Source of the DNA: a virus
Length of the DNA stretch: 64,000 nucleotides
IMG/VR virus record: IMGVR_UViG_3300046804_004104
Coordinates: 1 to 64,000 of that record
Reading direction: 5' to 3' (one strand)
Numbering within the stretch: the first letter of the stretch is position 1; the number at the start of each line of letters is the position of its first letter. Below the pieces are notes generated by a model that saw nothing but the letters and a program-made list of their open reading frames with translations, ran no database searches and was not told the origin of the DNA. This document shows, piece after piece, positions 1-64,000 of this stretch. Position numbers and translations under genes: made by a program.

Positions 1-143
1 ACGAGACCCCTTGGGCTAAGTTTGTTCGTTGTATGACTGATGGCCAGATTGGTCGTCATTTGGTACAGACTCGTGACGGAGTTCGTTGGGATGATGAAGC
101 AATCAATGAGGAGGAAATGATTGAGATGATGCAAGAGCTCTGA
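1..143 (+). CDS. 3' end of an unrecognised phage gene (partial)
   Basis: This is an open frame entering from the left edge, with its first full codon at base 3, ending at TGA 141-143. The visible 46 residues contain a TDGQIGRHLVQTRDGVRW segment and a very acidic tail with several Glu and Met residues (ending EEEMIEMMQEL). I do not recognise the family. Its codon use is richer in G and C than that of the structural genes further right, as is that of the next small gene, so the two may belong to one module. It lies on the same strand as everything else. The start and most of the protein are outside the window, so no function can be given. Confidence 0.6.
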   Translation, partial: ETPWAKFVRCMTDGQIGRHLVQTRDGVRWDDEAINEEEMIEMMQEL

Positions 144-185
144 TTCATTCGTCTACACTAACCACACACCTTCGCTAACATCATC

Positions 186-410
186 ATGACCAACATCGAC
201 ATCTCCAAAGCAAGCAAACTGGATCTGCTGGTTGCTGATGTTCAGGGGCAGATTAAGTACACCGTGCTTAAGCCTTCGCGTCGTGGTGTGAAAGCACTCA
301 CAGGTCAGCGAGCTTGGGCGAATGCTGCTCCTAAGGGTGCGTTCCTGCATGGTGCTATCAGTGAGGCAGCTGCAGTGACGAAGAACAACAAGTGCTCCAA
401 GGCTTGCTGA
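186..410 (+). CDS. Small basic hypothetical protein, 74 aa
   Basis: The frame gives a 74-residue protein with a basic central part (KPSRRGVKALTGQRAW), an Ala-rich stretch and two cysteines near the C-terminus (NKCSKAC). There is no signal peptide or membrane segment. It starts 42 bases after the preceding stop, and no good Shine-Dalgarno sequence precedes the ATG, which weakens the call. Codon use resembles the partial gene upstream and is less AT-biased than the structural genes. I do not recognise a family. It could be a small late protein or, less likely, a chance frame. An antisense 94-residue frame overlaps it but shows no protein-like features, so the + strand reading is preferred. Confidence 0.45.
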   Translation: MTNIDISKASKLDLLVADVQGQIKYTVLKPSRRGVKALTGQRAWANAAPKGAFLHGAISEAAAVTKNNKCSKAC

Positions 411-554
411 GGGTTTGTGATGTGTTCCCTCTGAGGCTTATGAGTTCTTAAGAGCACTTGGAGGGGACACGAATACAGGGGAGAAGGAGCAGCGATGCTC
501 GTGTAGCTTATATGCCAGTTTGAGCAGTTGTTTGTGCGCCCGTTTGTGTTAGCG

Positions 555-575
555 CGGGGCGCGGTGGCCCCGTTT
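555..575 (+). terminator. Possible terminator: GC-rich hairpin
   Basis: The stem CGGGGC (555-560) pairs with GCCCCG (567-572) across a six-base loop and is followed by only three T residues, then GAAAAAA. The stem is strong and stands out in an AT-rich genome. The T-tract is poor, so termination would be weak or assisted. The position, after the 186-410 gene and before the next module, fits a module end. Confidence 0.4.
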
Positions 576-658
576 GAAAAAACGCTCACTACCCTAATCT
601 ATAACGACCCCAAAAAGCGCTCATAAAGCTTCACACAATCAAAAATTTTTTTGCCGGC

Positions 659-666
659 CATAAATT
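659..666 (+). promoter_or_regulatory. Weak late-promoter-like octamer CATAAATT
   Basis: CATAAATT differs from the T4-type late motif NATAAATA only in its last base. It lies 25 bases upstream of the ATG of the 692 gene and is the only candidate promoter close to the start of the accessory module. This is position and similarity only. Confidence 0.3.
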
Positions 667-691
667 ACTATAGGGACCACATAATACTCAC

Positions 692-1264
692 ATGTACTAT
701 AAGAAACTTGATATTGATTCCTTTGAAAAAGTCCAAGAACTTATAGTTCCTTATATGATTGATTATGTAAATCGAAATCTTACAGAAGAAAAATTATTTT
801 ATAACCTTATACCTGACGAAGACCTTCAGAAATTTAAACAAGAAATTCCAGAATTATTTGATAGTATTCGGAATCATCTTGGAAGTGAAGTATTATTCAT
901 ATCTTATTTGTTCATTGATAATCATAGTCATGTTCCGATACACACGGATGCAAATAATCCATTGGTTAAGAAAAGAATACGATTGAATTGGCCAATTCTA
1001 AATGCTTCAAGCGCGTCTACGATTTTCTATAAAAAAAATTCTGAGAATATTGAAGGTACTCTGAGTTCATTATCAAATGGAGTGACTGGTCATTATTATA
1101 GTATTGAAAATTGTTACGAAGTGGATAAATATGTCTTAGACTCTCCTACATTAATGAATGTAAAGGAGCTTCATGGAATTAAAATTTTGAATTCTAAATT
1201 ACCAAGAATTTTACTTTCAATGAGGTTATCAAATGAAGATCAAGTTTGTAAACAATATTTTTAA
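692..1264 (+). CDS. Putative 2OG-Fe(II) oxygenase-like protein, 190 aa
   Basis: The protein has the layout of a small phage jelly-roll oxygenase. An HTD motif (H84-x-D86) would give two iron ligands, H161 (in ELHGI) the third, and an Arg after it (R172 or R178, in PRILLSMR) could bind the 2-oxoglutarate carboxylate. The stretch RLNWPILNASSASTIFY (residues 97-113) resembles the strand that follows HxD in many marine phage proteins of this type. There is no signal peptide or membrane segment. The ATG has only a distant AGGGA upstream. It opens a run of accessory genes and ends five bases before the next ATG, which suggests co-expression. The substrate is unknown. I infer the fold from motif spacing, so a non-catalytic cupin remains possible. 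Confidence 0.6.
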   Translation: MYYKKLDIDSFEKVQELIVPYMIDYVNRNLTEEKLFYNLIPDEDLQKFKQEIPELFDSIRNHLGSEVLFISYLFIDNHSHVPIHTDANNPLVKKRIRLNWPILNASSASTIFYKKNSENIEGTLSSLSNGVTGHYYSIENCYEVDKYVLDSPTLMNVKELHGIKILNSKLPRILLSMRLSNEDQVCKQYF

Positions 1265-1269
1265 CTAAA

Positions 1270-2388
1270 ATGAAAATCACAACATTATCTTCATTTCCAG
1301 GTTGTCCCTTTAATGATACTTTTGAAACTTTTTTTGATACTTATGAACTTGGAGAAGATGTTGAGTGTTATCAGTTATTGTTTTGCCCATATGGTACAGG
1401 ATCATCATTTGAAGATTTGTACAAAATAAATTTTCAAAGCAGAGTTGTGATCTTAAACATCATGGATTTAATGATCAATATTAATGATAATACTGCAATT
1501 GATGAACTTAAAAAATTTTGTGAAGATCATCCAGAACAAAATTTTATTATCTTTAATTTTCATTTAAATCTTAAAAAAGAACTGAATCTTTCAAACTTAT
1601 ATACAGATACAATAGTTACTACAAATTTAACTGAGAAGTTAAAACCTTGTGAGAAAAAAGATATTTCAAATCGTTGGTTAGTATTAAATTCAGATACGAA
1701 AGTACATAAGTTGATGGCAGTGGCTTATTTGTTATCAAAAGATTATTATACAAATGGTGATATTACTTTTAGTATGCACTTTTCAAATTTGGTAACTTAT
1801 GATAAGTATAAAAATTTAACGAAGATTCCAAATCATTTGAAGGAAGATTTTGCAAGAGGATATCAAAAATTTAAAGCGAAAGATTTTGATTTATTGAAAA
1901 TCAGAAATTTTGATAGTAAGAACGATCGAGTTGCAAAAAATTATAATACGAATCTGTTGCCAGTGTATGAAAATATTGGAGTTGAAATTATCAATGGAAC
2001 GATGTTTTTTGAAAAAACACCAGTTCTAAGTGAAAAAGAAATTCAATCTATTTTTGCAAAGAACTTTCCAATCTACATCAATGCTCCTGGAATGTCACAA
2101 CAAATTAAAAGATTATTTGGTATCGATATTTTTGATGATATTGTAGATCATAGTTATGATGATATCGAAAATCATTTTGAAAGAATGGCTGCTGCGATAG
2201 ATCGAAATGAAGAACTATTAAATGGCTCGACAAATATCAAAGAACTGTGGTATGATAACAAGAAAAGATTTGATGATAACTGTGAAAGAATGACTTCATT
2301 ATGTTTTGATAAAAGTTATCAAAGAATTTTTAATCATGAAAAAATTAAACAATCACTAAAACATTTTAATATTTCAATAGATCTATGA
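1270..2388 (+). CDS. Unknown phage protein, possibly glycosyltransferase-like, 372 aa
   Basis: A soluble 372-residue protein with no signal peptide or membrane span. The N-terminal half alternates strands and charged helices, as in a Rossmann-like domain. The C-terminal third has a segment of the form FFEKTPVLSEKEIQSIFAKN followed by INAPG and a FDDIVDHSYDDIENHFER helix. I associate this pattern with uncharacterised marine phage proteins that resemble the nucleotide-sugar side of GT-B glycosyltransferases (an E-K pair, then a turn and an Asp-rich helix). That resemblance is weak and no catalytic residue can be named. The stop overlaps the start of the next gene as ATGA, so translation of the hexapeptide acyltransferase is probably coupled to this protein, which suggests a shared pathway. 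Confidence 0.55.
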   Translation: MKITTLSSFPGCPFNDTFETFFDTYELGEDVECYQLLFCPYGTGSSFEDLYKINFQSRVVILNIMDLMININDNTAIDELKKFCEDHPEQNFIIFNFHLNLKKELNLSNLYTDTIVTTNLTEKLKPCEKKDISNRWLVLNSDTKVHKLMAVAYLLSKDYYTNGDITFSMHFSNLVTYDKYKNLTKIPNHLKEDFARGYQKFKAKDFDLLKIRNFDSKNDRVAKNYNTNLLPVYENIGVEIINGTMFFEKTPVLSEKEIQSIFAKNFPIYINAPGMSQQIKRLFGIDIFDDIVDHSYDDIENHFERMAAAIDRNEELLNGSTNIKELWYDNKKRFDDNCERMTSLCFDKSYQRIFNHEKIKQSLKHFNISIDL

Positions 2389-2984
2389 TTATTGAAAATC
2401 ATAAACCCATAAGATTCATAGGATATCATGAGTCTTCGATGGTTGAAACTGCATTGACATTTGTTTCTTTGGAAACTCAGAATCAAATTGAAGTTATTAC
2501 TCCCGAAGAGTTTTTAGCTTTAGACAATAAAGATGATTACCAATATTTGGTTACATTTTGTATTGATATGAAGTTAAGAAAAGAAATTTGTAAGTTAATT
2601 GATGATTCAAATTTGGATTGCATCACCTGGATTCATGATGCTGCAGTAATTTGTAATGATTGCAAAATTGGTAAAGGAGTAATCATAGGGCAGTTTACCT
2701 CTGCATTGTATTCGACGGTGATTGAGAATCATTGTTATATCGAACCATATTGTCTCATTGCACATCATGTTCATTTGGGTAAAGCCTGTGTAGTTCATAC
2801 AGGTACTTTAATTGCTGGAAGAACGACAGTTGGAGAAAACTGTACATTTAAATATAAATCTGGTACAATAGGAAAAGTTACAATTGTGAATGATGTTACG
2901 ATAGGTGCATTAAGTCATGTAACAAAAGATATTACTCAATCAGGAAGATATCTTGGATCGATTGCAAGATATGTTGGAGAATAA
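2385..2984 (+). CDS. Left-handed beta-helix (hexapeptide) acyltransferase, NeuD/PglD-like, 199 aa
   Basis: The N-terminal ~75 residues look like the small Rossmann domain (IRFIGYHESS start) that precedes the acyltransferase helix in NeuD/PglD-type enzymes. From about residue 85, hexapeptide repeats of the form (I/V)-G-x-(G/N)-x-x run through most of the rest: CKIGKGVIIGQF, IENHCYIEP, HLGKACVVHTG, TVGENCTFKYKSG, IVNDVTIGALS. A His pair (AHHVHLG) sits where the catalytic His lies in sugar acetyltransferases. Such enzymes form trimers that transfer acetyl from acetyl-CoA to an amino- or hydroxy-sugar. The ATG overlaps the previous stop by four bases. The family is secure; the acceptor is unknown. 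Confidence 0.8.
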   Translation: MIIENHKPIRFIGYHESSMVETALTFVSLETQNQIEVITPEEFLALDNKDDYQYLVTFCIDMKLRKEICKLIDDSNLDCITWIHDAAVICNDCKIGKGVIIGQFTSALYSTVIENHCYIEPYCLIAHHVHLGKACVVHTGTLIAGRTTVGENCTFKYKSGTIGKVTIVNDVTIGALSHVTKDITQSGRYLGSIARYVGE

Positions 2985-3009
2985 TTAAAAATACTATATA
3001 ATCATTGAA

Positions 3010-3177
3010 ATGAACACAAAAGAATATATGGAACTCAAGTTGGATTATCAAGAAAAAGACTTATTGATTGATTGTCTTCAACACCGATTGGATACAGATA
3101 AAATTTTAGTGATTAATGATTCACTCAAAAATGAGATTGAAGATTTATTGGCTAAAGTTGAAGAAGAGTGTATTTGA
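3010..3177 (+). CDS. Small coiled-coil protein, 55 aa
   Basis: A 55-residue acidic helical protein of the form MNTKEYMELKLDYQEKDLLI, then a CLQHRLDTDK segment and an EIEDLLAKVEEE tail. The pattern of Leu/Ile with Glu/Lys predicts a helical hairpin or coiled coil. I recognise similar short proteins in marine T4-like phages, where their function is unknown. The ATG lies 25 bases after the acyltransferase stop. There is no strong Shine-Dalgarno sequence. The frame has normal codon use for the region and ends just before a late-promoter-like motif. Confidence 0.65.
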   Translation: MNTKEYMELKLDYQEKDLLIDCLQHRLDTDKILVINDSLKNEIEDLLAKVEEECI

Positions 3178-3183
3178 TTTGTT

Positions 3184-3191
3184 TCTAAATA
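3184..3191 (+). promoter_or_regulatory. Late-promoter-like TCTAAATA
   Basis: TCTAAATA resembles the NATAAATA/CTAAATA late motif of T4-like marine phages and lies about 65 bases before the glycosyltransferase ATG. The same 76-base gap also holds a weak sigma70-like pair, TTGCAT (3204-3209) and TAGAAT (3227-3232), separated by 17 bases. Either could drive the 3257 gene. Neither is proven. Confidence 0.4.
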
Positions 3192-3256
3192 AACCAGAAA
3201 CCATTGCATGAATTGACTTGTAGTGGTAGAATAACAACATTGCAATTCTAAATTTT

Positions 3257-4009
3257 ATGTCTAAAGGATTTACAATTAAAGCTACAGCACCAACTCCAAA
3301 AAAGAATGAGGACGAGTTTGATATTAATGCTGCGAAAGAAGCTATTCGTGGTAAATCGATTATCTTCTGTCTTCCAGGTCGCGGGTGTTCTTATACTTTC
3401 CTCAAAGCATTTGTTCAATTGTGTTTTGATCTTGTCCAAAATGGTGCAAGTATTCAAATCTCTCAAGATTATTCTTCTATGGTTAACTTTGCTCGTTGCA
3501 AAGTTCTTGGAGCTAATGTTCTGCGTGGGCCCAAACAAGTACCTTGGGATGGTAAACTAAACTACGATTACCAACTTTGGATCGATAATGATATTGTTTT
3601 TGATACTGAGAAGTTTTATCGTCTTGTAGCAATGGATCGTGATATTGCGGCTGGTTGGTATATGACTGAAGATGGTCATACGACTTCTGTTGCTCATTGG
3701 CTTGAGGAAGATGACTTTAAGAACAACGGTGGAGTCATGAACCACGAGACTGGTGAGACCATGCAGAAGCGTCGTAAACCGTTTACTGTGGACTATACTG
3801 GTTTCGGTTGGGTTCTGATCAAGAAAGGTGTCTTTGAGTCTCTGGAGTACCCCTGGTTCGCTCCTAAGATGCAAGTCTTTGACTCTGGAGAGGTTCAAGA
3901 TATGTGTGGTGAAGATGTCTCGTTCTGTCTTGATGCTAAAGAGGCGGGATTTGAGATTTGGTGTGATCCCAAGATTCGCGTGGGACATGAAAAGACTCGT
4001 ATTATCTGA
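3257..4009 (+). CDS. GT-A type glycosyltransferase conserved in cyanomyoviruses, 250 aa
   Basis: After a Lys/Pro-rich leader of about 30 residues, the protein has a Rossmann-like strand (KSIIFCLPGRG), the segment SQDYSSMVNFARCKVLGANV and a WIDNDIVF strand whose D-x-D is the expected metal and nucleotide-sugar binding motif. A VDYTGFGWVLIKKGVFE segment and GEDVSFCLDAKEAGFEIW resemble the acceptor-side acidic ED motif and last helices of GT2-like enzymes. It ends DPKIRVGHEKTRII. I recognise this as a protein widely conserved in cyanophage genomes and annotated as a putative glycosyltransferase. Codon use is visibly less AT-biased than in the neighbours, which may reflect strong conservation or high expression. 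Donor and acceptor are unknown. Confidence 0.8.
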   Translation: MSKGFTIKATAPTPKKNEDEFDINAAKEAIRGKSIIFCLPGRGCSYTFLKAFVQLCFDLVQNGASIQISQDYSSMVNFARCKVLGANVLRGPKQVPWDGKLNYDYQLWIDNDIVFDTEKFYRLVAMDRDIAAGWYMTEDGHTTSVAHWLEEDDFKNNGGVMNHETGETMQKRRKPFTVDYTGFGWVLIKKGVFESLEYPWFAPKMQVFDSGEVQDMCGEDVSFCLDAKEAGFEIWCDPKIRVGHEKTRII

Positions 4010-4040
4010 TATTGAGTCTTAAAACTCCTAGAAACTGATG

Positions 4041-4071
4041 TTCGGCGCGTTTGAAAGACAATTTCGGCGCG
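4041..4071. repeat. GC-rich 9-base direct repeat in a gap
   Basis: The nonamer TTCGGCGCG occurs at 4041-4049 and 4063-4071, start to start 22 bases, in the 93-base gap between the glycosyltransferase and the next small gene. A 5-base inverted match (GCGCG with CGCGC) could form a weak stem across the pair. The GC-rich repeat is unusual in this AT-rich region. Its role, possibly protein binding or weak termination, is unknown. Confidence 0.5.
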
Positions 4072-4102
4072 CAAATAAAACCAATTGTGAGGTATTAGAA
4101 AA

Positions 4103-4255
4103 ATGGCAGTAAAAGCAAAAGGTGGATTAAATAAAAATATTGGTTATGTACCTGGAAAACCTAAATTAAGTCGTCAAGGTAAAGGTAAAGGTACTAAGTA
4201 TGCCTCAACGAGCCGTAATAATGCTCGGAAACCTTATAGAGGTCAAGGTAAGTAA
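4103..4255 (+). CDS. Small very basic conserved protein, 50 aa
   Basis: A 50-residue protein rich in Lys, Arg, Gly and Asn. It starts MAVKAKGGLNKNIGYVPGKP, continues with a KLSRQGKGKG stretch and ends NNARKPYRGQGK. It has only three acidic-free segments and no hydrophobic core, so it is probably disordered and nucleic-acid-binding or virion-associated. I recognise close relatives of this sequence in marine T4-like phages, with no known function. A GAGG sequence lies ten bases before the ATG. It ends eight bases before the carbamoyltransferase gene, so both are probably on one transcript. Confidence 0.75.
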   Translation: MAVKAKGGLNKNIGYVPGKPKLSRQGKGKGTKYASTSRNNARKPYRGQGK

Positions 4256-4263
4256 ATTAATAT

Positions 4264-6012
4264 ATGAGAGTTCTTGGAATATGTCCTTCACATGACAGTA
4301 GTGTCTGTGTGATAAATGATGGTCAGATTGAGTTTTTTGCAAAAGAAGAACGACTTTCTGGCATCAAAAGAGATATGCACGCTAAAAAGTGCTTAGATTT
4401 GGTTCATGAAATATATGGATCAAATTCAATTGACTATGCAACATATTCCTGGCAACAATTTGAGGATGGTCGTAGGTATTTAATTACGGAAGAAATTGTA
4501 AGACGCAAGTTTGGTATTACACTTAAAGAACCTAGACCATTCTCTAAGAATAATTTTTTTCAACATCATTTAAATCATGCTGCGGTTGCTTTTTATAATA
4601 GTGGATTTAAAGAAGCATTAACATTTGTGATTGATAGGAATGGTACGGAGATGCATGTAGATTTTCAGACTCAATATCGTGAGGCTGAAAGCGTTTTTCA
4701 TTGTCAATATCCAAATAATTTTATTACATTACAAAAAAATTTTTGGACATCTAGAAAATTAGATCCAATACCAACCGAAATACTTGAATATATTCAACAC
4801 CTTAACATTGAATATGACTTAAGTCATCGTTTTAGTATTGTTAAAGCTTACGAAGCTGCAACAACGATGATTAATCAAGATGCATTAGAAAATGGTAAAA
4901 CAATGGGCCTTTCTTCATATGGTGAAGATAAAGATTATGAACCATTATTTGATGAAAATTTTAAGCCAATTGATTCAATGTTTGAAGAAATTGAATTTAA
5001 AAAAAATCCAGGTATGCCTACATCTTGTTTTAATGGGTGTGAAGAATATATCACAGAAAAAGTTACCAAAGAAAATTACCAACAATATGCAAATTGGGCC
5101 AAACAAGTTCAATTGGAAACTCAACGAGCTGCTTTAAATCTTATTGAGAAAAATGTTAAAAAAACTAGAATTAAAAATGTTTGTATTGCCGGTGGATATG
5201 GATTAAATATCGTTGCAAATGCTTTTTACATTAAAAATTTGCCAGATGTTAATTTTTACTTTGAACCTTTGTCGGATGATACGGGAAATAGTATAGGTTG
5301 TGCAATGAACTTGTATCGGCAACTTACAAATGATGTTAAAATTTATACTCCAAAAAATAATTTCTATCACTATTATCACAATGAAGATTTACAAGTAGAA
5401 AAACATCACGCAGTTAAAAATATTGGAGTAGATGAATTATCTGATATGTTAATTCAACAAAATATTATTTCTATTTTTGAAGGATCTCCAGAATCTGGAC
5501 CCAGAGCTTTAGGCCATAGATCAATATTATTTGACGCCAGAGTTAAAAATGGAAAAGATATTGTAAATATTCTTAAAAAAAGAGAATGGTATAGACCATT
5601 TGCTGGAATAATCTTGGAAGAATATTTTGAAGATTATTTTGATAGTATTGGACTTAAAAAATCTGAATATATGACAATTAATTTTGATTGTAAAGAAGGT
5701 GTAAAAGATTATATACCATCAATTGTTCATGTTGATAATACATGTAGAATTCAAACGGTAAATAAAGACAATTTATTTTTATACAATCTTTTAATTTCTT
5801 TTTATAATAAAACTGGTTGTCCTATACTTTTAAATACTAGTTTTAATCTTGCAGGGAAACCATTAATTCAAACAAAAAAACAAGCATTAGATTTTATGGA
5901 AGAATTGGATGTATCTGTACCTTTTTCTGGAGTTTATTTTGTGGATGATCAAAAATTAGTTTCCATTAAAAATGGACTTAAACATGTTTTCATGAAAACA
6001 GAGTCTAAATAA
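4264..6012 (+). CDS. Carbamoyltransferase, NodU/CmcH/TobZ family, 582 aa
   Basis: Both domains of the family are visible. The N-terminal Kae1-like part has GICPSHDSSVCVINDG (residues 5-20), the family H-D motif, and FFQHHLNHAAVAFYNSG (98-114), whose HH..H residues bind metal and carbamoyladenylate. The middle has an IAGGYGLNIVANA segment. The C-terminal YrdC-like and small domains have EGSPESGPRALGHRSIL (around 407-422), REWYRPFAGIILEE and LLNTSFNLAGKPLI, all family hallmarks. Length is normal for the family (about 560-610). These enzymes make carbamoyl-AMP from carbamoyl phosphate and ATP and transfer it to a hydroxyl. Known acceptors include Nod factor sugars, antibiotics and, for phage-derived members, 5-hydroxymethylcytosine in DNA. 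The acceptor here is unknown. It is downstream of sugar-modifying genes, which favours a glycan or modified base. Confidence 0.9.
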   Translation: MRVLGICPSHDSSVCVINDGQIEFFAKEERLSGIKRDMHAKKCLDLVHEIYGSNSIDYATYSWQQFEDGRRYLITEEIVRRKFGITLKEPRPFSKNNFFQHHLNHAAVAFYNSGFKEALTFVIDRNGTEMHVDFQTQYREAESVFHCQYPNNFITLQKNFWTSRKLDPIPTEILEYIQHLNIEYDLSHRFSIVKAYEAATTMINQDALENGKTMGLSSYGEDKDYEPLFDENFKPIDSMFEEIEFKKNPGMPTSCFNGCEEYITEKVTKENYQQYANWAKQVQLETQRAALNLIEKNVKKTRIKNVCIAGGYGLNIVANAFYIKNLPDVNFYFEPLSDDTGNSIGCAMNLYRQLTNDVKIYTPKNNFYHYYHNEDLQVEKHHAVKNIGVDELSDMLIQQNIISIFEGSPESGPRALGHRSILFDARVKNGKDIVNILKKREWYRPFAGIILEEYFEDYFDSIGLKKSEYMTINFDCKEGVKDYIPSIVHVDNTCRIQTVNKDNLFLYNLLISFYNKTGCPILLNTSFNLAGKPLIQTKKQALDFMEELDVSVPFSGVYFVDDQKLVSIKNGLKHVFMKTESK

Positions 6013-6037
6013 AAATAGTTATAGTTAGTAAGTTAAA

Positions 6038-6196
6038 ATGTCGGAAGAGTTAACACCAAAAGTAGGTCCAAATGAGGCTGATTCTCCAGCTCCTGCGCCA
6101 GAAGATGCAAAAGTATTTGGTTATGATGTAGCTTCTAATGCACAAACAGTAGCTCCAGCAAAACCAAATCCAGCTTCACCTCTAGCCGCAGGTTGA
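6038..6196 (+). CDS. Small Ala/Pro-rich acidic protein, 52 aa
   Basis: A 52-residue protein starting MSEELTPKVGPNEADSPAPA, then a KVFGYDVASNAQ core and an AKPNPASPLAAG tail. It is low in complexity and probably disordered, with no membrane or metal-binding features. I recall similar Pro/Ala-rich short proteins next to the following gene in cyanomyoviruses; function unknown. It begins 25 bases after the carbamoyltransferase stop, behind a TCTAAATA sequence at 6004-6011 that could act as a weak late promoter. It ends one base before the next ATG, indicating joint translation. Confidence 0.65.
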   Translation: MSEELTPKVGPNEADSPAPAPEDAKVFGYDVASNAQTVAPAKPNPASPLAAG

Positions 6197-6197
6197 T

Positions 6198-6665
6198 ATG
6201 ACAGAAAAAGAAGCATATATTCACGAATGGATTAAACAAGTATCCACCCCAAAGGATAAATTGGGTGGGTTTTCTGTTTGTCCATATGCTTCTGGATCAA
6301 AAACTTTAATTGTAGAGACTCCATTAGATGGCATTGTACCTCAACCAGGATACGATGTCATCGTTTTTATTATTGAAGACTTTTGGAGACCAGATCAAGT
6401 TGAAAAATGGGTTAAATTATATAATGAAAAGTTCCCATACTACAAGTTTTTTGAAGATCTGTCTTCTAGAGACACTTTTATTAGTGGTGTTAAGACAAAT
6501 AATGAGAAATTTAACTTAATTTTATGCCAATCGAAGAAAAAATTAAGTGCCATTCGCAAAAAATTAGCTAAAACCGACTATTATTCGTTCTGGACTGAAG
6601 AATATTTGGAACAAATTTTAGGAGAGGATGTAGAAATTATCAATTCTGAGGACATTTCGGGATAG
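6198..6665 (+). CDS. Conserved phage protein of unknown function, 155 aa
   Basis: A soluble protein starting MTEKEAYIHEWIKQVSTPKD. It then has GGFSVCPYASGSKTLIVETP, a hydrophobic strand YDVIVFIIEDFW and a basic helix CQSKKKLSAIRKKLAKT, ending in an acidic C-terminus. The C-P-Y/F-A motif near residue 28 and the strand order suggest a compact alpha/beta fold. I recognise the family as conserved in cyanomyoviruses upstream of the baseplate genes, but no function is known to me. The ATG follows the previous stop by one base, with AGG about six bases upstream. Confidence 0.7.
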   Translation: MTEKEAYIHEWIKQVSTPKDKLGGFSVCPYASGSKTLIVETPLDGIVPQPGYDVIVFIIEDFWRPDQVEKWVKLYNEKFPYYKFFEDLSSRDTFISGVKTNNEKFNLILCQSKKKLSAIRKKLAKTDYYSFWTEEYLEQILGEDVEIINSEDISG

Positions 6666-6682
6666 CAACCCCGTAAAAAGTT

Positions 6683-6701
6683 CTGATTTTACAATCAGGA
6701 G
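6683..6701 (+). promoter_or_regulatory. Hairpin abutting a ribosome binding site
   Basis: CTGATT (6683-6688) pairs with AATCAG (6693-6698) across a TTAC loop. The last two bases of the 3' arm are the first two of the AGGAG Shine-Dalgarno sequence (6697-6701), six bases before the 6708 ATG. The stem could partly mask ribosome access. It is only 6 bp and AT-rich, so the effect may be small. Confidence 0.35.
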
Positions 6702-6707
6702 CTAAAA

Positions 6708-6947
6708 ATGTCGAATTTACCCGTAGATAGAGATCAAAATTACATGAGAGAGATGTGGGGAACCACTAGATTAATCACTGATTATATGAAAACTCCGGAA
6801 AAAAGAGTAATTCAGGAGGTTATGCATGATTTGGCTCTCAAACACGATTTAAAAAAACAAACAGAGCTACATGAAAAGATTCGTAATGATGAAGATTATG
6901 ATGATTGGTCATATGGTACTGAACCAACATATGGCAAAAAGTGGTAA
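6708..6947 (+). CDS. Small conserved hypothetical protein, 79 aa
   Basis: A 79-residue charged protein with an N-terminal RDQNYMREMWGTTRLITDYM segment and a helical, Lys/Glu-rich middle (KHDLKKQTELHEKIRNDEDY). It ends WSYGTEPTYGKKW, with several aromatic residues. The charge pattern predicts a helical protein with a flexible aromatic tail. A good Shine-Dalgarno sequence AGGAG lies six bases before the ATG. It is the last gene before the late promoter of gp25, so it may be read with the accessory module rather than the baseplate operon. I believe it has relatives in other marine T4-like phages at the same place; function unknown. Confidence 0.65.
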   Translation: MSNLPVDRDQNYMREMWGTTRLITDYMKTPEKRVIQEVMHDLALKHDLKKQTELHEKIRNDEDYDDWSYGTEPTYGKKW

Positions 6948-6964
6948 AAAGGTCTTATACATAT

Positions 6965-6972
6965 AATAAATA
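6965..6972 (+). promoter_or_regulatory. Late promoter AATAAATA for the baseplate operon
   Basis: AATAAATA matches seven of eight bases of the T4 late promoter TATAAATA. It lies 15 bases before the gp25 ATG in a 40-base gap, where an initiating late promoter is expected. Known T4 late promoters are read by RNA polymerase carrying gp55 and gp33. Use here is inferred. Confidence 0.65.
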
Positions 6973-6987
6973 CCCTTAGTTTGAGTA

Positions 6988-7386
6988 ATGACTAGGATTT
7001 CTCGCAAATTTAAAGACATCAGTCTCTCTTTTGTGAGGAATCCTGTAACTAATGATATTCTTGCAATTAATGATGCTGATGCAATTAAAAAGTCTGTTGT
7101 TAATTTGGTTAGAACCAGAGTAGGCGAAAGATTTTTTAATTCTTTAATAGGATCTAATGTTGAAAATTCTATGTTTGAATTGCAAACCCCAGAGGTTGCA
7201 TATTCTCTTGAATTGGATATTAAAACTCTTTTAAAAAATTTTGAAAATAGAATTTCTTTAGTATCTGTTTCGATAACATATCCTGAAGATTCTAATGAAT
7301 TTAATGTTAAAATTGTATATAATATAATTGGATTAGCTATTCCATCTCAAACTGTAGATTTTATACTACAACCTACTAGAGTCTAA
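6988..7386 (+). CDS. 25: gp25 baseplate wedge subunit, 132 aa
   Basis: Length equals that of T4 gp25 (132 residues). The protein has the gp25/GPW family pattern: a short N-terminal segment ending SFVRNPVTNDILAINDADAI, the conserved VRTRVGERFFN motif (residues 41-51) with the family Arg and Glu, then a helix and two strands. In T4, gp25 forms the wedge core with gp6 and gp53, nucleating sheath assembly. The gene directly follows a late promoter. Its stop overlaps the gp6 start as TAATG, so translation of the wedge proteins is coupled. Confidence 0.93.
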   Translation: MTRISRKFKDISLSFVRNPVTNDILAINDADAIKKSVVNLVRTRVGERFFNSLIGSNVENSMFELQTPEVAYSLELDIKTLLKNFENRISLVSVSITYPEDSNEFNVKIVYNIIGLAIPSQTVDFILQPTRV

Positions 7387-9260
7387 TGTCATTCAATCAA
7401 TTTACAAATTTAGACTTCGGTGATCTAAGGATTCAGATCAAAGATTATTTGCGTGCAAATCAAAATTTTACAGATTTTGATTTTGAAGGATCTAATTTTT
7501 CAGTTTTAATAGATCTATTAGCGTATAATAGTTATATAACTGCTTATAACACAAACATGGCAGTTAATGAAATGTTCTTAGAGAGTGCAACTCTTAGAGA
7601 AAATGTAGTTTCACTTGCTAGAAATATTGGATATTTACCTAGATCTAGAAGATCATCAAGGGCAAATGTCAGTTTTACAGTTGATATGAGTCAAACTAAT
7701 GCTAGAACTGTAAAATTATTAGCTGGACAAGTTGCTCTTGGTGCAGTAACAAATGGTAATTATATTTTTTCAATTCCAGAAGATATTATAACACCAGTAA
7801 ATACTGACGGAATAGCTATTTTTGATAATCTACCAATCTATGAAGGAATATTTTTAACTAGTACTTTTATTGTAGATCAATCTCAAGCAAATCAAAGATT
7901 TATTTTACCAAATGTCAATATAGATACAACTTCGATTAGAGTTAAAGTTACTAATGCTGTAACTGAAATTTATTCTGTCTTTGATAATTTATTGAATGTT
8001 GGTAAAGACAATAGATTTTTCTTAATTCAAGAAGTTGAAGATGCAAAATATGAAATAAGATTTGGTGATAATATAATTGGTAAAAAACCAGAAAACGGTA
8101 GTAAAATAGAAGTAAGTTATATTGTAACAAATGGATCTTCTGGTAATGGAGCTGCAAACTTTACATTTTCCGGTAGATTAAAAGATAATAATCTATTTGA
8201 TGTTACTACTGGTATTTCATTGTTAACAACACAATCAAAATCTGAGAGTGGTGATGAAATTGAATCTGTTGATTCTATTAAATATTTTTCACCTAAAGTT
8301 TTTGCTTCTCAATATCGTGCTGTAACGGCAAATGACTATAAAGCTATTATTCCATATGTTTATCCAAATGTAGAATCCGTTAATGCTTATGGTGGAGATG
8401 AATTGGAACCACCAGAGTATGGAAAAGTTTTCATATCAATAAAACCAAGAAACGGAACATTCCTGTCAGAAATTACGAAACAAACAATATTAAACACAAT
8501 TAAAAAATATTCAATAGCTGGAATTAGACCAGAAATTGTAGATTTGTCTTATCTTTATATTGAATTGGACATTTCTGCTTATTATAATGCAAATTTATCA
8601 AGTAATCCAGAAATAGTTAAAACTAAAGTAGTTGATACTTTAACTGAATATTCTAATTCTAAAGATGTTAATAGTTTTGGTGGTAGATTTAAATATAGTA
8701 AAATTGTTGGATTGGTAGATGACTGTGATAAAGCGATCACCTCTAATATAACAAAAGTTAAAATGAGAAGAGATTTGAATCCTGAAATAAATTCTTTTGC
8801 AACCTATGAACTTTGTTTTGGAAACAGAATACATACTAAAGATGGCGGATATTCCATAAAATCTACGGGATTTTTCGTCAATGGAGTATCTGATGTCCTT
8901 TATATGTCAGATAGTCCATCTGCAACGAATAAAACAACAGGAACTATATTTTTCTTTAAATTGGAAAATAATCTGCCTGTAATTGTTAAAAATAATGCAG
9001 GAACAGTTGATTATATTAGAGGTGAAATTAGATTAGATGTTGTAAATATAACCGCATCAGTTTTAAGTAATGGTTTTGTTGAGGTTCAAGCAATTCCAGA
9101 GTCTAATGATGTTATAGGACTCCAAGATTTATATTTGCAATTAGATGTTAAAACTTCTGTGGTAAATATTGTAGAAGATGTTGTTAGTTCGGGTGAAAAT
9201 TCTTCTGCAACTCAATATGTAACTACATCCAGTTATCTAAACGGAAAGTATACGAGATAA
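7386..9260 (+). CDS. 6: gp6 baseplate wedge subunit, 624 aa
   Basis: The N-terminus (FGDLRIQIKDYLRAN, then the LIDLLAYN helix and NEMFLESATLRENVVSLA) is the hallmark of gp6/J-like baseplate wedge proteins. RFGDNIIGKKPENGSKIEVSY and a YRAVTANDYKAIIPYVYP segment with GGDELEPPEYGKVFISIKP follow in the right order. T4 gp6 has 660 residues. In T4 two gp6 copies per wedge make the inner baseplate ring. The start overlaps the gp25 stop by one base. The C-terminal ~130 residues, with a beta-rich stretch after GNRIHTKDGGYS, are less familiar and may be lineage-specific. Confidence 0.92.
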   Translation: MSFNQFTNLDFGDLRIQIKDYLRANQNFTDFDFEGSNFSVLIDLLAYNSYITAYNTNMAVNEMFLESATLRENVVSLARNIGYLPRSRRSSRANVSFTVDMSQTNARTVKLLAGQVALGAVTNGNYIFSIPEDIITPVNTDGIAIFDNLPIYEGIFLTSTFIVDQSQANQRFILPNVNIDTTSIRVKVTNAVTEIYSVFDNLLNVGKDNRFFLIQEVEDAKYEIRFGDNIIGKKPENGSKIEVSYIVTNGSSGNGAANFTFSGRLKDNNLFDVTTGISLLTTQSKSESGDEIESVDSIKYFSPKVFASQYRAVTANDYKAIIPYVYPNVESVNAYGGDELEPPEYGKVFISIKPRNGTFLSEITKQTILNTIKKYSIAGIRPEIVDLSYLYIELDISAYYNANLSSNPEIVKTKVVDTLTEYSNSKDVNSFGGRFKYSKIVGLVDDCDKAITSNITKVKMRRDLNPEINSFATYELCFGNRIHTKDGGYSIKSTGFFVNGVSDVLYMSDSPSATNKTTGTIFFFKLENNLPVIVKNNAGTVDYIRGEIRLDVVNITASVLSNGFVEVQAIPESNDVIGLQDLYLQLDVKTSVVNIVEDVVSSGENSSATQYVTTSSYLNGKYTR

Positions 9261-9261
9261 A

Positions 9262-12200
9262 ATGTCAGAAATCAAAAGAGTAAAAATCGGTTCTATTATA
9301 GAATCTCAAATTCCAGAATTTTTATCTACAGAGTCTCCTCTTCTTGTAGAATTTTTAGAACAGTATTATAAATCTTTAGAACACCAATCTGGTGCTATTG
9401 ATATTATTTCCAATATTTCTAAGTATAAAAATACTAAAAAATTCAATAATATTGATTTAGTAAAAGAAACAACTCTGACATCTGATGTTTTAAGTTTTGA
9501 TCAAACAATAAATGTCACATCGACTGAAGGTTGGCCGGACTCTTATGGTTTGTTAAAAATAAACGATGAAATTATCACATATACTTCAAAAACTGATATA
9601 TCATTTGATAATTGTATTAGGGGATTTAGTGGAATTGAGAATTTAAGAGCATTAGATAATCCAGAATTTGCCGTATTTTCTTCTACTCAGTCTTCTGAAC
9701 ATTCTTCTGGTGATATTGTTAAAAATTTAAGTAATTTATTTTTAATTGAATTTTTTGAAAAATTTAAATATGAATTTTTACCTGGATTTGAATCTAGAGA
9801 TTTTTATGAAAATATATCCATAGAAAATATATCATATAAAATTAAAGATCTATATTCTTCAAAAGGAACAGATCAGTCATATAAACTATTATTTAAAGTA
9901 CTGTATGGATCTGACATTGAAATTATTAAACCACAGGAATTTACATTATCTCCATCTTCAAATTCATATTTTATAACAAAAAATATTCTTGTAGAAAAAA
10001 TTTCTGGCGGCAATCCAATAGACATTAAGGGTAATTTTCTATTTCAAAATATATCTGGAATAGGTACAGTTAGCGCTTCAATCTTTAATGTTGAGTATAG
10101 ACCTGTAGCTAATAAAAATTTTTATGAGGTTTCTTTAGACAGCACTTCGTTTAGTGGAAGTTTTGAAGTTTCCGGTAAAACTAGAATATTAGAAGATGTT
10201 TCTGTAAATAGTAATAGTATTTTAGTTGATTCTACTGTAGGATTTGCTAATTCTGGATCACTTTTAGTAAAACCAAAAAATTCTGACTATATTTCAATTA
10301 ATTATTCAGGAAAAACAGTCAATCAGTTTACTGGAGTTACAAATGTAATTAAACCTTTAGATTTTGGATTAGATTTAGTAGAAGAAAAATTTGCTTTTAG
10401 TTATGTTGGTACTGGTAATACATCTAAGGTTGAATTTAGAGTTGTTAATGTAATCGATAATATTGATTTTTCTAAAACATCAAATTTAAGAGTGGGAGAT
10501 ACAATATCCCTATCGGGTTTTGGTAGAGATTTATTTAATCAATATGAATTTAATAGTTGGATTTATAATCTTCCAACAAATCATAATATTAATATAATTT
10601 CTCAAGTTGATGCTACAAAATATAGAATTGAATTATTTGATAAAATTTATTTTTATAACCAAGAGCCTATTTTACTAGTAAATTTGGCAGGAGATACTTT
10701 AGAAGTTAAAGTTATTTCAATTGAGTATTCTCCATCAGATGTAATTAAAAAATATAGTAAAAATATTTTAGTTCAAGTAGTAAATTCTGGATCTTTTAAT
10801 GTATTAAATTCTGTTGGAATACGCAAAAAAATCTATAAAGCAAATCATTATAATAATTATTTTGATAATATTAATAATATACCCTCAGGAGTTCAAAATA
10901 CTTATATTGATGCAGAAGAAAAATATTTTTATGTAACATCATCCGGATTACCAAATTATACTATTTTTTCAACTGATAATAAAAAAACAGTAACAACTAA
11001 TGTAGGCGTTTCTATAACAGATACATTTAATGTTTCTGAACACAATTTCTTAAGTGGAGAATTGGTTTATTATCAACCAGAAACATCATCTGGAATATTA
11101 ACAGGACTTTATTACGCTACAAAAATTGATAATAATAAACTGAAATTATCTTATAGTAAATCTGATGTTTTTTCAAAAAAATATGTTCAGACTACTTCAT
11201 CAGTAACTAATGATATTTTATATAAGTCTGGTTATCAAAATAAAACTTTAAATCATCAAAAATTGTTGAAAAAATTTGCTTTCAACAGAATTAAAGCTAC
11301 ATTTGATGATTTAAATAAAAGAACTACTTTTAATAGAGAAATTGGTCTATTAATAAATGGTGTAGAATTGTTATCACCAACTTTATTTGATGAAAATATT
11401 TACTATGGTGGAATAACATCTATTGATGTTACTAATGTTGGCGAAGATTATGATGTAATTGATGTTCCTCCTCTAGAAATAAAAGATGATTCTGGAACTG
11501 GCGTTAAAGCTCATGTAAATCTTTCCGGTACTGTAAGAGAAGTTAAAATATTAAATGCTGGATATGGTTATCAGGAAAAACCAAAAATTACAATTAAAGG
11601 TGGAAATGGAAAAAATTGTGTATTGGAATCAAATTTCGTCAATACTCAGGTTTCTGTAGGATTTAAAGCAGATTTAAATGTAACTCCTGCAAGTAATACA
11701 ATACAGTTCCTAAATTCTATTCCATTTGAAGATGGAGAAGAAATCATCTATGACTCCAATAAAAATAGTAATCTTCCAGGAATTATCAATAGTTCAACAT
11801 ATTTCGTTGGTATCTTAACAGACAACAAAATTAAATTATTTAATTCAAGAATAGATGCTCTTCAAAAAACAAATGAAATAGACATTGTTGGAGTTTCCTC
11901 TGGATTCCATTTTATAAGAACATTAAAAAATAAAAATACTTTTACAAAAATTTATGTTAAAAATCCTGGAGAAGGATATTCAAATAGAAAAGTAAAAGTT
12001 CCTTCAATACTTTCCGGTGATAATAGAACTTCTGGAATTAATACTTTTGATTCATATATTTTTGCAAAAAATCATGGATTTTCAAATGAAGACTATGTAA
12101 TATATAATTCTTCAAATACGGCAATAAGTGGATTATCCTCTTCAATTTACTATAAAGTTAAAATAATTGATGATAATAAATTTAGACTTTATGAAGCTGG

Positions 12201-15200
12201 AGTCAGTACAAACTTAAGTAACGAAAATTATTTTAAAAATAAATTTGTTAAATTTAATTCACTAGGAATTGGTACTCATACGATAGAATATCCACCAATT
12301 GAAATACATGTAGAATCAAAATCTGCAATAGGATCCACAACAATAATACAAACAGAATTAAAACCAATCGTATTGGGATCAATTCAAGATGTTTATGTTG
12401 AAGATGGGGGGGTAGGATATGGATGCACAAATATTATTAATTATCATAGAAGACCAAACACTGGAATTTCAAGTATAAAATCTGAAGCTATTTTAAAACC
12501 AATTATTATTGATGGATCAATAGTTGATGTTCAAATTATAGGAAGGGGTGATGGATTTAGATCAAATTCCGAGATAATAGTTTCTGGAGAAGGAAATTAT
12601 GCACAGTTGGAACCAATTGTAGAAAATGGCAAATTGATGGCCGTAAATATTGTTTTTGGTGGTGTTGGATATAATCCTTCAAATACTATTTTGACATTGA
12701 AAAATAGAGGAAGAAATGCTAAGTTTTTAGCGAATGTAAATGAATGGAAAATAAATCAGGTATTGAAGAGTAAAAATATTATTAACAATGAAGATGATGG
12801 AATTTTACATGTAAGTAAAAACCCAGAACTTGGACTTCAGTTCATTAATTTTTATGTCCCTAAAAACTTAAGATATCAACTTACCGATAATTTTGGCGAT
12901 GATAATAAAGAAAATACTGGTATATTAAATCACTCACCAATTTTAGGTTATGCATATGATGGTAATCCTATTTACGGTCCATATGCTTATAATACCACTA
13001 CTGGTGGATTTATAAGGAGAATGAATTCTAGTTATGTGTTAAATGTAGATTTGACTCCTGGAAAAAGACCTCCATTATTTGAGAATGGATTTTTTATTAA
13101 TGATTATATCTATGATGGATCTGGCGACTTAGATCAACATAATGGTAGATTTGCAATAACTCCAGAATACCCTAACGGTGTTTATGCATATTTTGCTACA
13201 ATAGATGTTAATGCTTCAAATGAATCTGTACCAAAATATCCATATGTAGTTGGTTCCTATTTTTATAATAATCCAGTCGAAGAAAACTTTTTACCTGCAT
13301 TTAATCAAAATTTTGACATCTTTGGTACAAACTTAACCAGAAATGTTGGCCCATATTATTTAAATGCAACTAATTCATATTATGAATTAATTGATAAAGT
13401 ACAACCGGAATATAAACAAGAATTTACTATAACATCAATAAATTCTGGTAAAATAGAAGATATATCTATATTTTCTTCTGGTGATAATTATAAAGTAAAT
13501 GATCCCGTAGAAGTAGATATAACTGATACTGATGGAATACAATCAAATATTGTTGTAAGTGAATTGGATGGTAGAGAAATTTCCGATTTTAGTCTAATAG
13601 GAGAAACAATTAATAATTTAGAATTTTTTGTAAAAATTCCAAATACCACTGTAACTACTAGTTCTCCGCATGGACTCACAAATGGTCAACCAGTTTTAAT
13701 CAGTGGTATTTCTACAATTACTGCATCCCAATTTGAAGGAATTCAATATGCCCAAGTTAATACAAAAGAATCTCAGTTAATGGAAAATGTTGATGATGTC
13801 AGTATTACTGGTATATCAACATTTATAAAAGTAAAAGACATTAATGGATTTAAAGTTAATGATTTTATAGGAATAGGTACAGAAGTTTTACTAATCACCA
13901 ATGTTGATTCTAAACGATCCGGATTTTATGTAAATAGACTTCAAAATACAGGAATTCATACCGTTGGAATTGATAATGTTATTTTATTACCAAGAGAATT
14001 TAAAATTCCAACAAAAGATGTAAAAAACTATACATTCCAAAATTATACTACATTTTTTGATCCAAGATTTTCTGTTGGTATTGGTACAAGTGGTTCAACT
14101 CGTACTATTGTTGGACTTGGAACCACCTCATTTGAAACTAGATTTATTCCACCTAGAAGCATATATCTACCAGGTCATAAATTTTATACTGGTCAACCTT
14201 TAATTTATAATTCTGGATCTGGAGTTGCAGGCACATCCTTATATGTTAATAATGTTGGATCTGGCGTTTCTTTTAAATTGCAAGATAATCAAATAGTTTA
14301 TGCAGTAAATTTAGGTAAAGATTATGTTGGATTGTCTACTATTGGATTTACAAGTTCTATAGGTATAGGAACTAATAATAATTCTTTAGAATTCTGGAAC
14401 CAAGAAAAAGCCTATGGTGTAATTGGAGCTGCTCATTCACTGACTACTTTAAATCCTAGGATAACCGGAAACCTACAAAAGACACTTGGAGTAGTAACCA
14501 CAACATCAAATCATAATTTACAAGTAAATGATATTATAAAATTCAATGTATCAACGGATTATAATGAGGTTATAAAAGTTATTTTTGATCCAGTAAATAG
14601 AAAAATTTTAATGAGGGAAATTGCATTTTCCACTAGTGATGTATCAGTAAGTGATAATTCAATAGATCTTTCTTCGTATGATGGTAATGTGGAGACTGGA
14701 GATAAAGTAGTTTATATTTCTCAAGTTCCTATTGGGGGATTATCTAATTATGGAATTTATTATGTTTCAAAAACTAGTTACGATTCTATAAGATTATGTC
14801 AATATAGAAGTGATTTGGAAGAATCTAATTTTATAGATTTTTCTAGCTCTGGTTCTGGCCAACATAAACTTTATTTTATTAATCCACAAATTGGTTGTAT
14901 AAGAACAACAAAAATAGAATTTGATTTATCGGATTTAAGTTTATTGAATTTAAATTTACAATTTTACTATGATGTGAACTTTATTGAAAGAATTAACGAA
15001 AGAAGTGGATTTTTTGTATCTAGATCTGGAATTCCTGGAAATGCTGGATCTAAAGTTATTTTAGATCTATCTGAGCAGTTTTTTCCAATATATTACCAGT
15101 TCCTACCCCAAGGATCATCGGAAGAAAGTAAAAAACAAATATCTACAGATTTTGATGTAATATCAAATAATAAAATTTCAATAATAAATCACCAACTCAA

Positions 15201-18200
15201 TGACAAATTTGTTGTAACAACAACTCCATCTAACAAAACATTTACATTTGATAACAATAAAAAACTAACAGAAATTGAAAAACAAATTCTTAATCAAAAT
15301 TTAACAACTTTTTCTTATAAGACTACTTCAACTAATGCTTTAGGGCCAATATCCAAACTAAAAATTAATTTTTCAGGTAGAGGATATAAAAAATTACCAA
15401 TTGTAAAAAGAGTTAAAAGTGATTTAGGTACTAATGCAGTTGTTAAAGTAATATCTCCAACTATTGGAAGAGTGGAAACTTTTGATAGAGTAAAAGATGG
15501 ATTTGATTATCCAACAGATCCAACACTTTCTCCATCTTTGAGTGTGCCAACTATTATTGGAGTAAAAGATATAAGAACAATAGATTATATTGGAATAGTT
15601 ACTGGAGGGAGAAGATATAATAGTTCTCCAAAATTAATAGTAAAAAATGATACTAATGGAATAGAACTTAATTCTAACATAGCTGGTGGATCCATAGTTT
15701 CTGTGGATGTTACTAAAAATTCTACTTCTATATCCAAACCACTTGAAATAATATCAATTCATAATTCAAATGGATACGAAATTGATTCAATTTCTGTAGT
15801 TGGAAATTTAGTAACATTGGAACTAACAAATAATCCAGCTTCAAATAATCCTTTTATACCTTCTGGATTTGGTAAAAATGATTATGTTTATCCTTTTGTT
15901 ATTGGAGATAAAATTTTTATTGAAAATTGTAGACTTACATCAGCAACTTCTGGATTAGCTAATTATAATTCTGATGCATATGATTATGCATTTTTTGATG
16001 TTGTGGGAGTAAACACAACTAATAATACCATAACTTATGACATGACTGGTATTTCTACGGGATCTTTTGGTACATATGATGATGACTTCAATTTAGGAAT
16101 TGTAATTAACAAAAATGATATGCCAATTTTTGATATGATATTAAAAGATGATGTTAATTATGTTTCTAATGAAAAAATATCTTCTTCAAAATTTTCTGGT
16201 TTAATAATGGAAAATGGTTGGGATGGAACACTCAACCAAATGAGATTGAAAAATATTTCTGGAGAAATAAATGTTGGAGATAAAATTTTTGGCGAGATAT
16301 CTAGAATTAACGGAACAGTAGAATATTTTGATGTATTTAATTTGTATGCAACTTTGGGAGTTTCTCGTGACAAAACATCTTCAATAGATTTTACATCTGG
16401 AATTTTAAATGATTATTCTCAGAGAATATCTGATAATTTCTACTATCAAAAATTCTCTTATTCAATCAGGGGAAATATTCCATATAATATTTGGAGAGAG
16501 TCTGTAAGATCTATCGTTCATCCGTCTGGATTTAAAGAATTTTCTGATTTAGAAGTTTTTACAGAACCAACTTTAGAGTCAGTTAATGTTGGTATTGCTA
16601 AATCAACAAATATGAAGCCTAAATTAGTAACTTCAGATTCATCTACATTACTTAATGTTGATTCAAAAGTTATGTTTAGCGAGAAGAAAAATTTTGCTAA
16701 AGTTTATGAAGAAGAAGTATTAACAGATGGTTCCACTCAAAATATATTTTTTGATGGAGGAATAGATTTAAGTTCTTATATTGTAAATAAAACGAATAAA
16801 GTCATTGAAATTGACGATATAAGTGATCAATTTGATGGAACTTCGGAACAATATTTGCAAGGTAGATTTGCAGACGCTTCTGACTTGTTAGATCTCAATA
16901 GAGAATTTATTCAAGAAGAAGTCGTAGCTTTTGTTGAATATAATTATCCCAACATAGGATTAAGTACAACTTATAATCAAACAAAGTGTAAAAGAGATGT
17001 TGGTTATATAGTTGATGCAATATCGCATGATATTAAATATAATTCTAATAGTAAATCTGTTGAAGCTGGTTTATACTATTGGAATGCAGGAGTTTCATAT
17101 GTAACTAATGAAACTGAAGAGACTTTATTTGCTTATAATTATGTAAAGTTTTTAAGTCAATATATCATAAACAATCAAAGTCCCCCAACTTTGTATCAAT
17201 CATCCGTAGATCAGCAATTTAACTTTGCTTTAATACCTGATCCACTCAATCCAGATGTAAACAGATATAAGGATTCTAGAAATTTAATTCTTGCAAATAA
17301 AAAAGAAATTTTAGATAAATCTTTAGCATCTGTTGCAATAGGATTTTCTGACTTCTATTTCCCCGGAGATACTCAAACCAATGCAAGATCTAGATATTAT
17401 GATGGATATAGATTAATTCAACAAAATAGAACCGAAATTATTGATACAGCTTGGTCAAATACACTTGTTGTTTATCCTGGAATTTCAACTACTATTTCCA
17501 AATGTAAGAGAGACTTGGGATATTTTGTAGATGCTGTTTCAACTGATGTATTTACTGGTGGGAACAATTATTCCAGAGAATTTGTACTTCAATATTTTAA
17601 TAATGGATTCCCAATCTCAAATGGATTGGTTGGTGAAGAAGCGGAATCTATCTATGCTTTCTGTCAAGCAAGAGATTTGATGAGGTCTGCTGTAAGAAAT
17701 GGACTTACAATAAAAGATCTTACAATTACGGCAGGCCCGGCTAACTATGGTGTTGGTACAACAGTAGGAATAACATCTACTGCGGCTTGTACTGATGTTC
17801 AGGTTAATATTGTTAGTTTAGTTGGGATTGTTACAGCGGTTATTTCCGCAGGAACTACAGCGGGATTACCATCGTTGAATGTTGGTACTTATACTACCGG
17901 TGGAAATAAATGTTATCGTGATCTGGGATATATTGTTGATGCAGTTGCTCAAGATTTGGCTTATGGTACAAATCAACATATAGTATATTCAACTAAGAAA
18001 TATTTTACTGGAGTTGGTGCTGCACTAACAACTGGTCTTTTGGGTGAAGAATCTCAATCTGTTTATGCTTTTGAAAGTGCAAAAGAATATATTAAAAAAG
18101 CAATAACAAATCAATTAAATGTCAAAGATCTTACTATCACTGCCGATCCTATAACAGGATTTAATACCAGTCCATCATCCTGTTCAGATGTTCAAACCAA

Positions 18201-21200
18201 TGTTAATACCTTAGTAGGTATTTTAACAGTTGCAATTGGATCTAGTAGTTTGTCTGGTATACCAACAGAAAACTACGGAACTACTGATTGTGCTGATGTT
18301 AGATCTGCAATTGGAAACTATGTTGGAATTATAACCACTATTATTGGATTAGGTACTAATTTTGCACCAACAATAATATACCCATCACTGACTAGAGGTG
18401 GATCTGTAGTTGGATTAACTACATTTAAGTTAAAAAATAAAGGAACTTCATTATTCAAACATGAATTTTCTTCTAGTAGTGTTGATATTCTTACGAATAC
18501 ATTTACAATTACAAATCATAATTTCCAATCCGGTCAAGAATTACTTTACAGTTATAGTGGAGGAACACCGATTGGAATTGCTACAACTTCATATGTTTCT
18601 GGAATTACTTCCACTTTATTAAGTGTTAATAATTTTGATGGAACTGCTGTTCTTGAAAATGGATATTCCGTAGCGATATCTACAACAATAACTGGAGTGT
18701 CTACAGTATTAAGTCCTGTTGGCCCATCAACTAAACAGTATGTTCAGTGTATTGGATTAACTACTACTGGAACTGACGCACAGTTTACCGTATCTATAAA
18801 TTATAATGTATCAACCGGACAACCAATTTCAACATCAATATTGCCAACTAAAGGTGGTAGTGGTTATGTTGTTGGACAAACGGTTTCTATTGCTGGAACT
18901 TATATCGGAGGTACAACTCCTACTAATAATTTAACTTTTGTAATTTCTAAGACAGGTCCAACTGTAATTTCTGGCCAGGCAAACCAAAGTTATTTGTTAG
19001 TTCCTTCCAATGATTTAAGTGGAGCTACTTTTAATGTTTCCAGAGATTCTTCTGGTGCAATTAATTATGTTGCAGTTGTAAATGGTGGATCTGGTTATGC
19101 ATCTACTTCAGTAATTTCAATCGCTGGAACTTATGTAGGTGGATCAACTTCAAATGATATTTTGAGATTCAGACCATTAGAACTTGGTACTAGAGTTTTA
19201 CCGAAATCTGTTTTTGTGTATAAGTTAAATGACAATCAATTTAAAGTATCTGGATTGTCAACCAGTGTATTTTTTGACATTAGTGGTATTGGTTCTGGCT
19301 CTCATTATCTTGAATATAAAGAACCAAATGCAAGCATACTGGTTACTATTGATGGAATAATCCAAAAAGCTTTAACTAGAAAATCTTTAAATGTTTCTTT
19401 AGCTTCTAGTGTTTCAACAGCATCAACGACAATACTAACTATTTCCTCAGGTATTTCATCATTGAAAACTCGTGATATTATTAACATTGATGATGAACTT
19501 GTCTCTATCAAAAATATTGGCATAACTTCTTCCAATCAAATAGAAGTTATAAGGGGTTATTTTGGTTCAGTTGCAACATCACATACTGTTGGTGCAGCCG
19601 CAACCATTTTATCAGGCAATTTTAATGTCGTTGGTGATGTAATCTATTTTGATACTGCTCCATACGGTAAAATTGGTCCAGTTGGATTAGAGACTGGATC
19701 TACTTTTAGTGGTAGAGCTTTCAGTAGAAAATTTGATCCAAGTACTCCAAATGATAAAAACATTTTAATTGATGATTTATCTCCATCCTTTACTGGTATT
19801 GCTGCAACTGAATTCTCTATTACATCTAAAGGACAATCTACAGATACCTTGTTTAACACTGTTAATAATGTAACTTCAACCAGTAATAATCCAGTAATTT
19901 TAATTAATAATGTTTTCCAAGATCCTATAAATGATTTTACTATTGATGGTAGTGGAATAAATGTAATTAAATTCTTGTCTGGAGTTCCAAAAGCTGGAAA
20001 AATATCAAAAGTTGCTGTATCAACTAGTTATGGATATGTTCCAAGAATTGGAGCAGCCGCTACAGTTGTTGTATCCGCATCAGGAACGATCAGTAGTGTA
20101 GTCTTAACAGGTGGAGGATCGGGATATAGATCGTCTCCAGTAGTTAGTATTGCATCAACAATTGGCGCCGGCGCCAGTATTACAGCAACAGTAAGTGCTG
20201 CTGGGACTATTACTGGATTTACAATTGTAAACTCTGGGACTGGATATACCACAACTTCACTTCCAAAAGTAGTTATTGGAATACCTACAGGATATAGTAA
20301 TTTGAGTCTTGGATACACGGGAGGTACATCTGGAGTTGGTCAAGGTGCTAAACTCACAGTTGAAGTTGGTATGGGATCTAGTATCATATCTTATAAGTTT
20401 GATCAACCAGGAATAGGATATAAAGTTGGTGATAAACTTACACCAATTGGAATTCCAACTACTTCATCACTTACAAGATTTGTTTTAACAGTTGAAGAAG
20501 TAGAAACGGATAGTTTCTCTGGATTTTACCCTGGACAATTTGTAAAATTTGATGATATTTCTCAATTCTTTAATGGATTTAGAAAGAAATTTACTCTTTC
20601 AACCACTATAAATGGAGTAAGACAAGTTTTGGGATTAAGAGTTCCATCCGGAACAAATTTGGATATAACTAATAATATTTTTATATACATAAATGATGTA
20701 TTACAAGTTCCAAATACATCATATAAGTTTTCCGGAAGTAGGGTTATATTTACTGAAGCTCCTAAACCAGGATCAAAATGTTCTATTTTATACTATAGAG
20801 GATCATCAGTAGATGTGGAACTGGTTATTCCCCCACCAACAATTAAACAGGGAGATAAAGTAACTATCCAAGAAAATCCACTAGATCCTTTTGATATTTC
20901 TCAATTTGATAGAGTTGTTAAAAAAATTACCAGTTCAGATCAATTAGAAACATTTAATTATTACTCAGTTGGAATTATAACTGATCCAACAAAGGTTCGA
21001 CCATTAACTTGGCAAAAACAAATTAATGACACAGTAATTAGTGGTACATTATATTCCAAATCAAGACCAAGCTTCCAAAGCAATGTAAAACCATCTGCAA
21101 CTGTTATTAAAAAAATTCAACCAGATGATGAAGTAATATATGTTGATAACGCATATCCTCTATTTTCTGACTTAGATGGACTTTCTGAAGATATAAGTGA

Positions 21201-23058
21201 TGTTTTAATTTTGGAAAATAAAATAATTGAACCTTGTTTAGCCGAAGCAGTAGTCTCAACATCATCAACTATTTCTTCTATTAATATAATCCAGGGTGGA
21301 GTTGGATTTGCTAATACCCAGTCACCAAAAGTTGTAATTTCAAAAACAGCTATTGTTAGAAAAGATCCAATTTTTAATTGGACTGGTGGAACAGGATTAA
21401 CTACTTCATATGATTTGAAATCAATTAAGTATAAAAATAAATTTGTTGCTGTTGGAAGTAGCTCTATTCTTGTCACAAGTTCTGATGGAGTAAACTGGCA
21501 AGTAGGAACACTTGGTTTTGGTCAAACTTCAAACTTTAATTCAATTGAAGTTGTCGGTATAGGTACAAGCAATCTTTTAGTTTCAGCCGGAAGTCTGGGT
21601 AAAATTGTTAAAGCAACAGATTATGGAACTACTATTTCTAGTTGGAACCAAATTCCAATACAAGAGGATATTGTTGTTCTTGGTATAGGAGCAGTAGGAA
21701 GGGTAGGTAGTAGTTATACTGGAACATTTAATCAAATTGCATATTCTAGCGTTACAGACACTTGGGTTGCTGTTGGAGCGGGTGGATCTATATTTGTTGG
21801 CGCTGGTGTAGCTACTGATGGATTTGTCAGTAGATACTCTGAAACTATATCAGATTTAAATAGTGTAGTTTTTGGTGATGAATATTTTGTTGCAGTTGGA
21901 AATAATGGTACAATTAGAACTTCAAATAATGGAACTATATGGGAGTCTTCATCGTCTCCAGTACTTAATAATTTGAATAAAATCATTTATGCTAATGGAA
22001 AATTTATTGTAGTTGGAAATTCTGGAACAATTCTAAGATCTATAGATAGAAATTCATATCAATTTATTTCAAACAATCTTGGATCTGAAAACATAGTAAA
22101 CATCTATTATAATTATGGTTTTTATATAGTCGTAACTTCATTAGGTGATATATACTATTCATTTAACTTAAGCGATTGGATCTATAGAAGTACATTGCAA
22201 TCAAAAGATATTAATGATTTAATATTCGTAAATAATGTTGGATCTGATGGTAGATATGTTGCCATAGGTGCAGGAGCCACTGCAATATATGCAGAACCAA
22301 TTTCTAATAGAGCAACAGCAGTTTCTAGTATATCTGCAGGAGTTGTTACATCTATACAAATAGTTAATCCTGGATTTGGATATGATATTAATAATCCACC
22401 TCCAGTATTAGTGGAAATTGATAGGTATCAGACTGAATTAGTTAAGTCATTTAAAGTAGAGGGGGATCATGGAGTAATTATTGGAATTACAACATACCTT
22501 GCCGGAACTCCTGGTATTGGAACAACTTCTCCAAAAATTTCATTTACCTTAAAATCGGAACAATATGATAATAATACTTTAGGTGTTGGATATTCTTCAT
22601 TAAATGTTTTTGGCATTACTAATAGTCAATTATCAAAAGGAGATTATTTTGTAATAACTGATAGTAATGTTACAACAGGCGGAGATTTGGTTGGAATTAC
22701 TACACTTCTTGGTGGTATGAGTAATTATCCAAATTCAAAAATTGGAATAGCAAAATCTTTTATAGACGGTGTTTATATCGTTGAAGATGTTACATCACCA
22801 TCTGCAGGTATAGTAACAGTTACATGTAATTTTGCTCCTATGGTAGATAATTATGTAAAAGTCTATGGTAGAGGATCAAATAATAGTGGAATTAACACAA
22901 ATAATTTTTATGGAAGATATAGTTGGGCTAAAATATATGATTATCAAAATAGAATTCTGGGAAATCCTCAAACTTTTGAAGTCTTTAATGATAACGGAAT
23001 TACTGGAATATCTTCCTCTCCAAAAATTATCAGAACCAGAAGTATTATAAGCAAATAA
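9262..23058 (+). CDS. Giant baseplate/virion protein in the gp7 position, 4598 aa
   Basis: A single uninterrupted frame of 4598 codons starting one base after gp6. Residues 1-250 (start SEIKRVKIGSIIESQIPEFL, later KGTDQSYKLLFKVLYGSDIE) are the conserved part in marine T4-like phages; T4 has gp7 (1032 aa) in this place, but I cannot show homology to it. Beta-rich repeats of the form GxGYxxxP follow, then a YHYH-type domain (about 1190-1350: GYAYDGNPIYGPYAY, HNGRFAITPEYPNGVYAYFA). There are three C-x-RD-x-GY(I/F)VDA repeats (about 2574-2900), another GxGY block (about 3600-3670) and a beta-propeller-like block (about 4037-4353) with repeated F-x-VGxxGTI and DGxxW elements. No signal peptide or membrane span is seen. 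It probably forms peripheral baseplate or fibre-attachment structure. Composition is strongly AT-rich throughout. Confidence 0.85.
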   Translation: MSEIKRVKIGSIIESQIPEFLSTESPLLVEFLEQYYKSLEHQSGAIDIISNISKYKNTKKFNNIDLVKETTLTSDVLSFDQTINVTSTEGWPDSYGLLKINDEIITYTSKTDISFDNCIRGFSGIENLRALDNPEFAVFSSTQSSEHSSGDIVKNLSNLFLIEFFEKFKYEFLPGFESRDFYENISIENISYKIKDLYSSKGTDQSYKLLFKVLYGSDIEIIKPQEFTLSPSSNSYFITKNILVEKISGGNPIDIKGNFLFQNISGIGTVSASIFNVEYRPVANKNFYEVSLDSTSFSGSFEVSGKTRILEDVSVNSNSILVDSTVGFANSGSLLVKPKNSDYISINYSGKTVNQFTGVTNVIKPLDFGLDLVEEKFAFSYVGTGNTSKVEFRVVNVIDNIDFSKTSNLRVGDTISLSGFGRDLFNQYEFNSWIYNLPTNHNINIISQVDATKYRIELFDKIYFYNQEPILLVNLAGDTLEVKVISIEYSPSDVIKKYSKNILVQVVNSGSFNVLNSVGIRKKIYKANHYNNYFDNINNIPSGVQNTYIDAEEKYFYVTSSGLPNYTIFSTDNKKTVTTNVGVSITDTFNVSEHNFLSGELVYYQPETSSGILTGLYYATKIDNNKLKLSYSKSDVFSKKYVQTTSSVTNDILYKSGYQNKTLNHQKLLKKFAFNRIKATFDDLNKRTTFNREIGLLINGVELLSPTLFDENIYYGGITSIDVTNVGEDYDVIDVPPLEIKDDSGTGVKAHVNLSGTVREVKILNAGYGYQEKPKITIKGGNGKNCVLESNFVNTQVSVGFKADLNVTPASNTIQFLNSIPFEDGEEIIYDSNKNSNLPGIINSSTYFVGILTDNKIKLFNSRIDALQKTNEIDIVGVSSGFHFIRTLKNKNTFTKIYVKNPGEGYSNRKVKVPSILSGDNRTSGINTFDSYIFAKNHGFSNEDYVIYNSSNTAISGLSSSIYYKVKIIDDNKFRLYEAGVSTNLSNENYFKNKFVKFNSLGIGTHTIEYPPIEIHVESKSAIGSTTIIQTELKPIVLGSIQDVYVEDGGVGYGCTNIINYHRRPNTGISSIKSEAILKPIIIDGSIVDVQIIGRGDGFRSNSEIIVSGEGNYAQLEPIVENGKLMAVNIVFGGVGYNPSNTILTLKNRGRNAKFLANVNEWKINQVLKSKNIINNEDDGILHVSKNPELGLQFINFYVPKNLRYQLTDNFGDDNKENTGILNHSPILGYAYDGNPIYGPYAYNTTTGGFIRRMNSSYVLNVDLTPGKRPPLFENGFFINDYIYDGSGDLDQHNGRFAITPEYPNGVYAYFATIDVNASNESVPKYPYVVGSYFYNNPVEENFLPAFNQNFDIFGTNLTRNVGPYYLNATNSYYELIDKVQPEYKQEFTITSINSGKIEDISIFSSGDNYKVNDPVEVDITDTDGIQSNIVVSELDGREISDFSLIGETINNLEFFVKIPNTTVTTSSPHGLTNGQPVLISGISTITASQFEGIQYAQVNTKESQLMENVDDVSITGISTFIKVKDINGFKVNDFIGIGTEVLLITNVDSKRSGFYVNRLQNTGIHTVGIDNVILLPREFKIPTKDVKNYTFQNYTTFFDPRFSVGIGTSGSTRTIVGLGTTSFETRFIPPRSIYLPGHKFYTGQPLIYNSGSGVAGTSLYVNNVGSGVSFKLQDNQIVYAVNLGKDYVGLSTIGFTSSIGIGTNNNSLEFWNQEKAYGVIGAAHSLTTLNPRITGNLQKTLGVVTTTSNHNLQVNDIIKFNVSTDYNEVIKVIFDPVNRKILMREIAFSTSDVSVSDNSIDLSSYDGNVETGDKVVYISQVPIGGLSNYGIYYVSKTSYDSIRLCQYRSDLEESNFIDFSSSGSGQHKLYFINPQIGCIRTTKIEFDLSDLSLLNLNLQFYYDVNFIERINERSGFFVSRSGIPGNAGSKVILDLSEQFFPIYYQFLPQGSSEESKKQISTDFDVISNNKISIINHQLNDKFVVTTTPSNKTFTFDNNKKLTEIEKQILNQNLTTFSYKTTSTNALGPISKLKINFSGRGYKKLPIVKRVKSDLGTNAVVKVISPTIGRVETFDRVKDGFDYPTDPTLSPSLSVPTIIGVKDIRTIDYIGIVTGGRRYNSSPKLIVKNDTNGIELNSNIAGGSIVSVDVTKNSTSISKPLEIISIHNSNGYEIDSISVVGNLVTLELTNNPASNNPFIPSGFGKNDYVYPFVIGDKIFIENCRLTSATSGLANYNSDAYDYAFFDVVGVNTTNNTITYDMTGISTGSFGTYDDDFNLGIVINKNDMPIFDMILKDDVNYVSNEKISSSKFSGLIMENGWDGTLNQMRLKNISGEINVGDKIFGEISRINGTVEYFDVFNLYATLGVSRDKTSSIDFTSGILNDYSQRISDNFYYQKFSYSIRGNIPYNIWRESVRSIVHPSGFKEFSDLEVFTEPTLESVNVGIAKSTNMKPKLVTSDSSTLLNVDSKVMFSEKKNFAKVYEEEVLTDGSTQNIFFDGGIDLSSYIVNKTNKVIEIDDISDQFDGTSEQYLQGRFADASDLLDLNREFIQEEVVAFVEYNYPNIGLSTTYNQTKCKRDVGYIVDAISHDIKYNSNSKSVEAGLYYWNAGVSYVTNETEETLFAYNYVKFLSQYIINNQSPPTLYQSSVDQQFNFALIPDPLNPDVNRYKDSRNLILANKKEILDKSLASVAIGFSDFYFPGDTQTNARSRYYDGYRLIQQNRTEIIDTAWSNTLVVYPGISTTISKCKRDLGYFVDAVSTDVFTGGNNYSREFVLQYFNNGFPISNGLVGEEAESIYAFCQARDLMRSAVRNGLTIKDLTITAGPANYGVGTTVGITSTAACTDVQVNIVSLVGIVTAVISAGTTAGLPSLNVGTYTTGGNKCYRDLGYIVDAVAQDLAYGTNQHIVYSTKKYFTGVGAALTTGLLGEESQSVYAFESAKEYIKKAITNQLNVKDLTITADPITGFNTSPSSCSDVQTNVNTLVGILTVAIGSSSLSGIPTENYGTTDCADVRSAIGNYVGIITTIIGLGTNFAPTIIYPSLTRGGSVVGLTTFKLKNKGTSLFKHEFSSSSVDILTNTFTITNHNFQSGQELLYSYSGGTPIGIATTSYVSGITSTLLSVNNFDGTAVLENGYSVAISTTITGVSTVLSPVGPSTKQYVQCIGLTTTGTDAQFTVSINYNVSTGQPISTSILPTKGGSGYVVGQTVSIAGTYIGGTTPTNNLTFVISKTGPTVISGQANQSYLLVPSNDLSGATFNVSRDSSGAINYVAVVNGGSGYASTSVISIAGTYVGGSTSNDILRFRPLELGTRVLPKSVFVYKLNDNQFKVSGLSTSVFFDISGIGSGSHYLEYKEPNASILVTIDGIIQKALTRKSLNVSLASSVSTASTTILTISSGISSLKTRDIINIDDELVSIKNIGITSSNQIEVIRGYFGSVATSHTVGAAATILSGNFNVVGDVIYFDTAPYGKIGPVGLETGSTFSGRAFSRKFDPSTPNDKNILIDDLSPSFTGIAATEFSITSKGQSTDTLFNTVNNVTSTSNNPVILINNVFQDPINDFTIDGSGINVIKFLSGVPKAGKISKVAVSTSYGYVPRIGAAATVVVSASGTISSVVLTGGGSGYRSSPVVSIASTIGAGASITATVSAAGTITGFTIVNSGTGYTTTSLPKVVIGIPTGYSNLSLGYTGGTSGVGQGAKLTVEVGMGSSIISYKFDQPGIGYKVGDKLTPIGIPTTSSLTRFVLTVEEVETDSFSGFYPGQFVKFDDISQFFNGFRKKFTLSTTINGVRQVLGLRVPSGTNLDITNNIFIYINDVLQVPNTSYKFSGSRVIFTEAPKPGSKCSILYYRGSSVDVELVIPPPTIKQGDKVTIQENPLDPFDISQFDRVVKKITSSDQLETFNYYSVGIITDPTKVRPLTWQKQINDTVISGTLYSKSRPSFQSNVKPSATVIKKIQPDDEVIYVDNAYPLFSDLDGLSEDISDVLILENKIIEPCLAEAVVSTSSTISSINIIQGGVGFANTQSPKVVISKTAIVRKDPIFNWTGGTGLTTSYDLKSIKYKNKFVAVGSSSILVTSSDGVNWQVGTLGFGQTSNFNSIEVVGIGTSNLLVSAGSLGKIVKATDYGTTISSWNQIPIQEDIVVLGIGAVGRVGSSYTGTFNQIAYSSVTDTWVAVGAGGSIFVGAGVATDGFVSRYSETISDLNSVVFGDEYFVAVGNNGTIRTSNNGTIWESSSSPVLNNLNKIIYANGKFIVVGNSGTILRSIDRNSYQFISNNLGSENIVNIYYNYGFYIVVTSLGDIYYSFNLSDWIYRSTLQSKDINDLIFVNNVGSDGRYVAIGAGATAIYAEPISNRATAVSSISAGVVTSIQIVNPGFGYDINNPPPVLVEIDRYQTELVKSFKVEGDHGVIIGITTYLAGTPGIGTTSPKISFTLKSEQYDNNTLGVGYSSLNVFGITNSQLSKGDYFVITDSNVTTGGDLVGITTLLGGMSNYPNSKIGIAKSFIDGVYIVEDVTSPSAGIVTVTCNFAPMVDNYVKVYGRGSNNSGINTNNFYGRYSWAKIYDYQNRILGNPQTFEVFNDNGITGISSSPKIIRTRSIISK

Positions 23059-23064
23059 AAGGTA

Positions 23065-23072
23065 ACTAAATA
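23065..23072 (+). promoter_or_regulatory. Late-promoter-like ACTAAATA before gp8
   Basis: ACTAAATA lies 19 bases upstream of the gp8 ATG in a 33-base gap after the giant gene. It matches six of eight bases of TATAAATA and the CTAAATA variant seen at several other gaps here. A fresh promoter would offset transcript loss over the 13.8-kb gene upstream. Confidence 0.5.
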
Positions 23073-23091
23073 AAAAAAAGTATGTTCTAAA

Positions 23092-24687
23092 ATGCCAGCC
23101 ATAATATCAGATCAATTTAGGGTTTTAAATGCAGAAAACTTTGTAAAGAGTGTTTCTGGTGCCGGTGACACCTCGAATAAGTACTATACTTTTATTGGAT
23201 TACCAAATAGCACTAATCCTGCTTCTGGTGGATCTCCAACTTGGAGTTCAAATACACCTTCTCCAGTAGATGGATTTAAAGAAGAATATCAAGTTAAAGA
23301 AAGTATTATATCTCTTAAACAAATTACAAGTCAGGATGTAAGAAGACTTGTTAGAAAAGTAACTTGGGTAGCCGGAAATACTTATGAAATGTACAGACAT
23401 GACTATAATGTATATAATGTGACCCCAGTAACTTCTCAAACCAGTTTGTATGAAGCTAATTACTATGTAATAAATGAAGATCTGAGAGTTTATGTTTGTT
23501 TGCAAAATGGAACAGATCCAGAAAACCCAAAAGGAAGGCCTTCTTTTGATCAACCTACATTTATTGATTTAGAACCACGAGCCGCTGGATCTAGTGGTGA
23601 TGGTTATGTCTGGAAATACTTGTATACTATTAAGCCTTCGGAAATTGTTAAATTCGACTCCATCGAATATATACCAGTACCAGAAGATTGGGGAAATACT
23701 GGAGAATCAATTTCCACAAAAAATAATTCTGTGGACGGTAAAATTGAAGTTATTTTAATTAATAATAGAGGATCTAACTATCAACCAATTTCTACATCTT
23801 TTTCAAATGTTCCTATATTGGGAGATGGGACTGGTGGTAAAGCCACAATTACAATTGATTCTTTTGGTAAAGTATCTGAAATATTTGTTACCGATGGTGG
23901 AAAAGGATATACATATGGAACAATACAATTTTATCCTGGAGCTCCTGGATCTGAAATAACAGGACCATTGAAACAATTAAGTAATACTGGAATTGGTACA
24001 ACTTCTATAGCATCCTTTAATGTTGTTATTCCACCAAAAGGTGGTCATGGATATGATGTTTATAGAGAACTTGGTGCATATAAAGTTTTACTATATTCTA
24101 GATATGAAACTTTGGAAAGTAATCCAGATATTATTTTAGGAAATGATTTTGCTAGGGTAGGAATAATTAAAAATCCTACAATAGTTGGTAGTGATGTTCA
24201 ATTATTAGATACATCTGTAGTTAGTGGATTAAATGCTTTAAAATTAGCTGGAGTAACTACAAATACGACATACGCTGTAGACTCTGTAATAAAACAAACT
24301 GTTGGTTTAGGATCAACTGCAATTGGATTTGTGGCTTCTTGGGATCCCATAACTGGGGTATTAAAATACTATCAACCAACTGGATTAGCTTCAAGTGAAA
24401 CAGGATTTAAAATCATTCCATTCACTTCTAATCCAGATGTGGGTTATGGATTAACAATTAATTGTTCTACAATTGTAGGACCAACATTATCGATTAATTC
24501 TAGTTTCAGTGGCGTAACTACCACAATAAATAATAGAATATACCAACTAGGTCAACAATTTGTATCTGGCATTTCTTCTGCTGAATACAATAAAAAATCT
24601 GGGGATATAATTTACTTGGACAATAGGCAACCTATCCCAAGATCTGCCAATCAAAAGGAAGACATTAAAATTGTATTGGAGTTCTAA
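23092..24687 (+). CDS. 8: gp8 baseplate wedge subunit, 531 aa
   Basis: The N-terminal ~200 residues match gp8 of T4-like marine phages: YYTFIGLP, VRRLVRKVTWVAGNTYEMYR, YYVINEDLRVYVCLQNGT and DGYVWKYLYTIKPSE. T4 gp8 has 334 residues; this one is longer. The extra length includes a module from about residue 220 with INNRGSNY, GGKATITIDSFGKVSEI and TDGGKGY, the GxGY repeat type also found in the neighbouring giant proteins. In T4, gp8 dimers sit at the outer face of each wedge between gp7 and gp10. It starts 33 bases after the giant gene and ends five bases before the next ATG. Confidence 0.88.
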   Translation: MPAIISDQFRVLNAENFVKSVSGAGDTSNKYYTFIGLPNSTNPASGGSPTWSSNTPSPVDGFKEEYQVKESIISLKQITSQDVRRLVRKVTWVAGNTYEMYRHDYNVYNVTPVTSQTSLYEANYYVINEDLRVYVCLQNGTDPENPKGRPSFDQPTFIDLEPRAAGSSGDGYVWKYLYTIKPSEIVKFDSIEYIPVPEDWGNTGESISTKNNSVDGKIEVILINNRGSNYQPISTSFSNVPILGDGTGGKATITIDSFGKVSEIFVTDGGKGYTYGTIQFYPGAPGSEITGPLKQLSNTGIGTTSIASFNVVIPPKGGHGYDVYRELGAYKVLLYSRYETLESNPDIILGNDFARVGIIKNPTIVGSDVQLLDTSVVSGLNALKLAGVTTNTTYAVDSVIKQTVGLGSTAIGFVASWDPITGVLKYYQPTGLASSETGFKIIPFTSNPDVGYGLTINCSTIVGPTLSINSSFSGVTTTINNRIYQLGQQFVSGISSAEYNKKSGDIIYLDNRQPIPRSANQKEDIKIVLEF

Positions 24688-24692
24688 TAAAA

Positions 24693-27600
24693 ATGGCACA
24701 AAATACCAACTTAAACACCTCTCCATATTTTGATGATTTTGATCCCACAAGAAATTATCAGAGGGTTTTATTTAAGCCAGGGACTCCAATTCAAGCAAGA
24801 GAATTAACAACACTTCAATCAATTTTACAAAATCAAGTTGAAAAATTTGGTAAGCATTTTTTCAAAGAAGGACAAGTAGTAATTCCGGGAAATGTTGCTT
24901 ATGATTCAGAATATACTTGTGTCCAAATTGATCCAACTCATTTGGGTATTCCAGTATCTGTTTATCTGGATTATTTGGTAGGCAAAAGAATAAAAGGTGA
25001 AACTAGCGGTGTTTTTGCTAAAGTTGAAAGATATATTACTAGTGAAGAGTCTGAAAATGATAATAATACTTTGTATATAAAATATCAAAGTTCTAGTGAA
25101 ACTGATTTTACGAATAGCAAATTTGTAAACGGAGAGAATCTTCTTGTACTGGAAAATATAGACTATGGTTCTGGAGTTATTCGATTAGAGTCATCATTTG
25201 CTACTACGATTATTTCAAACTCTACAGCTACTGGATCTGCTATTAAAATAGAAGAAGGTGTCTATTTTATAAGAGGATTTTTTGTAGATGTTTTTCCACA
25301 AACTGTAATATTGGATCAATATAACAATTTACCTTCATATAGAGTTGGATTATCTATTTTTGAGGATATTGCTGTACCATCTCAGGCCAATGTAGATCTT
25401 TTTGATAATGCAAGGGGATTTTCAAATTTTGCTGCACCAGGGGCAGATAGACTTAGAATTGTAGCTACTTTAATAAAAAAATCTATAGATGATTTTAATG
25501 ATGAAAATTTTGTAGAATTGTTAAGAATCGAAAATGGAATTATTAAAAAAGTTCCTAAAAAACAAGATACAGTTTCCTTAATAAATGATGAATTAGCTAG
25601 AAGAACTAATGATGAATCTGGAGATTATTATGTAAAACCTTTTAGTATAATTGCAAAAGAATCTTTGAATAACAAAATAGGAAATAATGGAGTATATAAT
25701 CCAGGACAATTAACAAAACAAGGAAATACTCCATCAGATGACCTACTTACATTACAAATTTCTCCAGGAAAAGCTTATGTAAAGGGATATGAAGTAGAAA
25801 CTCTCATAACAGTAAATGCAGATCTAGAAAAACCAAGAACAACCGAAACAGTTAAAGATATTACTGTTCCTTTTAGTTTAGGTAATCAAGTAGAACTTAA
25901 CAATGTTTATGGAACTCTTCCCGTAGGATTTGGTACAACTAGTCAAGTAACTTTATATTCAAATAGAACTGTTACCCCCGGTCTTCCTTCTGGAATTCCA
26001 ATAGGTGTAGGTAGAGTTTATGATTTAAAATTAAAAAATGCTGGATATGCAAATGCTTCCACCGTTTTTGAAGCCTCAGCATATGATTTGCAAACATACA
26101 CATATTTGCAGTTAAATGCAACAATAACCTTATCTAGACCAGCATTTGTAGAAGGAAAAAATAGTTCTGCTTCTGGATTTTTAGCAGTAAGTGCAACAAA
26201 TACACGACAATTGGTATTATATCAAACTGTAGGAACTTTTACAGTTGGAGAACAATTAAAGGTTGATGGTCAAGATATTTCGAGAACAGTTACTGCAGTT
26301 AGAGATTATAATTTAGGAGATATTAGACAAGTAGTTGGATATGTTGGTACTACAACAACATTTACTGCAGATACAGTAATTTCTAATCCAATTCCTCTCG
26401 CTCCACAAGGTACTAGTTTTACCATTTCTGCAGGATCTGGAGGAATAAGTACCGTAACAACATCATCTTCTACATTTGGAGTGGGAATTAATACCGGAGA
26501 TATTTTTGTTTATACAAAATCTGGACAAATTTTACCAACATATAACAGGGTAACTTCAGTAAATACTTCAGCAAAATCTATTACTGTTGAAGCAACTACA
26601 AATGTTTCTGGAGTTAATAGTGGTGGGTTGCCCACAAGTACAACAACACTTAATGATATATTAAAAGGAACTTCTGCATTACTAAATCCTAGAGATTCAT
26701 TTTTCTTTGTAGAATTACAAAATTCAAACATTTCAAATGTCGATATTTCTGATGGTGAGATAGTATATAGAAAATCATATTCAGTAACTGTTGCATCAAA
26801 TGGATTAACTGCAACTTTAGAAAGCGATACCAATATTAGTTTAGAACCCTTTGATGAAGAAGATTATTCACTAGTTTATAGTGATGGTACTATTGAACCT
26901 TTAACTTCCGGTCAATTCACAATTACTGCTGCAAGGACTTTAACTTTAGTAAATCTAAGTAAAAATGGTGCAGCTACACTAACAGCAACTCTAAGAAGAC
27001 GAAGATTAAAATCTAGAAAGAAAATTTATAATAGATGTGGAGTGTTGGATATTAGAAGTTCTAGTAGTTCTTCTTCTGGAATAGGTAGTACAACTTTAAA
27101 TGATGGTTTAACTTATAGTCAATATTACGGTACGAGAGTCCAAGACCAAAGAATTTCATTAAATATTCCTGATGTAATTTTTGTTTCTGGAGTTTTTGAA
27201 TCTTCGGATACAAATGATGCGGATTTGCCAAAATTGGAAGTTGTTAATTTAAACGCAAATATTTTAAATGCAGTAAAAGGCGAAATGATTTATGGAGAAA
27301 CAAGCAATGCAATGGCAATGTTTGTTGCAACCAATGGCACAAACCAATTAGAATTTGTTTATGCTAATGAAAATACTTTTATTAAGGGTGAAAGAATTCT
27401 ATTCGGTGAATCTAATATTACGGCAGAGATAAATTTACTAATAGAGGGTGATAGAAATATAGTATCCGATTTTACTTTTGATAGTGGTCAAAGATTGGAA
27501 ATAGCTGACTATTCATCCATAAGAAGAAAATCTGGTGTCAGTGCGCCAACAAAAAGATTAAAAATTGTGTATAACAGTTATTACATTGATGCAAATGACG

Positions 27601-30600
27601 ACGGCAATTTTGTAACTGTCAATTCATATGATCGTGAGAGATATTCCACAGAGTTGCCTGCAATTTCTTTCTATAGAGCAAGTGATATTATTGATTTAAG
27701 ACCTAGAGTTAGTCCATATAATAGTACTATAACACCTTATTCTCCATTTGAATTTGAATCTAGAAAATTCTTACCAGAAACAAACTCAACACCATATAAT
27801 TTTGCTAAAGATAAAGATCTATTCTTAAGTTATTCTTATTATTTAGCTAGAATTGATAAACTATATCTTAACAGATATGGAGAATTTTTTGTCTCAAAAG
27901 GAGTACCATCATTAAACCCTATTTCTCCACCAGTCACTGATAATGCTTTAGAAGTGGCAACTATTACTATGAAACCATATGTGTATAATGTAGGAGATGT
28001 AACCGTACAATTATCTCCACACAAACGCTATAGGATGCAAGATATTGCCAGACTTGAAGATAGAATAAGAAATATTGAATACTATACTTCACTATCCCTC
28101 CTAGAAAGTGATACTAAAAATCTAACTTTGAGAGATTCTCAAACACAATTAGATAGATTTAAATGTGGATTTCTTGTAGATAATTTTAAATCAGTCAGTG
28201 CTGGATCTTTAGGTGATCCACAACATAAATGTAGTATTGATACAAAAGAAGGGTTACTTCGACCCCAACATTATACAACATCATTAGATCTTCTTCTTGG
28301 ATCAGAAGCTGTAATAGGTACATCAAATCTTTCAAATCCCGATGCAGATTTGAGATTTGTAAAAGATTTGGGTAATCCAAATACAGTTAAAGTTGGAGAT
28401 ATTGTATGTTTAAAATATACAGATGTAGAGTTTCTTAAAAATTCTTTTGCAACTAGAATTGAAAATGTTAACCCATTTGCAGTTGTAAACTGGATTGGTG
28501 CTATTGAATTAAATCCCGCAACTGACACTTGGATTGAAACTAGGGGAACAAAGAGAACCGTCGATCAAGAAGGTAATTATTCAACCACTATACAACAACT
28601 AGGTGTTGATACAAATACTGGATTATCTCCAATTGATTGGGGTGCCTGGGAAACAACCTGGACTGGTACACAAGAAATTTCTAGGCAAAATATGGGCAGC
28701 ATTTATGTGGGAACCCAAGAGGTTTCTAGAAGTGTTCATAGAGGTGGATATCAAAAAGGTAGAGGTGTTCCAGAAACTACAACTATTAATTATAGAGATC
28801 AGTACACCAATTTTGCAAATGTAACTACACTAACTACCACAAAACAAGCAAGACAAGGTATTCAATACAAAGTATCTGAAAGATATGATACTGTAAATCT
28901 TGGAACATTTGTGATATCTACGGAAGTTATTCACACAATGAGATCTAGGAATATTGAATTTATTGCAAAAAGATTAAAACCAAAAACAAGATTGTATGCA
29001 TTTTTTGATAATGTTGATATGAACAAGTATATTGTTCCAAAACTTATTGAAATTCAAATGGAGAGTGGAACCTTTAATATTGGAGAAGTAGTAACAGGTA
29101 CAGTAGGAACGACATCAATAAGATTCAGACTAGCAACCCCTAATCACAAATATGGTCCATATAATCAACCAGAACAAATTTATACTGGAAATCCATACTC
29201 TCCAAATCAATTAATACCCACAGCTTATTCTACAACATCAACAATATTAAATGTTGATACGGCATCTTTAGAGTTGCAGTCTGCTTCTGGATTTTATGGA
29301 CATGTTGTTGCAAATATGCAGTTAAAGGGAGAAACATCTAAAGCTATTGCAAAAGTAACAGATGTTAGATTAATTACAGATGCTTCAGGTACTTTAATTG
29401 GATCATTATATATTCCAAATTCTAAATTACAATCTACACCTTCTTTTGAAACTGGAACAAAAACTTTTGTCCTCACAACTAGTTCAACTAATTCCACAAT
29501 TGTTGGATCTACAGACAGTACTGCTGACACTAAGTTCACATCTTCTGGACTTTTGAACAATACTGAAGAAGTTACTTTAAGAACTAGAAATGCAAATGTT
29601 GAAAGAATTAACAGAACTGAAGAAAGAACTTCAACCACGCAACAAACAACACTTCAAGCAGGAACTTCTTTTACAAACCGTACTGTATCACAGACAAGAT
29701 GGGTAGATCCTCTTGCACAATCTTTTGAAGTTCCAGATGAAAATGGAGTATTCATAACAAAATGTGATGTATTCTTTAAATCTAAAGATACTAATAGTTT
29801 ACCAATTACAATGCAAATCAGAACCATGCAAACTGGTTTGCCAACACAGACAATTATTCCATTTGGCGAGGTAGTTTTAGATCCAAGTCAGGTTAATTTA
29901 TCTGATGATGGTAAAACTCCAACAACATTTACTTTCCCATCTCCAGTGTACCTTGAAAGTGGAAATTCTTATTGTGTAGTATTACTTTCAGCATCAAATG
30001 AATATACAGTGTGGGTTTCTAGAATGGGTGAAGAAGATGTAACTACATTAAATTTACCAGAATCACAAAAAATAGTTGTATCTCAACAACCTTTACTTGG
30101 ATCTTTATTCAAGTCACAAAATGGTGCTACATGGGATCCTAGTCAACTAGAAGATTTGAAATTAACTTTATATAGAGCAAAATTTGTCACAGGATCTTCT
30201 ACAGTAAGATTCTATAATCCTAAATTAGATGTTGGTAATAATCAAGTTGTAACATTAAGACCCAATCCATTAGATTGCATTTCTAAATCAACTTTAATTG
30301 GATTAGGAAAAAGTTTAACTTCATCAGAAGTTACTGGATTAACTCCTGGAAGTCCTATATTGCAGAGTAACAACTCAAAATTTAGATCAAATCTAAAGAG
30401 TGTAGTAGGATCAGTCGGAATTGGAAGTACTTTAACAATAACTTCTGCGGGAATTGGATTTACATCTACATTTAAGACTTATTCTAATGTAAACTTGGTT
30501 TCTATAACTGGCTCTGGTTTTGGTGCAAAGATAAATCTAAGTGTCCAAAATGGGGTTGCAATTGCAGCGACTGTTTCTATTGGTGGAACTGGATATGCAT

Positions 30601-32207
30601 ATGGTGACTCATTGGAAGTTAATTATACCCAAACAGATGGTCTTGGCGACAATTTAATTCTGACTATTCCAAATAATGTTGGGGTAATTTCTGCTTTTAA
30701 TTCACTATTGGTAGATAGAGTTCAAGGAACTTTAAATCAAAATTCTATTGATAGCCTATTCTATGTTGGTTCTGCAGGAACAACTCTTCTTTCTGGAGCA
30801 TCTGTAACCACAATAAATGATTTAACTGATGGATTACACTTTAAAGTCAGTCATAATAATCATGGAATGTATTCTTTGGTAGATAAAGTTACACTTTCTG
30901 GCATAGAACCAGATCAAAGACCAGAAACTTTAAAATCCTCATATAATTCAACATCTACAAGTAGTATTACCGTAAGTTCTGTAGGAATATTTACTAGTTT
31001 TGAAAATCTTCCAGTTTCTTCTATAAATCCTGGTTATATTTTAATTGATAATGAAGTTATTTCTTATACCGGAGTTGTTACATCAACTAATAGTTTGACT
31101 GGAATAACTAGAAATATTGATGAAACTATCTCAGGAAGTTATGGACTTGAATTCCCTGTGTTTAAGTATGAATTAAATGGAGTTTCTTTAAGAAGAATTA
31201 ATAAAACTCACAATTTCTCTGATTCCGATTTAGTTACTTATCCAACAGATTTGGATCATTATTACATTAAAGTTGGAATGAGTAGTAGAGGTCTTGATAG
31301 AACACCAACAAATGGTCTTGGCTATCCAGCTTTATACTTCAACAATGATAAATCTTGTGGATCTTATGATACAGTCCCATTGATGGGTTCTCCAAAGGGT
31401 CCAAAAGCCACACAAAATATACCTTTTAATGTTATCAGACCCAATTTCCAAACATTACTTCCACAAAAAACATCTATATCTGCAAAAGCAAGAACTTTTA
31501 GTGGATCCTCACCAGATAGTGATTTAACAGCATTTTTAGATCAGGGATTTGTTGATATATCACTAAATTCAAACAATGAATTTAATTCTCCAAGAATTAT
31601 TTGTTCTCAAATTAATGAAGAAACTTATTTATCAAATTTCCCTGGTAAAAAATCTTTTACAATGGAATTAACATTAACTAGTGAAGATGAAAAAGTCTCT
31701 CCCATGATTGATTTGGATAGAGTTAATTTAATTACTATTGCTAATAGAGTTAATTCTAAGGTTACAGATTATGCAAATGATCCGAGAGTTAATTCTTTAA
31801 GTGATGATCCTACTGCTGCAACTTATTTAAGTAATATAGTAGTTTTGGATAAGGTTGCAGATAATTTAAAAGTATTTTTCGATGCCTTTAGACATTCTAC
31901 AAATGATATTAGAGTATGTTATAGAATTTTTAGATCAGATGCTCCTACAACATCTCAACTTTGGCAATTGTTCCCTGGATATGATAATTTAGATGCAAAT
32001 TCACAGGTTATTAACTCTTCTAAAAATAATGGAAGACCTGATAAAAATATAGCAAATTCTATATTAGAAGATGATTTTAAGTCATATGAATTTACTGCGG
32101 CTAATTTACCACAATTCAATGGATTCCAAATTAAAATTCTAATGACTGGCACTAATTCTGCTTTTGTTCCAAAAATTAGAGATTTTAGAGTTATCGCAAC
32201 TATTTAA
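24693..32207 (+). CDS. Giant DUF4815-type virion structural protein, 2504 aa
   Basis: The N-terminus has FDDFDPTRNYQRVLFKPG and QARELTTLQSILQNQ, which I associate with the DUF4815 phage family, then IRGFFVDVFPQTVILDQYNN and ISPGKAYVKGYEVETL. A conserved coiled segment RMQDIARLEDRIRNIEYYTS lies at about 1114-1133, and WVDPLAQSFEVPDENG, typical of these virion proteins, at about 1670. Two shared repeat types occur later: GxGY repeats near residues 1940-1995 and an IDNEVISYTG module near 2110. The protein sits between gp8 and small virion genes, where T4 has gp9 and gp10, so a baseplate or fibre-anchor role is inferred. AGGAG-like GGAG lies 11 bases before the ATG. Confidence 0.85.
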   Translation: MAQNTNLNTSPYFDDFDPTRNYQRVLFKPGTPIQARELTTLQSILQNQVEKFGKHFFKEGQVVIPGNVAYDSEYTCVQIDPTHLGIPVSVYLDYLVGKRIKGETSGVFAKVERYITSEESENDNNTLYIKYQSSSETDFTNSKFVNGENLLVLENIDYGSGVIRLESSFATTIISNSTATGSAIKIEEGVYFIRGFFVDVFPQTVILDQYNNLPSYRVGLSIFEDIAVPSQANVDLFDNARGFSNFAAPGADRLRIVATLIKKSIDDFNDENFVELLRIENGIIKKVPKKQDTVSLINDELARRTNDESGDYYVKPFSIIAKESLNNKIGNNGVYNPGQLTKQGNTPSDDLLTLQISPGKAYVKGYEVETLITVNADLEKPRTTETVKDITVPFSLGNQVELNNVYGTLPVGFGTTSQVTLYSNRTVTPGLPSGIPIGVGRVYDLKLKNAGYANASTVFEASAYDLQTYTYLQLNATITLSRPAFVEGKNSSASGFLAVSATNTRQLVLYQTVGTFTVGEQLKVDGQDISRTVTAVRDYNLGDIRQVVGYVGTTTTFTADTVISNPIPLAPQGTSFTISAGSGGISTVTTSSSTFGVGINTGDIFVYTKSGQILPTYNRVTSVNTSAKSITVEATTNVSGVNSGGLPTSTTTLNDILKGTSALLNPRDSFFFVELQNSNISNVDISDGEIVYRKSYSVTVASNGLTATLESDTNISLEPFDEEDYSLVYSDGTIEPLTSGQFTITAARTLTLVNLSKNGAATLTATLRRRRLKSRKKIYNRCGVLDIRSSSSSSSGIGSTTLNDGLTYSQYYGTRVQDQRISLNIPDVIFVSGVFESSDTNDADLPKLEVVNLNANILNAVKGEMIYGETSNAMAMFVATNGTNQLEFVYANENTFIKGERILFGESNITAEINLLIEGDRNIVSDFTFDSGQRLEIADYSSIRRKSGVSAPTKRLKIVYNSYYIDANDDGNFVTVNSYDRERYSTELPAISFYRASDIIDLRPRVSPYNSTITPYSPFEFESRKFLPETNSTPYNFAKDKDLFLSYSYYLARIDKLYLNRYGEFFVSKGVPSLNPISPPVTDNALEVATITMKPYVYNVGDVTVQLSPHKRYRMQDIARLEDRIRNIEYYTSLSLLESDTKNLTLRDSQTQLDRFKCGFLVDNFKSVSAGSLGDPQHKCSIDTKEGLLRPQHYTTSLDLLLGSEAVIGTSNLSNPDADLRFVKDLGNPNTVKVGDIVCLKYTDVEFLKNSFATRIENVNPFAVVNWIGAIELNPATDTWIETRGTKRTVDQEGNYSTTIQQLGVDTNTGLSPIDWGAWETTWTGTQEISRQNMGSIYVGTQEVSRSVHRGGYQKGRGVPETTTINYRDQYTNFANVTTLTTTKQARQGIQYKVSERYDTVNLGTFVISTEVIHTMRSRNIEFIAKRLKPKTRLYAFFDNVDMNKYIVPKLIEIQMESGTFNIGEVVTGTVGTTSIRFRLATPNHKYGPYNQPEQIYTGNPYSPNQLIPTAYSTTSTILNVDTASLELQSASGFYGHVVANMQLKGETSKAIAKVTDVRLITDASGTLIGSLYIPNSKLQSTPSFETGTKTFVLTTSSTNSTIVGSTDSTADTKFTSSGLLNNTEEVTLRTRNANVERINRTEERTSTTQQTTLQAGTSFTNRTVSQTRWVDPLAQSFEVPDENGVFITKCDVFFKSKDTNSLPITMQIRTMQTGLPTQTIIPFGEVVLDPSQVNLSDDGKTPTTFTFPSPVYLESGNSYCVVLLSASNEYTVWVSRMGEEDVTTLNLPESQKIVVSQQPLLGSLFKSQNGATWDPSQLEDLKLTLYRAKFVTGSSTVRFYNPKLDVGNNQVVTLRPNPLDCISKSTLIGLGKSLTSSEVTGLTPGSPILQSNNSKFRSNLKSVVGSVGIGSTLTITSAGIGFTSTFKTYSNVNLVSITGSGFGAKINLSVQNGVAIAATVSIGGTGYAYGDSLEVNYTQTDGLGDNLILTIPNNVGVISAFNSLLVDRVQGTLNQNSIDSLFYVGSAGTTLLSGASVTTINDLTDGLHFKVSHNNHGMYSLVDKVTLSGIEPDQRPETLKSSYNSTSTSSITVSSVGIFTSFENLPVSSINPGYILIDNEVISYTGVVTSTNSLTGITRNIDETISGSYGLEFPVFKYELNGVSLRRINKTHNFSDSDLVTYPTDLDHYYIKVGMSSRGLDRTPTNGLGYPALYFNNDKSCGSYDTVPLMGSPKGPKATQNIPFNVIRPNFQTLLPQKTSISAKARTFSGSSPDSDLTAFLDQGFVDISLNSNNEFNSPRIICSQINEETYLSNFPGKKSFTMELTLTSEDEKVSPMIDLDRVNLITIANRVNSKVTDYANDPRVNSLSDDPTAATYLSNIVVLDKVADNLKVFFDAFRHSTNDIRVCYRIFRSDAPTTSQLWQLFPGYDNLDANSQVINSSKNNGRPDKNIANSILEDDFKSYEFTAANLPQFNGFQIKILMTGTNSAFVPKIRDFRVIATI

Positions 32208-32211
32208 AATT

Positions 32212-32454
32212 ATGTTAATACCTGTAGAAGGAAATAAAGGACTATTCAGAGATGAAAAATCTAGTGCTATTTTAAATTGCTCAGATTATGATTATCAAAG
32301 ATATTTGGAAGTTAAAAATATGAAAATGAAAGAAGTTGTTCAGATGAATGAAATGTCTGAGAAAATTAATGAAATTGATCAATTAAAATCCGATGTAAAT
32401 GAAATGAAAGATATGATGAAACTTATTCTTTCTAAATTAGACTCTAACTCATAA
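32212..32454 (+). CDS. Small coiled-coil virion-operon protein, 80 aa
   Basis: Starting at the ATG four bases after the preceding stop gives an 80-residue protein: MLIPVEGNKGLFRDEKSSAI, a CSDYDYQRYLEVKNMKMKE segment and a long helix with Met and Leu heptad spacing ending in MMKLILSKLDSNS. A longer version starting at 32164 would overlap the conserved end of the 2504-residue protein and is not favoured. The N-terminal R-D-x-x-S-x-A-I-x-N pattern followed by a coiled coil occurs in small phage proteins of tail operons. Its stop lies within a late promoter for the next gene. Confidence 0.7.
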   Translation: MLIPVEGNKGLFRDEKSSAILNCSDYDYQRYLEVKNMKMKEVVQMNEMSEKINEIDQLKSDVNEMKDMMKLILSKLDSNS

Positions 32455-32457
32455 ATA
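32450..32457 (+). promoter_or_regulatory. Late promoter CATAAATA
   Basis: CATAAATA matches seven of eight bases of TATAAATA and lies 20 bases before the 32478 ATG. It overlaps the stop codon of the small coiled-coil gene. It is one of the clearest late motifs in the window. Confidence 0.65.
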
Positions 32458-32477
32458 CTTAAAAACGGGTTCCAATA

Positions 32478-32810
32478 ATGGCGGCAAGGAATGTAAACTT
32501 AGTTCTTGAACAAGGGGTTGACTTTCAAGCCACCTTTACAATCAGGAACACCAATAATGCACCATTAAATTTAACTGGATATACGGGAATTTCTTCAATT
32601 AGGAAACACCCAACATCTTCCAATGCATATCCATTAACTTTAACATTTGTGGATAGATTAAATGGAAAGATTGCAGTTTCTATGGGGTATACTGCAACTG
32701 ACTCCATTGAAGGCGGTAGGTATGTTTATGATGTTATTCTTATTTCTCCCAATTCTTACAGATCCCGAGCTGTTCAAGGAAATGTTCTGGTAACTCCAGG
32801 GGTATCATAA
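32478..32810 (+). CDS. Small beta-sandwich-like virion protein, 110 aa
   Basis: A 110-residue protein of alternating strands: NVNLVLEQGVDFQATFTIRN, PLNLTGYTGISSIRKHP, GKIAVSMGYTATDSIEGGRY and VYDVILISPN, ending VQGNVLVTPGVS. The pattern of a fixed E-x-G-x-D-F strand, then a Leu-T-G-Y turn and a final GxxxVxP strand is that of small baseplate or fibre-attachment beta sandwiches in phages. I recognise it as a virion structural protein type of cyanomyoviruses. It is directly preceded by a late promoter, and its TAA overlaps the next ATG by one base. Confidence 0.7.
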   Translation: MAARNVNLVLEQGVDFQATFTIRNTNNAPLNLTGYTGISSIRKHPTSSNAYPLTLTFVDRLNGKIAVSMGYTATDSIEGGRYVYDVILISPNSYRSRAVQGNVLVTPGVS

Positions 32811-33487
32811 TGACAGATTACTTAGTAACGCTTAACGAACCTGGTCCCTATAGAATTGGTGTAGATTATGAGATTCCCACCAAATCTATTCAGTATGGAA
32901 ACATAATCCTTGATAACATCAATTCACAATTCACTGGAGTTGCTCATACTTTTGGTTTATATGCTAATGGCGATTCTTATGTTCCAATCAATGATCAACA
33001 ATTGATTGTTGTTAAAAATAATCTTGTAATGGAACCAATTGAAGATTATACTACTTCAACAAATAACATTATTTTTACGGTGGCTCCAAATCCTGGAGAT
33101 GATGTTTTTATCATAGCTCTCGCAACAACTGCAGATCTTACAAGAACTATTAATTATGTTATTGATAGTGGATCTATTGCAATGCTTGCAGGAAATAAAG
33201 GATCTCTGACTTTAGATGTGAGTGGAGTTATAGAATCGTTAGTAATTCTTTCGGATCAACAAGGAGATCTTACTTTAGATATAAAAAAATCAAACTATTC
33301 AACTTTTCCAACTTTTACTTCTATAGTTGGTGGAGTTTATCCACAAATGACCAACTCTAGAAAAGTGCGTGATGATAATCTTACAGGATGGGATACTACA
33401 TTAGTAGCTGGAGATATTTTGACCTTTGATGTTATTGCCGTAAACAATATAAATCGATTTCTAGTTTCTTTAAAATTAAAATTATAA
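32810..33487 (+). CDS. Virion structural protein, 225 aa
   Basis: An all-beta protein of 225 residues starting MTDYLVTLNEPGPYRIGVDY. The middle (QQLIVVKNNLVMEPIEDYTT, then a GDDVFIIALA strand) is the pattern of phage tail-fibre collar domains. The C-terminal part, with LTLDVSGVIESLVILSDQQG, then LTLDIKKSNYSTF and LVAGDILTFDVIAVN, resembles a domain I know from marine phage structural proteins. It overlaps the preceding gene by one base (TAATG) and is followed by a perfect late promoter that covers its stop codon. It is likely a small baseplate or fibre component; its exact role is unknown. Confidence 0.7.
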   Translation: MTDYLVTLNEPGPYRIGVDYEIPTKSIQYGNIILDNINSQFTGVAHTFGLYANGDSYVPINDQQLIVVKNNLVMEPIEDYTTSTNNIIFTVAPNPGDDVFIIALATTADLTRTINYVIDSGSIAMLAGNKGSLTLDVSGVIESLVILSDQQGDLTLDIKKSNYSTFPTFTSIVGGVYPQMTNSRKVRDDNLTGWDTTLVAGDILTFDVIAVNNINRFLVSLKLKL

Positions 33488-33490
33488 ATA
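33483..33490 (+). promoter_or_regulatory. Perfect late promoter TATAAATA
   Basis: TATAAATA, an exact match to the T4 late promoter, lies 43 bases before the 33534 ATG and overlaps the upstream stop codon. With the strong AGGGGAG Shine-Dalgarno sequence at 33519-33525 and the terminator at 34576, it delimits a one-gene unit, which suggests high expression of the 33534 product. Confidence 0.75.
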
Positions 33491-33533
33491 AAGATAGTTA
33501 TTAAAAATCATAACCTGTAGGGGAGTTGTTTAA

Positions 33534-34541
33534 ATGGCACTATTAGTTCCAAATATTGGAGAACTTGAGTCACTCAGATACTTGGTTGCACAGAACAACC
33601 ACACTGCAAGTCTTGCTGACCAGTCTCCCAGAAACCTAGTTTTAAAACTTTTCACAAGTAATACCACTCCAGCTGAGTCGGATGTACCTTCCGCTACCAG
33701 GTATTTTGAGCCATATGGAATTGGCAATACTAACGCTTATGGATATGCTCCTTATACAGGTTATCCATATTGTGTAAATAACAGAACAGATCAGACTTAT
33801 ACATCTCAGACAGGAATTCTCCTCAATGGATCTCGTTGGAGAATTAACCAAGTAGGTTCTGGAACAACAGCAACATACCCAGAACAAACTTTCACATTTA
33901 CTGGAGATGCTGGTGACATTTATGGTTATTATGTGACTAGAGCAAACAATATGCCTGTTGCTGTTCAGGGTGTTGTTCATGCAGCTACAGTTGGTATTGG
34001 AACTACTATTACCAAAGGAAATAACACAGACCCAACAATCGGTGTTATCGGTAATCAATATATTACAATCGATCCAGACATCAGTGTTGATGATTTGACT
34101 TTGGGGATGGTTGTAGGAGGAAATGCTGGTATCCAGACAGGTACGACAGTAATCGGTATTGATAGAGCTTTAAAAGTTGTTTACTTAGATAAAGCCCTTA
34201 TCGATAACATTCAGGTTGCTACTGACCCAAGTGTTGAATTCAGTTTTGGTAAAATGGTAAGATCTGGGCATCAATTGGTAGCTGGAGATGTTCTTTATAT
34301 TGCTGCAGGAGCAGGAAATACTACTCTAGTATCAAACACATATACAGTTTTTTCAGTTCCAAATGCTAATGAGTTCTATACCACGCCATCGTTGAACCCA
34401 ACTCTAAACACTGTAGCTGGTTTAAATACGGCTACTCTTTATAGTTCTGTTATGTATGCTGAGAGATTTACAAATGGTCCTTACACGATTCAAAACAACG
34501 GTGACCAAATCAAAATTACATTGAATGTTGCTCTTGACTGA
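33534..34541 (+). CDS. Abundant-type virion structural protein, 335 aa
   Basis: A 335-residue protein starting MALLVPNIGELESLRYLVAQ, with strand-rich sequence throughout (a GDAGDIYGYYVTRANNMPV segment, GQ-type turns, and a final INLNVALD-like strand written as KITLNVALD). There is no membrane span. It has its own perfect late promoter, a strong Shine-Dalgarno sequence eight bases before the ATG and a strong terminator after it. That makes a self-contained, probably highly expressed unit. Codon use is more balanced than in the giant genes nearby. I recognise it as a virion structural protein of cyanomyoviruses, but cannot say whether it belongs to the tail or head. A high-copy decoration or fibre protein is a reasonable inference. 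Confidence 0.7.
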   Translation: MALLVPNIGELESLRYLVAQNNHTASLADQSPRNLVLKLFTSNTTPAESDVPSATRYFEPYGIGNTNAYGYAPYTGYPYCVNNRTDQTYTSQTGILLNGSRWRINQVGSGTTATYPEQTFTFTGDAGDIYGYYVTRANNMPVAVQGVVHAATVGIGTTITKGNNTDPTIGVIGNQYITIDPDISVDDLTLGMVVGGNAGIQTGTTVIGIDRALKVVYLDKALIDNIQVATDPSVEFSFGKMVRSGHQLVAGDVLYIAAGAGNTTLVSNTYTVFSVPNANEFYTTPSLNPTLNTVAGLNTATLYSSVMYAERFTNGPYTIQNNGDQIKITLNVALD

Positions 34542-34575
34542 TTCTATCTAAAAATAGAATATTTGTTATGTGTGT

Positions 34576-34607
34576 GGGGATTGCTTTTTTATGGCGATCC
34601 CCTTTTT
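34576..34607 (+). terminator. Strong intrinsic terminator
   Basis: GGGGATTGC (34576-34584) pairs with GCGATCCCC (34594-34602), nine pairs including one T-G, and is followed by TTTTT. This is a textbook Rho-independent terminator 35 bases after the 335-residue virion protein. It ends the baseplate block and separates it from the recognition-fibre block. Confidence 0.85.
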
Positions 34608-34647
34608 CATAATGAATCCATAAAATTATTTGGTAGAATTATAAAAA

Positions 34648-37600
34648 ATGAGTAATGTCTATGTCTACGACTCAACAGTAACAGACATTTACTCGGAAGA
34701 AGATTTTGGATCTATTTCATCTTCGCCGAGTGTTAGCGAAGATTATCAACAAATAAGTGCAGTTGCAAATAATTTTGAAGATTGGTATGCAGTATCTGTA
34801 AGTTCTTCTCAAGTACCATTTGGATCTATTGGAAATATAAGTGCCGGACTTTCAAATGAAAAAACAACTTATAGTTTTGTTTCGGCCACAACAAACATTA
34901 CACTTTCATCCACACTTATTTCCAAGGTAACATTTACTTGGGATGGAAATGGTACATTATTTGAAATAGGAAGTGGATTAGAAAGAACGATATGTTCTTA
35001 TCTCACATCTGGAACGGTACGACTTGGATATAGTGAGGCGGGCATTAGTTCAGCTAATGTAAGTAGATCATTAGATTATAACGAAAGTTCAATAGTAGTA
35101 TTTACAAGTGAAGATTATGGTGTTGTTTCTGGAATAACAACCATATCAACATACTATGGCGACCTTACCGTAAATACAGTTACTCCAGAAAGTGGAAACG
35201 AAGATTACGGAAATGTTGTAGATCGTGTAACAGGATTTAGTACACAAACTACATATCCACTCACTCGTGGAGTAGCATTAACATTTGCAAGTCAGGGTTC
35301 AACTACTTATCCAAGAATATATGGAAGTGACTTTGTAACTGGTACTAGAGATAGTGGTGTAGGCGTTTCCACTACAGTACAGTTTAAAAATTATTGCAAT
35401 GCAGTCGGATTTGGAAGTAGTGTAACAGGAAAATATAAAACAGTTGATGATTATCTAGTAGTTTACTCTGCAAATTCTACTGGTAATTCATTTGTAACTT
35501 ATTTGCAATCATTACCTGATGGATCTCATCATTATGTAAATTTTGATACTGGTGTTGCATCTATATGGTCTTCTAAGTATGTTTTAAAGAATTCTTCAGT
35601 ATTAACTTCATTTACTCAATTAACTGAACAATATACATACGCAACATTTAATATTGGGGGGCAATTAGGATTAGTATTCAAATTACCTGATTATGTTGGA
35701 GAGTCTACAAACGGTGATTTAGGAAATATTAATCTTAATACTACACCATATAAGTTCCAAGAAATTACTTTAAGACCACCAAATCTTAGATTCTTCCCAG
35801 GACTTACAGGTCTTGGAACCGTCTATGTTGTAAATGGATTTAGTCCACAAGAGTCTTATCCATGGTTACCTGAGCCTGGAGTTGGTAGATCTTGGAGTTT
35901 CTCTAGAACATCATACCTTGGAAATGGAACACTATTTGGTCTATCTGGAGCTGTAGAATCATTTGGTGCAAATCCATTAGAAAATACTCAACTATTCACT
36001 GTATCTGGAATTTCTTCTACTGCAGAAATCCAAGTATATGGAATCAATCCAGGAAATCATTTATATCCTCGTCCACTGGATGTAAGTAGTGGAATCATCA
36101 CCGTAAGAAACACTGCACTAGTTCATCCATTTGTAGATTATACACCTCATTATGGTATTGAGAAAAATATTGGTGTTGGAACCACTGGTGTTAAACTTAG
36201 TGGAACCGCAACTTATAAGGATACTGATTCTTATGTTGGAGTTGGTACTTTCAGTTCTCTTAGTGGTGCTGCAGAGTCCATTACTAAAGTATATGATCTT
36301 TATGATTCTATAATTGTTGATCTTCAGGATTGGGGATCAATCACTCAGTTACCCCCATATAATGGATTTGATGATTGGGGTCTACTCAGCATTCTTTATG
36401 ATGGTACTGAAGTTTGGGGTCCAATCACTGGTTATGGATCTAGCACTACTATTCCATTTGGATTGTTTACAGTTAGTGGAAGAGCCATACTATCCTTTGA
36501 TAAGGGTCCATATACAGCTGATAGACCAATCTATACTCTTAGTGGAATTGCTTCTACAAGAGAAATTGCTGTTTATGGGTACTATGGTGATGATAGGAAC
36601 CCAGGAACAAGTGGTGTTATTACATTATCAGCAAATCTTGTACATCCAAATATTGATTATACACCACATTATGGTATTGAAGAAAATATTGGTATTGGAA
36701 CTACAGGAATTCAGATTACTGGAATTTCAACTGCCGTAGAAAGATTAATAGTCAATCCACCAGAGAATACCCAACTCTTTAGTTTCTCTGGAAGTTACAG
36801 TGATCTTCAGTTTAGTGCTAACACACCAGAAAATACTCAACTCTTTACTATTAGTGGATCTTTAGTAGAGAAGGATGTTGATTCTTATGTAGGAGTAGGC
36901 ACCTTAACAATCTCTGGAACAGCTCTAGAGGCTTATTCGGCACAAACTCCGGAAAATACTCAACTCTTTACTATTTCTGGACAAACCCTGGAGTCATATT
37001 CAGCTCAGACTCCGGAAAATACTCAACTCTTTACTATCTCTGGAGAACTTGTACATCCAAATATTGATTTCACACCTCATTATGGTATTGAAAAGAATAT
37101 TGGTATTGGAACTACCGGTATTCAGATTAGAATTGGAGTTGGATACGAGCCAGATAGTGAAGGCAATCCTCGTGATGCAAGAACATATTCAAATAGATAT
37201 CCAATTAATGATAAGGTTCCTGGAACAGGAATTGGTACTATTACCTTTGATCAGATAAGAGATCTTGCGAAGTATAGTCCATTAACTCCATATAAGGGAA
37301 GTGGTCTATTTGATATAGTTACAGGATTTAGTCCACAGGAGTCTTATCCATGGTTACCAGGTCCTGGAGTTGGTAGATCTTGGAGCTTTACACAAGCAAC
37401 TCATATTGGATCTGGGAATATTTCAATTGCAGGAATTGCTTCCACAAGAGAAATTGCTGTTTATGGTTATTATGGAGATGATCGTGATCCAGGAACATCT
37501 GGTCAGATTACTATTTCGCAACAGACTGAACCAAGTATTGAAAAAGAAACTGATTCTTATGTAGGACTCGGAACTTATACTTTAAGTGGAACTTCTATAA

Positions 37601-38664
37601 CCACCAGAAGAAGATCTTATCAAGGTTCTGGTCTAATTCCACTTTCAGGAACTGCTTTAGAAGTTTATTCAGCACAAACACCTGAGAATACCCAGCTCTT
37701 TAGTTTCTCTGGAACATCTTTAGAAGTTTATTCTGCACAAACTCCAGAGACCGAAGTTCTTTATATTATTAATGGATCCCTTGTCGAAAGAAAGACAAAT
37801 TCTTACAATGGTTCTGGGTCAATAGTTGCGACTGGATCTGCAACAACTAGAGTAATTCCCAACTATCCTGCAAGAGGATCCTTTAGATTTGTAAGACATA
37901 CTGTAGATAATGTCTATGATACTTGTGATAGTCAAGAGTTAACATGTGATAATCAAGATTCAGCAAATGTAAGATTTGTTGCGAATCCCGTTGAAAATAC
38001 CATCCTCTTCAATATTAATGGAATTGCATCTACAAGAGAAATTGCAACATATGCATATAGTGGAATTGGAACTCATGTAATTTCTGGATCTTATCAAAAT
38101 ATCAAGATTATTCATTCTGAATCTGGAATTGGTTCAATATTTATTACACAGATTTCTTCCCAAAGTGAAGGAGAAGTATATATTGGATCTGGAAGTCTGT
38201 TTACATTATCTGGTAGATCTGAATCTTATTCTGCACAAACTCCAGAATCTACAATTATTCTTCAAATCTCTGGATCTGCAACAACATCCGTAGAGTTTGA
38301 ATACTCTACCGTTGGTATCGGACTACTTACACTAAATGGAACTGCAACTACATTAGAGGTTGCTACATTTACTCAAATTGGATCTGGATCTATAACTCTT
38401 TCTGGTCAACTTGTTTATCCAGATATTATCTTTATTCCATCTCCAGATGGTTCCGGAACAATTAATATTCTTGGATCTACGAATGATTCTCTTACTAAGG
38501 CATACAAAGATACTTCAGGAAGTCTATTTGGATTCTCTTCGGGATTTGAATCATTCTCAAGATCAAATTATATTGGATTTGGAACAATTTATACAGAACA
38601 AATTTCCGCTGGATGTACTAATAACCCCTTCCAGATACCAAGAACTTATGTTGTAATCATTTGA
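34648..38664 (+). CDS. Repeat-rich fibre-like structural protein, 1338 aa
   Basis: A 1338-residue protein with no recognised domain but heavy internal repetition. Repeat A, about 21 residues with a PENTQLFTISG core, occurs many times and is in perfect 63-base tandem near 36946-37037. Repeat B, (V/N)DYTPHYGIE(K/E)NIG followed by GTTG, starts near 36121, 36643 and 37051. Repeat C, GFSPQESYPWLP then PGVGRSWSF, occurs near 35836 and 37325. Repeat D, GIASTREIAVYGYYGDD, occurs near 36546 and 37435. Repeats separated by short Ser/Gly strands suggest an elongated fibre. A CDSQELTCDNQD segment near residue 1095 holds two of the few cysteines. No clear late promoter or Shine-Dalgarno sequence precedes it. 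It lies between the terminator and the main fibre gene. Function inferred only from architecture. Confidence 0.8.
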   Translation: MSNVYVYDSTVTDIYSEEDFGSISSSPSVSEDYQQISAVANNFEDWYAVSVSSSQVPFGSIGNISAGLSNEKTTYSFVSATTNITLSSTLISKVTFTWDGNGTLFEIGSGLERTICSYLTSGTVRLGYSEAGISSANVSRSLDYNESSIVVFTSEDYGVVSGITTISTYYGDLTVNTVTPESGNEDYGNVVDRVTGFSTQTTYPLTRGVALTFASQGSTTYPRIYGSDFVTGTRDSGVGVSTTVQFKNYCNAVGFGSSVTGKYKTVDDYLVVYSANSTGNSFVTYLQSLPDGSHHYVNFDTGVASIWSSKYVLKNSSVLTSFTQLTEQYTYATFNIGGQLGLVFKLPDYVGESTNGDLGNINLNTTPYKFQEITLRPPNLRFFPGLTGLGTVYVVNGFSPQESYPWLPEPGVGRSWSFSRTSYLGNGTLFGLSGAVESFGANPLENTQLFTVSGISSTAEIQVYGINPGNHLYPRPLDVSSGIITVRNTALVHPFVDYTPHYGIEKNIGVGTTGVKLSGTATYKDTDSYVGVGTFSSLSGAAESITKVYDLYDSIIVDLQDWGSITQLPPYNGFDDWGLLSILYDGTEVWGPITGYGSSTTIPFGLFTVSGRAILSFDKGPYTADRPIYTLSGIASTREIAVYGYYGDDRNPGTSGVITLSANLVHPNIDYTPHYGIEENIGIGTTGIQITGISTAVERLIVNPPENTQLFSFSGSYSDLQFSANTPENTQLFTISGSLVEKDVDSYVGVGTLTISGTALEAYSAQTPENTQLFTISGQTLESYSAQTPENTQLFTISGELVHPNIDFTPHYGIEKNIGIGTTGIQIRIGVGYEPDSEGNPRDARTYSNRYPINDKVPGTGIGTITFDQIRDLAKYSPLTPYKGSGLFDIVTGFSPQESYPWLPGPGVGRSWSFTQATHIGSGNISIAGIASTREIAVYGYYGDDRDPGTSGQITISQQTEPSIEKETDSYVGLGTYTLSGTSITTRRRSYQGSGLIPLSGTALEVYSAQTPENTQLFSFSGTSLEVYSAQTPETEVLYIINGSLVERKTNSYNGSGSIVATGSATTRVIPNYPARGSFRFVRHTVDNVYDTCDSQELTCDNQDSANVRFVANPVENTILFNINGIASTREIATYAYSGIGTHVISGSYQNIKIIHSESGIGSIFITQISSQSEGEVYIGSGSLFTLSGRSESYSAQTPESTIILQISGSATTSVEFEYSTVGIGLLTLNGTATTLEVATFTQIGSGSITLSGQLVYPDIIFIPSPDGSGTINILGSTNDSLTKAYKDTSGSLFGFSSGFESFSRSNYIGFGTIYTEQISAGCTNNPFQIPRTYVVII
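36946..37037. repeat. 63-base tandem repeat inside the 1338-aa gene
   Basis: Identical 29-base tracts at 36946-36974 and 37009-37037 are spaced 63 bases, exactly 21 codons. They encode the TPENTQLFTI core. Further diverged copies lie at 36760, 36820, 37680 and 37740. Near identity of the DNA, not only of the protein, suggests recent duplication or ongoing recombination. Confidence 0.8.
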
Positions 38665-38671
38665 TTTATTA

Positions 38672-38689
38672 TCTGATAAATATATCAGA
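38672..38689 (+). promoter_or_regulatory. Late promoter GATAAATA inside a perfect hairpin
   Basis: GATAAATA at 38675-38682 matches seven of eight bases of the T4 late motif. It is embedded in TCTGATA-AATA-TATCAGA, a perfect 7-bp stem with a 4-base loop. It starts 48 bases upstream of the fibre ATG. Start of late transcription would fall at or just after the 3' arm. Any transcript from upstream would carry the hairpin, while late transcripts would not. Confidence 0.6.
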
Positions 38690-38719
38690 AGAAATAGTAA
38701 TTTTGAGTCGTATAGTACT

Positions 38720-41700
38720 ATGACTAAGCAGGTACAACTAAGAAGGGGAACAACTGCAGAACATGCAATATTTACAGGGGCAGAAGGCGAACTAACTATT
38801 GATACCACTTTAGATATTGCGGTAGTCCATGATGGAACTACTGTTGGAGGTCGCCCTCTAGTTGGTGCAGCTGCGACACAGACAATAACAAATAAAACTG
38901 GTGTTGGAATTGGAACCAGTTCTTTACAAGATCAAAACGAACTTAGAGTCATAGGTGATGTACGAGTAAAAGGTGATGTTAACTCTAGAAGTCTTACTGT
39001 AAGATATGAAGATCCCATTCAGAGATCCGGTATCTTAACAGGAACTTCTTCAAATAAAATAATTGGCGTAGCGACTAATAATATTAGAGTTGGATATGCT
39101 GTAAGTGGTACATATATTGGTTCAGGTGTATCTGTAACTTCATTAGGAATAGGTACAGTATATCTTGCAATAGGAACAAATACTACTAATGTAACAAATG
39201 ATTTTAGTGGAGTATCAACTGGTAATTTTCTAACAAGTAATGGAACTACAATTATTGGAGTTAATACTGCTTTAGTTTCTGTAGGATATGGTGTAAGTGG
39301 AACAGGAGTTTTGTCCAATACAACTGTAACTGGTATTTCTAGTCTTAATGGTGGTTTGGTAACTATTTCCCAAGCTTCTACGGGAACTCTTGGTATTACA
39401 ACAAGAACTGGTACTTCATCTGGTATTGGTACAACATCAATTACTAGCATAACAACAACATCTCTTGCACTTGGAGATTATGTTGATTATCCTGGATCGG
39501 CGGGCGTTGCAACTATTACTTCAATTGGAGTCAACCAAATTAATGTTTCTGTAGGTCTAGGTACATCTGGAAGTACATCATTTACTTTCTCAAGAGTTGT
39601 AAATTTTGCATTCATTAATCTTGGATTTACAACTGATTTTGCTTTTGTTGATCCTTACATGGGCCAAGCAAATATTGATGTTCTTAATGTAAATAATGCC
39701 ACCATCCAACAATTAAATCTAACACAATTGAATGGTGGAGATTTAAATCTTAATTCCACAAATACAAATATAGCTAAAATTAACAGTGGTATTATTACAA
39801 CTGCTTATATTGATGCCGGTAATATTAATGTAGGTATTGCAACGACAATGATCGTTGATAATAATTACATGAATGTTGGCATTGCAACAACTATGGTTGT
39901 AACTGCGGCTAATTTAGATTTAGCGTATGTTAATGTTGGTATTGGAACTACAGTTGGTATTCAGAGCGCAAGACTGGATAATGCGTATATTTCTGTTGGT
40001 ATTGGAACAACTGTTGGCATTCAAAGTGCAAGATTGGATAATGCTTATACTTCTGTTGGTTTAGCTACATACTTCAATGTAACTGGATTTACTACAATTG
40101 CAAATTATGTTAATGGTGTCTATGATCCAAATAGTAATGTTACTATTGGTGTAGGAAAACCATATAATGTTGCAACTGTTGTAGGTACATTAGGGACATC
40201 TTATAGTGGAGTTGGAACAAATTTTATAGCGGGAGTTGGAACAGATAGAATTACGGGCATTTCTACTAATAAAATCGTAAGATCTATTCAAGCGACTGGA
40301 GTTGCTACTGAGTATAGTACTGGAACTTATGTAAGTGTCGCTTCAACTACTAATGGATCTGGTACTGGTGCAAGATTTAATCTGACTGTTTCTGGTGGAG
40401 ATATTACAAGTATTAGTGTAGAAAGAGGTGGTTCTGGGTACTTAATTGGAGATAGAATTTACTTAAATGCATCAGCTACTGGAATTGGATTAACTCCTCC
40501 AACTCTTGGAATAAGTTCAATTAAAGTTATTACTGTTACCGGAGTTTCTACATTAGGTGTAGGAAACGATATTTCTGGAAATTATGTTCAATATGGTACG
40601 GTAATTTCTGGTATAGAAACTGGAGTAGTTCTTTTATCTCAATATACTACAAATACGACAGTAAGTTCTAATCAATCCTTTGTAAGTGGACCAAAGAGTA
40701 CTATTAATCTTGATGTTACTGGAAATGCGAGAGTTACTGGTATTCTAACAGTTGGTGTCTCTTCAATCACACTTGATGGTGGTACTTCTCAAATTACAGG
40801 TGTTGATCAAATAAGATCTAGGGAGTTCAGTGCATCTCAAAGGGTTGTTGTAGATTATCCTATTGTTACAACTTACACTGGTACTCTTGCTTATGCAAGT
40901 ACAACTATAATCACTGGAGTTGCAACTGCAAATATTCAAGTAGGCTATGCAGTAACAAATGATTATTTACTTCCAGGAACTGCTGTTGCAGCAATTGGAA
41001 ATAGTTCTATTACTATAACTGGTTTTGCACAGAATGTTGCTCCAACACAAACAACATCCGGTTATATTGAGAGCGTAAACGGAAACAAAATTGCAGGTGT
41101 CAATACTTCCAACATATTTGTTGGTTCTGCAGCTACTGGAACTTATATTCCAAATGGAACTACAGTTTCAAGTATTGGAATTGGATCAATAACTCTTTCT
41201 GCAAATACAACTTCTCCTGTTGGGGAAAAGGTATATCAGGGTACTTTATCAGCAACAGGCGTAAGTACTATTACTGGTATTGCTACATCAGGAATAGTTG
41301 CTGGTGAAAATGTATATGCAGCTAATTATATTTTACCTGGAACTACCGTTGTTTCTGTTGGAAGTAGTTCAATTACTTTATCACAACCACCTTCACAAGT
41401 TGGTGTAGTTACACAAACATATGCATTTAGAAAAATTGATACCTATCAATTTGTTTATGCTGCGGGGGCTGTTGTAACAGATGCATTCTATTTTGAAGAT
41501 GCATACTCTGGTATTAGTACAATTCCTAACTTAAAAGGTAGAAACCTTATATTTAGTGGTATTGGTAGTTTTGATACTGTTATTGCTGATACAACCATTA
41601 TTACTTCGGGTCTGATTGTAGAAAATATCAATGTTCCTGGAGTTGGTACAATCGGTGTACTTGAAGCCTCAGTTGGAGTTGTTACTGATATAAGTGGTAC

Positions 41701-44700
41701 TAATATTAGTTATAGTGGAATTGGATCTATTGGAAATGTTAAGATCGGTTATGGAAATACGGACTTCCTCGTTACAGGTAATGCAAGAATTACTGGAGTT
41801 CTTACCGTAGGACAAGGTAGTGTAACAATTAGTGGTAATAATAACGAAATTGTTGGTGCAAGTAATCTAAATTCTCGTTCTGGTATTGTTACCTTCTTGG
41901 AAGGATCTAACTTAAATTATACTGGCGTTTCAACTCTCAATAAAGTAGGACTGTCAACATTATCATTTGTTGGAGTTAATACTCAAACATTACTTCCAAA
42001 TGATGTTACATTTAAATTATCTCCTGCAGGTATTGCTACTAACTATACTCTAACTCTCCCACCCGATCGTGGTAGAGATGGTATGGTTCTTACCGTTGAT
42101 ACCTTTGGTAATCTTGGATTTGCCACTGCAGGTTTATACGAGAATAGAATTTATGTTTCTGCAGCAAATGGTAGTGATACTTATGACGGTAAGACAAGAC
42201 CAGTCAAAACTATTAAAAAGGCTGCTCAATTAGCGTCGTTTGAATCATTTGTACTTCCTGGAGGAAGATATCTTGATGCGGCTAATCTATTAACACTTAA
42301 TAAATCATTCATTCAAGATGAGGTTGTTGGATTTGTAACCGCAACATATCCAGGAATCACCACTTCCGCTGGTTATGCTACCAGTACATGCAGAAGAGAT
42401 GTTGGATATATTGTTGACGCTCTTGCATATGACCTAACCTATGGTGGTAACTCTAAGTCCGTTGGTGCCGGTGTTTCTTATTGGTTAGGAGTTGGTGGAA
42501 CAAGTTATGTAGAAGGAGAAAGAATTGAAACCGCTGATGCTTTCTCACACATCGTAGATATTTCTAAGTACATCATCAATAATGTAACGATTGCAGATCC
42601 AGGTGGAAGATATGATGATGCTTCTAGATTACTTACTCTAAACAAAAATTACATCGCTGCAGAAGCAGTAGGATATGTAACTGCAATTTATCCAGGATTA
42701 CTATCTAATCCAACTTATAGTAGGACTAAGTGTATTAGAGATGTTGGATACATTGTTGACGCTCTTGCATATGATGTTAAGTATGGAGGTAACTATAAGT
42801 CTGTAGGAGCTGGTGTTTCCTATTGGAGTGGTCTTGGCACAAGTTATGTTACTGGTGAACAAGTAGAAACAGTCGCGGCATTTAGATATATCGCAGGAAT
42901 TTCTAGTTATATTATTAATAACATAACAGTTCCAGTATCATATCAGGTTGGTGTAGGATCTACCGCACAGGTTAAGGATCTTAGTATTGCTTATGATCCT
43001 TTGGCAAATCCTGTTGGATATGCTACTACTGGATGTGCAAATGTTCGTTCAAACATCAATAACCTTGTTGGTATTATTACTACTATTGTTGGCCAAGGTG
43101 TAAGTTTTGCTCCAGCAATCAATAGACCAGTTGGTTTATACCAAACAGCATCCTTCCAATCTTATGATCTAACCATTGCTTATGATGAATCGGTTGGACT
43201 ATTCTACACATCAACTGCTTGTGCTGATGTCCAATCTTCTATTGCAAGTTTAGTTGGAATTATTACCTCAATTGTAGGATTGGGAACCACTGCTGCTCCA
43301 ACGGTAACCACTCCAACAAGTAAGTCACAACCCGTTGCTATTATTGTAGAGGCTGGAGAATACGAAGAAGATAACCCAATTATTCTTTATGAAGATGTTG
43401 CAGTTATTGGTGATAACCTCAGAAACACTATTATTCGTCCTCTAAATGCGGGTAAGGATCTTCTAAGAGTTAGAAATGGTTGTTACCTAACTGGTTTTGC
43501 CATGAAGGACTATGCAGATGCTGCAGGTGTTCCTCAGTTTACATTTGATAACGCAGTTGCATTTGACGATCCGGAGGATCCTTATGTATCTAGAGCCGGT
43601 TATGCTGTAAAGACTGGTAAATCTGTAATTACAAGATCTCCATATATTCAAAACTGTTCCATTCTATCTTTCTTAGGTGCGAACGGAATGTTAGTTGATG
43701 GTTCTAAGGTACTTTCTCCAAACATTCCAATTATTCCAGAAGAAGCAGAATTAGCTCCAGACCAGATTCAACCAGAACAAGGTAAGTCCATGGTTGCTGC
43801 GGCCTTTACCATGGTATCCTTTGGTGGTATTGGTTGGCGTGTTATTAACGATGGTTATTCTCAGGTTGTTTCTTGTTTCCAAATCTTCTGCCGTTATGGA
43901 TCTCTTGCACAGTCTGGTGGATATCTATCAATTACAAACTCTGCAACTAACTTTGGATACTATGCACTTAGAGCTACTGGATTTAATGCAAATTCATTTG
44001 TGTTTGACCGTGGTAGAGTTGCTGCTACTGGTACTGCTGGTGGATATCAGACACTTGTAGCAATTGGTGTTGGTAGAAGTGAACAGGACCTTTATGTTAC
44101 AAGATTCTTTAATGATTCATTCTCAGATCAAACAGCAAACTTCAAACCACTCGTAGTAACAAAAGAGTTTAATGCGGCAACAGATGTTGACATTAATAAT
44201 AACATATTCAACATTACCGCTCACGGATTTAACAATGCAGATTCGGTAGTATATCTTGGTGACGAAGGTGTAATTCCCCCAAGAGTCATCGGCGGTCTCG
44301 TAAACCAAAACCAATATTATATTCAGGTTATTGATACCAATTCCTTTAAGGTATATGAGGACAATAGTTTCACAAGACTAGTAGATCTAACTTCAACAAC
44401 TACAGGTATCAACACCTTTACTAAGAATAATCAAGAATTCTATGTAAAAGAAATTATCCCTTCAGGAACACACAATCAATATCAGGCTGTTGGTCTTGCA
44501 TCAACATCTTCAACAATTAGATTTGTATCTGGAAGACAAGTTACTCAAACAGTAACTGGTGGTTCTGCTGTAGGTTTTGCACTAACTTATAATTCTTCAA
44601 CAAGAGTTGTAATACTTTCTGTTGAGGCTATATCTGGAGTAAGAAAGAACTTTGCTGTAACTGGTGGCGCTAATGGAAATATTTCAGATCACAGTCCAGT

Positions 44701-47700
44701 TCCAGTTTCAATTGCCGCAACATCAGTAACAGGTATCTCAACTTATTGGACAATTAACTTCAAAGTTGAATCTACAGTAGCTGGAACACAAATTATTGGT
44801 ATTTCATCTCTACCTGAAACTTATAGAATCCACTTCCACAGACCTTCGATTGTTAACTCGTCTTCTCATACTTGGGAATACTCTGGTTCTGGTATTGACT
44901 ATAATGCTCTACCACAAAACGGTGGTAAGACAGTTACAAGTTCTCAACAGGTTTCTGAACTTGGTGGCCGCGTTTATACATCAGGTACAAACGAACTTGG
45001 AGACTTCTTGATCGGTGATTTCATCACTGCATACAACAGAACTGGTAACATTATCTTCAATAATACTGTAACGATTGGTACTCTTGATTCTATTAGACTG
45101 TCACTGTCTGGTGGTATTCAAATTGAAGAATTCTCTGCAGATGTTGGATTAGGTGATAATGAAATTGGCGGTCCACTGAATAAGAGAGTTTCTACCCAAT
45201 TAGCTGTAAGATCTTTCTTAAGTAATAGACTTGGTTCCTTCATTGATAAAACAGTTTCTACAAATGCTGTTCCATCTGCTGTTGTTCAACTTAACTCCAT
45301 TGGACAAATTAATGCGGACCTCATTCCACCTAAAGTTGTAAATTACTTTAGAACAATTTATGCTGGAGGAAAGACAAGCCTTGCAAATAGAATTCCAGCG
45401 TCAAATATCCAAAGTGGTGACACGGTAGTTGAACCAATCAATGCTTATGTTCTTGTAAGCGATGTTCTCAGTCAGTATATTATTCTTTCAGATTCTGGAA
45501 CATATAATTTCCAAAACGGAGATACTGTAACAGGTACAGTTTCTCAGGGTGGTGCAATAGGTTTAGTAACAACGCCACCATACACTACAGGCGGTGCCAT
45601 TGGATATGGAACAACAGGCCTTGTTAAAGGTGTTGGACTTACTCTAAACACCCTTGCCGGGGGAAGTGGGTACAGTGTTGCTGGTATTTACAGTGGTGTT
45701 CAGGCATTAAGAACCACTGGTATTGGTACAGGAATGTCACTGAATGTTACCGTTAGTGCTGCAGGAACGGTTTCTGCGGTCGCTATTGAGACTGGTGGTA
45801 AGGGATATGCTGTTGGCGATTATGTAACCGTTGCCCCTGCAAATGTCGGTGGTAGAACTGGTGGATCTGACTTTACAATCAGAATCGGAACAGTTGAAAC
45901 AAGACTCTACTTAAAACTTACAAATAATCAGAAGTTCCTTGGATCAACTTCACTACCAGATTATATCTCCGATAGAAATGCAGTTTCAATTTCAACAAAT
46001 GTCAGTGTCGCAACAACCGCAACATTTACTGGAACTTCCTATGATGTTGGTGGATCTGTTGACTTTATTAATGATAGAGTTATTGTTGGCGCATCAAATA
46101 CTATCTTTACTGATGGAGATGCAGTAAGATACTATTCTACAGGTAATGTTGTTGAACCTCTCATTTTACTTGATACTTATTATGTCAAGAGAGTTGGACT
46201 TACTTCCGTAGAATTGTATGACTCATATGCACTTTCTTCTAAGGTCAATTTAACAGCTAGTGGTACTGGATCTCATACTTTAACTAGACTTGGAATTAAT
46301 ACCACTACAGATCAAATTTGTTTCGTAAATCACGGATTTACTCAAGGCGATCCAGTTAAGATTACTGTTGGAAACGGAAATGTAACTCCTATTGGAATTA
46401 CTACCGATGGATTCTACTTTATCGGATCCAGAACAACCAACACATTTACTTTACACCTAACAAGATCTGATGCTTTACTTTCCGCTAATGGTCTTCTCTA
46501 TAATACGGTAGATATTACTGGTGTAGGAACCGCAGGAATTGTATCATTCACAAAACAAAATATTACATATACTTCTACAGTTAATACTTCATCTACAGAT
46601 GAAACTAACTGGGCACTACTTGCAACAAGTACCGTAGATGCGGCAAACATCGTAAGTGGTACAGTTTCACCATCTAGACTTGGTAGTGGTAGTGCAAACA
46701 GCCAAACATTCTTGAGAGGAGATTCTTCTTATCAAAAGGTTGTAATGTCCGTTGGTATTGGTACGACTCAACCAATTGGCGTAACTGCAACCAGTACAGA
46801 TTTTGCTCCCAATGGAGTTGGAATTAATACTTATTATGGTAATGTAAGACTTACTTTAAATAGAGTTTATCCATCACTAGATGTATATTCTACACTTGGT
46901 ATTGCTGCGTTCAAGAACTCTACATTTGGTATTTCTACAACAGGTAGTGGTGAAGTTTACATCAAGACAACCTCTCAGGGTGGTGATGTTGATGCAGCAA
47001 CCTTTAATGGAAACGCTGCTTCTTATTACTTAGATATCAATAATATTATAGGTAATATTCCTATCACCAGAGGTGGTACTGGATTACAAGCTCTGCCATC
47101 TTCAGGTGCGATTCTAATCGGTAATGGTTCTTCTTATAACTTAACTGCAACTCCAACATTTACAGGTTCAATTACATTTGCTGGAATTAGTAATGCGATT
47201 GCAATGCCAGCAAATAGTGATATTACATTTACTACGGGCCCAACTTGGACCGGAGAAAAGGCCGCCAAGATTCAGTATTATAATAGTTCTTTATACTTAC
47301 AGTATACCACCAGTGGTATTTGGAGAAACTCTTCTGGAAGTAATACATTTACTATCGATTCTTCTGGCAATACTACGGTTATTGGAACCCTACAGGGAAC
47401 TAGATTAATTTCCACAATTGCTACTGGAACTGCACCACTCACAGTAACTTCAACGACTCGTGTTGATAATCTTAATGTTCAGTACCTAAGTGGACTTCCA
47501 CTGAATACAAGTGGTCGTGCAAATAATGCAAATGAAGTTGTAAGAACTGATGGTAGTGGTTACATTCAGGCTGGTTGGATTAATACCACCTCTGGTGATC
47601 TTGGAGTTGGAAATCTTTTAGATCGTGTATATTGTTCAAACGATGGTTATGTAAGATATCTTGGACTTACTGACTTTAAACAACAAATAGGATTAAGTGC

Positions 47701-49048
47701 TAAGAATTCTTTCCACAGAAGAGGTTCCACTACTGACTCCAACTATTGGGTTGGTTCTATGGGATGGAGTAATACTGCATCCGCAGGCGCTAATGAAACA
47801 TTCCATGGTGGTTCTGGATTCTTTGATATTTGGTCTGGTACTAACTTCCCATCCGGATTCTCGCATATTCATGGTATTAACATGCTTCACTATACTACCA
47901 ACAGTTTTGGTAGTACTGGAGGAACTGCATATGGTTGGCAATTAGCTACGCAATATGATAGTGATGCTGGTCCATATTGGAGAAGATGTAATGCAGGCAC
48001 CTTCACTGGATGGAGAAAGATCTGGCACGATACTAATGATGGTTCTGGATCTGGTCTTGATGCTGACTTACTTGATGGATATAATTCATCTACATCTGCA
48101 TCTGCAAGTACCGTTGCAGTAAGAGATACTGCTGGTGGAATCTATAATAAGTACTATTATTCTCCAGATCAAGGTGGTAATAGTGGATTATCAAGATCTT
48201 CTTATCCTTATGGATTTGGTTTCCAAGAAACTGGCGCATGGTCGGGTACATATCCAGATTTAGTTCTTCAATATCACACTGGACTAACTCTTGCTGCTTA
48301 TACTGGTTATGATGGGATCAGATTTAAGAGAGATTATAATGATGATACTCTCAACTTCCAGGTTAATGGTAGTTCTAATTATATTTACAAATATGTTTGG
48401 GAGTATACTAATACAAATGGTTACTATTCAGATACCAATAGTGCTCACTGGTATCCAAATAATGCTTCCAGTTATGGATCTTGGAGACAAGATGGTTCTA
48501 GAAATGGTTGGTATGGCACAGCATATAACGCTACAAATACACCAAACTTAATGTTTGATAATGCTGGTAATGGTCGTGGTGGTATTTATTGGGAAGGTGG
48601 TGGAAGATGGGCATTATTCTATGATCATAGTAATAATTCTCTTGGTATTTGTGCTTCTACAACTTCTTCTTCTTATCAATTATATGTTTCTGGTAATGCT
48701 TATGCGACTGGAACAATCACTGCTGCATCTGACGCAAGGAAGAAGACTGAAATTGAAACCGTCACTAATGCACTTGATAAGGTCAATCAACTTCGCGGTG
48801 TAACATATAAGAGAATTGATCTTAAAGAAGATTCTCCTCGTTACGATAAAGTTGAACTTGGTGTAATTGCTCAAGAAGTTGAACCAATTGTTCCAGAAGT
48901 TGTTAGTTATGCGCCTGATGTCGATGAATATGCAGTTGCATATGGAAACTTTGCCGGATTGTTTATTGAAGCGATCAAGGAACAAACCCAGATTATAAAT
49001 AGTTTGAAGGCAGAAATTGAACAACTTAAGAATAAATTAGGAGAATAA
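38720..49048 (+). CDS. Giant tail fibre with C-terminal S74 intramolecular chaperone, 3442 aa
   Basis: Residues 1-50 (KQVQLRRGTTAEHAIFTG then GELTIDTTLDIAVVHDG) are the N-terminal domain common to phage fibres and tropism determinants. A long low-complexity beta region follows. A right-handed beta-helix-like part starts near 1140 (VSAANGSDTYDGKTRPVKTI). It includes C-x-RDVGYIVDALAYD repeats (about 1180-1530) and a pectate-lyase-like segment (about 1538-1797, with VEAGEYEEDNPIILYEDVAV). Then come PITRGGTGLQALPSSGAIL, a knob-type segment near 3087 (NAGTFTGWRKIWHDTND) and ADLLDGYNSS. The last ~110 residues are a Peptidase_S74 chaperone: ASDARKKTEIETV, LGVIAQEVEPIVPEVV and a terminal coiled coil. 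In this family the domain trimerises the fibre and cuts itself off before the Ser of SD, here S3337, releasing about 106 residues. It is the main receptor-binding candidate. Confidence 0.9.
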   Translation: MTKQVQLRRGTTAEHAIFTGAEGELTIDTTLDIAVVHDGTTVGGRPLVGAAATQTITNKTGVGIGTSSLQDQNELRVIGDVRVKGDVNSRSLTVRYEDPIQRSGILTGTSSNKIIGVATNNIRVGYAVSGTYIGSGVSVTSLGIGTVYLAIGTNTTNVTNDFSGVSTGNFLTSNGTTIIGVNTALVSVGYGVSGTGVLSNTTVTGISSLNGGLVTISQASTGTLGITTRTGTSSGIGTTSITSITTTSLALGDYVDYPGSAGVATITSIGVNQINVSVGLGTSGSTSFTFSRVVNFAFINLGFTTDFAFVDPYMGQANIDVLNVNNATIQQLNLTQLNGGDLNLNSTNTNIAKINSGIITTAYIDAGNINVGIATTMIVDNNYMNVGIATTMVVTAANLDLAYVNVGIGTTVGIQSARLDNAYISVGIGTTVGIQSARLDNAYTSVGLATYFNVTGFTTIANYVNGVYDPNSNVTIGVGKPYNVATVVGTLGTSYSGVGTNFIAGVGTDRITGISTNKIVRSIQATGVATEYSTGTYVSVASTTNGSGTGARFNLTVSGGDITSISVERGGSGYLIGDRIYLNASATGIGLTPPTLGISSIKVITVTGVSTLGVGNDISGNYVQYGTVISGIETGVVLLSQYTTNTTVSSNQSFVSGPKSTINLDVTGNARVTGILTVGVSSITLDGGTSQITGVDQIRSREFSASQRVVVDYPIVTTYTGTLAYASTTIITGVATANIQVGYAVTNDYLLPGTAVAAIGNSSITITGFAQNVAPTQTTSGYIESVNGNKIAGVNTSNIFVGSAATGTYIPNGTTVSSIGIGSITLSANTTSPVGEKVYQGTLSATGVSTITGIATSGIVAGENVYAANYILPGTTVVSVGSSSITLSQPPSQVGVVTQTYAFRKIDTYQFVYAAGAVVTDAFYFEDAYSGISTIPNLKGRNLIFSGIGSFDTVIADTTIITSGLIVENINVPGVGTIGVLEASVGVVTDISGTNISYSGIGSIGNVKIGYGNTDFLVTGNARITGVLTVGQGSVTISGNNNEIVGASNLNSRSGIVTFLEGSNLNYTGVSTLNKVGLSTLSFVGVNTQTLLPNDVTFKLSPAGIATNYTLTLPPDRGRDGMVLTVDTFGNLGFATAGLYENRIYVSAANGSDTYDGKTRPVKTIKKAAQLASFESFVLPGGRYLDAANLLTLNKSFIQDEVVGFVTATYPGITTSAGYATSTCRRDVGYIVDALAYDLTYGGNSKSVGAGVSYWLGVGGTSYVEGERIETADAFSHIVDISKYIINNVTIADPGGRYDDASRLLTLNKNYIAAEAVGYVTAIYPGLLSNPTYSRTKCIRDVGYIVDALAYDVKYGGNYKSVGAGVSYWSGLGTSYVTGEQVETVAAFRYIAGISSYIINNITVPVSYQVGVGSTAQVKDLSIAYDPLANPVGYATTGCANVRSNINNLVGIITTIVGQGVSFAPAINRPVGLYQTASFQSYDLTIAYDESVGLFYTSTACADVQSSIASLVGIITSIVGLGTTAAPTVTTPTSKSQPVAIIVEAGEYEEDNPIILYEDVAVIGDNLRNTIIRPLNAGKDLLRVRNGCYLTGFAMKDYADAAGVPQFTFDNAVAFDDPEDPYVSRAGYAVKTGKSVITRSPYIQNCSILSFLGANGMLVDGSKVLSPNIPIIPEEAELAPDQIQPEQGKSMVAAAFTMVSFGGIGWRVINDGYSQVVSCFQIFCRYGSLAQSGGYLSITNSATNFGYYALRATGFNANSFVFDRGRVAATGTAGGYQTLVAIGVGRSEQDLYVTRFFNDSFSDQTANFKPLVVTKEFNAATDVDINNNIFNITAHGFNNADSVVYLGDEGVIPPRVIGGLVNQNQYYIQVIDTNSFKVYEDNSFTRLVDLTSTTTGINTFTKNNQEFYVKEIIPSGTHNQYQAVGLASTSSTIRFVSGRQVTQTVTGGSAVGFALTYNSSTRVVILSVEAISGVRKNFAVTGGANGNISDHSPVPVSIAATSVTGISTYWTINFKVESTVAGTQIIGISSLPETYRIHFHRPSIVNSSSHTWEYSGSGIDYNALPQNGGKTVTSSQQVSELGGRVYTSGTNELGDFLIGDFITAYNRTGNIIFNNTVTIGTLDSIRLSLSGGIQIEEFSADVGLGDNEIGGPLNKRVSTQLAVRSFLSNRLGSFIDKTVSTNAVPSAVVQLNSIGQINADLIPPKVVNYFRTIYAGGKTSLANRIPASNIQSGDTVVEPINAYVLVSDVLSQYIILSDSGTYNFQNGDTVTGTVSQGGAIGLVTTPPYTTGGAIGYGTTGLVKGVGLTLNTLAGGSGYSVAGIYSGVQALRTTGIGTGMSLNVTVSAAGTVSAVAIETGGKGYAVGDYVTVAPANVGGRTGGSDFTIRIGTVETRLYLKLTNNQKFLGSTSLPDYISDRNAVSISTNVSVATTATFTGTSYDVGGSVDFINDRVIVGASNTIFTDGDAVRYYSTGNVVEPLILLDTYYVKRVGLTSVELYDSYALSSKVNLTASGTGSHTLTRLGINTTTDQICFVNHGFTQGDPVKITVGNGNVTPIGITTDGFYFIGSRTTNTFTLHLTRSDALLSANGLLYNTVDITGVGTAGIVSFTKQNITYTSTVNTSSTDETNWALLATSTVDAANIVSGTVSPSRLGSGSANSQTFLRGDSSYQKVVMSVGIGTTQPIGVTATSTDFAPNGVGINTYYGNVRLTLNRVYPSLDVYSTLGIAAFKNSTFGISTTGSGEVYIKTTSQGGDVDAATFNGNAASYYLDINNIIGNIPITRGGTGLQALPSSGAILIGNGSSYNLTATPTFTGSITFAGISNAIAMPANSDITFTTGPTWTGEKAAKIQYYNSSLYLQYTTSGIWRNSSGSNTFTIDSSGNTTVIGTLQGTRLISTIATGTAPLTVTSTTRVDNLNVQYLSGLPLNTSGRANNANEVVRTDGSGYIQAGWINTTSGDLGVGNLLDRVYCSNDGYVRYLGLTDFKQQIGLSAKNSFHRRGSTTDSNYWVGSMGWSNTASAGANETFHGGSGFFDIWSGTNFPSGFSHIHGINMLHYTTNSFGSTGGTAYGWQLATQYDSDAGPYWRRCNAGTFTGWRKIWHDTNDGSGSGLDADLLDGYNSSTSASASTVAVRDTAGGIYNKYYYSPDQGGNSGLSRSSYPYGFGFQETGAWSGTYPDLVLQYHTGLTLAAYTGYDGIRFKRDYNDDTLNFQVNGSSNYIYKYVWEYTNTNGYYSDTNSAHWYPNNASSYGSWRQDGSRNGWYGTAYNATNTPNLMFDNAGNGRGGIYWEGGGRWALFYDHSNNSLGICASTTSSSYQLYVSGNAYATGTITAASDARKKTEIETVTNALDKVNQLRGVTYKRIDLKEDSPRYDKVELGVIAQEVEPIVPEVVSYAPDVDEYAVAYGNFAGLFIEAIKEQTQIINSLKAEIEQLKNKLGE
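42410..42774. repeat. Duplicated CxRDVGYIVDALAYD segment in the fibre gene
   Basis: Identical 23-base tracts at 42410-42432 and 42752-42774, 342 bases (114 codons) apart, encode part of the repeated GYIVDALAYD segment. Each is the core of a roughly 110-residue repeat beginning GGRYxDAxxLLTLNK. The same module, more diverged, occurs in the 4598-residue protein at 16870-18350. Confidence 0.8.
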
Positions 49049-49049
49049 T

Positions 49050-49484
49050 ATGGCACTAATCAGAGACTTTGAACTTCCAAATACCGGAGTCACCGTTAGT
49101 AATGCATATCATTTAATTGTGAATGTGGCTACAGAAAAAAGACTTGTGGATGTACCAGTTCCACCAGATTCAAATCATCCAACAGGGCTTACTGATGGTG
49201 GACATAGTGGAGATCCAGTATATTGGAAAGCTGGTTATGTTGCTAGAATTGCTTTAGAAGTTTATGCTTCTAAAGAAGCTAGAGACGAAGGAAAAACTCC
49301 AATTGGGGCAATTGGAGTAAATCCAACTGATGTTATGCATCCCGATTTAAAAACAGTAACTACTCCTGGAAAAGATTTTAAAGTAATGTTCTTTGTTGAT
49401 CCAGAAAGTCCTGATAGTTTACTAACACAAGCATATAATCATCTAAAAACTACTGAATATTATAAAGATGCTGAGGAGGTTTGA
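49050..49484 (+). CDS. Small protein downstream of the fibre, 144 aa
   Basis: A 144-residue protein starting MALIRDFELPNTGVTVSNAY, with AYHLIVNVATEKRLVDVPVP, a GYVARIALEVYASKEARDEG segment and a helical C-terminus LLTQAYNHLKTTEYYKDAEE. An excellent AGGAGA Shine-Dalgarno sequence lies within the end of the fibre gene, five bases before the ATG. The N-terminal strand pattern and the Y-x-x-L-K-x-T-x-x-Y-K-D-A ending are familiar from short genes that follow phage fibre genes, where they serve as tip or assembly factors. That role is inferred. It is followed by a second small gene whose Shine-Dalgarno sequence overlaps its end. Confidence 0.7.
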   Translation: MALIRDFELPNTGVTVSNAYHLIVNVATEKRLVDVPVPPDSNHPTGLTDGGHSGDPVYWKAGYVARIALEVYASKEARDEGKTPIGAIGVNPTDVMHPDLKTVTTPGKDFKVMFFVDPESPDSLLTQAYNHLKTTEYYKDAEEV

Positions 49485-49486
49485 AA

Positions 49487-49738
49487 ATGTCAATTACATA
49501 TTCATATCCTAAACTTACTGAGGGACAAAAAACAGTTGTAGTTAGATTTGCAAATGATGATGGTCTTGAACTTACTAAAGTTGTAAATATTCCTTATAAT
49601 TCTGATGGATCTTTAAACGAAAGTTATTTTCAAGAAATTCTTGAAGGTCAACTCAGAAGTGTTGAATATAAAGTAAGTGTTGGATCACTTGAGTTTGGTG
49701 AACCTGAACCAGAAAATACTTATGTTCCTCCAATGTGA
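49487..49738 (+). CDS. Small beta-strand protein, 83 aa
   Basis: The ATG at 49487 is chosen over the TTG two codons upstream because GAGGAGG at 49473-49479 is then at the ideal seven-base spacing. The product starts MSITYSYPKLTEGQKTVVVR, has a FANDDGLELTKVVNIPYNSDG segment and ends in an acidic, Pro-rich EPEPENTYVPPM tail. The pattern is that of a single small beta sheet with a flexible tail. It overlaps no other gene and is followed by a perfect late promoter. I do not know its function; its place suggests a fibre-associated or virion protein. Confidence 0.65.
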   Translation: MSITYSYPKLTEGQKTVVVRFANDDGLELTKVVNIPYNSDGSLNESYFQEILEGQLRSVEYKVSVGSLEFGEPEPENTYVPPM

Positions 49739-49765
49739 GAAGAACATATTTATTTTGAAGAATAG

Positions 49766-49773
49766 TATAAATA
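49766..49773 (+). promoter_or_regulatory. Perfect late promoter TATAAATA
   Basis: An exact TATAAATA lies 23 bases before the 49797 ATG, followed by the strong Shine-Dalgarno sequence AGGAGGT at 49784-49790. It would drive the small protein and the three paralogues that follow. Confidence 0.75.
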
Positions 49774-49796
49774 ACTAATAGATAGGAGGTTCAAGT

Positions 49797-49970
49797 ATGG
49801 CAATTACTATTGGTCAAGGTGGTAACGGAGTAATTATGTCAAGTGATGCTACTATTACTAGTAATACGACTTTAACCACCAGTCAAAATTGGGCTAGTAT
49901 TGGACCAATCACGATTAATAGTGGCGTCACGGTTACCGTGAACTCTGGTGCTTATTGGACTATAATTTGA
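49797..49970 (+). CDS. Small beta-helix-like protein, 57 aa
   Basis: A 57-residue protein starting MAITIGQGGNGVIMSSDATI, rich in Thr, Ser, Asn, Gly and Ile, with alternating hydrophobic residues in SIGPITINSGVTVTVNSGAY. This is the pattern of a few rungs of a beta-helix, like the end of a fibre shaft. It has both a perfect late promoter and a strong Shine-Dalgarno sequence, which argues that so short a frame is a real gene. It ends ten bases before the first of three paralogous genes and may be a cap or linker for them. The function is inferred from pattern only. Confidence 0.65.
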   Translation: MAITIGQGGNGVIMSSDATITSNTTLTTSQNWASIGPITINSGVTVTVNSGAYWTII

Positions 49971-49980
49971 GGTATTATAA

Positions 49981-50544
49981 ATGAGTACTTTATATACTAA
50001 TAATATTATTAGTCCTGAGTCTAGCACTCCAATATTACAGTCCACTGGTAATATTGTTCAATGTAGTAGAGTCAGATATGACTCTAGAACTACTTGGTCA
50101 TCCAATCCTACTGGAAATGGTACAGAAATAACGGGACTTAGATTAACTATTTCTCCTAGACATAGTGGAAATTTATTATTATGTCAATGGGTACTTTCTG
50201 GAGAATTAGCTCATGATAATGTATTTCTGGTTTTTAGAGATGGTGGACTAATTACTACAGGTGGAGAACAGGGATATAATAACGAAGTTGGCAACGCAAG
50301 ATGGTCTGGATTTATTTCCTCTACATACGACTCCGCTAATGACCAAAATTCCACCCCCCACCATTGGTATATTCAATATTTTTGTAATGCAGATTCAACA
50401 GCTTCAAGATTTTATTCTCCAGCTGTAAGAAAATCAGATGGAGGTTCTGATACTCTTCATTTAAATAGAACTTATGGTTCTGGTGGGCAGGATGGTTTTG
50501 AAATAACCGTGAGTACTGGCGTAATTTACGAAATTACCAGATAA
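49981..50544 (+). CDS. Tandem paralogue 1 of 3, virion tip-like protein, 187 aa
   Basis: The N-terminus STLYTNNIISPESSTPILQS resembles the opening of phage fibre-tip and head-fibre proteins. The body is beta-rich, with NLLLCQWVLSGE, a QGYNNEVGNARWSGFIS segment, and a final LNRTYGSGGQDGFEITVSTG then VIYEI. These landmarks recur in the same order in the next two genes, so the three arose by duplication. A 39-base tract (50272-50310) is identical in the third copy. A weak GAGG lies about six bases before the ATG. Position after the fibre suggests a receptor-binding or capping role, unproven. Confidence 0.75.
   Translation: MSTLYTNNIISPESSTPILQSTGNIVQCSRVRYDSRTTWSSNPTGNGTEITGLRLTISPRHSGNLLLCQWVLSGELAHDNVFLVFRDGGLITTGGEQGYNNEVGNARWSGFISSTYDSANDQNSTPHHWYIQYFCNADSTASRFYSPAVRKSDGGSDTLHLNRTYGSGGQDGFEITVSTGVIYEITR
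50272..50310. repeat. 39-base tract identical to 51437-51475
   Basis: The tract encodes GYNNEVGNARWSG in paralogue 1 and is base-for-base identical in paralogue 3, while the flanking sequence is clearly diverged. The middle paralogue lacks it. Such sharp islands of identity suggest gene conversion or recombination between the copies. Confidence 0.85.
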
Positions 50545-50555
50545 GGAGAAAAACA

Positions 50556-51146
50556 ATGAGTTTCGTTTACGCAGATAGAATTACAGATACTAGTGGAAAC
50601 ATAACTGTTCCTCCATATGGTGGGGTAATTAATACCAGTACGATGCGTTATGATGGTCGTCCTGGATATTGGACAAGAGGTTGGATTCAATATGATAATA
50701 ATGGTACATTATTTGCGTTAAGATTGACGGCAAGTAATGTACAACATCCAAATAATATTCTTGTTGCTTCTTGGCAACTAACTATGGAAACTGACAATAA
50801 TACTGTCTTTAGAATTTTAAAAAATGGTTCTTGGGAAGATAATAGTTTTGGTACAAGTTCTTCAATGGCACCTTCAGATGAATGGTATTGGAAAGGGCTT
50901 TTGTGTGCTTATCATGATGGAGACAATGCTTCAACTCCATCAAATTATCAACTTTTATACATGGGAAGAGCTGGAACTACAGGAAATATAAATTTAGATA
51001 TTGTTGCAATGAACTCCGCTGATAGTAATTATAACCTTTATATTAATAGAACTTGGAATAGTGGCGGACAGGATAGTTATGAAGTTGGAGTATGCACTGG
51101 TGTTGTTTTTGAAATTTCACACGAACAAGGAGGAATAGAAAGATGA
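50556..51146 (+). CDS. Tandem paralogue 2 of 3, virion tip-like protein, 196 aa
   Basis: The same layout as its two neighbours: a short N-terminal region with a YADRITDTSGNITVP segment, a central ILVASWQLTMETDNNTVF stretch at the place of LLLCQWVLSGE in copy 1, a W-x-G-x-L region (YWKGLLCAYHDGDN), and the C-terminal LYINRTWNSGGQDSYEVGVC. It is the most diverged of the three and lacks the 39-base tract shared by copies 1 and 3. AAGGAG lies before the ATG at good spacing. Its stop overlaps the start of copy 3 by four bases (ATGA), so these two are translationally coupled. Confidence 0.75.
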   Translation: MSFVYADRITDTSGNITVPPYGGVINTSTMRYDGRPGYWTRGWIQYDNNGTLFALRLTASNVQHPNNILVASWQLTMETDNNTVFRILKNGSWEDNSFGTSSSMAPSDEWYWKGLLCAYHDGDNASTPSNYQLLYMGRAGTTGNINLDIVAMNSADSNYNLYINRTWNSGGQDSYEVGVCTGVVFEISHEQGGIER

Positions 51147-51703
51147 GTACCCAACTTAGAGTTAATGATATTTACAATCTTGCTGGAAAAAGACTTTCCG
51201 CTTCTGGCGTTGGGAATGTAGTTTCTTCCGATTTTACACAAACTTGTGAGCCATATCTAGTTTATACTAGAAATAGTGGTAATGGTACAAGATTTAATGC
51301 ATTATCTCTTTCAGTAACACCAAAAAAATCTACTAATATTTTAGTAATGCAATGGGTTTTGACTGGAGAAGTTAGTTGGGATGAAGTCCTTCTTCTACAC
51401 AGAAATGACTCCTTGATCACTGATGCTGGTCAACAAGGATATAATAACGAAGTTGGCAACGCAAGATGGTCTGGACTTATTGGAGGTTGGTATGATAGGG
51501 ATAATTCATCAACCCCACAGTCATTCAAATTAACTTATCATTGTGTAGCTAATACCACAAGTCCACTATACTTCACTCCCGCTGTTAGATCTTCACAAAG
51601 TTCTGAAAACTGGTGGAGACTTAATAGAACATGGAACAGTAATGGACAAAATGCTTACGAAAGAACTTGTTCATTGGGATACCTATTTGAAATAGGAACC
51701 TGA
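51143..51703 (+). CDS. Tandem paralogue 3 of 3, virion tip-like protein, 186 aa
   Basis: It begins STQLRVNDIYNLAGKRLSAS, a form typical of fibre-tip proteins. It then has NILVMQWVLTGE, a GYNNEVGNARWSGLIGGWY segment and WWRLNRTWNSNGQNAYERTC, ending YLFEIGT. The length and landmark order match copies 1 and 2. A strong AAGGAGG Shine-Dalgarno sequence (51127-51133) is nine bases before the ATG, inside the end of copy 2. The stop is followed at once by overlapping late-promoter octamers. Probable virion recognition or capping component. Confidence 0.75.
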   Translation: MSTQLRVNDIYNLAGKRLSASGVGNVVSSDFTQTCEPYLVYTRNSGNGTRFNALSLSVTPKKSTNILVMQWVLTGEVSWDEVLLLHRNDSLITDAGQQGYNNEVGNARWSGLIGGWYDRDNSSTPQSFKLTYHCVANTTSPLYFTPAVRSSQSSENWWRLNRTWNSNGQNAYERTCSLGYLFEIGT

Positions 51704-51705
51704 TT

Positions 51706-51717
51706 CATAAATAAATA
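51706..51717 (+). promoter_or_regulatory. Two overlapping late promoters (CATAAATA, AATAAATA)
   Basis: CATAAATA at 51706-51713 and AATAAATA at 51710-51717 overlap by four bases, just after the stop of the third paralogue and 24 bases before the next ATG. Either phase gives a seven-of-eight match to the T4 late motif. Confidence 0.6.
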
Positions 51718-51740
51718 AAACAAAAGATCAATTACTTCCG

Positions 51741-52112
51741 ATGACAAAATTTAATTTTAGAGATAATTTTAAAAGATTTCCAGAATATGCAGATGCAATC
51801 GTTGCACTAAGACCTGGTGCTGGATTTGGAATTAATATGAATGAGTATACATCATTATATTGGGATCCAAGTAATGAAGGACAACCTCCTACTGAGGATG
51901 AAATTAAAGAAAAGTTAAAAGAATTAATTGCTGAATGGGAATTAAATGAATATAGAAGACAGAGATATTTACAATTTGCTTCAGTAGAAGAACAATTAGC
52001 TTTACTTTGGGATGATCTTCATCTCGGTAATATTCCAGGAAAAGAAACATCTCTTTGGTATACTCATGTTAAAGAGATAAAAGAACAATTCCCAAAACCA
52101 GAACAAGAATAA
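51741..52112 (+). CDS. Small fibre-associated protein with XkdW-like C-terminus, 123 aa
   Basis: The N-terminal half (RFPEYADAIVALRPGAGFGI then TSLYWDPSNEGQPPTEDEIK) and a helix ELIAEWELNEYRRQRYLQF lead to SVEEQLALLWDDLHLGNIPG and a final VKEIKEQFPKPEQE. The pattern Tyr-Arg-x-x-Arg, then EQL-x-x-LWxD and xxIKxxxPKP is widespread in short phage proteins next to tail-fibre genes (XkdW-like or tail-fibre-assembly-like). I therefore infer a role in fibre tip assembly or a short virion protein. No Shine-Dalgarno sequence precedes the ATG, but a double late promoter does. Confidence 0.7.
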   Translation: MTKFNFRDNFKRFPEYADAIVALRPGAGFGINMNEYTSLYWDPSNEGQPPTEDEIKEKLKELIAEWELNEYRRQRYLQFASVEEQLALLWDDLHLGNIPGKETSLWYTHVKEIKEQFPKPEQE

Positions 52113-52126
52113 TTAAATTATAAATT

Positions 52127-52837
52127 ATGATAAATCATGTTGTTATTGAAAATTGGTATAAAGATCCAGATGAAATACGAAATTTTGCTTTAAAAAAATT
52201 TGAAAACAATAAAAGTTTTGGTGAAAGTAAAGTAAATGATGATGGATATGGAGCATATCCTGGATATCGTTGCAAGTCTGATATAAAAAATCTACTAGAA
52301 AATAGAGATAGAATAGAAAAAAACTCTGGAATGAAAATAGATCCAAAAAGATGGATTTTCATGAATGTTTGTGATTTCCAATCTGATTTGGATATGTTAG
52401 AATTTGATATGAATACAATGTCAATGAAAATTAAAGATTCTGATGTTGTTTTAAATATGACCGAATCTTTATCTAATGGATGTTTTCAATATTGTGATAA
52501 AAATTCAACGATGTGGATTCATCCTGATCATGGGAATACTTATGCTGCAGTAGTATATCTGACTCCCAATCCACCAGAAGGAACTGGAACAGGGTTCTTT
52601 AAAAATAAAAAAACATCACAAGAATATCAAGAAAATTCAGAATTTGTTTTACCGAAAGAAGAATGTACAAACTTAGACAACTGGGAAATGGTTGATTATG
52701 TTGAAAATGTTTATAATAGATGTGTAATTTTTAACGCAAAAAGATTCCATTCAGCTACAAAATATTTTGGCACAACTCCAGAAGATTCAAGACTTTTTCA
52801 AGTATTCTTTTTTAATCAACTTAAAAATATAAATTAA
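52127..52837 (+). CDS. 2OG-Fe(II) oxygenase-like protein (DUF6445-like), 236 aa
   Basis: The protein has the order expected for the family: N-terminal NWYKDPDEIRNFALK helix, GYGAYPGYRC, then NGCFQYCDKNSTMWIHPDHG. H132-P-D134 would be two iron ligands and H208, in FNAKRFHSATKYFG, the third. R222, in DSRLFQVFFFN, is well placed to bind 2-oxoglutarate. Between them AAVVYLTPNPPEGTGTGFF matches the strand and Gly-rich turn I associate with DUF6445-type phage proteins. Substrates of phage members are unknown to me; hydroxylation of a protein, sugar or nucleotide is possible. It is next to a second oxygenase gene and just upstream of gp13. The ATG has no Shine-Dalgarno sequence. Confidence 0.75.
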   Translation: MINHVVIENWYKDPDEIRNFALKKFENNKSFGESKVNDDGYGAYPGYRCKSDIKNLLENRDRIEKNSGMKIDPKRWIFMNVCDFQSDLDMLEFDMNTMSMKIKDSDVVLNMTESLSNGCFQYCDKNSTMWIHPDHGNTYAAVVYLTPNPPEGTGTGFFKNKKTSQEYQENSEFVLPKEECTNLDNWEMVDYVENVYNRCVIFNAKRFHSATKYFGTTPEDSRLFQVFFFNQLKNIN

Positions 52838-52853
52838 TTTTTTAACATTTATT

Positions 52854-53495
52854 ATGAACATAGCTGAAATTTTTCCAACTCCTATATTTGTAGATAATTA
52901 CACCGAAAAAGAAACCATAAAAAATTTGATTTTAAAGGAAATAAAAAAACAAAAACCAGAACCTCATTTGTGTTCTCCACAACTACTTCATTATGGAAAC
53001 ACATCAGATGGTTCTATTTTTAGAAAAAAAGAGTTCAAATCATTTAAACAATGGTGTGAAAAATCCTGCGAAAAATTTATTACTGAAGTACTTGGATATA
53101 AATTGGAAGATGGAGTATTTGTAACGGATAGTTGGATCAATGTTTGTAATAAGGATGGATTCCAACAACCGCATTTTCACACCAATTCTTTTATTTCTGG
53201 AACATATTATGTAAATTTTGATAAGGATCTAGGGCATTCCCCATTGACATTTCAATCACCCAGTTCTGCAAATTACATATCAAAGTCTTCAATAAGTTTA
53301 GAAAAAATTGTTCCAACTCCATATACAACAGATTCTAATTGTTATCCACAGAACGGTGATTTAGTCCTTTGGCAATCACACTTACTTCATGGACATTTTG
53401 GTAATGAAGCTGATGATAGAATATCGGTTTCTATGAATTTTATGCCAAAAGTAATCAGTACTGGTCAGTATGGATTTAGAGTTTCTCCTTACTAA
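52854..53495 (+). CDS. 2OG-Fe(II) oxygenase, 2OG-FeII_Oxy_5-like, 213 aa
   Basis: It begins IAEIFPTPIFVDN, the usual opening of this family. The core has SWINVCNKDGFQQPHFHTN and SGTYYVNF (H107-x-H109-x-N111), then PQNGDLVLWQSHLLHGHFGN with H179 and DDRISVSMNFMPK with R189 and S191. This family typically has HxH/N in place of HxD and an R-x-S motif that binds 2-oxoglutarate. Similar proteins are common in marine T4-like phages, with unknown substrate. It starts 17 bases after the previous oxygenase. Its stop is followed directly by the gp13 promoter and hairpin. Confidence 0.85.
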   Translation: MNIAEIFPTPIFVDNYTEKETIKNLILKEIKKQKPEPHLCSPQLLHYGNTSDGSIFRKKEFKSFKQWCEKSCEKFITEVLGYKLEDGVFVTDSWINVCNKDGFQQPHFHTNSFISGTYYVNFDKDLGHSPLTFQSPSSANYISKSSISLEKIVPTPYTTDSNCYPQNGDLVLWQSHLLHGHFGNEADDRISVSMNFMPKVISTGQYGFRVSPY

Positions 53496-53497
53496 AT

Positions 53498-53505
53498 TAT
53501 AAATA
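53498..53505 (+). promoter_or_regulatory. 13: Perfect late promoter TATAAATA for gp13
   Basis: An exact TATAAATA overlaps the 5' edge of a long hairpin (53501-53528). With the usual T4 spacing, transcription would start near 53511-53512, at the end of the hairpin's 5' arm, leaving the 3' arm with its AGGGG unpaired in late transcripts. Confidence 0.75.
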
Positions 53506-53532
53506 CCTCTAGGAAACTAGGGGTATTTTTTT
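53501..53532 (+). terminator. Intrinsic terminator and ribosome-site mask abutting the gp13 ATG
   Basis: AATACCTCTAG (53502-53512) pairs fully, with one T-G, with CTAGGGGTATT (53517-53527) around a GAAA tetraloop. The stem extends one more A-T pair and is followed by T residues to 53532, so it is a strong Rho-independent terminator for the oxygenase genes. Its 3' arm contains AGGGG (53519-53523), the only Shine-Dalgarno candidate for gp13, nine bases before the ATG at 53533. Confidence 0.8.
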
Positions 53533-54366
53533 ATGGCGCAACCATCTAGTAGAGCGGAGTTGAAAGATTACTGCCTCAAACAACTAGGAAAGCCAGTTTT
53601 AGAAATAAATGTAGATGACGATCAAATTGATAACTTAATTGATGATGCAATTCAATATTATCATGAGCGTCATTTTGATGGAATTGATCGTGTATTTTTA
53701 AAACATAAACTCACTCCTGCAACTAAAACAACCTTAGCTCAACCAGGTCCAGTAGGTTCTGCAACTACATCTTCCCCAGAAGTTGTCGGAGCCGGATTAA
53801 CTTCTCTTACTTATGTTGAAGGGGTTAATTATCTCCCACTTCCAGATAGTATTATTGGCGTAAATAATATCCTCAAAATTAATTCCAGTACTATATCAGA
53901 CGGTCTTTTCAATATTAAATATCAGTTGTTTTTAAATGATGTTTATTATTATGGTGCATTAGATCTCTTGAATTATGCAATGGTCAAAAGATATCTTGAA
54001 GATTTGGATTTTCTCCTAAATCCTCATGCACAAATCAGATTTAATAAGAAGAATCATAAACTATATCTTGATATTGATTGGTCTCAGGTTGGGGAAAATG
54101 AATATGTAATTATCGATTGTTATAGGATCGTGGATCCTTCAGATGCACCAAAACTCTACAACGATTGGTGGTTGAAGAAATACCTCACAGCTTTAATTAA
54201 AAAACAGTGGGGACAGAATATGATTAAGTTTAATGGTGTACTTCTTCCAGGTGGAGTTCAACTGAATGGGAGACAGATTTATGATGATGGTGTTGCCGAA
54301 GTAGAAAAGTTAGAACAACAACTTAAGGATGAGTACGAATTACCACCACTGGATCTCATAGGTTGA
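53533..54366 (+). CDS. 13: gp13 neck protein, 277 aa
   Basis: The N-terminus LKDYCLKQLGKPVLEINV followed by DDDQIDNLIDDAIQYYHERH and GIDRVFLKHKLT is characteristic of gp13 in T4-like marine phages. The middle has YQLFLNDVYYYGALDLLNYA and RYLEDLDFLLNPHAQIRFNK; the end has WWLKKYLTALIKKQWGQNMI. T4 gp13 has 309 residues. In T4, gp13 and gp14 form the neck that closes the filled head and joins it to the tail. Codon use becomes less AT-biased here and stays so through gp17. The ATG directly abuts the T-run of the terminator hairpin. gp14 begins one base after its stop. Confidence 0.92.
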   Translation: MAQPSSRAELKDYCLKQLGKPVLEINVDDDQIDNLIDDAIQYYHERHFDGIDRVFLKHKLTPATKTTLAQPGPVGSATTSSPEVVGAGLTSLTYVEGVNYLPLPDSIIGVNNILKINSSTISDGLFNIKYQLFLNDVYYYGALDLLNYAMVKRYLEDLDFLLNPHAQIRFNKKNHKLYLDIDWSQVGENEYVIIDCYRIVDPSDAPKLYNDWWLKKYLTALIKKQWGQNMIKFNGVLLPGGVQLNGRQIYDDGVAEVEKLEQQLKDEYELPPLDLIG

Positions 54367-54367
54367 T

Positions 54368-55798
54368 ATGTCACCACTTAATTCTTATTTTCTTCAAGGA
54401 TCTCCGAGTGAGCAAAGACTTATTCAAGATCTAATCAACGAACAACTTAAAATGTATGGACAGGATGTTCTATACATGCCTAGGAGGATTATTGGGGAAA
54501 ATACGGTCATTAAAGAAGTCACCGCATCAAAGTTTGATGATAGTTTTCGTATTGAAGCCTATCTAATGAACTTTGAGGGATTTAGTGGTAATGGAGATCT
54601 TCTTACAAAGTTTGGTGTCAGAAGTAATGATGAAATCAATCTTGTGATTTCAAAGGAAAGATATGACGATTTTATTTCACCTTTATTAAAATTATGGCCA
54701 GAAGATGAAAGAAAAGTTGCATATAGACCACAAGAGGGAGATTTAATTTGGTTTCCTCTAGATGAGTCACTATTTGAAATTAAGTATGTTGAAGGTAAAA
54801 AACCATTCTATCAACTCAACAATCTCTATGTTTATGAATTAAGATGTGAAAGATTTGAATATGAAGATGAGATTATTGATGTTCCTGAGGTTGATCCTAC
54901 TGGCATAGAGATCAATGAATCCATTAAAGATCTTGGAAATGTTTATACTATTCAAATGGTTGGAACAGGTGCCACTTCAGCCGTAGCAACTGTTGGATTT
55001 GCAACAACTGATCCAAATTCCAAATCAGTCCAGTATGTTGATCTTATCAATGATGGATTTGGATATTCTTTCCCACCTACAGTTTCCATATCTACTGCAC
55101 CGTCTGGTGGTCTAACAGCAACTGCGGTTGCAATCATGACTAGTAGATCTACAAATCAAAAACTTGCAATTGATAGAATCCTCATTACAAATCCTGGATT
55201 TGGATATACTGAACCTCCAACAGTTACTATTTCTGGTGGTGGAGGAAGTGGTGGAATTGCAACTGCAGTAATTAATACAAGAGTTCTAGGAGTCATTGGA
55301 ATTTCTTCTGGTGGTGTTGGATACACTACAACTCCTCAAGTTACAATCCAAAGAACCTTTATCCCAACAAGTACAGGCATTTCCTCTAATATTAGAAATG
55401 CACAAGCTGAGGCAATTCTAAATTCTAATGGAGTAGTGGTTGCAATTCGTTATTCAAATGCTGGTGCTGGATATACATTTACTCCAACAATATCCTTCAC
55501 AGATCCTACCGCAACTACATTTGGAGATTATGATTATAATGAAGTTGTTACTGGTTCTAGAACTGGTACAACTGGATATGTTAAGAGTTGGGATTATGTC
55601 AATAGAGTTCTTAAACTGTCAGTTGTTGATGGAACTTTTGCACGAGGAGAGGCTATAGTTGGTGCAGCTGCAAGTTATAAGGTTTCAAGTGTTCAAACAA
55701 ATGAATTCTTAGACCTATATGCAGAAAATCTTGAAATTGAATTAGCTGCTGATCAAATTCTTGATTTTAGTCAAAAGAACCCATTTGGTGAATACTAA
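54368..55798 (+). CDS. 14: gp14 neck protein with inserted GxGY repeats, 476 aa
   Basis: Residues 1-185 are canonical gp14: LNSYFLQGSPSEQRLIQDL, a YGQDVLYMPRRIIGENTVIK segment, SFRIEAYLMNFEGFSGNG and RPQEGDLIWFPLDESLFEIK. The C-terminus EIELAADQILDFSQKNPFGE is also typical. Between about residues 195 and 385 lie at least four repeats of the form GxGY-x-x-x-P-x-(V/I)-x-(I/F), such as NDGFGYSFPPTVSI and NPGFGYTEPPTVTI. This region explains most of the extra length over T4 gp14 (256 aa). The repeats match those in gp8 and the giant proteins. In T4, gp14 forms a neck ring with gp13. The insert may project from the neck as decoration. Confidence 0.9.
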   Translation: MSPLNSYFLQGSPSEQRLIQDLINEQLKMYGQDVLYMPRRIIGENTVIKEVTASKFDDSFRIEAYLMNFEGFSGNGDLLTKFGVRSNDEINLVISKERYDDFISPLLKLWPEDERKVAYRPQEGDLIWFPLDESLFEIKYVEGKKPFYQLNNLYVYELRCERFEYEDEIIDVPEVDPTGIEINESIKDLGNVYTIQMVGTGATSAVATVGFATTDPNSKSVQYVDLINDGFGYSFPPTVSISTAPSGGLTATAVAIMTSRSTNQKLAIDRILITNPGFGYTEPPTVTISGGGGSGGIATAVINTRVLGVIGISSGGVGYTTTPQVTIQRTFIPTSTGISSNIRNAQAEAILNSNGVVVAIRYSNAGAGYTFTPTISFTDPTATTFGDYDYNEVVTGSRTGTTGYVKSWDYVNRVLKLSVVDGTFARGEAIVGAAASYKVSSVQTNEFLDLYAENLEIELAADQILDFSQKNPFGEY

Positions 55799-55801
55799 AT
55801 A
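55794..55801 (+). promoter_or_regulatory. Late-promoter-like ACTAAATA before gp15
   Basis: ACTAAATA overlaps the gp14 stop and lies 26 bases before the gp15 ATG. It matches six of eight bases of TATAAATA and the CTAAATA form seen at other gaps in the window. Confidence 0.45.
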
Positions 55802-55826
55802 ATTATTACTCTTCATAAAACTTGTA

Positions 55827-56876
55827 ATGATCTCAAATTATTTTTACCACGAAATATTGAGAAAGACCATAGTGGCTTTCGGTACTCTTTTTAATAATAT
55901 TCAAATCAAGCATAAAGATAATGCAGGAGATGATTTCAGTATTATTACAGTTCCAATTGCTTATGGTCCTGTTCAAAAATTCTTAGCAAGAATCGAGCAA
56001 GTTCCAGATTTAAAAAAGAGAGTTGCAATCACCCTTCCTAGAATGTCTTTTGAAATGACTGGGATTTCTTATGATTCTGGTAGAAAATCTTCTACTATGC
56101 AAACTTTTAAAGCTTTAGATCAGGCAAACAATGAACTAACAAAAGTTTTTATGCCTGTTCCATATAATGTTAATTTTAGACTTTCAATAATGTCTAAACT
56201 GAATGAGGATGCTTTGCAAGTTGTAGAACAAATATTACCTTATTTTCAACCACATTTTAATTTAACTGTAGACTTGGTTTCTAGTATTGGTGAAAAAAGA
56301 GATATTCCAATGATTCTTGAAAGAATTTCAATGGATGATCAATATGAAGGTGACTTTACGACAAGAAGAGTTTTGGTGTACACACTAGATTTCGTTGCTA
56401 AGACTTATCTATTCGGACCAGTTGGAACACCAAATGATGCATTGATCAAACAGGTTCAAGTTGATTATTATACCAATACAAATAGAGTTAATGCATCTAG
56501 ACAATTAAGATATGTTGCAGAAGCTAGGGCATTAAAAGATTATAATAACGATGAAACTACTCAAATTACTGAAGATATCTCTGAAGATATAACTCAATTT
56601 GATGTTGTCGATGGATCAGTTTTACTTGAAAAAACATATATTATGATTGATTCCGAATCTATGTTTATTCGTAAGATTTCTGGAAATACTCTGACCGTAA
56701 CTAGAGGTCAAGATAATACTCCTATTACATCACATACAGCAGGAACTGCACTCAATGTAATTAATGATGCTGACGATGAATTAATTGATCTTGATGATGA
56801 CTTTGGATTTAGTGAATCTCGTTATGAATTTGGAGATGGTAAAGTTTATAGTACTACTAAAGGAATTGATCTATGA
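55827..56876 (+). CDS. 15: gp15 tail completion/sheath stabiliser, 349 aa
   Basis: SNYFYHEILRKTIVAFGTLF then FNNIQIKHKD, VPIAYGPVQKFLARIEQVPD, ITLPRMSFEMTGISYD and FMPVPYNVNFRLSIMSKLNE are the conserved gp15 segments, followed by GDFTTRRVLVYTLDFVAKTY. T4 gp15 has 272 residues and caps the contracted sheath and tube where the tail meets the neck. From about residue 260 there is a C-terminal extension with the module ILLEKTYIMIDSES-like strand (LLEKTYIMIDSESMFIRKIS), NTLTVTRGQDNTPI and SHTAGTAL. That module also appears in the two largest baseplate proteins. The end is acidic. The stop overlaps the gp16 start as ATGA. Confidence 0.9.
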   Translation: MISNYFYHEILRKTIVAFGTLFNNIQIKHKDNAGDDFSIITVPIAYGPVQKFLARIEQVPDLKKRVAITLPRMSFEMTGISYDSGRKSSTMQTFKALDQANNELTKVFMPVPYNVNFRLSIMSKLNEDALQVVEQILPYFQPHFNLTVDLVSSIGEKRDIPMILERISMDDQYEGDFTTRRVLVYTLDFVAKTYLFGPVGTPNDALIKQVQVDYYTNTNRVNASRQLRYVAEARALKDYNNDETTQITEDISEDITQFDVVDGSVLLEKTYIMIDSESMFIRKISGNTLTVTRGQDNTPITSHTAGTALNVINDADDELIDLDDDFGFSESRYEFGDGKVYSTTKGIDL

Positions 56877-57301
56877 GTTTTGAAGATATTGATAAAGCTT
56901 TGAATATTGAAACAACCCCAATTAAATCTGAAATTGTTAAAAGTGAACCTACTGCGATTAAACCTGCAGAATCTCTAGATCAAATTCAAAAAGATTATGA
57001 ATATTCTAGAGGTCAACTCTACTCCATTATTGAAAAGGGTCAAGAGGCAATTAATGGAATCCTAGAACTTGCACAAGAATCTGATTCTCCAAGAGCTTAT
57101 GAGGTTGCTGGACAACTGATTAAAAATGTTGGAGATGTTACAGACAAACTCCTGGATCTTCAAAAGAAAATGAAAGATATTAATCAGGAACAAAAAGGAT
57201 CTGCACCAACCAATGTCACCAATAATGCGGTATTTTTAGGATCTACTGCAGAACTTCAAAAGTTCTTAAAGAGTTCAATGAATCAAGATCTATCTAAATA
57301 A
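56873..57301 (+). CDS. 16: gp16 small terminase subunit, 142 aa
   Basis: A helical protein with the conserved core QKDYEYSRGQLY, IIEKGQEAINGILELAQ and PRAYEVAGQLIKNVGDVTDK, and the C-terminal NNAVFLGSTAELQKFLK found in gp16 of T4-like marine phages. T4 gp16 has 164 residues. It forms a ring that recognises DNA and regulates the gp17 motor. The start overlaps the gp15 stop by four bases. In T4, genes 16 and 17 adjoin; here two genes lie between them. Confidence 0.9.
   Translation: MSFEDIDKALNIETTPIKSEIVKSEPTAIKPAESLDQIQKDYEYSRGQLYSIIEKGQEAINGILELAQESDSPRAYEVAGQLIKNVGDVTDKLLDLQKKMKDINQEQKGSAPTNVTNNAVFLGSTAELQKFLKSSMNQDLSK
57293..57300 (+). promoter_or_regulatory. Late-promoter-like TCTAAATA
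   Basis: TCTAAATA lies at the end of gp16, 24 bases before the ATG of the 678-residue gene. It belongs to the weaker CTAAATA group and may give the insert genes and gp17 their own promoter. Confidence 0.4.
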
Positions 57302-57324
57302 AAATAGGAAACTTATAAAAATAA

Positions 57325-59361
57325 ATGGATAAACTCACCTTTAAAGAGTGGTCTATTCTTTCAGACCTACAAACAATTGCACCTCTTGGAGAGGACTTTG
57401 AGTTTTCCATGGCTCGTGGAGAACTTAAAACTGCAAAGTCGGCCATTAGTAGATTGATGAAGCACCTAAATGGTGAAGGTGATTTAGAAGCATGGGTTCA
57501 ATCAAAAATTACTAAGGCTGCAGAGTATCTTGATACAGTAGCTGACCACATGGATGGTGGTGAAGATGATACTAAAAGATTTTCAAAAAAAGAAGTAAAA
57601 GAAGGTTTCAAAGGCCATAAGTCGGTAGAAGAAATATCAAAAAAGCATAAAGTATCCCCATCATTAATCCAAAAACAACTTGAGATGGGGATGAAAGTTG
57701 AACATGAACATACTACAGATAATGATGAGGCAATGGATATTGCATTGCAGCATTTAGATGAAATTCCAAATTACTACTCCAAACTTAAAAAGATGGAGAA
57801 AGTAAAGGAAGATTGGTCAGAAAAATATAAGAAGTCCATTGATTGTGATAATCCAAAAGGATTTTCTCAGAGAGCTCATTGTCAAGGTCGTAAAAAAAGA
57901 ATGAAAGAATCTGTTGAGATTCTAGATGCTGATGGAAATCTTTTTGCAACTATTATTGACATCATCAAGGGTAGCGATTATAAATTTAAAAGTTTTACTC
58001 AACCAGTATCAGAAAAATGTTGGGATGGATACAAACAAGTAGGAATGAAAAAGAAAGGTGAAAAGGTAGTTCCTAATTGTGTGAAGGAGGATTCTATTGA
58101 TGAAAACAAGAGTGGTGATAGTTCTTTGCATGACTGGTTTACTAAGAGTCGCTCTTCTGATGGCACCCCTGGTTGGGTTCAATTGGGTGGTAAACACGCA
58201 GGAGAACCCTGTGCAAAACAACCAGGACAAACAACCAAACCAAAGTGTGGTTCAAGTAAAATGAAAGCAGACCTCTCCGATAAGGAAGAGGAGAGTGCAT
58301 TCCGTCGTAAGAATCAGGAAGATCCAAATCCCGATAGAAAGGGTAAAGCAAAGATGGTTGCGACTGAAGAAAATACTCCCATTTTCCCCATTAAAGAACC
58401 TGGTGTAAAAAGAAGTAGTGAATCACATCCACGACATAATATTGGATTTCCACATGGAACGGCAATAAAATATGCTACTCTACTTAGAAAAAGAAAAGAA
58501 AAACCCGCAAAAGAATATGAAAAAAAAGGTGAAAAGAAAAAAAAAGTTGATGCTGCACAAAAACATTTAGATAGAATTTATAAGGTATTTGAGGAAAAAA
58601 AATCTGATTCAAAAGATGCATGTTATTCAAAGGTAAAATCTCGTTATAAAGTTTGGCCATCCGCATATGCATCTGGAGCTCTAGTTAAGTGTCGTAAAGT
58701 TGGTGCAAAGAACTGGGGCACTAAATCTGAAAACATGAGTTATAGTGATACTGATGATTTAGACAATAAAGATAGAATAGCAGTTCGTGATACACATCTC
58801 CATTCACATAAAGATTCGATCAGATATTGTCCTATGTGTCAAAGGAATGAAAAGGCGGCAGAATGTAAATATGGAGAAAAATATTGGAAAATGTTTTCTA
58901 CATTGACACAATTCCATCCAAAAGAGTTTAGTATTGCAAAAGTACATCCAGCAAATGAAGATGTAAGTTTTGAAATCGGTGCAGGACACAGACAAGCACA
59001 AAGACAAGCAAAGATCAGAAATCTTGCAACAGGAACAACAAATAAAGGTGAAAAGGATGCAGCAATGAGAAAACTTTCTGGACCATCTTTACCTCTTGCG
59101 GATTCTGTAATTAATCCAGGACAAATTACGAACGAGGACTATCAACGGATACAATCTACTGGTAATGTTTATACTATACTCTTCTCATGGAGAGGTAGAC
59201 CAATGATGAATCTTCAACTCTTCTTCCCAAATATGAAGAGACCCTCTAAAGATGAAGTAAAAACGGAAATTGAGAAGTTCTATCCAGGCGCAGTTATAAT
59301 GCAGTGGTATCCAAGTCCTACTGATCCATCTAAACCAATTGTAGTTATTCAAGGTAAATGA
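57325..59361 (+). CDS. Multi-module Cys-containing protein between terminase genes, 678 aa
   Basis: It is a string of short modules joined by charged linkers. Residues 1-80 have LKTAKSAISRLMKHLNGEG and LEAWVQSKITKAAEYLDTVA, a segment common in cyanophage virion-operon proteins. Residues 85-160 (KHKVSPSLIQKQLEMGMKVE, EHEHTTDNDEAMDIALQHL) resemble DUF5661. Residues 173-193 have DCDNPKGFSQRAHCQGRKKR and 231-255 have CWDGYKQVGMKKKGEKVVPN. Residues 270-345 (DWFTKSRSSDGTPGWVQLGG, then CAKQPGQTTKPKC) resemble DUF5872. Residues 428-468 have DACYSKVKSRYKVWPSAYAS, 500-521 have YCPMCQRNEKAAECKYGEKY, and 598-678 form a mixed alpha/beta end. Cysteine pairs suggest small metal sites. Such mosaics resemble polyvalent proteins injected with phage DNA. 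Function is unknown. Confidence 0.75.
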   Translation: MDKLTFKEWSILSDLQTIAPLGEDFEFSMARGELKTAKSAISRLMKHLNGEGDLEAWVQSKITKAAEYLDTVADHMDGGEDDTKRFSKKEVKEGFKGHKSVEEISKKHKVSPSLIQKQLEMGMKVEHEHTTDNDEAMDIALQHLDEIPNYYSKLKKMEKVKEDWSEKYKKSIDCDNPKGFSQRAHCQGRKKRMKESVEILDADGNLFATIIDIIKGSDYKFKSFTQPVSEKCWDGYKQVGMKKKGEKVVPNCVKEDSIDENKSGDSSLHDWFTKSRSSDGTPGWVQLGGKHAGEPCAKQPGQTTKPKCGSSKMKADLSDKEEESAFRRKNQEDPNPDRKGKAKMVATEENTPIFPIKEPGVKRSSESHPRHNIGFPHGTAIKYATLLRKRKEKPAKEYEKKGEKKKKVDAAQKHLDRIYKVFEEKKSDSKDACYSKVKSRYKVWPSAYASGALVKCRKVGAKNWGTKSENMSYSDTDDLDNKDRIAVRDTHLHSHKDSIRYCPMCQRNEKAAECKYGEKYWKMFSTLTQFHPKEFSIAKVHPANEDVSFEIGAGHRQAQRQAKIRNLATGTTNKGEKDAAMRKLSGPSLPLADSVINPGQITNEDYQRIQSTGNVYTILFSWRGRPMMNLQLFFPNMKRPSKDEVKTEIEKFYPGAVIMQWYPSPTDPSKPIVVIQGK

Positions 59362-59362
59362 A

Positions 59363-59539
59363 ATGTCAATTGATCCTGACGATATTAAATTAACTGATAT
59401 CAATAAAATGCTCGTTTATGAACAACAGGCAAGAATTATAGATAAATTAGATGGAGAAGAGGCAAGGCAATTTGCAAAAGCTTATTGCAAACTATTTCTA
59501 CAACAACAGGAAGCGGTAGCAAATTTAGCAAAATTATAA
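59363..59539 (+). CDS. Small helical protein before gp17, 58 aa
   Basis: A 58-residue protein starting MSIDPDDIKLTDINKMLVYE, then a QQARIIDKLDGEEARQFAKA helix and an AYCKLFLQQQEAVANLAKL tail. Three amphipathic helices are predicted. I recognise a family of short proteins with a D-I/L-N-K-x-x-x-YEQ pattern directly before gp17 in cyanomyoviruses, of unknown function. It begins one base after the 678-residue gene and ends nine bases before gp17. The conserved place suggests a link to packaging. Confidence 0.7.
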   Translation: MSIDPDDIKLTDINKMLVYEQQARIIDKLDGEEARQFAKAYCKLFLQQQEAVANLAKL

Positions 59540-59548
59540 TTTTATAAT

Positions 59549-61198
59549 ATGAGTGATCAGGTATATCTTGGTAATCCCAATCTTAAGAAGGCTAATGTAG
59601 CCGTAGAATTTACACAGGAACAAATTCTTGAATTTGTCAGATGCAAGAATGATCCTGTGTATTTTGCTAAAAATTACATCAAGATTGTTTCACTGGATTA
59701 TGGTGAGATACCATTTAAGATGTATCCTTTTCAGGAGAAGTTGATCAATAATTTCCATAATAACCGATTCAATATTTGTAGAATGCCTCGTCAGACAGGT
59801 AAATCTACAACTTGTGTTTCATATTTGTTACATTATGCGGTATTCAATGATAATGTCAACATAGCTATTCTAGCCAACAAGGCATCCACTGCACAGGATC
59901 TACTCAGTAGATTACAATTTGCATATGAGAAACTGCCAAAGTGGATGCAACAAGGTATTGTATCATGGAATAAAAGATCGTTAGAACTAGAAAATGGTTC
60001 CAAAATTATCGCAGCGTCTACTTCTGCATCTGCTGTCCGAGGCGGATCATATAATGTCATCTTTTTGGACGAATTCGCGTTCATCCCAAATCACATTGCT
60101 GATGAATTCTTTGCCTCTGTTTATCCTACTATTTCGTCAGGCCAAAGCACAAAAGTCTTGATTGTTTCTACCCCAAAGGGTATGAATCACTTCTATCGTA
60201 TCTGGCACGATGCGGAAAGAGGTAAAAATGAATACATACCCACTGATGTTCATTGGTCTGAGGTTCCTGGTAGAGATGAGAAGTGGAAAGCCCAGACCAT
60301 TGCAAACACATCTGAACAGCAGTTCAAGGTTGAGTTTGAGTGCGAATTCTTAGGATCTGTTGATACTCTTGTATCTGCAGCAAAACTCAGATCCTTAGTC
60401 TATGATGATCCGATTAAATCCAATGCAGGTTTAGACATCTATGAAGAACCTCAAAAGGATCATAATTATGTTTTAACGGTAGATGTAGCTCGTGGTGTAG
60501 AAAAAGACTATTCAGCATTTACTATTTGCGATACAACAGCATTTCCATATCGTCTTGTAGCAAAATACAGAGACAATCAAATCAAACCGATGTTGTTTCC
60601 TAGTATCATCAAAGATCTTGCAGTTGCTTATAATAAAGCATACATTCTTGTGGAAGTTAACGATATTGGAGAACAAGTTGGTCAGATTCTCCATATGGAT
60701 TTGGAGTACGATAATGTCTTAATGTGTACGATGAGAGGTCGTGCAGGACAACTAGTTGGTCAGGGATTTTCTGGAAAGAAATCTCAGATGGGAGTTAAGA
60801 TGTCCAAAAATGTCAAAAAGATTGGATGCATGAATCTTAAGACATTAATCGAAGGTGATAAACTCATCATTAAGGATTATGATACTATTAGTGAACTAAC
60901 AACCTTTATTCAAAAGTCAAATTCTTTTGAAGCGGAAGATGGTTGTAATGATGACCTTGCAATGTGTCTGGTAATTTTTGCGTGGTTAATTGCACAACCA
61001 TATTTTAAAGAAATGACGGACAATGATGTCCGTAAAAGATTATATGAAGAACAGAAGAATCAAATTGAACAGGACATGGCTCCATTTGGTTTTATTTCTG
61101 ATGGTTTAGATGGTGGTGAAAGTTTTGTAGATGGAGATGGAGATCGTTGGCATATTGATGAATATGGCGATAGATCATTTATGTGGGATTATAGATAA
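59549..61198 (+). CDS. 17: gp17 large terminase subunit (ATPase and nuclease), 549 aa
   Basis: The ATPase domain has MPRQTGKSTTC (Walker A RQTGKST 81-87), VIFLDEFAFI (Walker B D174-E175) and IVSTPKG (coupling motif 206-209). The nuclease domain has LTVDVARGVEKDYSAF with D312 and D320, ILVEVNDIGEQVG with E369 and DGCNDDLAM with D468-D469. These match the metal-binding D401, D409, E458 and D542 of T4 gp17. T4 gp17 has 610 residues. It docks on the portal, pumps DNA into the head and cuts concatemers. There is no intron or frameshift. The stop overlaps the next ATG by one base. Confidence 0.95.
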   Translation: MSDQVYLGNPNLKKANVAVEFTQEQILEFVRCKNDPVYFAKNYIKIVSLDYGEIPFKMYPFQEKLINNFHNNRFNICRMPRQTGKSTTCVSYLLHYAVFNDNVNIAILANKASTAQDLLSRLQFAYEKLPKWMQQGIVSWNKRSLELENGSKIIAASTSASAVRGGSYNVIFLDEFAFIPNHIADEFFASVYPTISSGQSTKVLIVSTPKGMNHFYRIWHDAERGKNEYIPTDVHWSEVPGRDEKWKAQTIANTSEQQFKVEFECEFLGSVDTLVSAAKLRSLVYDDPIKSNAGLDIYEEPQKDHNYVLTVDVARGVEKDYSAFTICDTTAFPYRLVAKYRDNQIKPMLFPSIIKDLAVAYNKAYILVEVNDIGEQVGQILHMDLEYDNVLMCTMRGRAGQLVGQGFSGKKSQMGVKMSKNVKKIGCMNLKTLIEGDKLIIKDYDTISELTTFIQKSNSFEAEDGCNDDLAMCLVIFAWLIAQPYFKEMTDNDVRKRLYEEQKNQIEQDMAPFGFISDGLDGGESFVDGDGDRWHIDEYGDRSFMWDYR

Positions 61199-61428
61199 TG
61201 GACTTTGATGATCAGTTTGAATTAGAACACTTATTTCTTACTGAAAGGAAATGTAGGGTTTGTGGGCAAACTAAAGATCTTATAGATGGATTTTACTTAA
61301 CCCGTAAAGGTAGAGGTGATATAGCGTCTGCATATTCTTATGAATGTAAGTTATGTACTATTTTTAGAATAAAGAATAGTAGAAAAATAAAAATTACTCA
61401 TCATAAATGGGAATATCCTGACTGGTAG
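61198..61428 (+). CDS. Small zinc-ribbon-like protein, 76 aa
   Basis: Two C-x2-C pairs (RKCRVCGQTKDL and YECKLCTIF) about 30 residues apart, with KxxxDGFYLTRKGRG between them, are a typical four-Cys zinc-ribbon layout. A basic C-terminal tail KNSRKIKITHHKWEYPDW follows. Proteins of this type, often near HNH endonuclease genes, are common in cyanophages and are thought to bind nucleic acid. The ATG overlaps the gp17 stop by one base, so it is probably co-translated with the large terminase. No HNH motif is present. A role near packaging is inference. Confidence 0.7.
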   Translation: MDFDDQFELEHLFLTERKCRVCGQTKDLIDGFYLTRKGRGDIASAYSYECKLCTIFRIKNSRKIKITHHKWEYPDW

Positions 61429-61468
61429 GTTGTTCATTAGCGATTTCCCCATTATAAAGTAAGCAAAT

Positions 61469-61476
61469 AATAAATA
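61469..61476 (+). promoter_or_regulatory. Late promoter AATAAATA before gp18
   Basis: AATAAATA lies 37 bases before the gp18 ATG. It is nested in CAAATA-ATAAA... -TATTTG (61464-61480), a 6-bp inverted repeat around the promoter. Seven of eight bases match the T4 late motif. gp18 is a major structural protein in T4, so a dedicated late promoter is expected. Confidence 0.65.
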
Positions 61477-61512
61477 TTTGTAGTCAAGTTGAAACTCTTT
61501 AGAGGGAAAGAC

Positions 61513-63924
61513 ATGTCGCTAAACTTAGTATCACCAGGCATAAAGGTCAGAGAGATTGATCTTACTGTAGGCAGAATAGATGCAGTAAACGAACAAATCG
61601 GGGCCTTTGTCGGACCTTTCCAAAAGGGTCCAGTAGATGTTCCCGTTCTTGTCGAAACGGAAAAGGATTTATTAAACACATTTGGTAAACCATTAAACAA
61701 TGACAATCAGTACGAGTACTGGTTGACTGCATCTTCATATCTTTCATATGGAGGAGTATTAAGAGTAATTAGATCCGACTCTTCTTTATTGAAAAATGCA
61801 AACTATCCGGTATCCTCTCCAGTTAGTTTAAAAATCAAAAATCAAGAAGACTATAATAATAACTACGCATCTGCAACAGATTGGATTTTTGCTTCTAAAG
61901 ATCCAGGATCATGGGCAAATGGATTAAAAGTTTGCACAATCGATAATGCAGCAGATCAAAGAGTTGCTATCGGTACTTATGGTATTTCTGCTGGATATGC
62001 AATAACTTGCGGAATTTCGACCAGTTATGCATCTGCTTCTGGCACTGTAGAAACTTTTAATGGATTTGTTAAGGGAATAGTAACTAAAGTCAATAAAAAT
62101 AATATCGATGTTAAAATTGTTAGTTTGCATAATATAGATACCGGAGTATCTACTGAGGCATCTTATAGTTCTTCTGGATTAGGAAGAATTCTTGGAGGAT
62201 CTTTCCAGTATTGGCAAATTTTTGATAATGTTGGTACTGCTACATCACTGGAGAAGTTTAGACTCGATAACAATGCTACTGTGGGAGTAGGATCAACTGT
62301 GGTTACTGTCCCAACAGAATTGACTAGTATTGTTCAAGCGAATAGTTTGATTTCTGTTGGAGATTTAATCCAAACTCTAAATGGAGCTTTATCTGCAAGA
62401 GTTACTGGAATTAGTACGGGTCAAATTTTACTGGATAGTACTTCTCCAATTTCTTTTGCATCAACAACATTGGTTGTTAGATATACAAGAAATGTTTTAG
62501 ATCAGACAACAAATAAAGGTGAAGGTCTTTTCACAAAAGCAGACAACACTGCTATTGATTGGTATGAGCAACAGACTTTGGGATTAACAAATAATGTAAT
62601 TTATTGGAAATCAATTGCACCAAAACCAGGAACATCTCAGTATGCTAAAGAAAGAGGTGGAAAAAATGATGAGATTCATGTTGTCGTTGTTGATGATACT
62701 GGATCCGTAACTGGAGTTTCTGGAAATATTCTAGAAAAATATACAAATTTAAGTAAGGGATTTGATGCAAAGATTTCTCCATCGGAAAACATTTATTATA
62801 AAAACTACTTAGCAAATACTTCTGCTTATGTGTTTGCTGGAACTAGCGATGCTCTATCTGGAAATAGTTTCACTACTCTTACTGGATATACTCAGACTAG
62901 TGGTGGCACTATTGCTTGGGGACAAAATTGCACGGGTGTAAATTTTGGTTCCTCGGGAAATAAATCTTATACTTTAAGCGGTGGATATGACTATTCTTCA
63001 GGATCTGGAGGAATGTCAATTTCATTATCTGATGTACTAAATTCATATGAAATTTTTAGAAATCCAGCAGAGTATGATGTTAATTTCTTAATTGCTGGTC
63101 CAGATGGAGGAAGTACTGTATTTGAAGCTCAAGCAAAAGCTAATAGACTAATAGATATTGCAGAGTCAAGAAAAGATTGTATTGCTTGCATCTCCCCAAG
63201 AAGATCTGGAATTATTGGTGTATCAAATAGCGATACTCAAACCACTAACATTATTAATTTCTTTGATTCCGTCACATCTTCTTCTTATGCAGTATTTGAT
63301 TCTGGTTATAAGTATATGTTTGATAGATTCAATAATGAGTTCAGATATATTCCATTAAACGGAGATATTGCTGGACTTATGGCGAGAACATCTATTAATA
63401 ACTATGCTTGGTTCTCTCCAGCTGGAGCTTCGAGAGGTGTAATAAACAACGCTATCAAACTTGCATATAATCCATCTCAACCACAAAGAGATCTTCTCTA
63501 TCCTAAGAGAATTAACCCAGTAATCTTCTCCCCAGGTGCAGGAATCATTCTCTTTGGAGACAAGACTGGACTTTCAGTTGCAAGTGCATTTGATAGAATT
63601 AATGTTCGTCGCCTGTTCTTAACGGTTGAAGATACGATTTCTAGAGCTGCTAAGGCACAACTCTTTGAATTCAATGATGTTATTACAAGATCAAACTTCG
63701 TAAATATTGTTGAACCATATCTCCGTGATGTTAAGTCAAAGAGAGGAATCACAGATTTCTTAGTTGTTTGCGATGAATCAAATAATACTCCAGATGTGAT
63801 TGACGCAAATCAATTTAGGGCTGATATTTTCATCAAACCTGCAAGATCAATTAACTTTATTGGTCTCACTTTTGTTGCTAATAGAACTGGTATTAGCTTT
63901 GAAGAGGTTGTTGGAACCGTTTAA
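61513..63924 (+). CDS. 18: gp18 tail sheath protein, 803 aa
   Basis: The ATG at 61513 is chosen because AGAGGG lies six bases upstream and the product then begins MSLNLVSPGIKVREIDLTVG, the usual gp18 N-terminus. A TTG eight codons earlier is not favoured. FVGPFQKGPVDVPVLVETEK and YWLTASSYLSYGGVLRVIRS follow. The C-terminal sheath domain has RLFLTVEDTISRAAKAQLFE, FNDVITRSNFVN and RSINFIGLTFVANRTGISFE. T4 gp18 has 659 residues; the extra length lies in the surface-exposed middle (about residues 120-560), with GIxTG/VGVGS-type low-complexity strands like those of the giant proteins. gp18 polymerises around the tube and contracts on infection. Confidence 0.95.
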   Translation: MSLNLVSPGIKVREIDLTVGRIDAVNEQIGAFVGPFQKGPVDVPVLVETEKDLLNTFGKPLNNDNQYEYWLTASSYLSYGGVLRVIRSDSSLLKNANYPVSSPVSLKIKNQEDYNNNYASATDWIFASKDPGSWANGLKVCTIDNAADQRVAIGTYGISAGYAITCGISTSYASASGTVETFNGFVKGIVTKVNKNNIDVKIVSLHNIDTGVSTEASYSSSGLGRILGGSFQYWQIFDNVGTATSLEKFRLDNNATVGVGSTVVTVPTELTSIVQANSLISVGDLIQTLNGALSARVTGISTGQILLDSTSPISFASTTLVVRYTRNVLDQTTNKGEGLFTKADNTAIDWYEQQTLGLTNNVIYWKSIAPKPGTSQYAKERGGKNDEIHVVVVDDTGSVTGVSGNILEKYTNLSKGFDAKISPSENIYYKNYLANTSAYVFAGTSDALSGNSFTTLTGYTQTSGGTIAWGQNCTGVNFGSSGNKSYTLSGGYDYSSGSGGMSISLSDVLNSYEIFRNPAEYDVNFLIAGPDGGSTVFEAQAKANRLIDIAESRKDCIACISPRRSGIIGVSNSDTQTTNIINFFDSVTSSSYAVFDSGYKYMFDRFNNEFRYIPLNGDIAGLMARTSINNYAWFSPAGASRGVINNAIKLAYNPSQPQRDLLYPKRINPVIFSPGAGIILFGDKTGLSVASAFDRINVRRLFLTVEDTISRAAKAQLFEFNDVITRSNFVNIVEPYLRDVKSKRGITDFLVVCDESNNTPDVIDANQFRADIFIKPARSINFIGLTFVANRTGISFEEVVGTV

Positions 63925-63961
63925 TTTTTCAAAACATCAATCCCTACAGAGGTAAAAACAA

Positions 63962-64000
63962 ATGGCATTTTCAAATACTCCAAGTTTTAGCTCCAGAACT
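63962..64000 (+). CDS. 19: Start of gp19 tail tube protein (partial, presumed)
   Basis: Thirteen codons (MAFSNTPSFSSRT) before the right edge. AGAGG lies nine bases before the ATG, as expected for a highly expressed gene. In T4-like phages the tail tube gene 19 follows gene 18, and short Ser-rich openings are usual. The identification rests on position, not on sequence. Confidence 0.55.
   Translation, partial: MAFSNTPSFSSRT

Follow-up and report, generated by a model that had tools for sequence, protein, structure and literature searches.

A putative promoter embedded in a predicted transcription terminator at the gp13 leader of a T4-like phage of the cyanophage kind

The leader of gp13 in a T4-like phage of the cyanophage kind was found to carry a late-promoter box, a terminator-like hairpin and a start codon in one compact arrangement. 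We consider it quite probable that this element acts as a transcription boundary that also provides a restart, that is, as a promoter plus a terminator, in which the -10 region and the first transcribed bases of a late (gp55-type) promoter would also form the 5' arm of an intrinsic terminator. The box, the hairpin, the T-run, the start codon, their fixed spacing, the conservation of the pairing and the recurrence of the arrangement are established at the level of sequence. The original prediction had thought the added terminator function in one compact element unusual; the element belongs, however, to a recurrent class, found ahead of many genes and with two kinds of promoter, whose constant part appears to be the promoter plus the terminator and not a mask over the ribosome site.

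The element and its surroundings

The window, the whole stretch of 64,000 nucleotides that was analysed, sits in a virus record of 69,760 bases (IMGVR_UViG_3300046804_004104), in which gp13, gp14 and then further tail and packaging genes are consecutive on the + strand. The gp13 gene (53533-54366, +, with its ATG at 53533) encodes the neck protein or head-tail adaptor; it was assigned by PHROG 211 (head-tail adaptor Ad2, E 4.5e-47) and is annotated as a neck protein in S-SCSM2R. Immediately upstream is a gene for a 2OG-Fe(II) oxygenase (52854-53495, +; PF13759, E 7.8e-17; PHROG 81), and the second gene upstream belongs to DUF6445/PHROG 1644. Two overlapping ATAAATA late boxes, starting at 51707 and 51711 (51707-51717, +), stand before this upstream gene cluster, and the other promoter candidates upstream of gp13 were weak -10-like sites only.

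When positions 53498-53535 (TATAAATACCTCTAGGAAACTAGGGGTATTTTTTTATG) were read directly, they were found to consist of a late-promoter box, a 12-bp hairpin with a GAAA loop, a T-run and the gp13 start, and all of the positions given in the original prediction were correct. The box (TATAAATA, 53498-53505, +), which has the sequence of a T4-type late promoter and would be expected at -13 to -6, lies 35 nt 5' of the gp13 ATG and runs into the 5' arm of the hairpin (AAATACCTCTAG, 53501-53512, +). This arm is followed by the GAAA loop (53513-53516, +), by the 3' arm (CTAGGGGTATTT, 53517-53528, +), which like the 5' arm was defined by folding and covariation, and by the T-run TTTTTTT (53526-53532, +), which ends against the start codon. 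A GC-bearing stem of this length, a short loop and a T-run directly after it predict an intrinsic terminator, and the hairpin, with its 12 pairs, is the strongest terminator-like site within 46-64 kb. The RNA fold of 53470-53560 has a free energy of -23.8 kcal/mol (z -2.5), to be compared with -15.2 kcal/mol for the stem alone. From T4 late-promoter geometry, the late start would be expected 6 nt past the box, at 53511-53512 (+), and 2 of the 12 bases of the 5' arm would then be left in the RNA. The 3' arm contains the Shine-Dalgarno candidate AGGGG (53519-53523, +), whose duplex with the anti-Shine-Dalgarno sequence (-6.6 kcal/mol) ranks 7th best among the 31 genes of the window; as had been predicted, no better candidate was found at a usable distance before gp13. 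The leader has a late box in the 5' arm and a Shine-Dalgarno sequence inside the stem, as in a mask of the T4 gene e type, and the presence of the T-run sets it apart from a hairpin that is a mask only.

A late box with a stem of at least 8 pairs and a T-run occurred once in the window and once in total over 60 dinucleotide shuffles, and neither a stem of at least 10 pairs nor a T-run abutting an ATG was found with a late box in these 60 shuffles. No Rfam family reached its gathering score for the element, the best E of 0.0006 being far under the cut-off. The window contains a second strong terminator at 34576-34602 (10 pairs, six of them G-C), located between open reading frames ending at 34541 and starting at 34648; its T-run meets no start codon, and it lacks a late box.

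Conservation and turnover among gp13 leaders

Genes for gp13 were fetched from IMG/VR by protein alone, ignoring the leader. The twelve nearest relatives, whose proteins are 80-99% identical, kept the element in three loop variants; their T-run stays against the start codon, and immediately before the box their DNA is for the most part unrelated. Among the matches listed, 34 of 171 distinct gp13 leaders hold a terminator hairpin, and a late box overlaps it in 34 of 34 cases, while the other leaders have a late box without a hairpin (43), neither feature (91), or a box and a hairpin without a T-run (3). The element is thus not essential to gp13, being absent from 134 of the 171 leaders, and on the gp13 protein tree the trait requires at least 9 gains or losses, which indicates that it comes and goes. 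Of 33 loci with the element, 30 have an upstream gene in the same direction as gp13, compared with 48 of 73 leaders that lack both box and hairpin (p 0.008), which fits a need for a terminator.

Compensatory changes in both arms, which the original prediction had proposed to look for in relatives, were found in an alignment of 17 sequence variants with the box in the 5' arm. ATAAATA is invariant across these variants, 5 of the 12 stem pairs have changes on both sides, and 98.5% of the cells are paired; none of 500 shuffles reached any of five covariation measures, and when the 3' arm was slid by 1-3 columns as a control, the pairing fell to 35-61%. The outer AAATA/TATTT pairs are fixed and six pairs never vary, partly because the same bases form the promoter box. 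One close relative (L016) has two stem mismatches and a weak fold.

Two layouts were distinguished. In type A, which is that of the window itself and of 28 leaders in the tree, the box lies in the 5' arm, the 3' arm has Shine-Dalgarno-like bases, and the T-run is at, or a few bases from, the ATG. In type B, found in six leaders (L595, L610, L724, L725, L727 and L728) and in S-PM2 (66785), a terminator hairpin of 9-15 bp carries CTAAATA or ATAAATA in or at its loop, and the start codon is well past the T-run, outside the hairpin. In both types, the 5' arm would be missing from a late RNA begun 6 nt beyond the box. The type B stem cannot hide a start-adjacent ribosome site, and therefore the principle shared by the two types would be that of a promoter plus a terminator. 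As a separate matter, the annotated gp13 start of Sf-FS3 (PV340856, 107197; L206, 574) is located 27 nt upstream of the aligned conserved start, and this annotation is probably too long.

Recurrence at other genes and with a sigma-70 promoter

In named phages, a BLAST search with the 47-base element gave a real match in S-SCSM2R only, and the strict late pattern was found in one copy in S-SCSM2R (at gp13, record position 101642) and in none of 11 other isolates; hence the exact sequence does not form a repeat family. A structural search, in place of a sequence search, was then used for the wider class, which has a copy at 128660 of S-CAM9. Hairpins followed by a T-run were collected on both strands of T4 and of 17 cyanophage-type records, one of them a pelagiphage and several of them IMG/VR contigs. 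Start codons were accepted when followed by 60 open codons in this genome scan (40 in the sigma-70 scan below), a rule by which short genes are missed and some false ones admitted. Here and in the other counts, each distinct element entered once, but families recur and related sequences are not independent. A late box was present in 17 of 286 cyanophage-type terminators, and a start codon was abutted by 12 of these 17 and by 22 of the 269 others (p 5e-9). Since possession of the strict pattern had been the reason for including some of the genomes, the comparison was repeated without those copies, giving 7 of 12 and 22 of 269 (p 3e-5). T4 itself has 16 terminator-like hairpins, and among these there is neither overlap with a late box nor contact with a start codon.

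Of 46 distinct start-abutting late elements, whose stems range from 6 to 15 bp, 35 have a loop that starts 6-8 nt past the box, and in all 12 cases of the genome set the late RNA would retain 0-4 bases of the 5' arm. The original expectation that the late start falls near the end of the 5' arm thus agrees with the computed position in all genome instances. As the position of the loop follows the expected start despite variable stems, the hairpin appears to be placed by the expected start site.

Pattern scans of IMG/VR give samples, and the figures that follow are among the matches listed. The late element, mostly touching the start codon, precedes gp13 and the T4-type terminase large subunit, and is also found before genes for phage lysozyme, endonuclease VII, a SegE-type GIY-YIG endonuclease, and RusA-like and unknown proteins; a generic ATAAATA...TATTTTTT-ATG pattern was also scanned. 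The inner stem was paired in 53 of the 66 late-pattern matches listed, compared with a shuffle mean of 3.6. In a control sample of AAATACC...GGTATTTTTT terminators, for which the box was not required, 13 of 17 with ATAAATA had a start codon in the next 5 nt, as did 13 of 97 without it (p 3e-7); when CTAAATA was counted too, the numbers were 18 of 25 and 8 of 89, respectively. On one contig (L091, - strand, at about 745 and about 2739), a ATAAATACCCCGAAAGGGGTATTTTTT element occurs twice in almost identical form, some 2 kb apart, and one of the two precedes a RusA-like gene.

Many start-abutting terminators without a late box were found to have a host-type promoter core instead, with a -10 hexamer that ends precisely where the stem begins. 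For instance, TATAAT is directly followed by AAGGGGGTCAAACGACCCTCTTttttATG at 168323 of Syn9 (DQ149023), and another example is at 138888 of S-PM2 (AJ630128); further copies are at 2131, 97867 and 198899 of Sf-FS3, at 187263 of S-SM2, at 161611 of S-CAM9 and in L763-L882. This sigma-70 layout consists of an extended -10 (TGnTATAAT), a G-rich/C-rich terminator hairpin and a T-run touching the ATG, and its box lies outside the stem, unlike the late box. Of 34 start-abutting terminators, 21 have a promoter core of either kind at their 5' base, compared with 28 of 252 others (p 2.5e-10; p 1.5e-7 after exclusion of the selection copies). When IMG/VR was scanned with the pattern TATAAT-N0-3-GGGG...CCCYTTTTTT, at least 114 distinct sites were obtained; among the matches listed, 66 of 114 abut a start codon, 49 of them with the ATG directly at the T-run, and TGn precedes TATAAT in 57 of the 66 and in 15 of the 48 others (p 1.5e-9). 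At least 15 IMG/VR copies are located before a Mom-like DNA modification gene and at least 27 before a small protein (PHROG 2587). The copies in named isolates are from cyanophages. Since the 3' arm of the sigma-70 version is C-rich, it hides no Shine-Dalgarno sequence. Of the predicted combination of mask, promoter and terminator, all three parts are present in the sequence of the gp13 copy, and the mask is the part that is not constant, being absent both from the sigma-70 version and from the six gp13 leaders with the box in the loop.

Proposed function, alternatives and known systems

We propose that polymerase coming from the oxygenase genes would make both arms, as read-through RNA of the oxygenase gene would contain the entire hairpin, which would form and stop transcription at the T-run, with termination expected at 53529-53532. 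An RNA begun at the embedded promoter, at 53511-53512, would start at the end of the 5' arm, so the hairpin could not form, the RNA would not be terminated, and AGGGG would be available. With such a boundary and restart, gp13 and the neck and terminase genes behind it would be governed by their own promoter, whatever lies upstream. In RNA slipping past the terminator, the ribosome site would be held in the stem, and AGGGG in the 3' arm may therefore provide a second safeguard. This masking is the weaker part of the proposal; it is plausible in the gp13 copy, with the chances about even. For the 5' end of the late RNA, some pairing with the first codons of gp13 is predicted, so the ribosome site of that RNA may not be wholly free.

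It has been reported that late promoters lie inside leader hairpins of e, soc, 49 and I-TevI in T4 and of mobE in Aeh1, where long RNAs fold and late RNAs do not (PMC3014915, PMC2988022). The gp13 leader might be a timing device of the gene e type, in which early and middle read-through RNA is untranslated with its Shine-Dalgarno sequence hidden, late RNA is translated and termination is incidental; we regard this as possible, with somewhat less than an even chance. The parallel with gene e drawn in the original prediction is real, since the e leader has the same geometry, a late box in the 5' strand of a hairpin in which AAATACC pairs with GGTATT, and a masked AGGAGG (PMC3014915). Furthermore, Shine-Dalgarno-like 3' arms occur in 9 of 13 late start-abutting hairpins and in 57 of 238 ordinary terminators, and the late elements before lysozyme, endonuclease VII and GIY-YIG genes precede kinds of genes that are masked in T4. 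However, AAATACC/GGAGGTATT of gene e runs straight into the ATG and is a translation mask only, without a T-run, whereas the gp13 leader has seven T, the hairpins of the gp13-type class are predicted terminators, and type B gp13 leaders and several late elements lack a Shine-Dalgarno sequence in the 3' arm. Among start-abutting terminators overall, such 3' arms were no commoner than in others (p 0.12), which argues against masking as the general purpose. In addition, the late boxes at 51707 and 51711 stand ahead of the upstream genes, so read-through into gp13 is probably late too and there is probably little early RNA to silence. A role in early/late timing, as for gene e, is therefore doubtful.

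It is unlikely that the terminator and the gp13 promoter share bases only to save space, with no effect on each other. Intergenic gaps in cyanophages are short and the AAATA of the box is a natural A-tract partner of the T-run, but the box is strongly tied to the start codon, chance sharing would not repeatedly place the loop at the expected start across stem lengths, and the sigma-70 version uses another box, outside the stem. A recombination joint, at which upstream cassettes are swapped and gp13 retains its leader, is less likely still; it would account for the unrelated DNA upstream of the box between near-identical gp13 genes and for the repeated gains or losses on the tree, but leaves unexplained the pairing conservation, the T-run, the distance to the start codon and the layout at many other genes. 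Terminator hairpins commonly stabilise or trim mRNA 3' ends, but that this is all the hairpin does, the box being no active promoter, is very improbable given that a late box accompanies all 34 of the gp13 terminator hairpins listed and is rare in ordinary terminators.

The promoter-plus-terminator reading shares a GC-bearing stem, a short loop and a T-run with intrinsic (Rho-independent) terminators, and differs from an ordinary one in that the promoter and the start site lie in the 5' arm and the start codon comes directly after the T-run, so that the downstream gene's own RNA would escape termination. Leader attenuators and riboswitch terminators likewise lie just before a coding sequence; in contrast to these, no alternative fold or ligand was seen for the element, and the transcription start site would decide the outcome. 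In vitro work on designed templates in which a terminator stands beside a promoter has shown that polymerase is able to slide after termination and to restart (PMC6978380), whereas in the element the two overlap. That work is not evidence for a hand-over here; it is conceivable that polymerase, released on top of the next promoter, could pass directly to the next unit after sigma exchange. The broader idea that promoter-in-terminator elements of both the sigma-70 and gp55 versions are a standard unit boundary in T4-superfamily cyanophages, possibly with such a hand-over, is speculative and would more probably fail than hold. A cyanophage late box (NATAAATA) and sigma-70-like early promoters have been reported (PMC2984593), and terminators have been predicted genome-wide by others (PMC3037559). 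No literature joining promoter and terminator overlap in phages was found in a search that most subscription journals lay beyond, and the class is apparently unreported. Prior notice of such elements may exist in a transcript-start study of Syn9, reportedly that of Doron et al. from 2016.

Phage genomes are packed and their genes are swapped, and how a core operon is kept independent of upstream cassettes is a general question, to which a part of 35 bases able to halt transcription from upstream and to initiate its own would be a simple answer. The layout predicts which RNAs should terminate, and because the class is present in the cultured cyanophages S-PM2, Syn9, S-CAM9 and Bellamy, this could be tested at once on existing infection RNA data. 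The element would also double as a small insulated promoter for cyanobacterial genetics. Among the genes behind it, gp14 (54368-55798) has a stretch, approximately residues 164-376, that matches virion and baseplate structural families and looks like a repeat module inserted into or fused to the head-closure protein.
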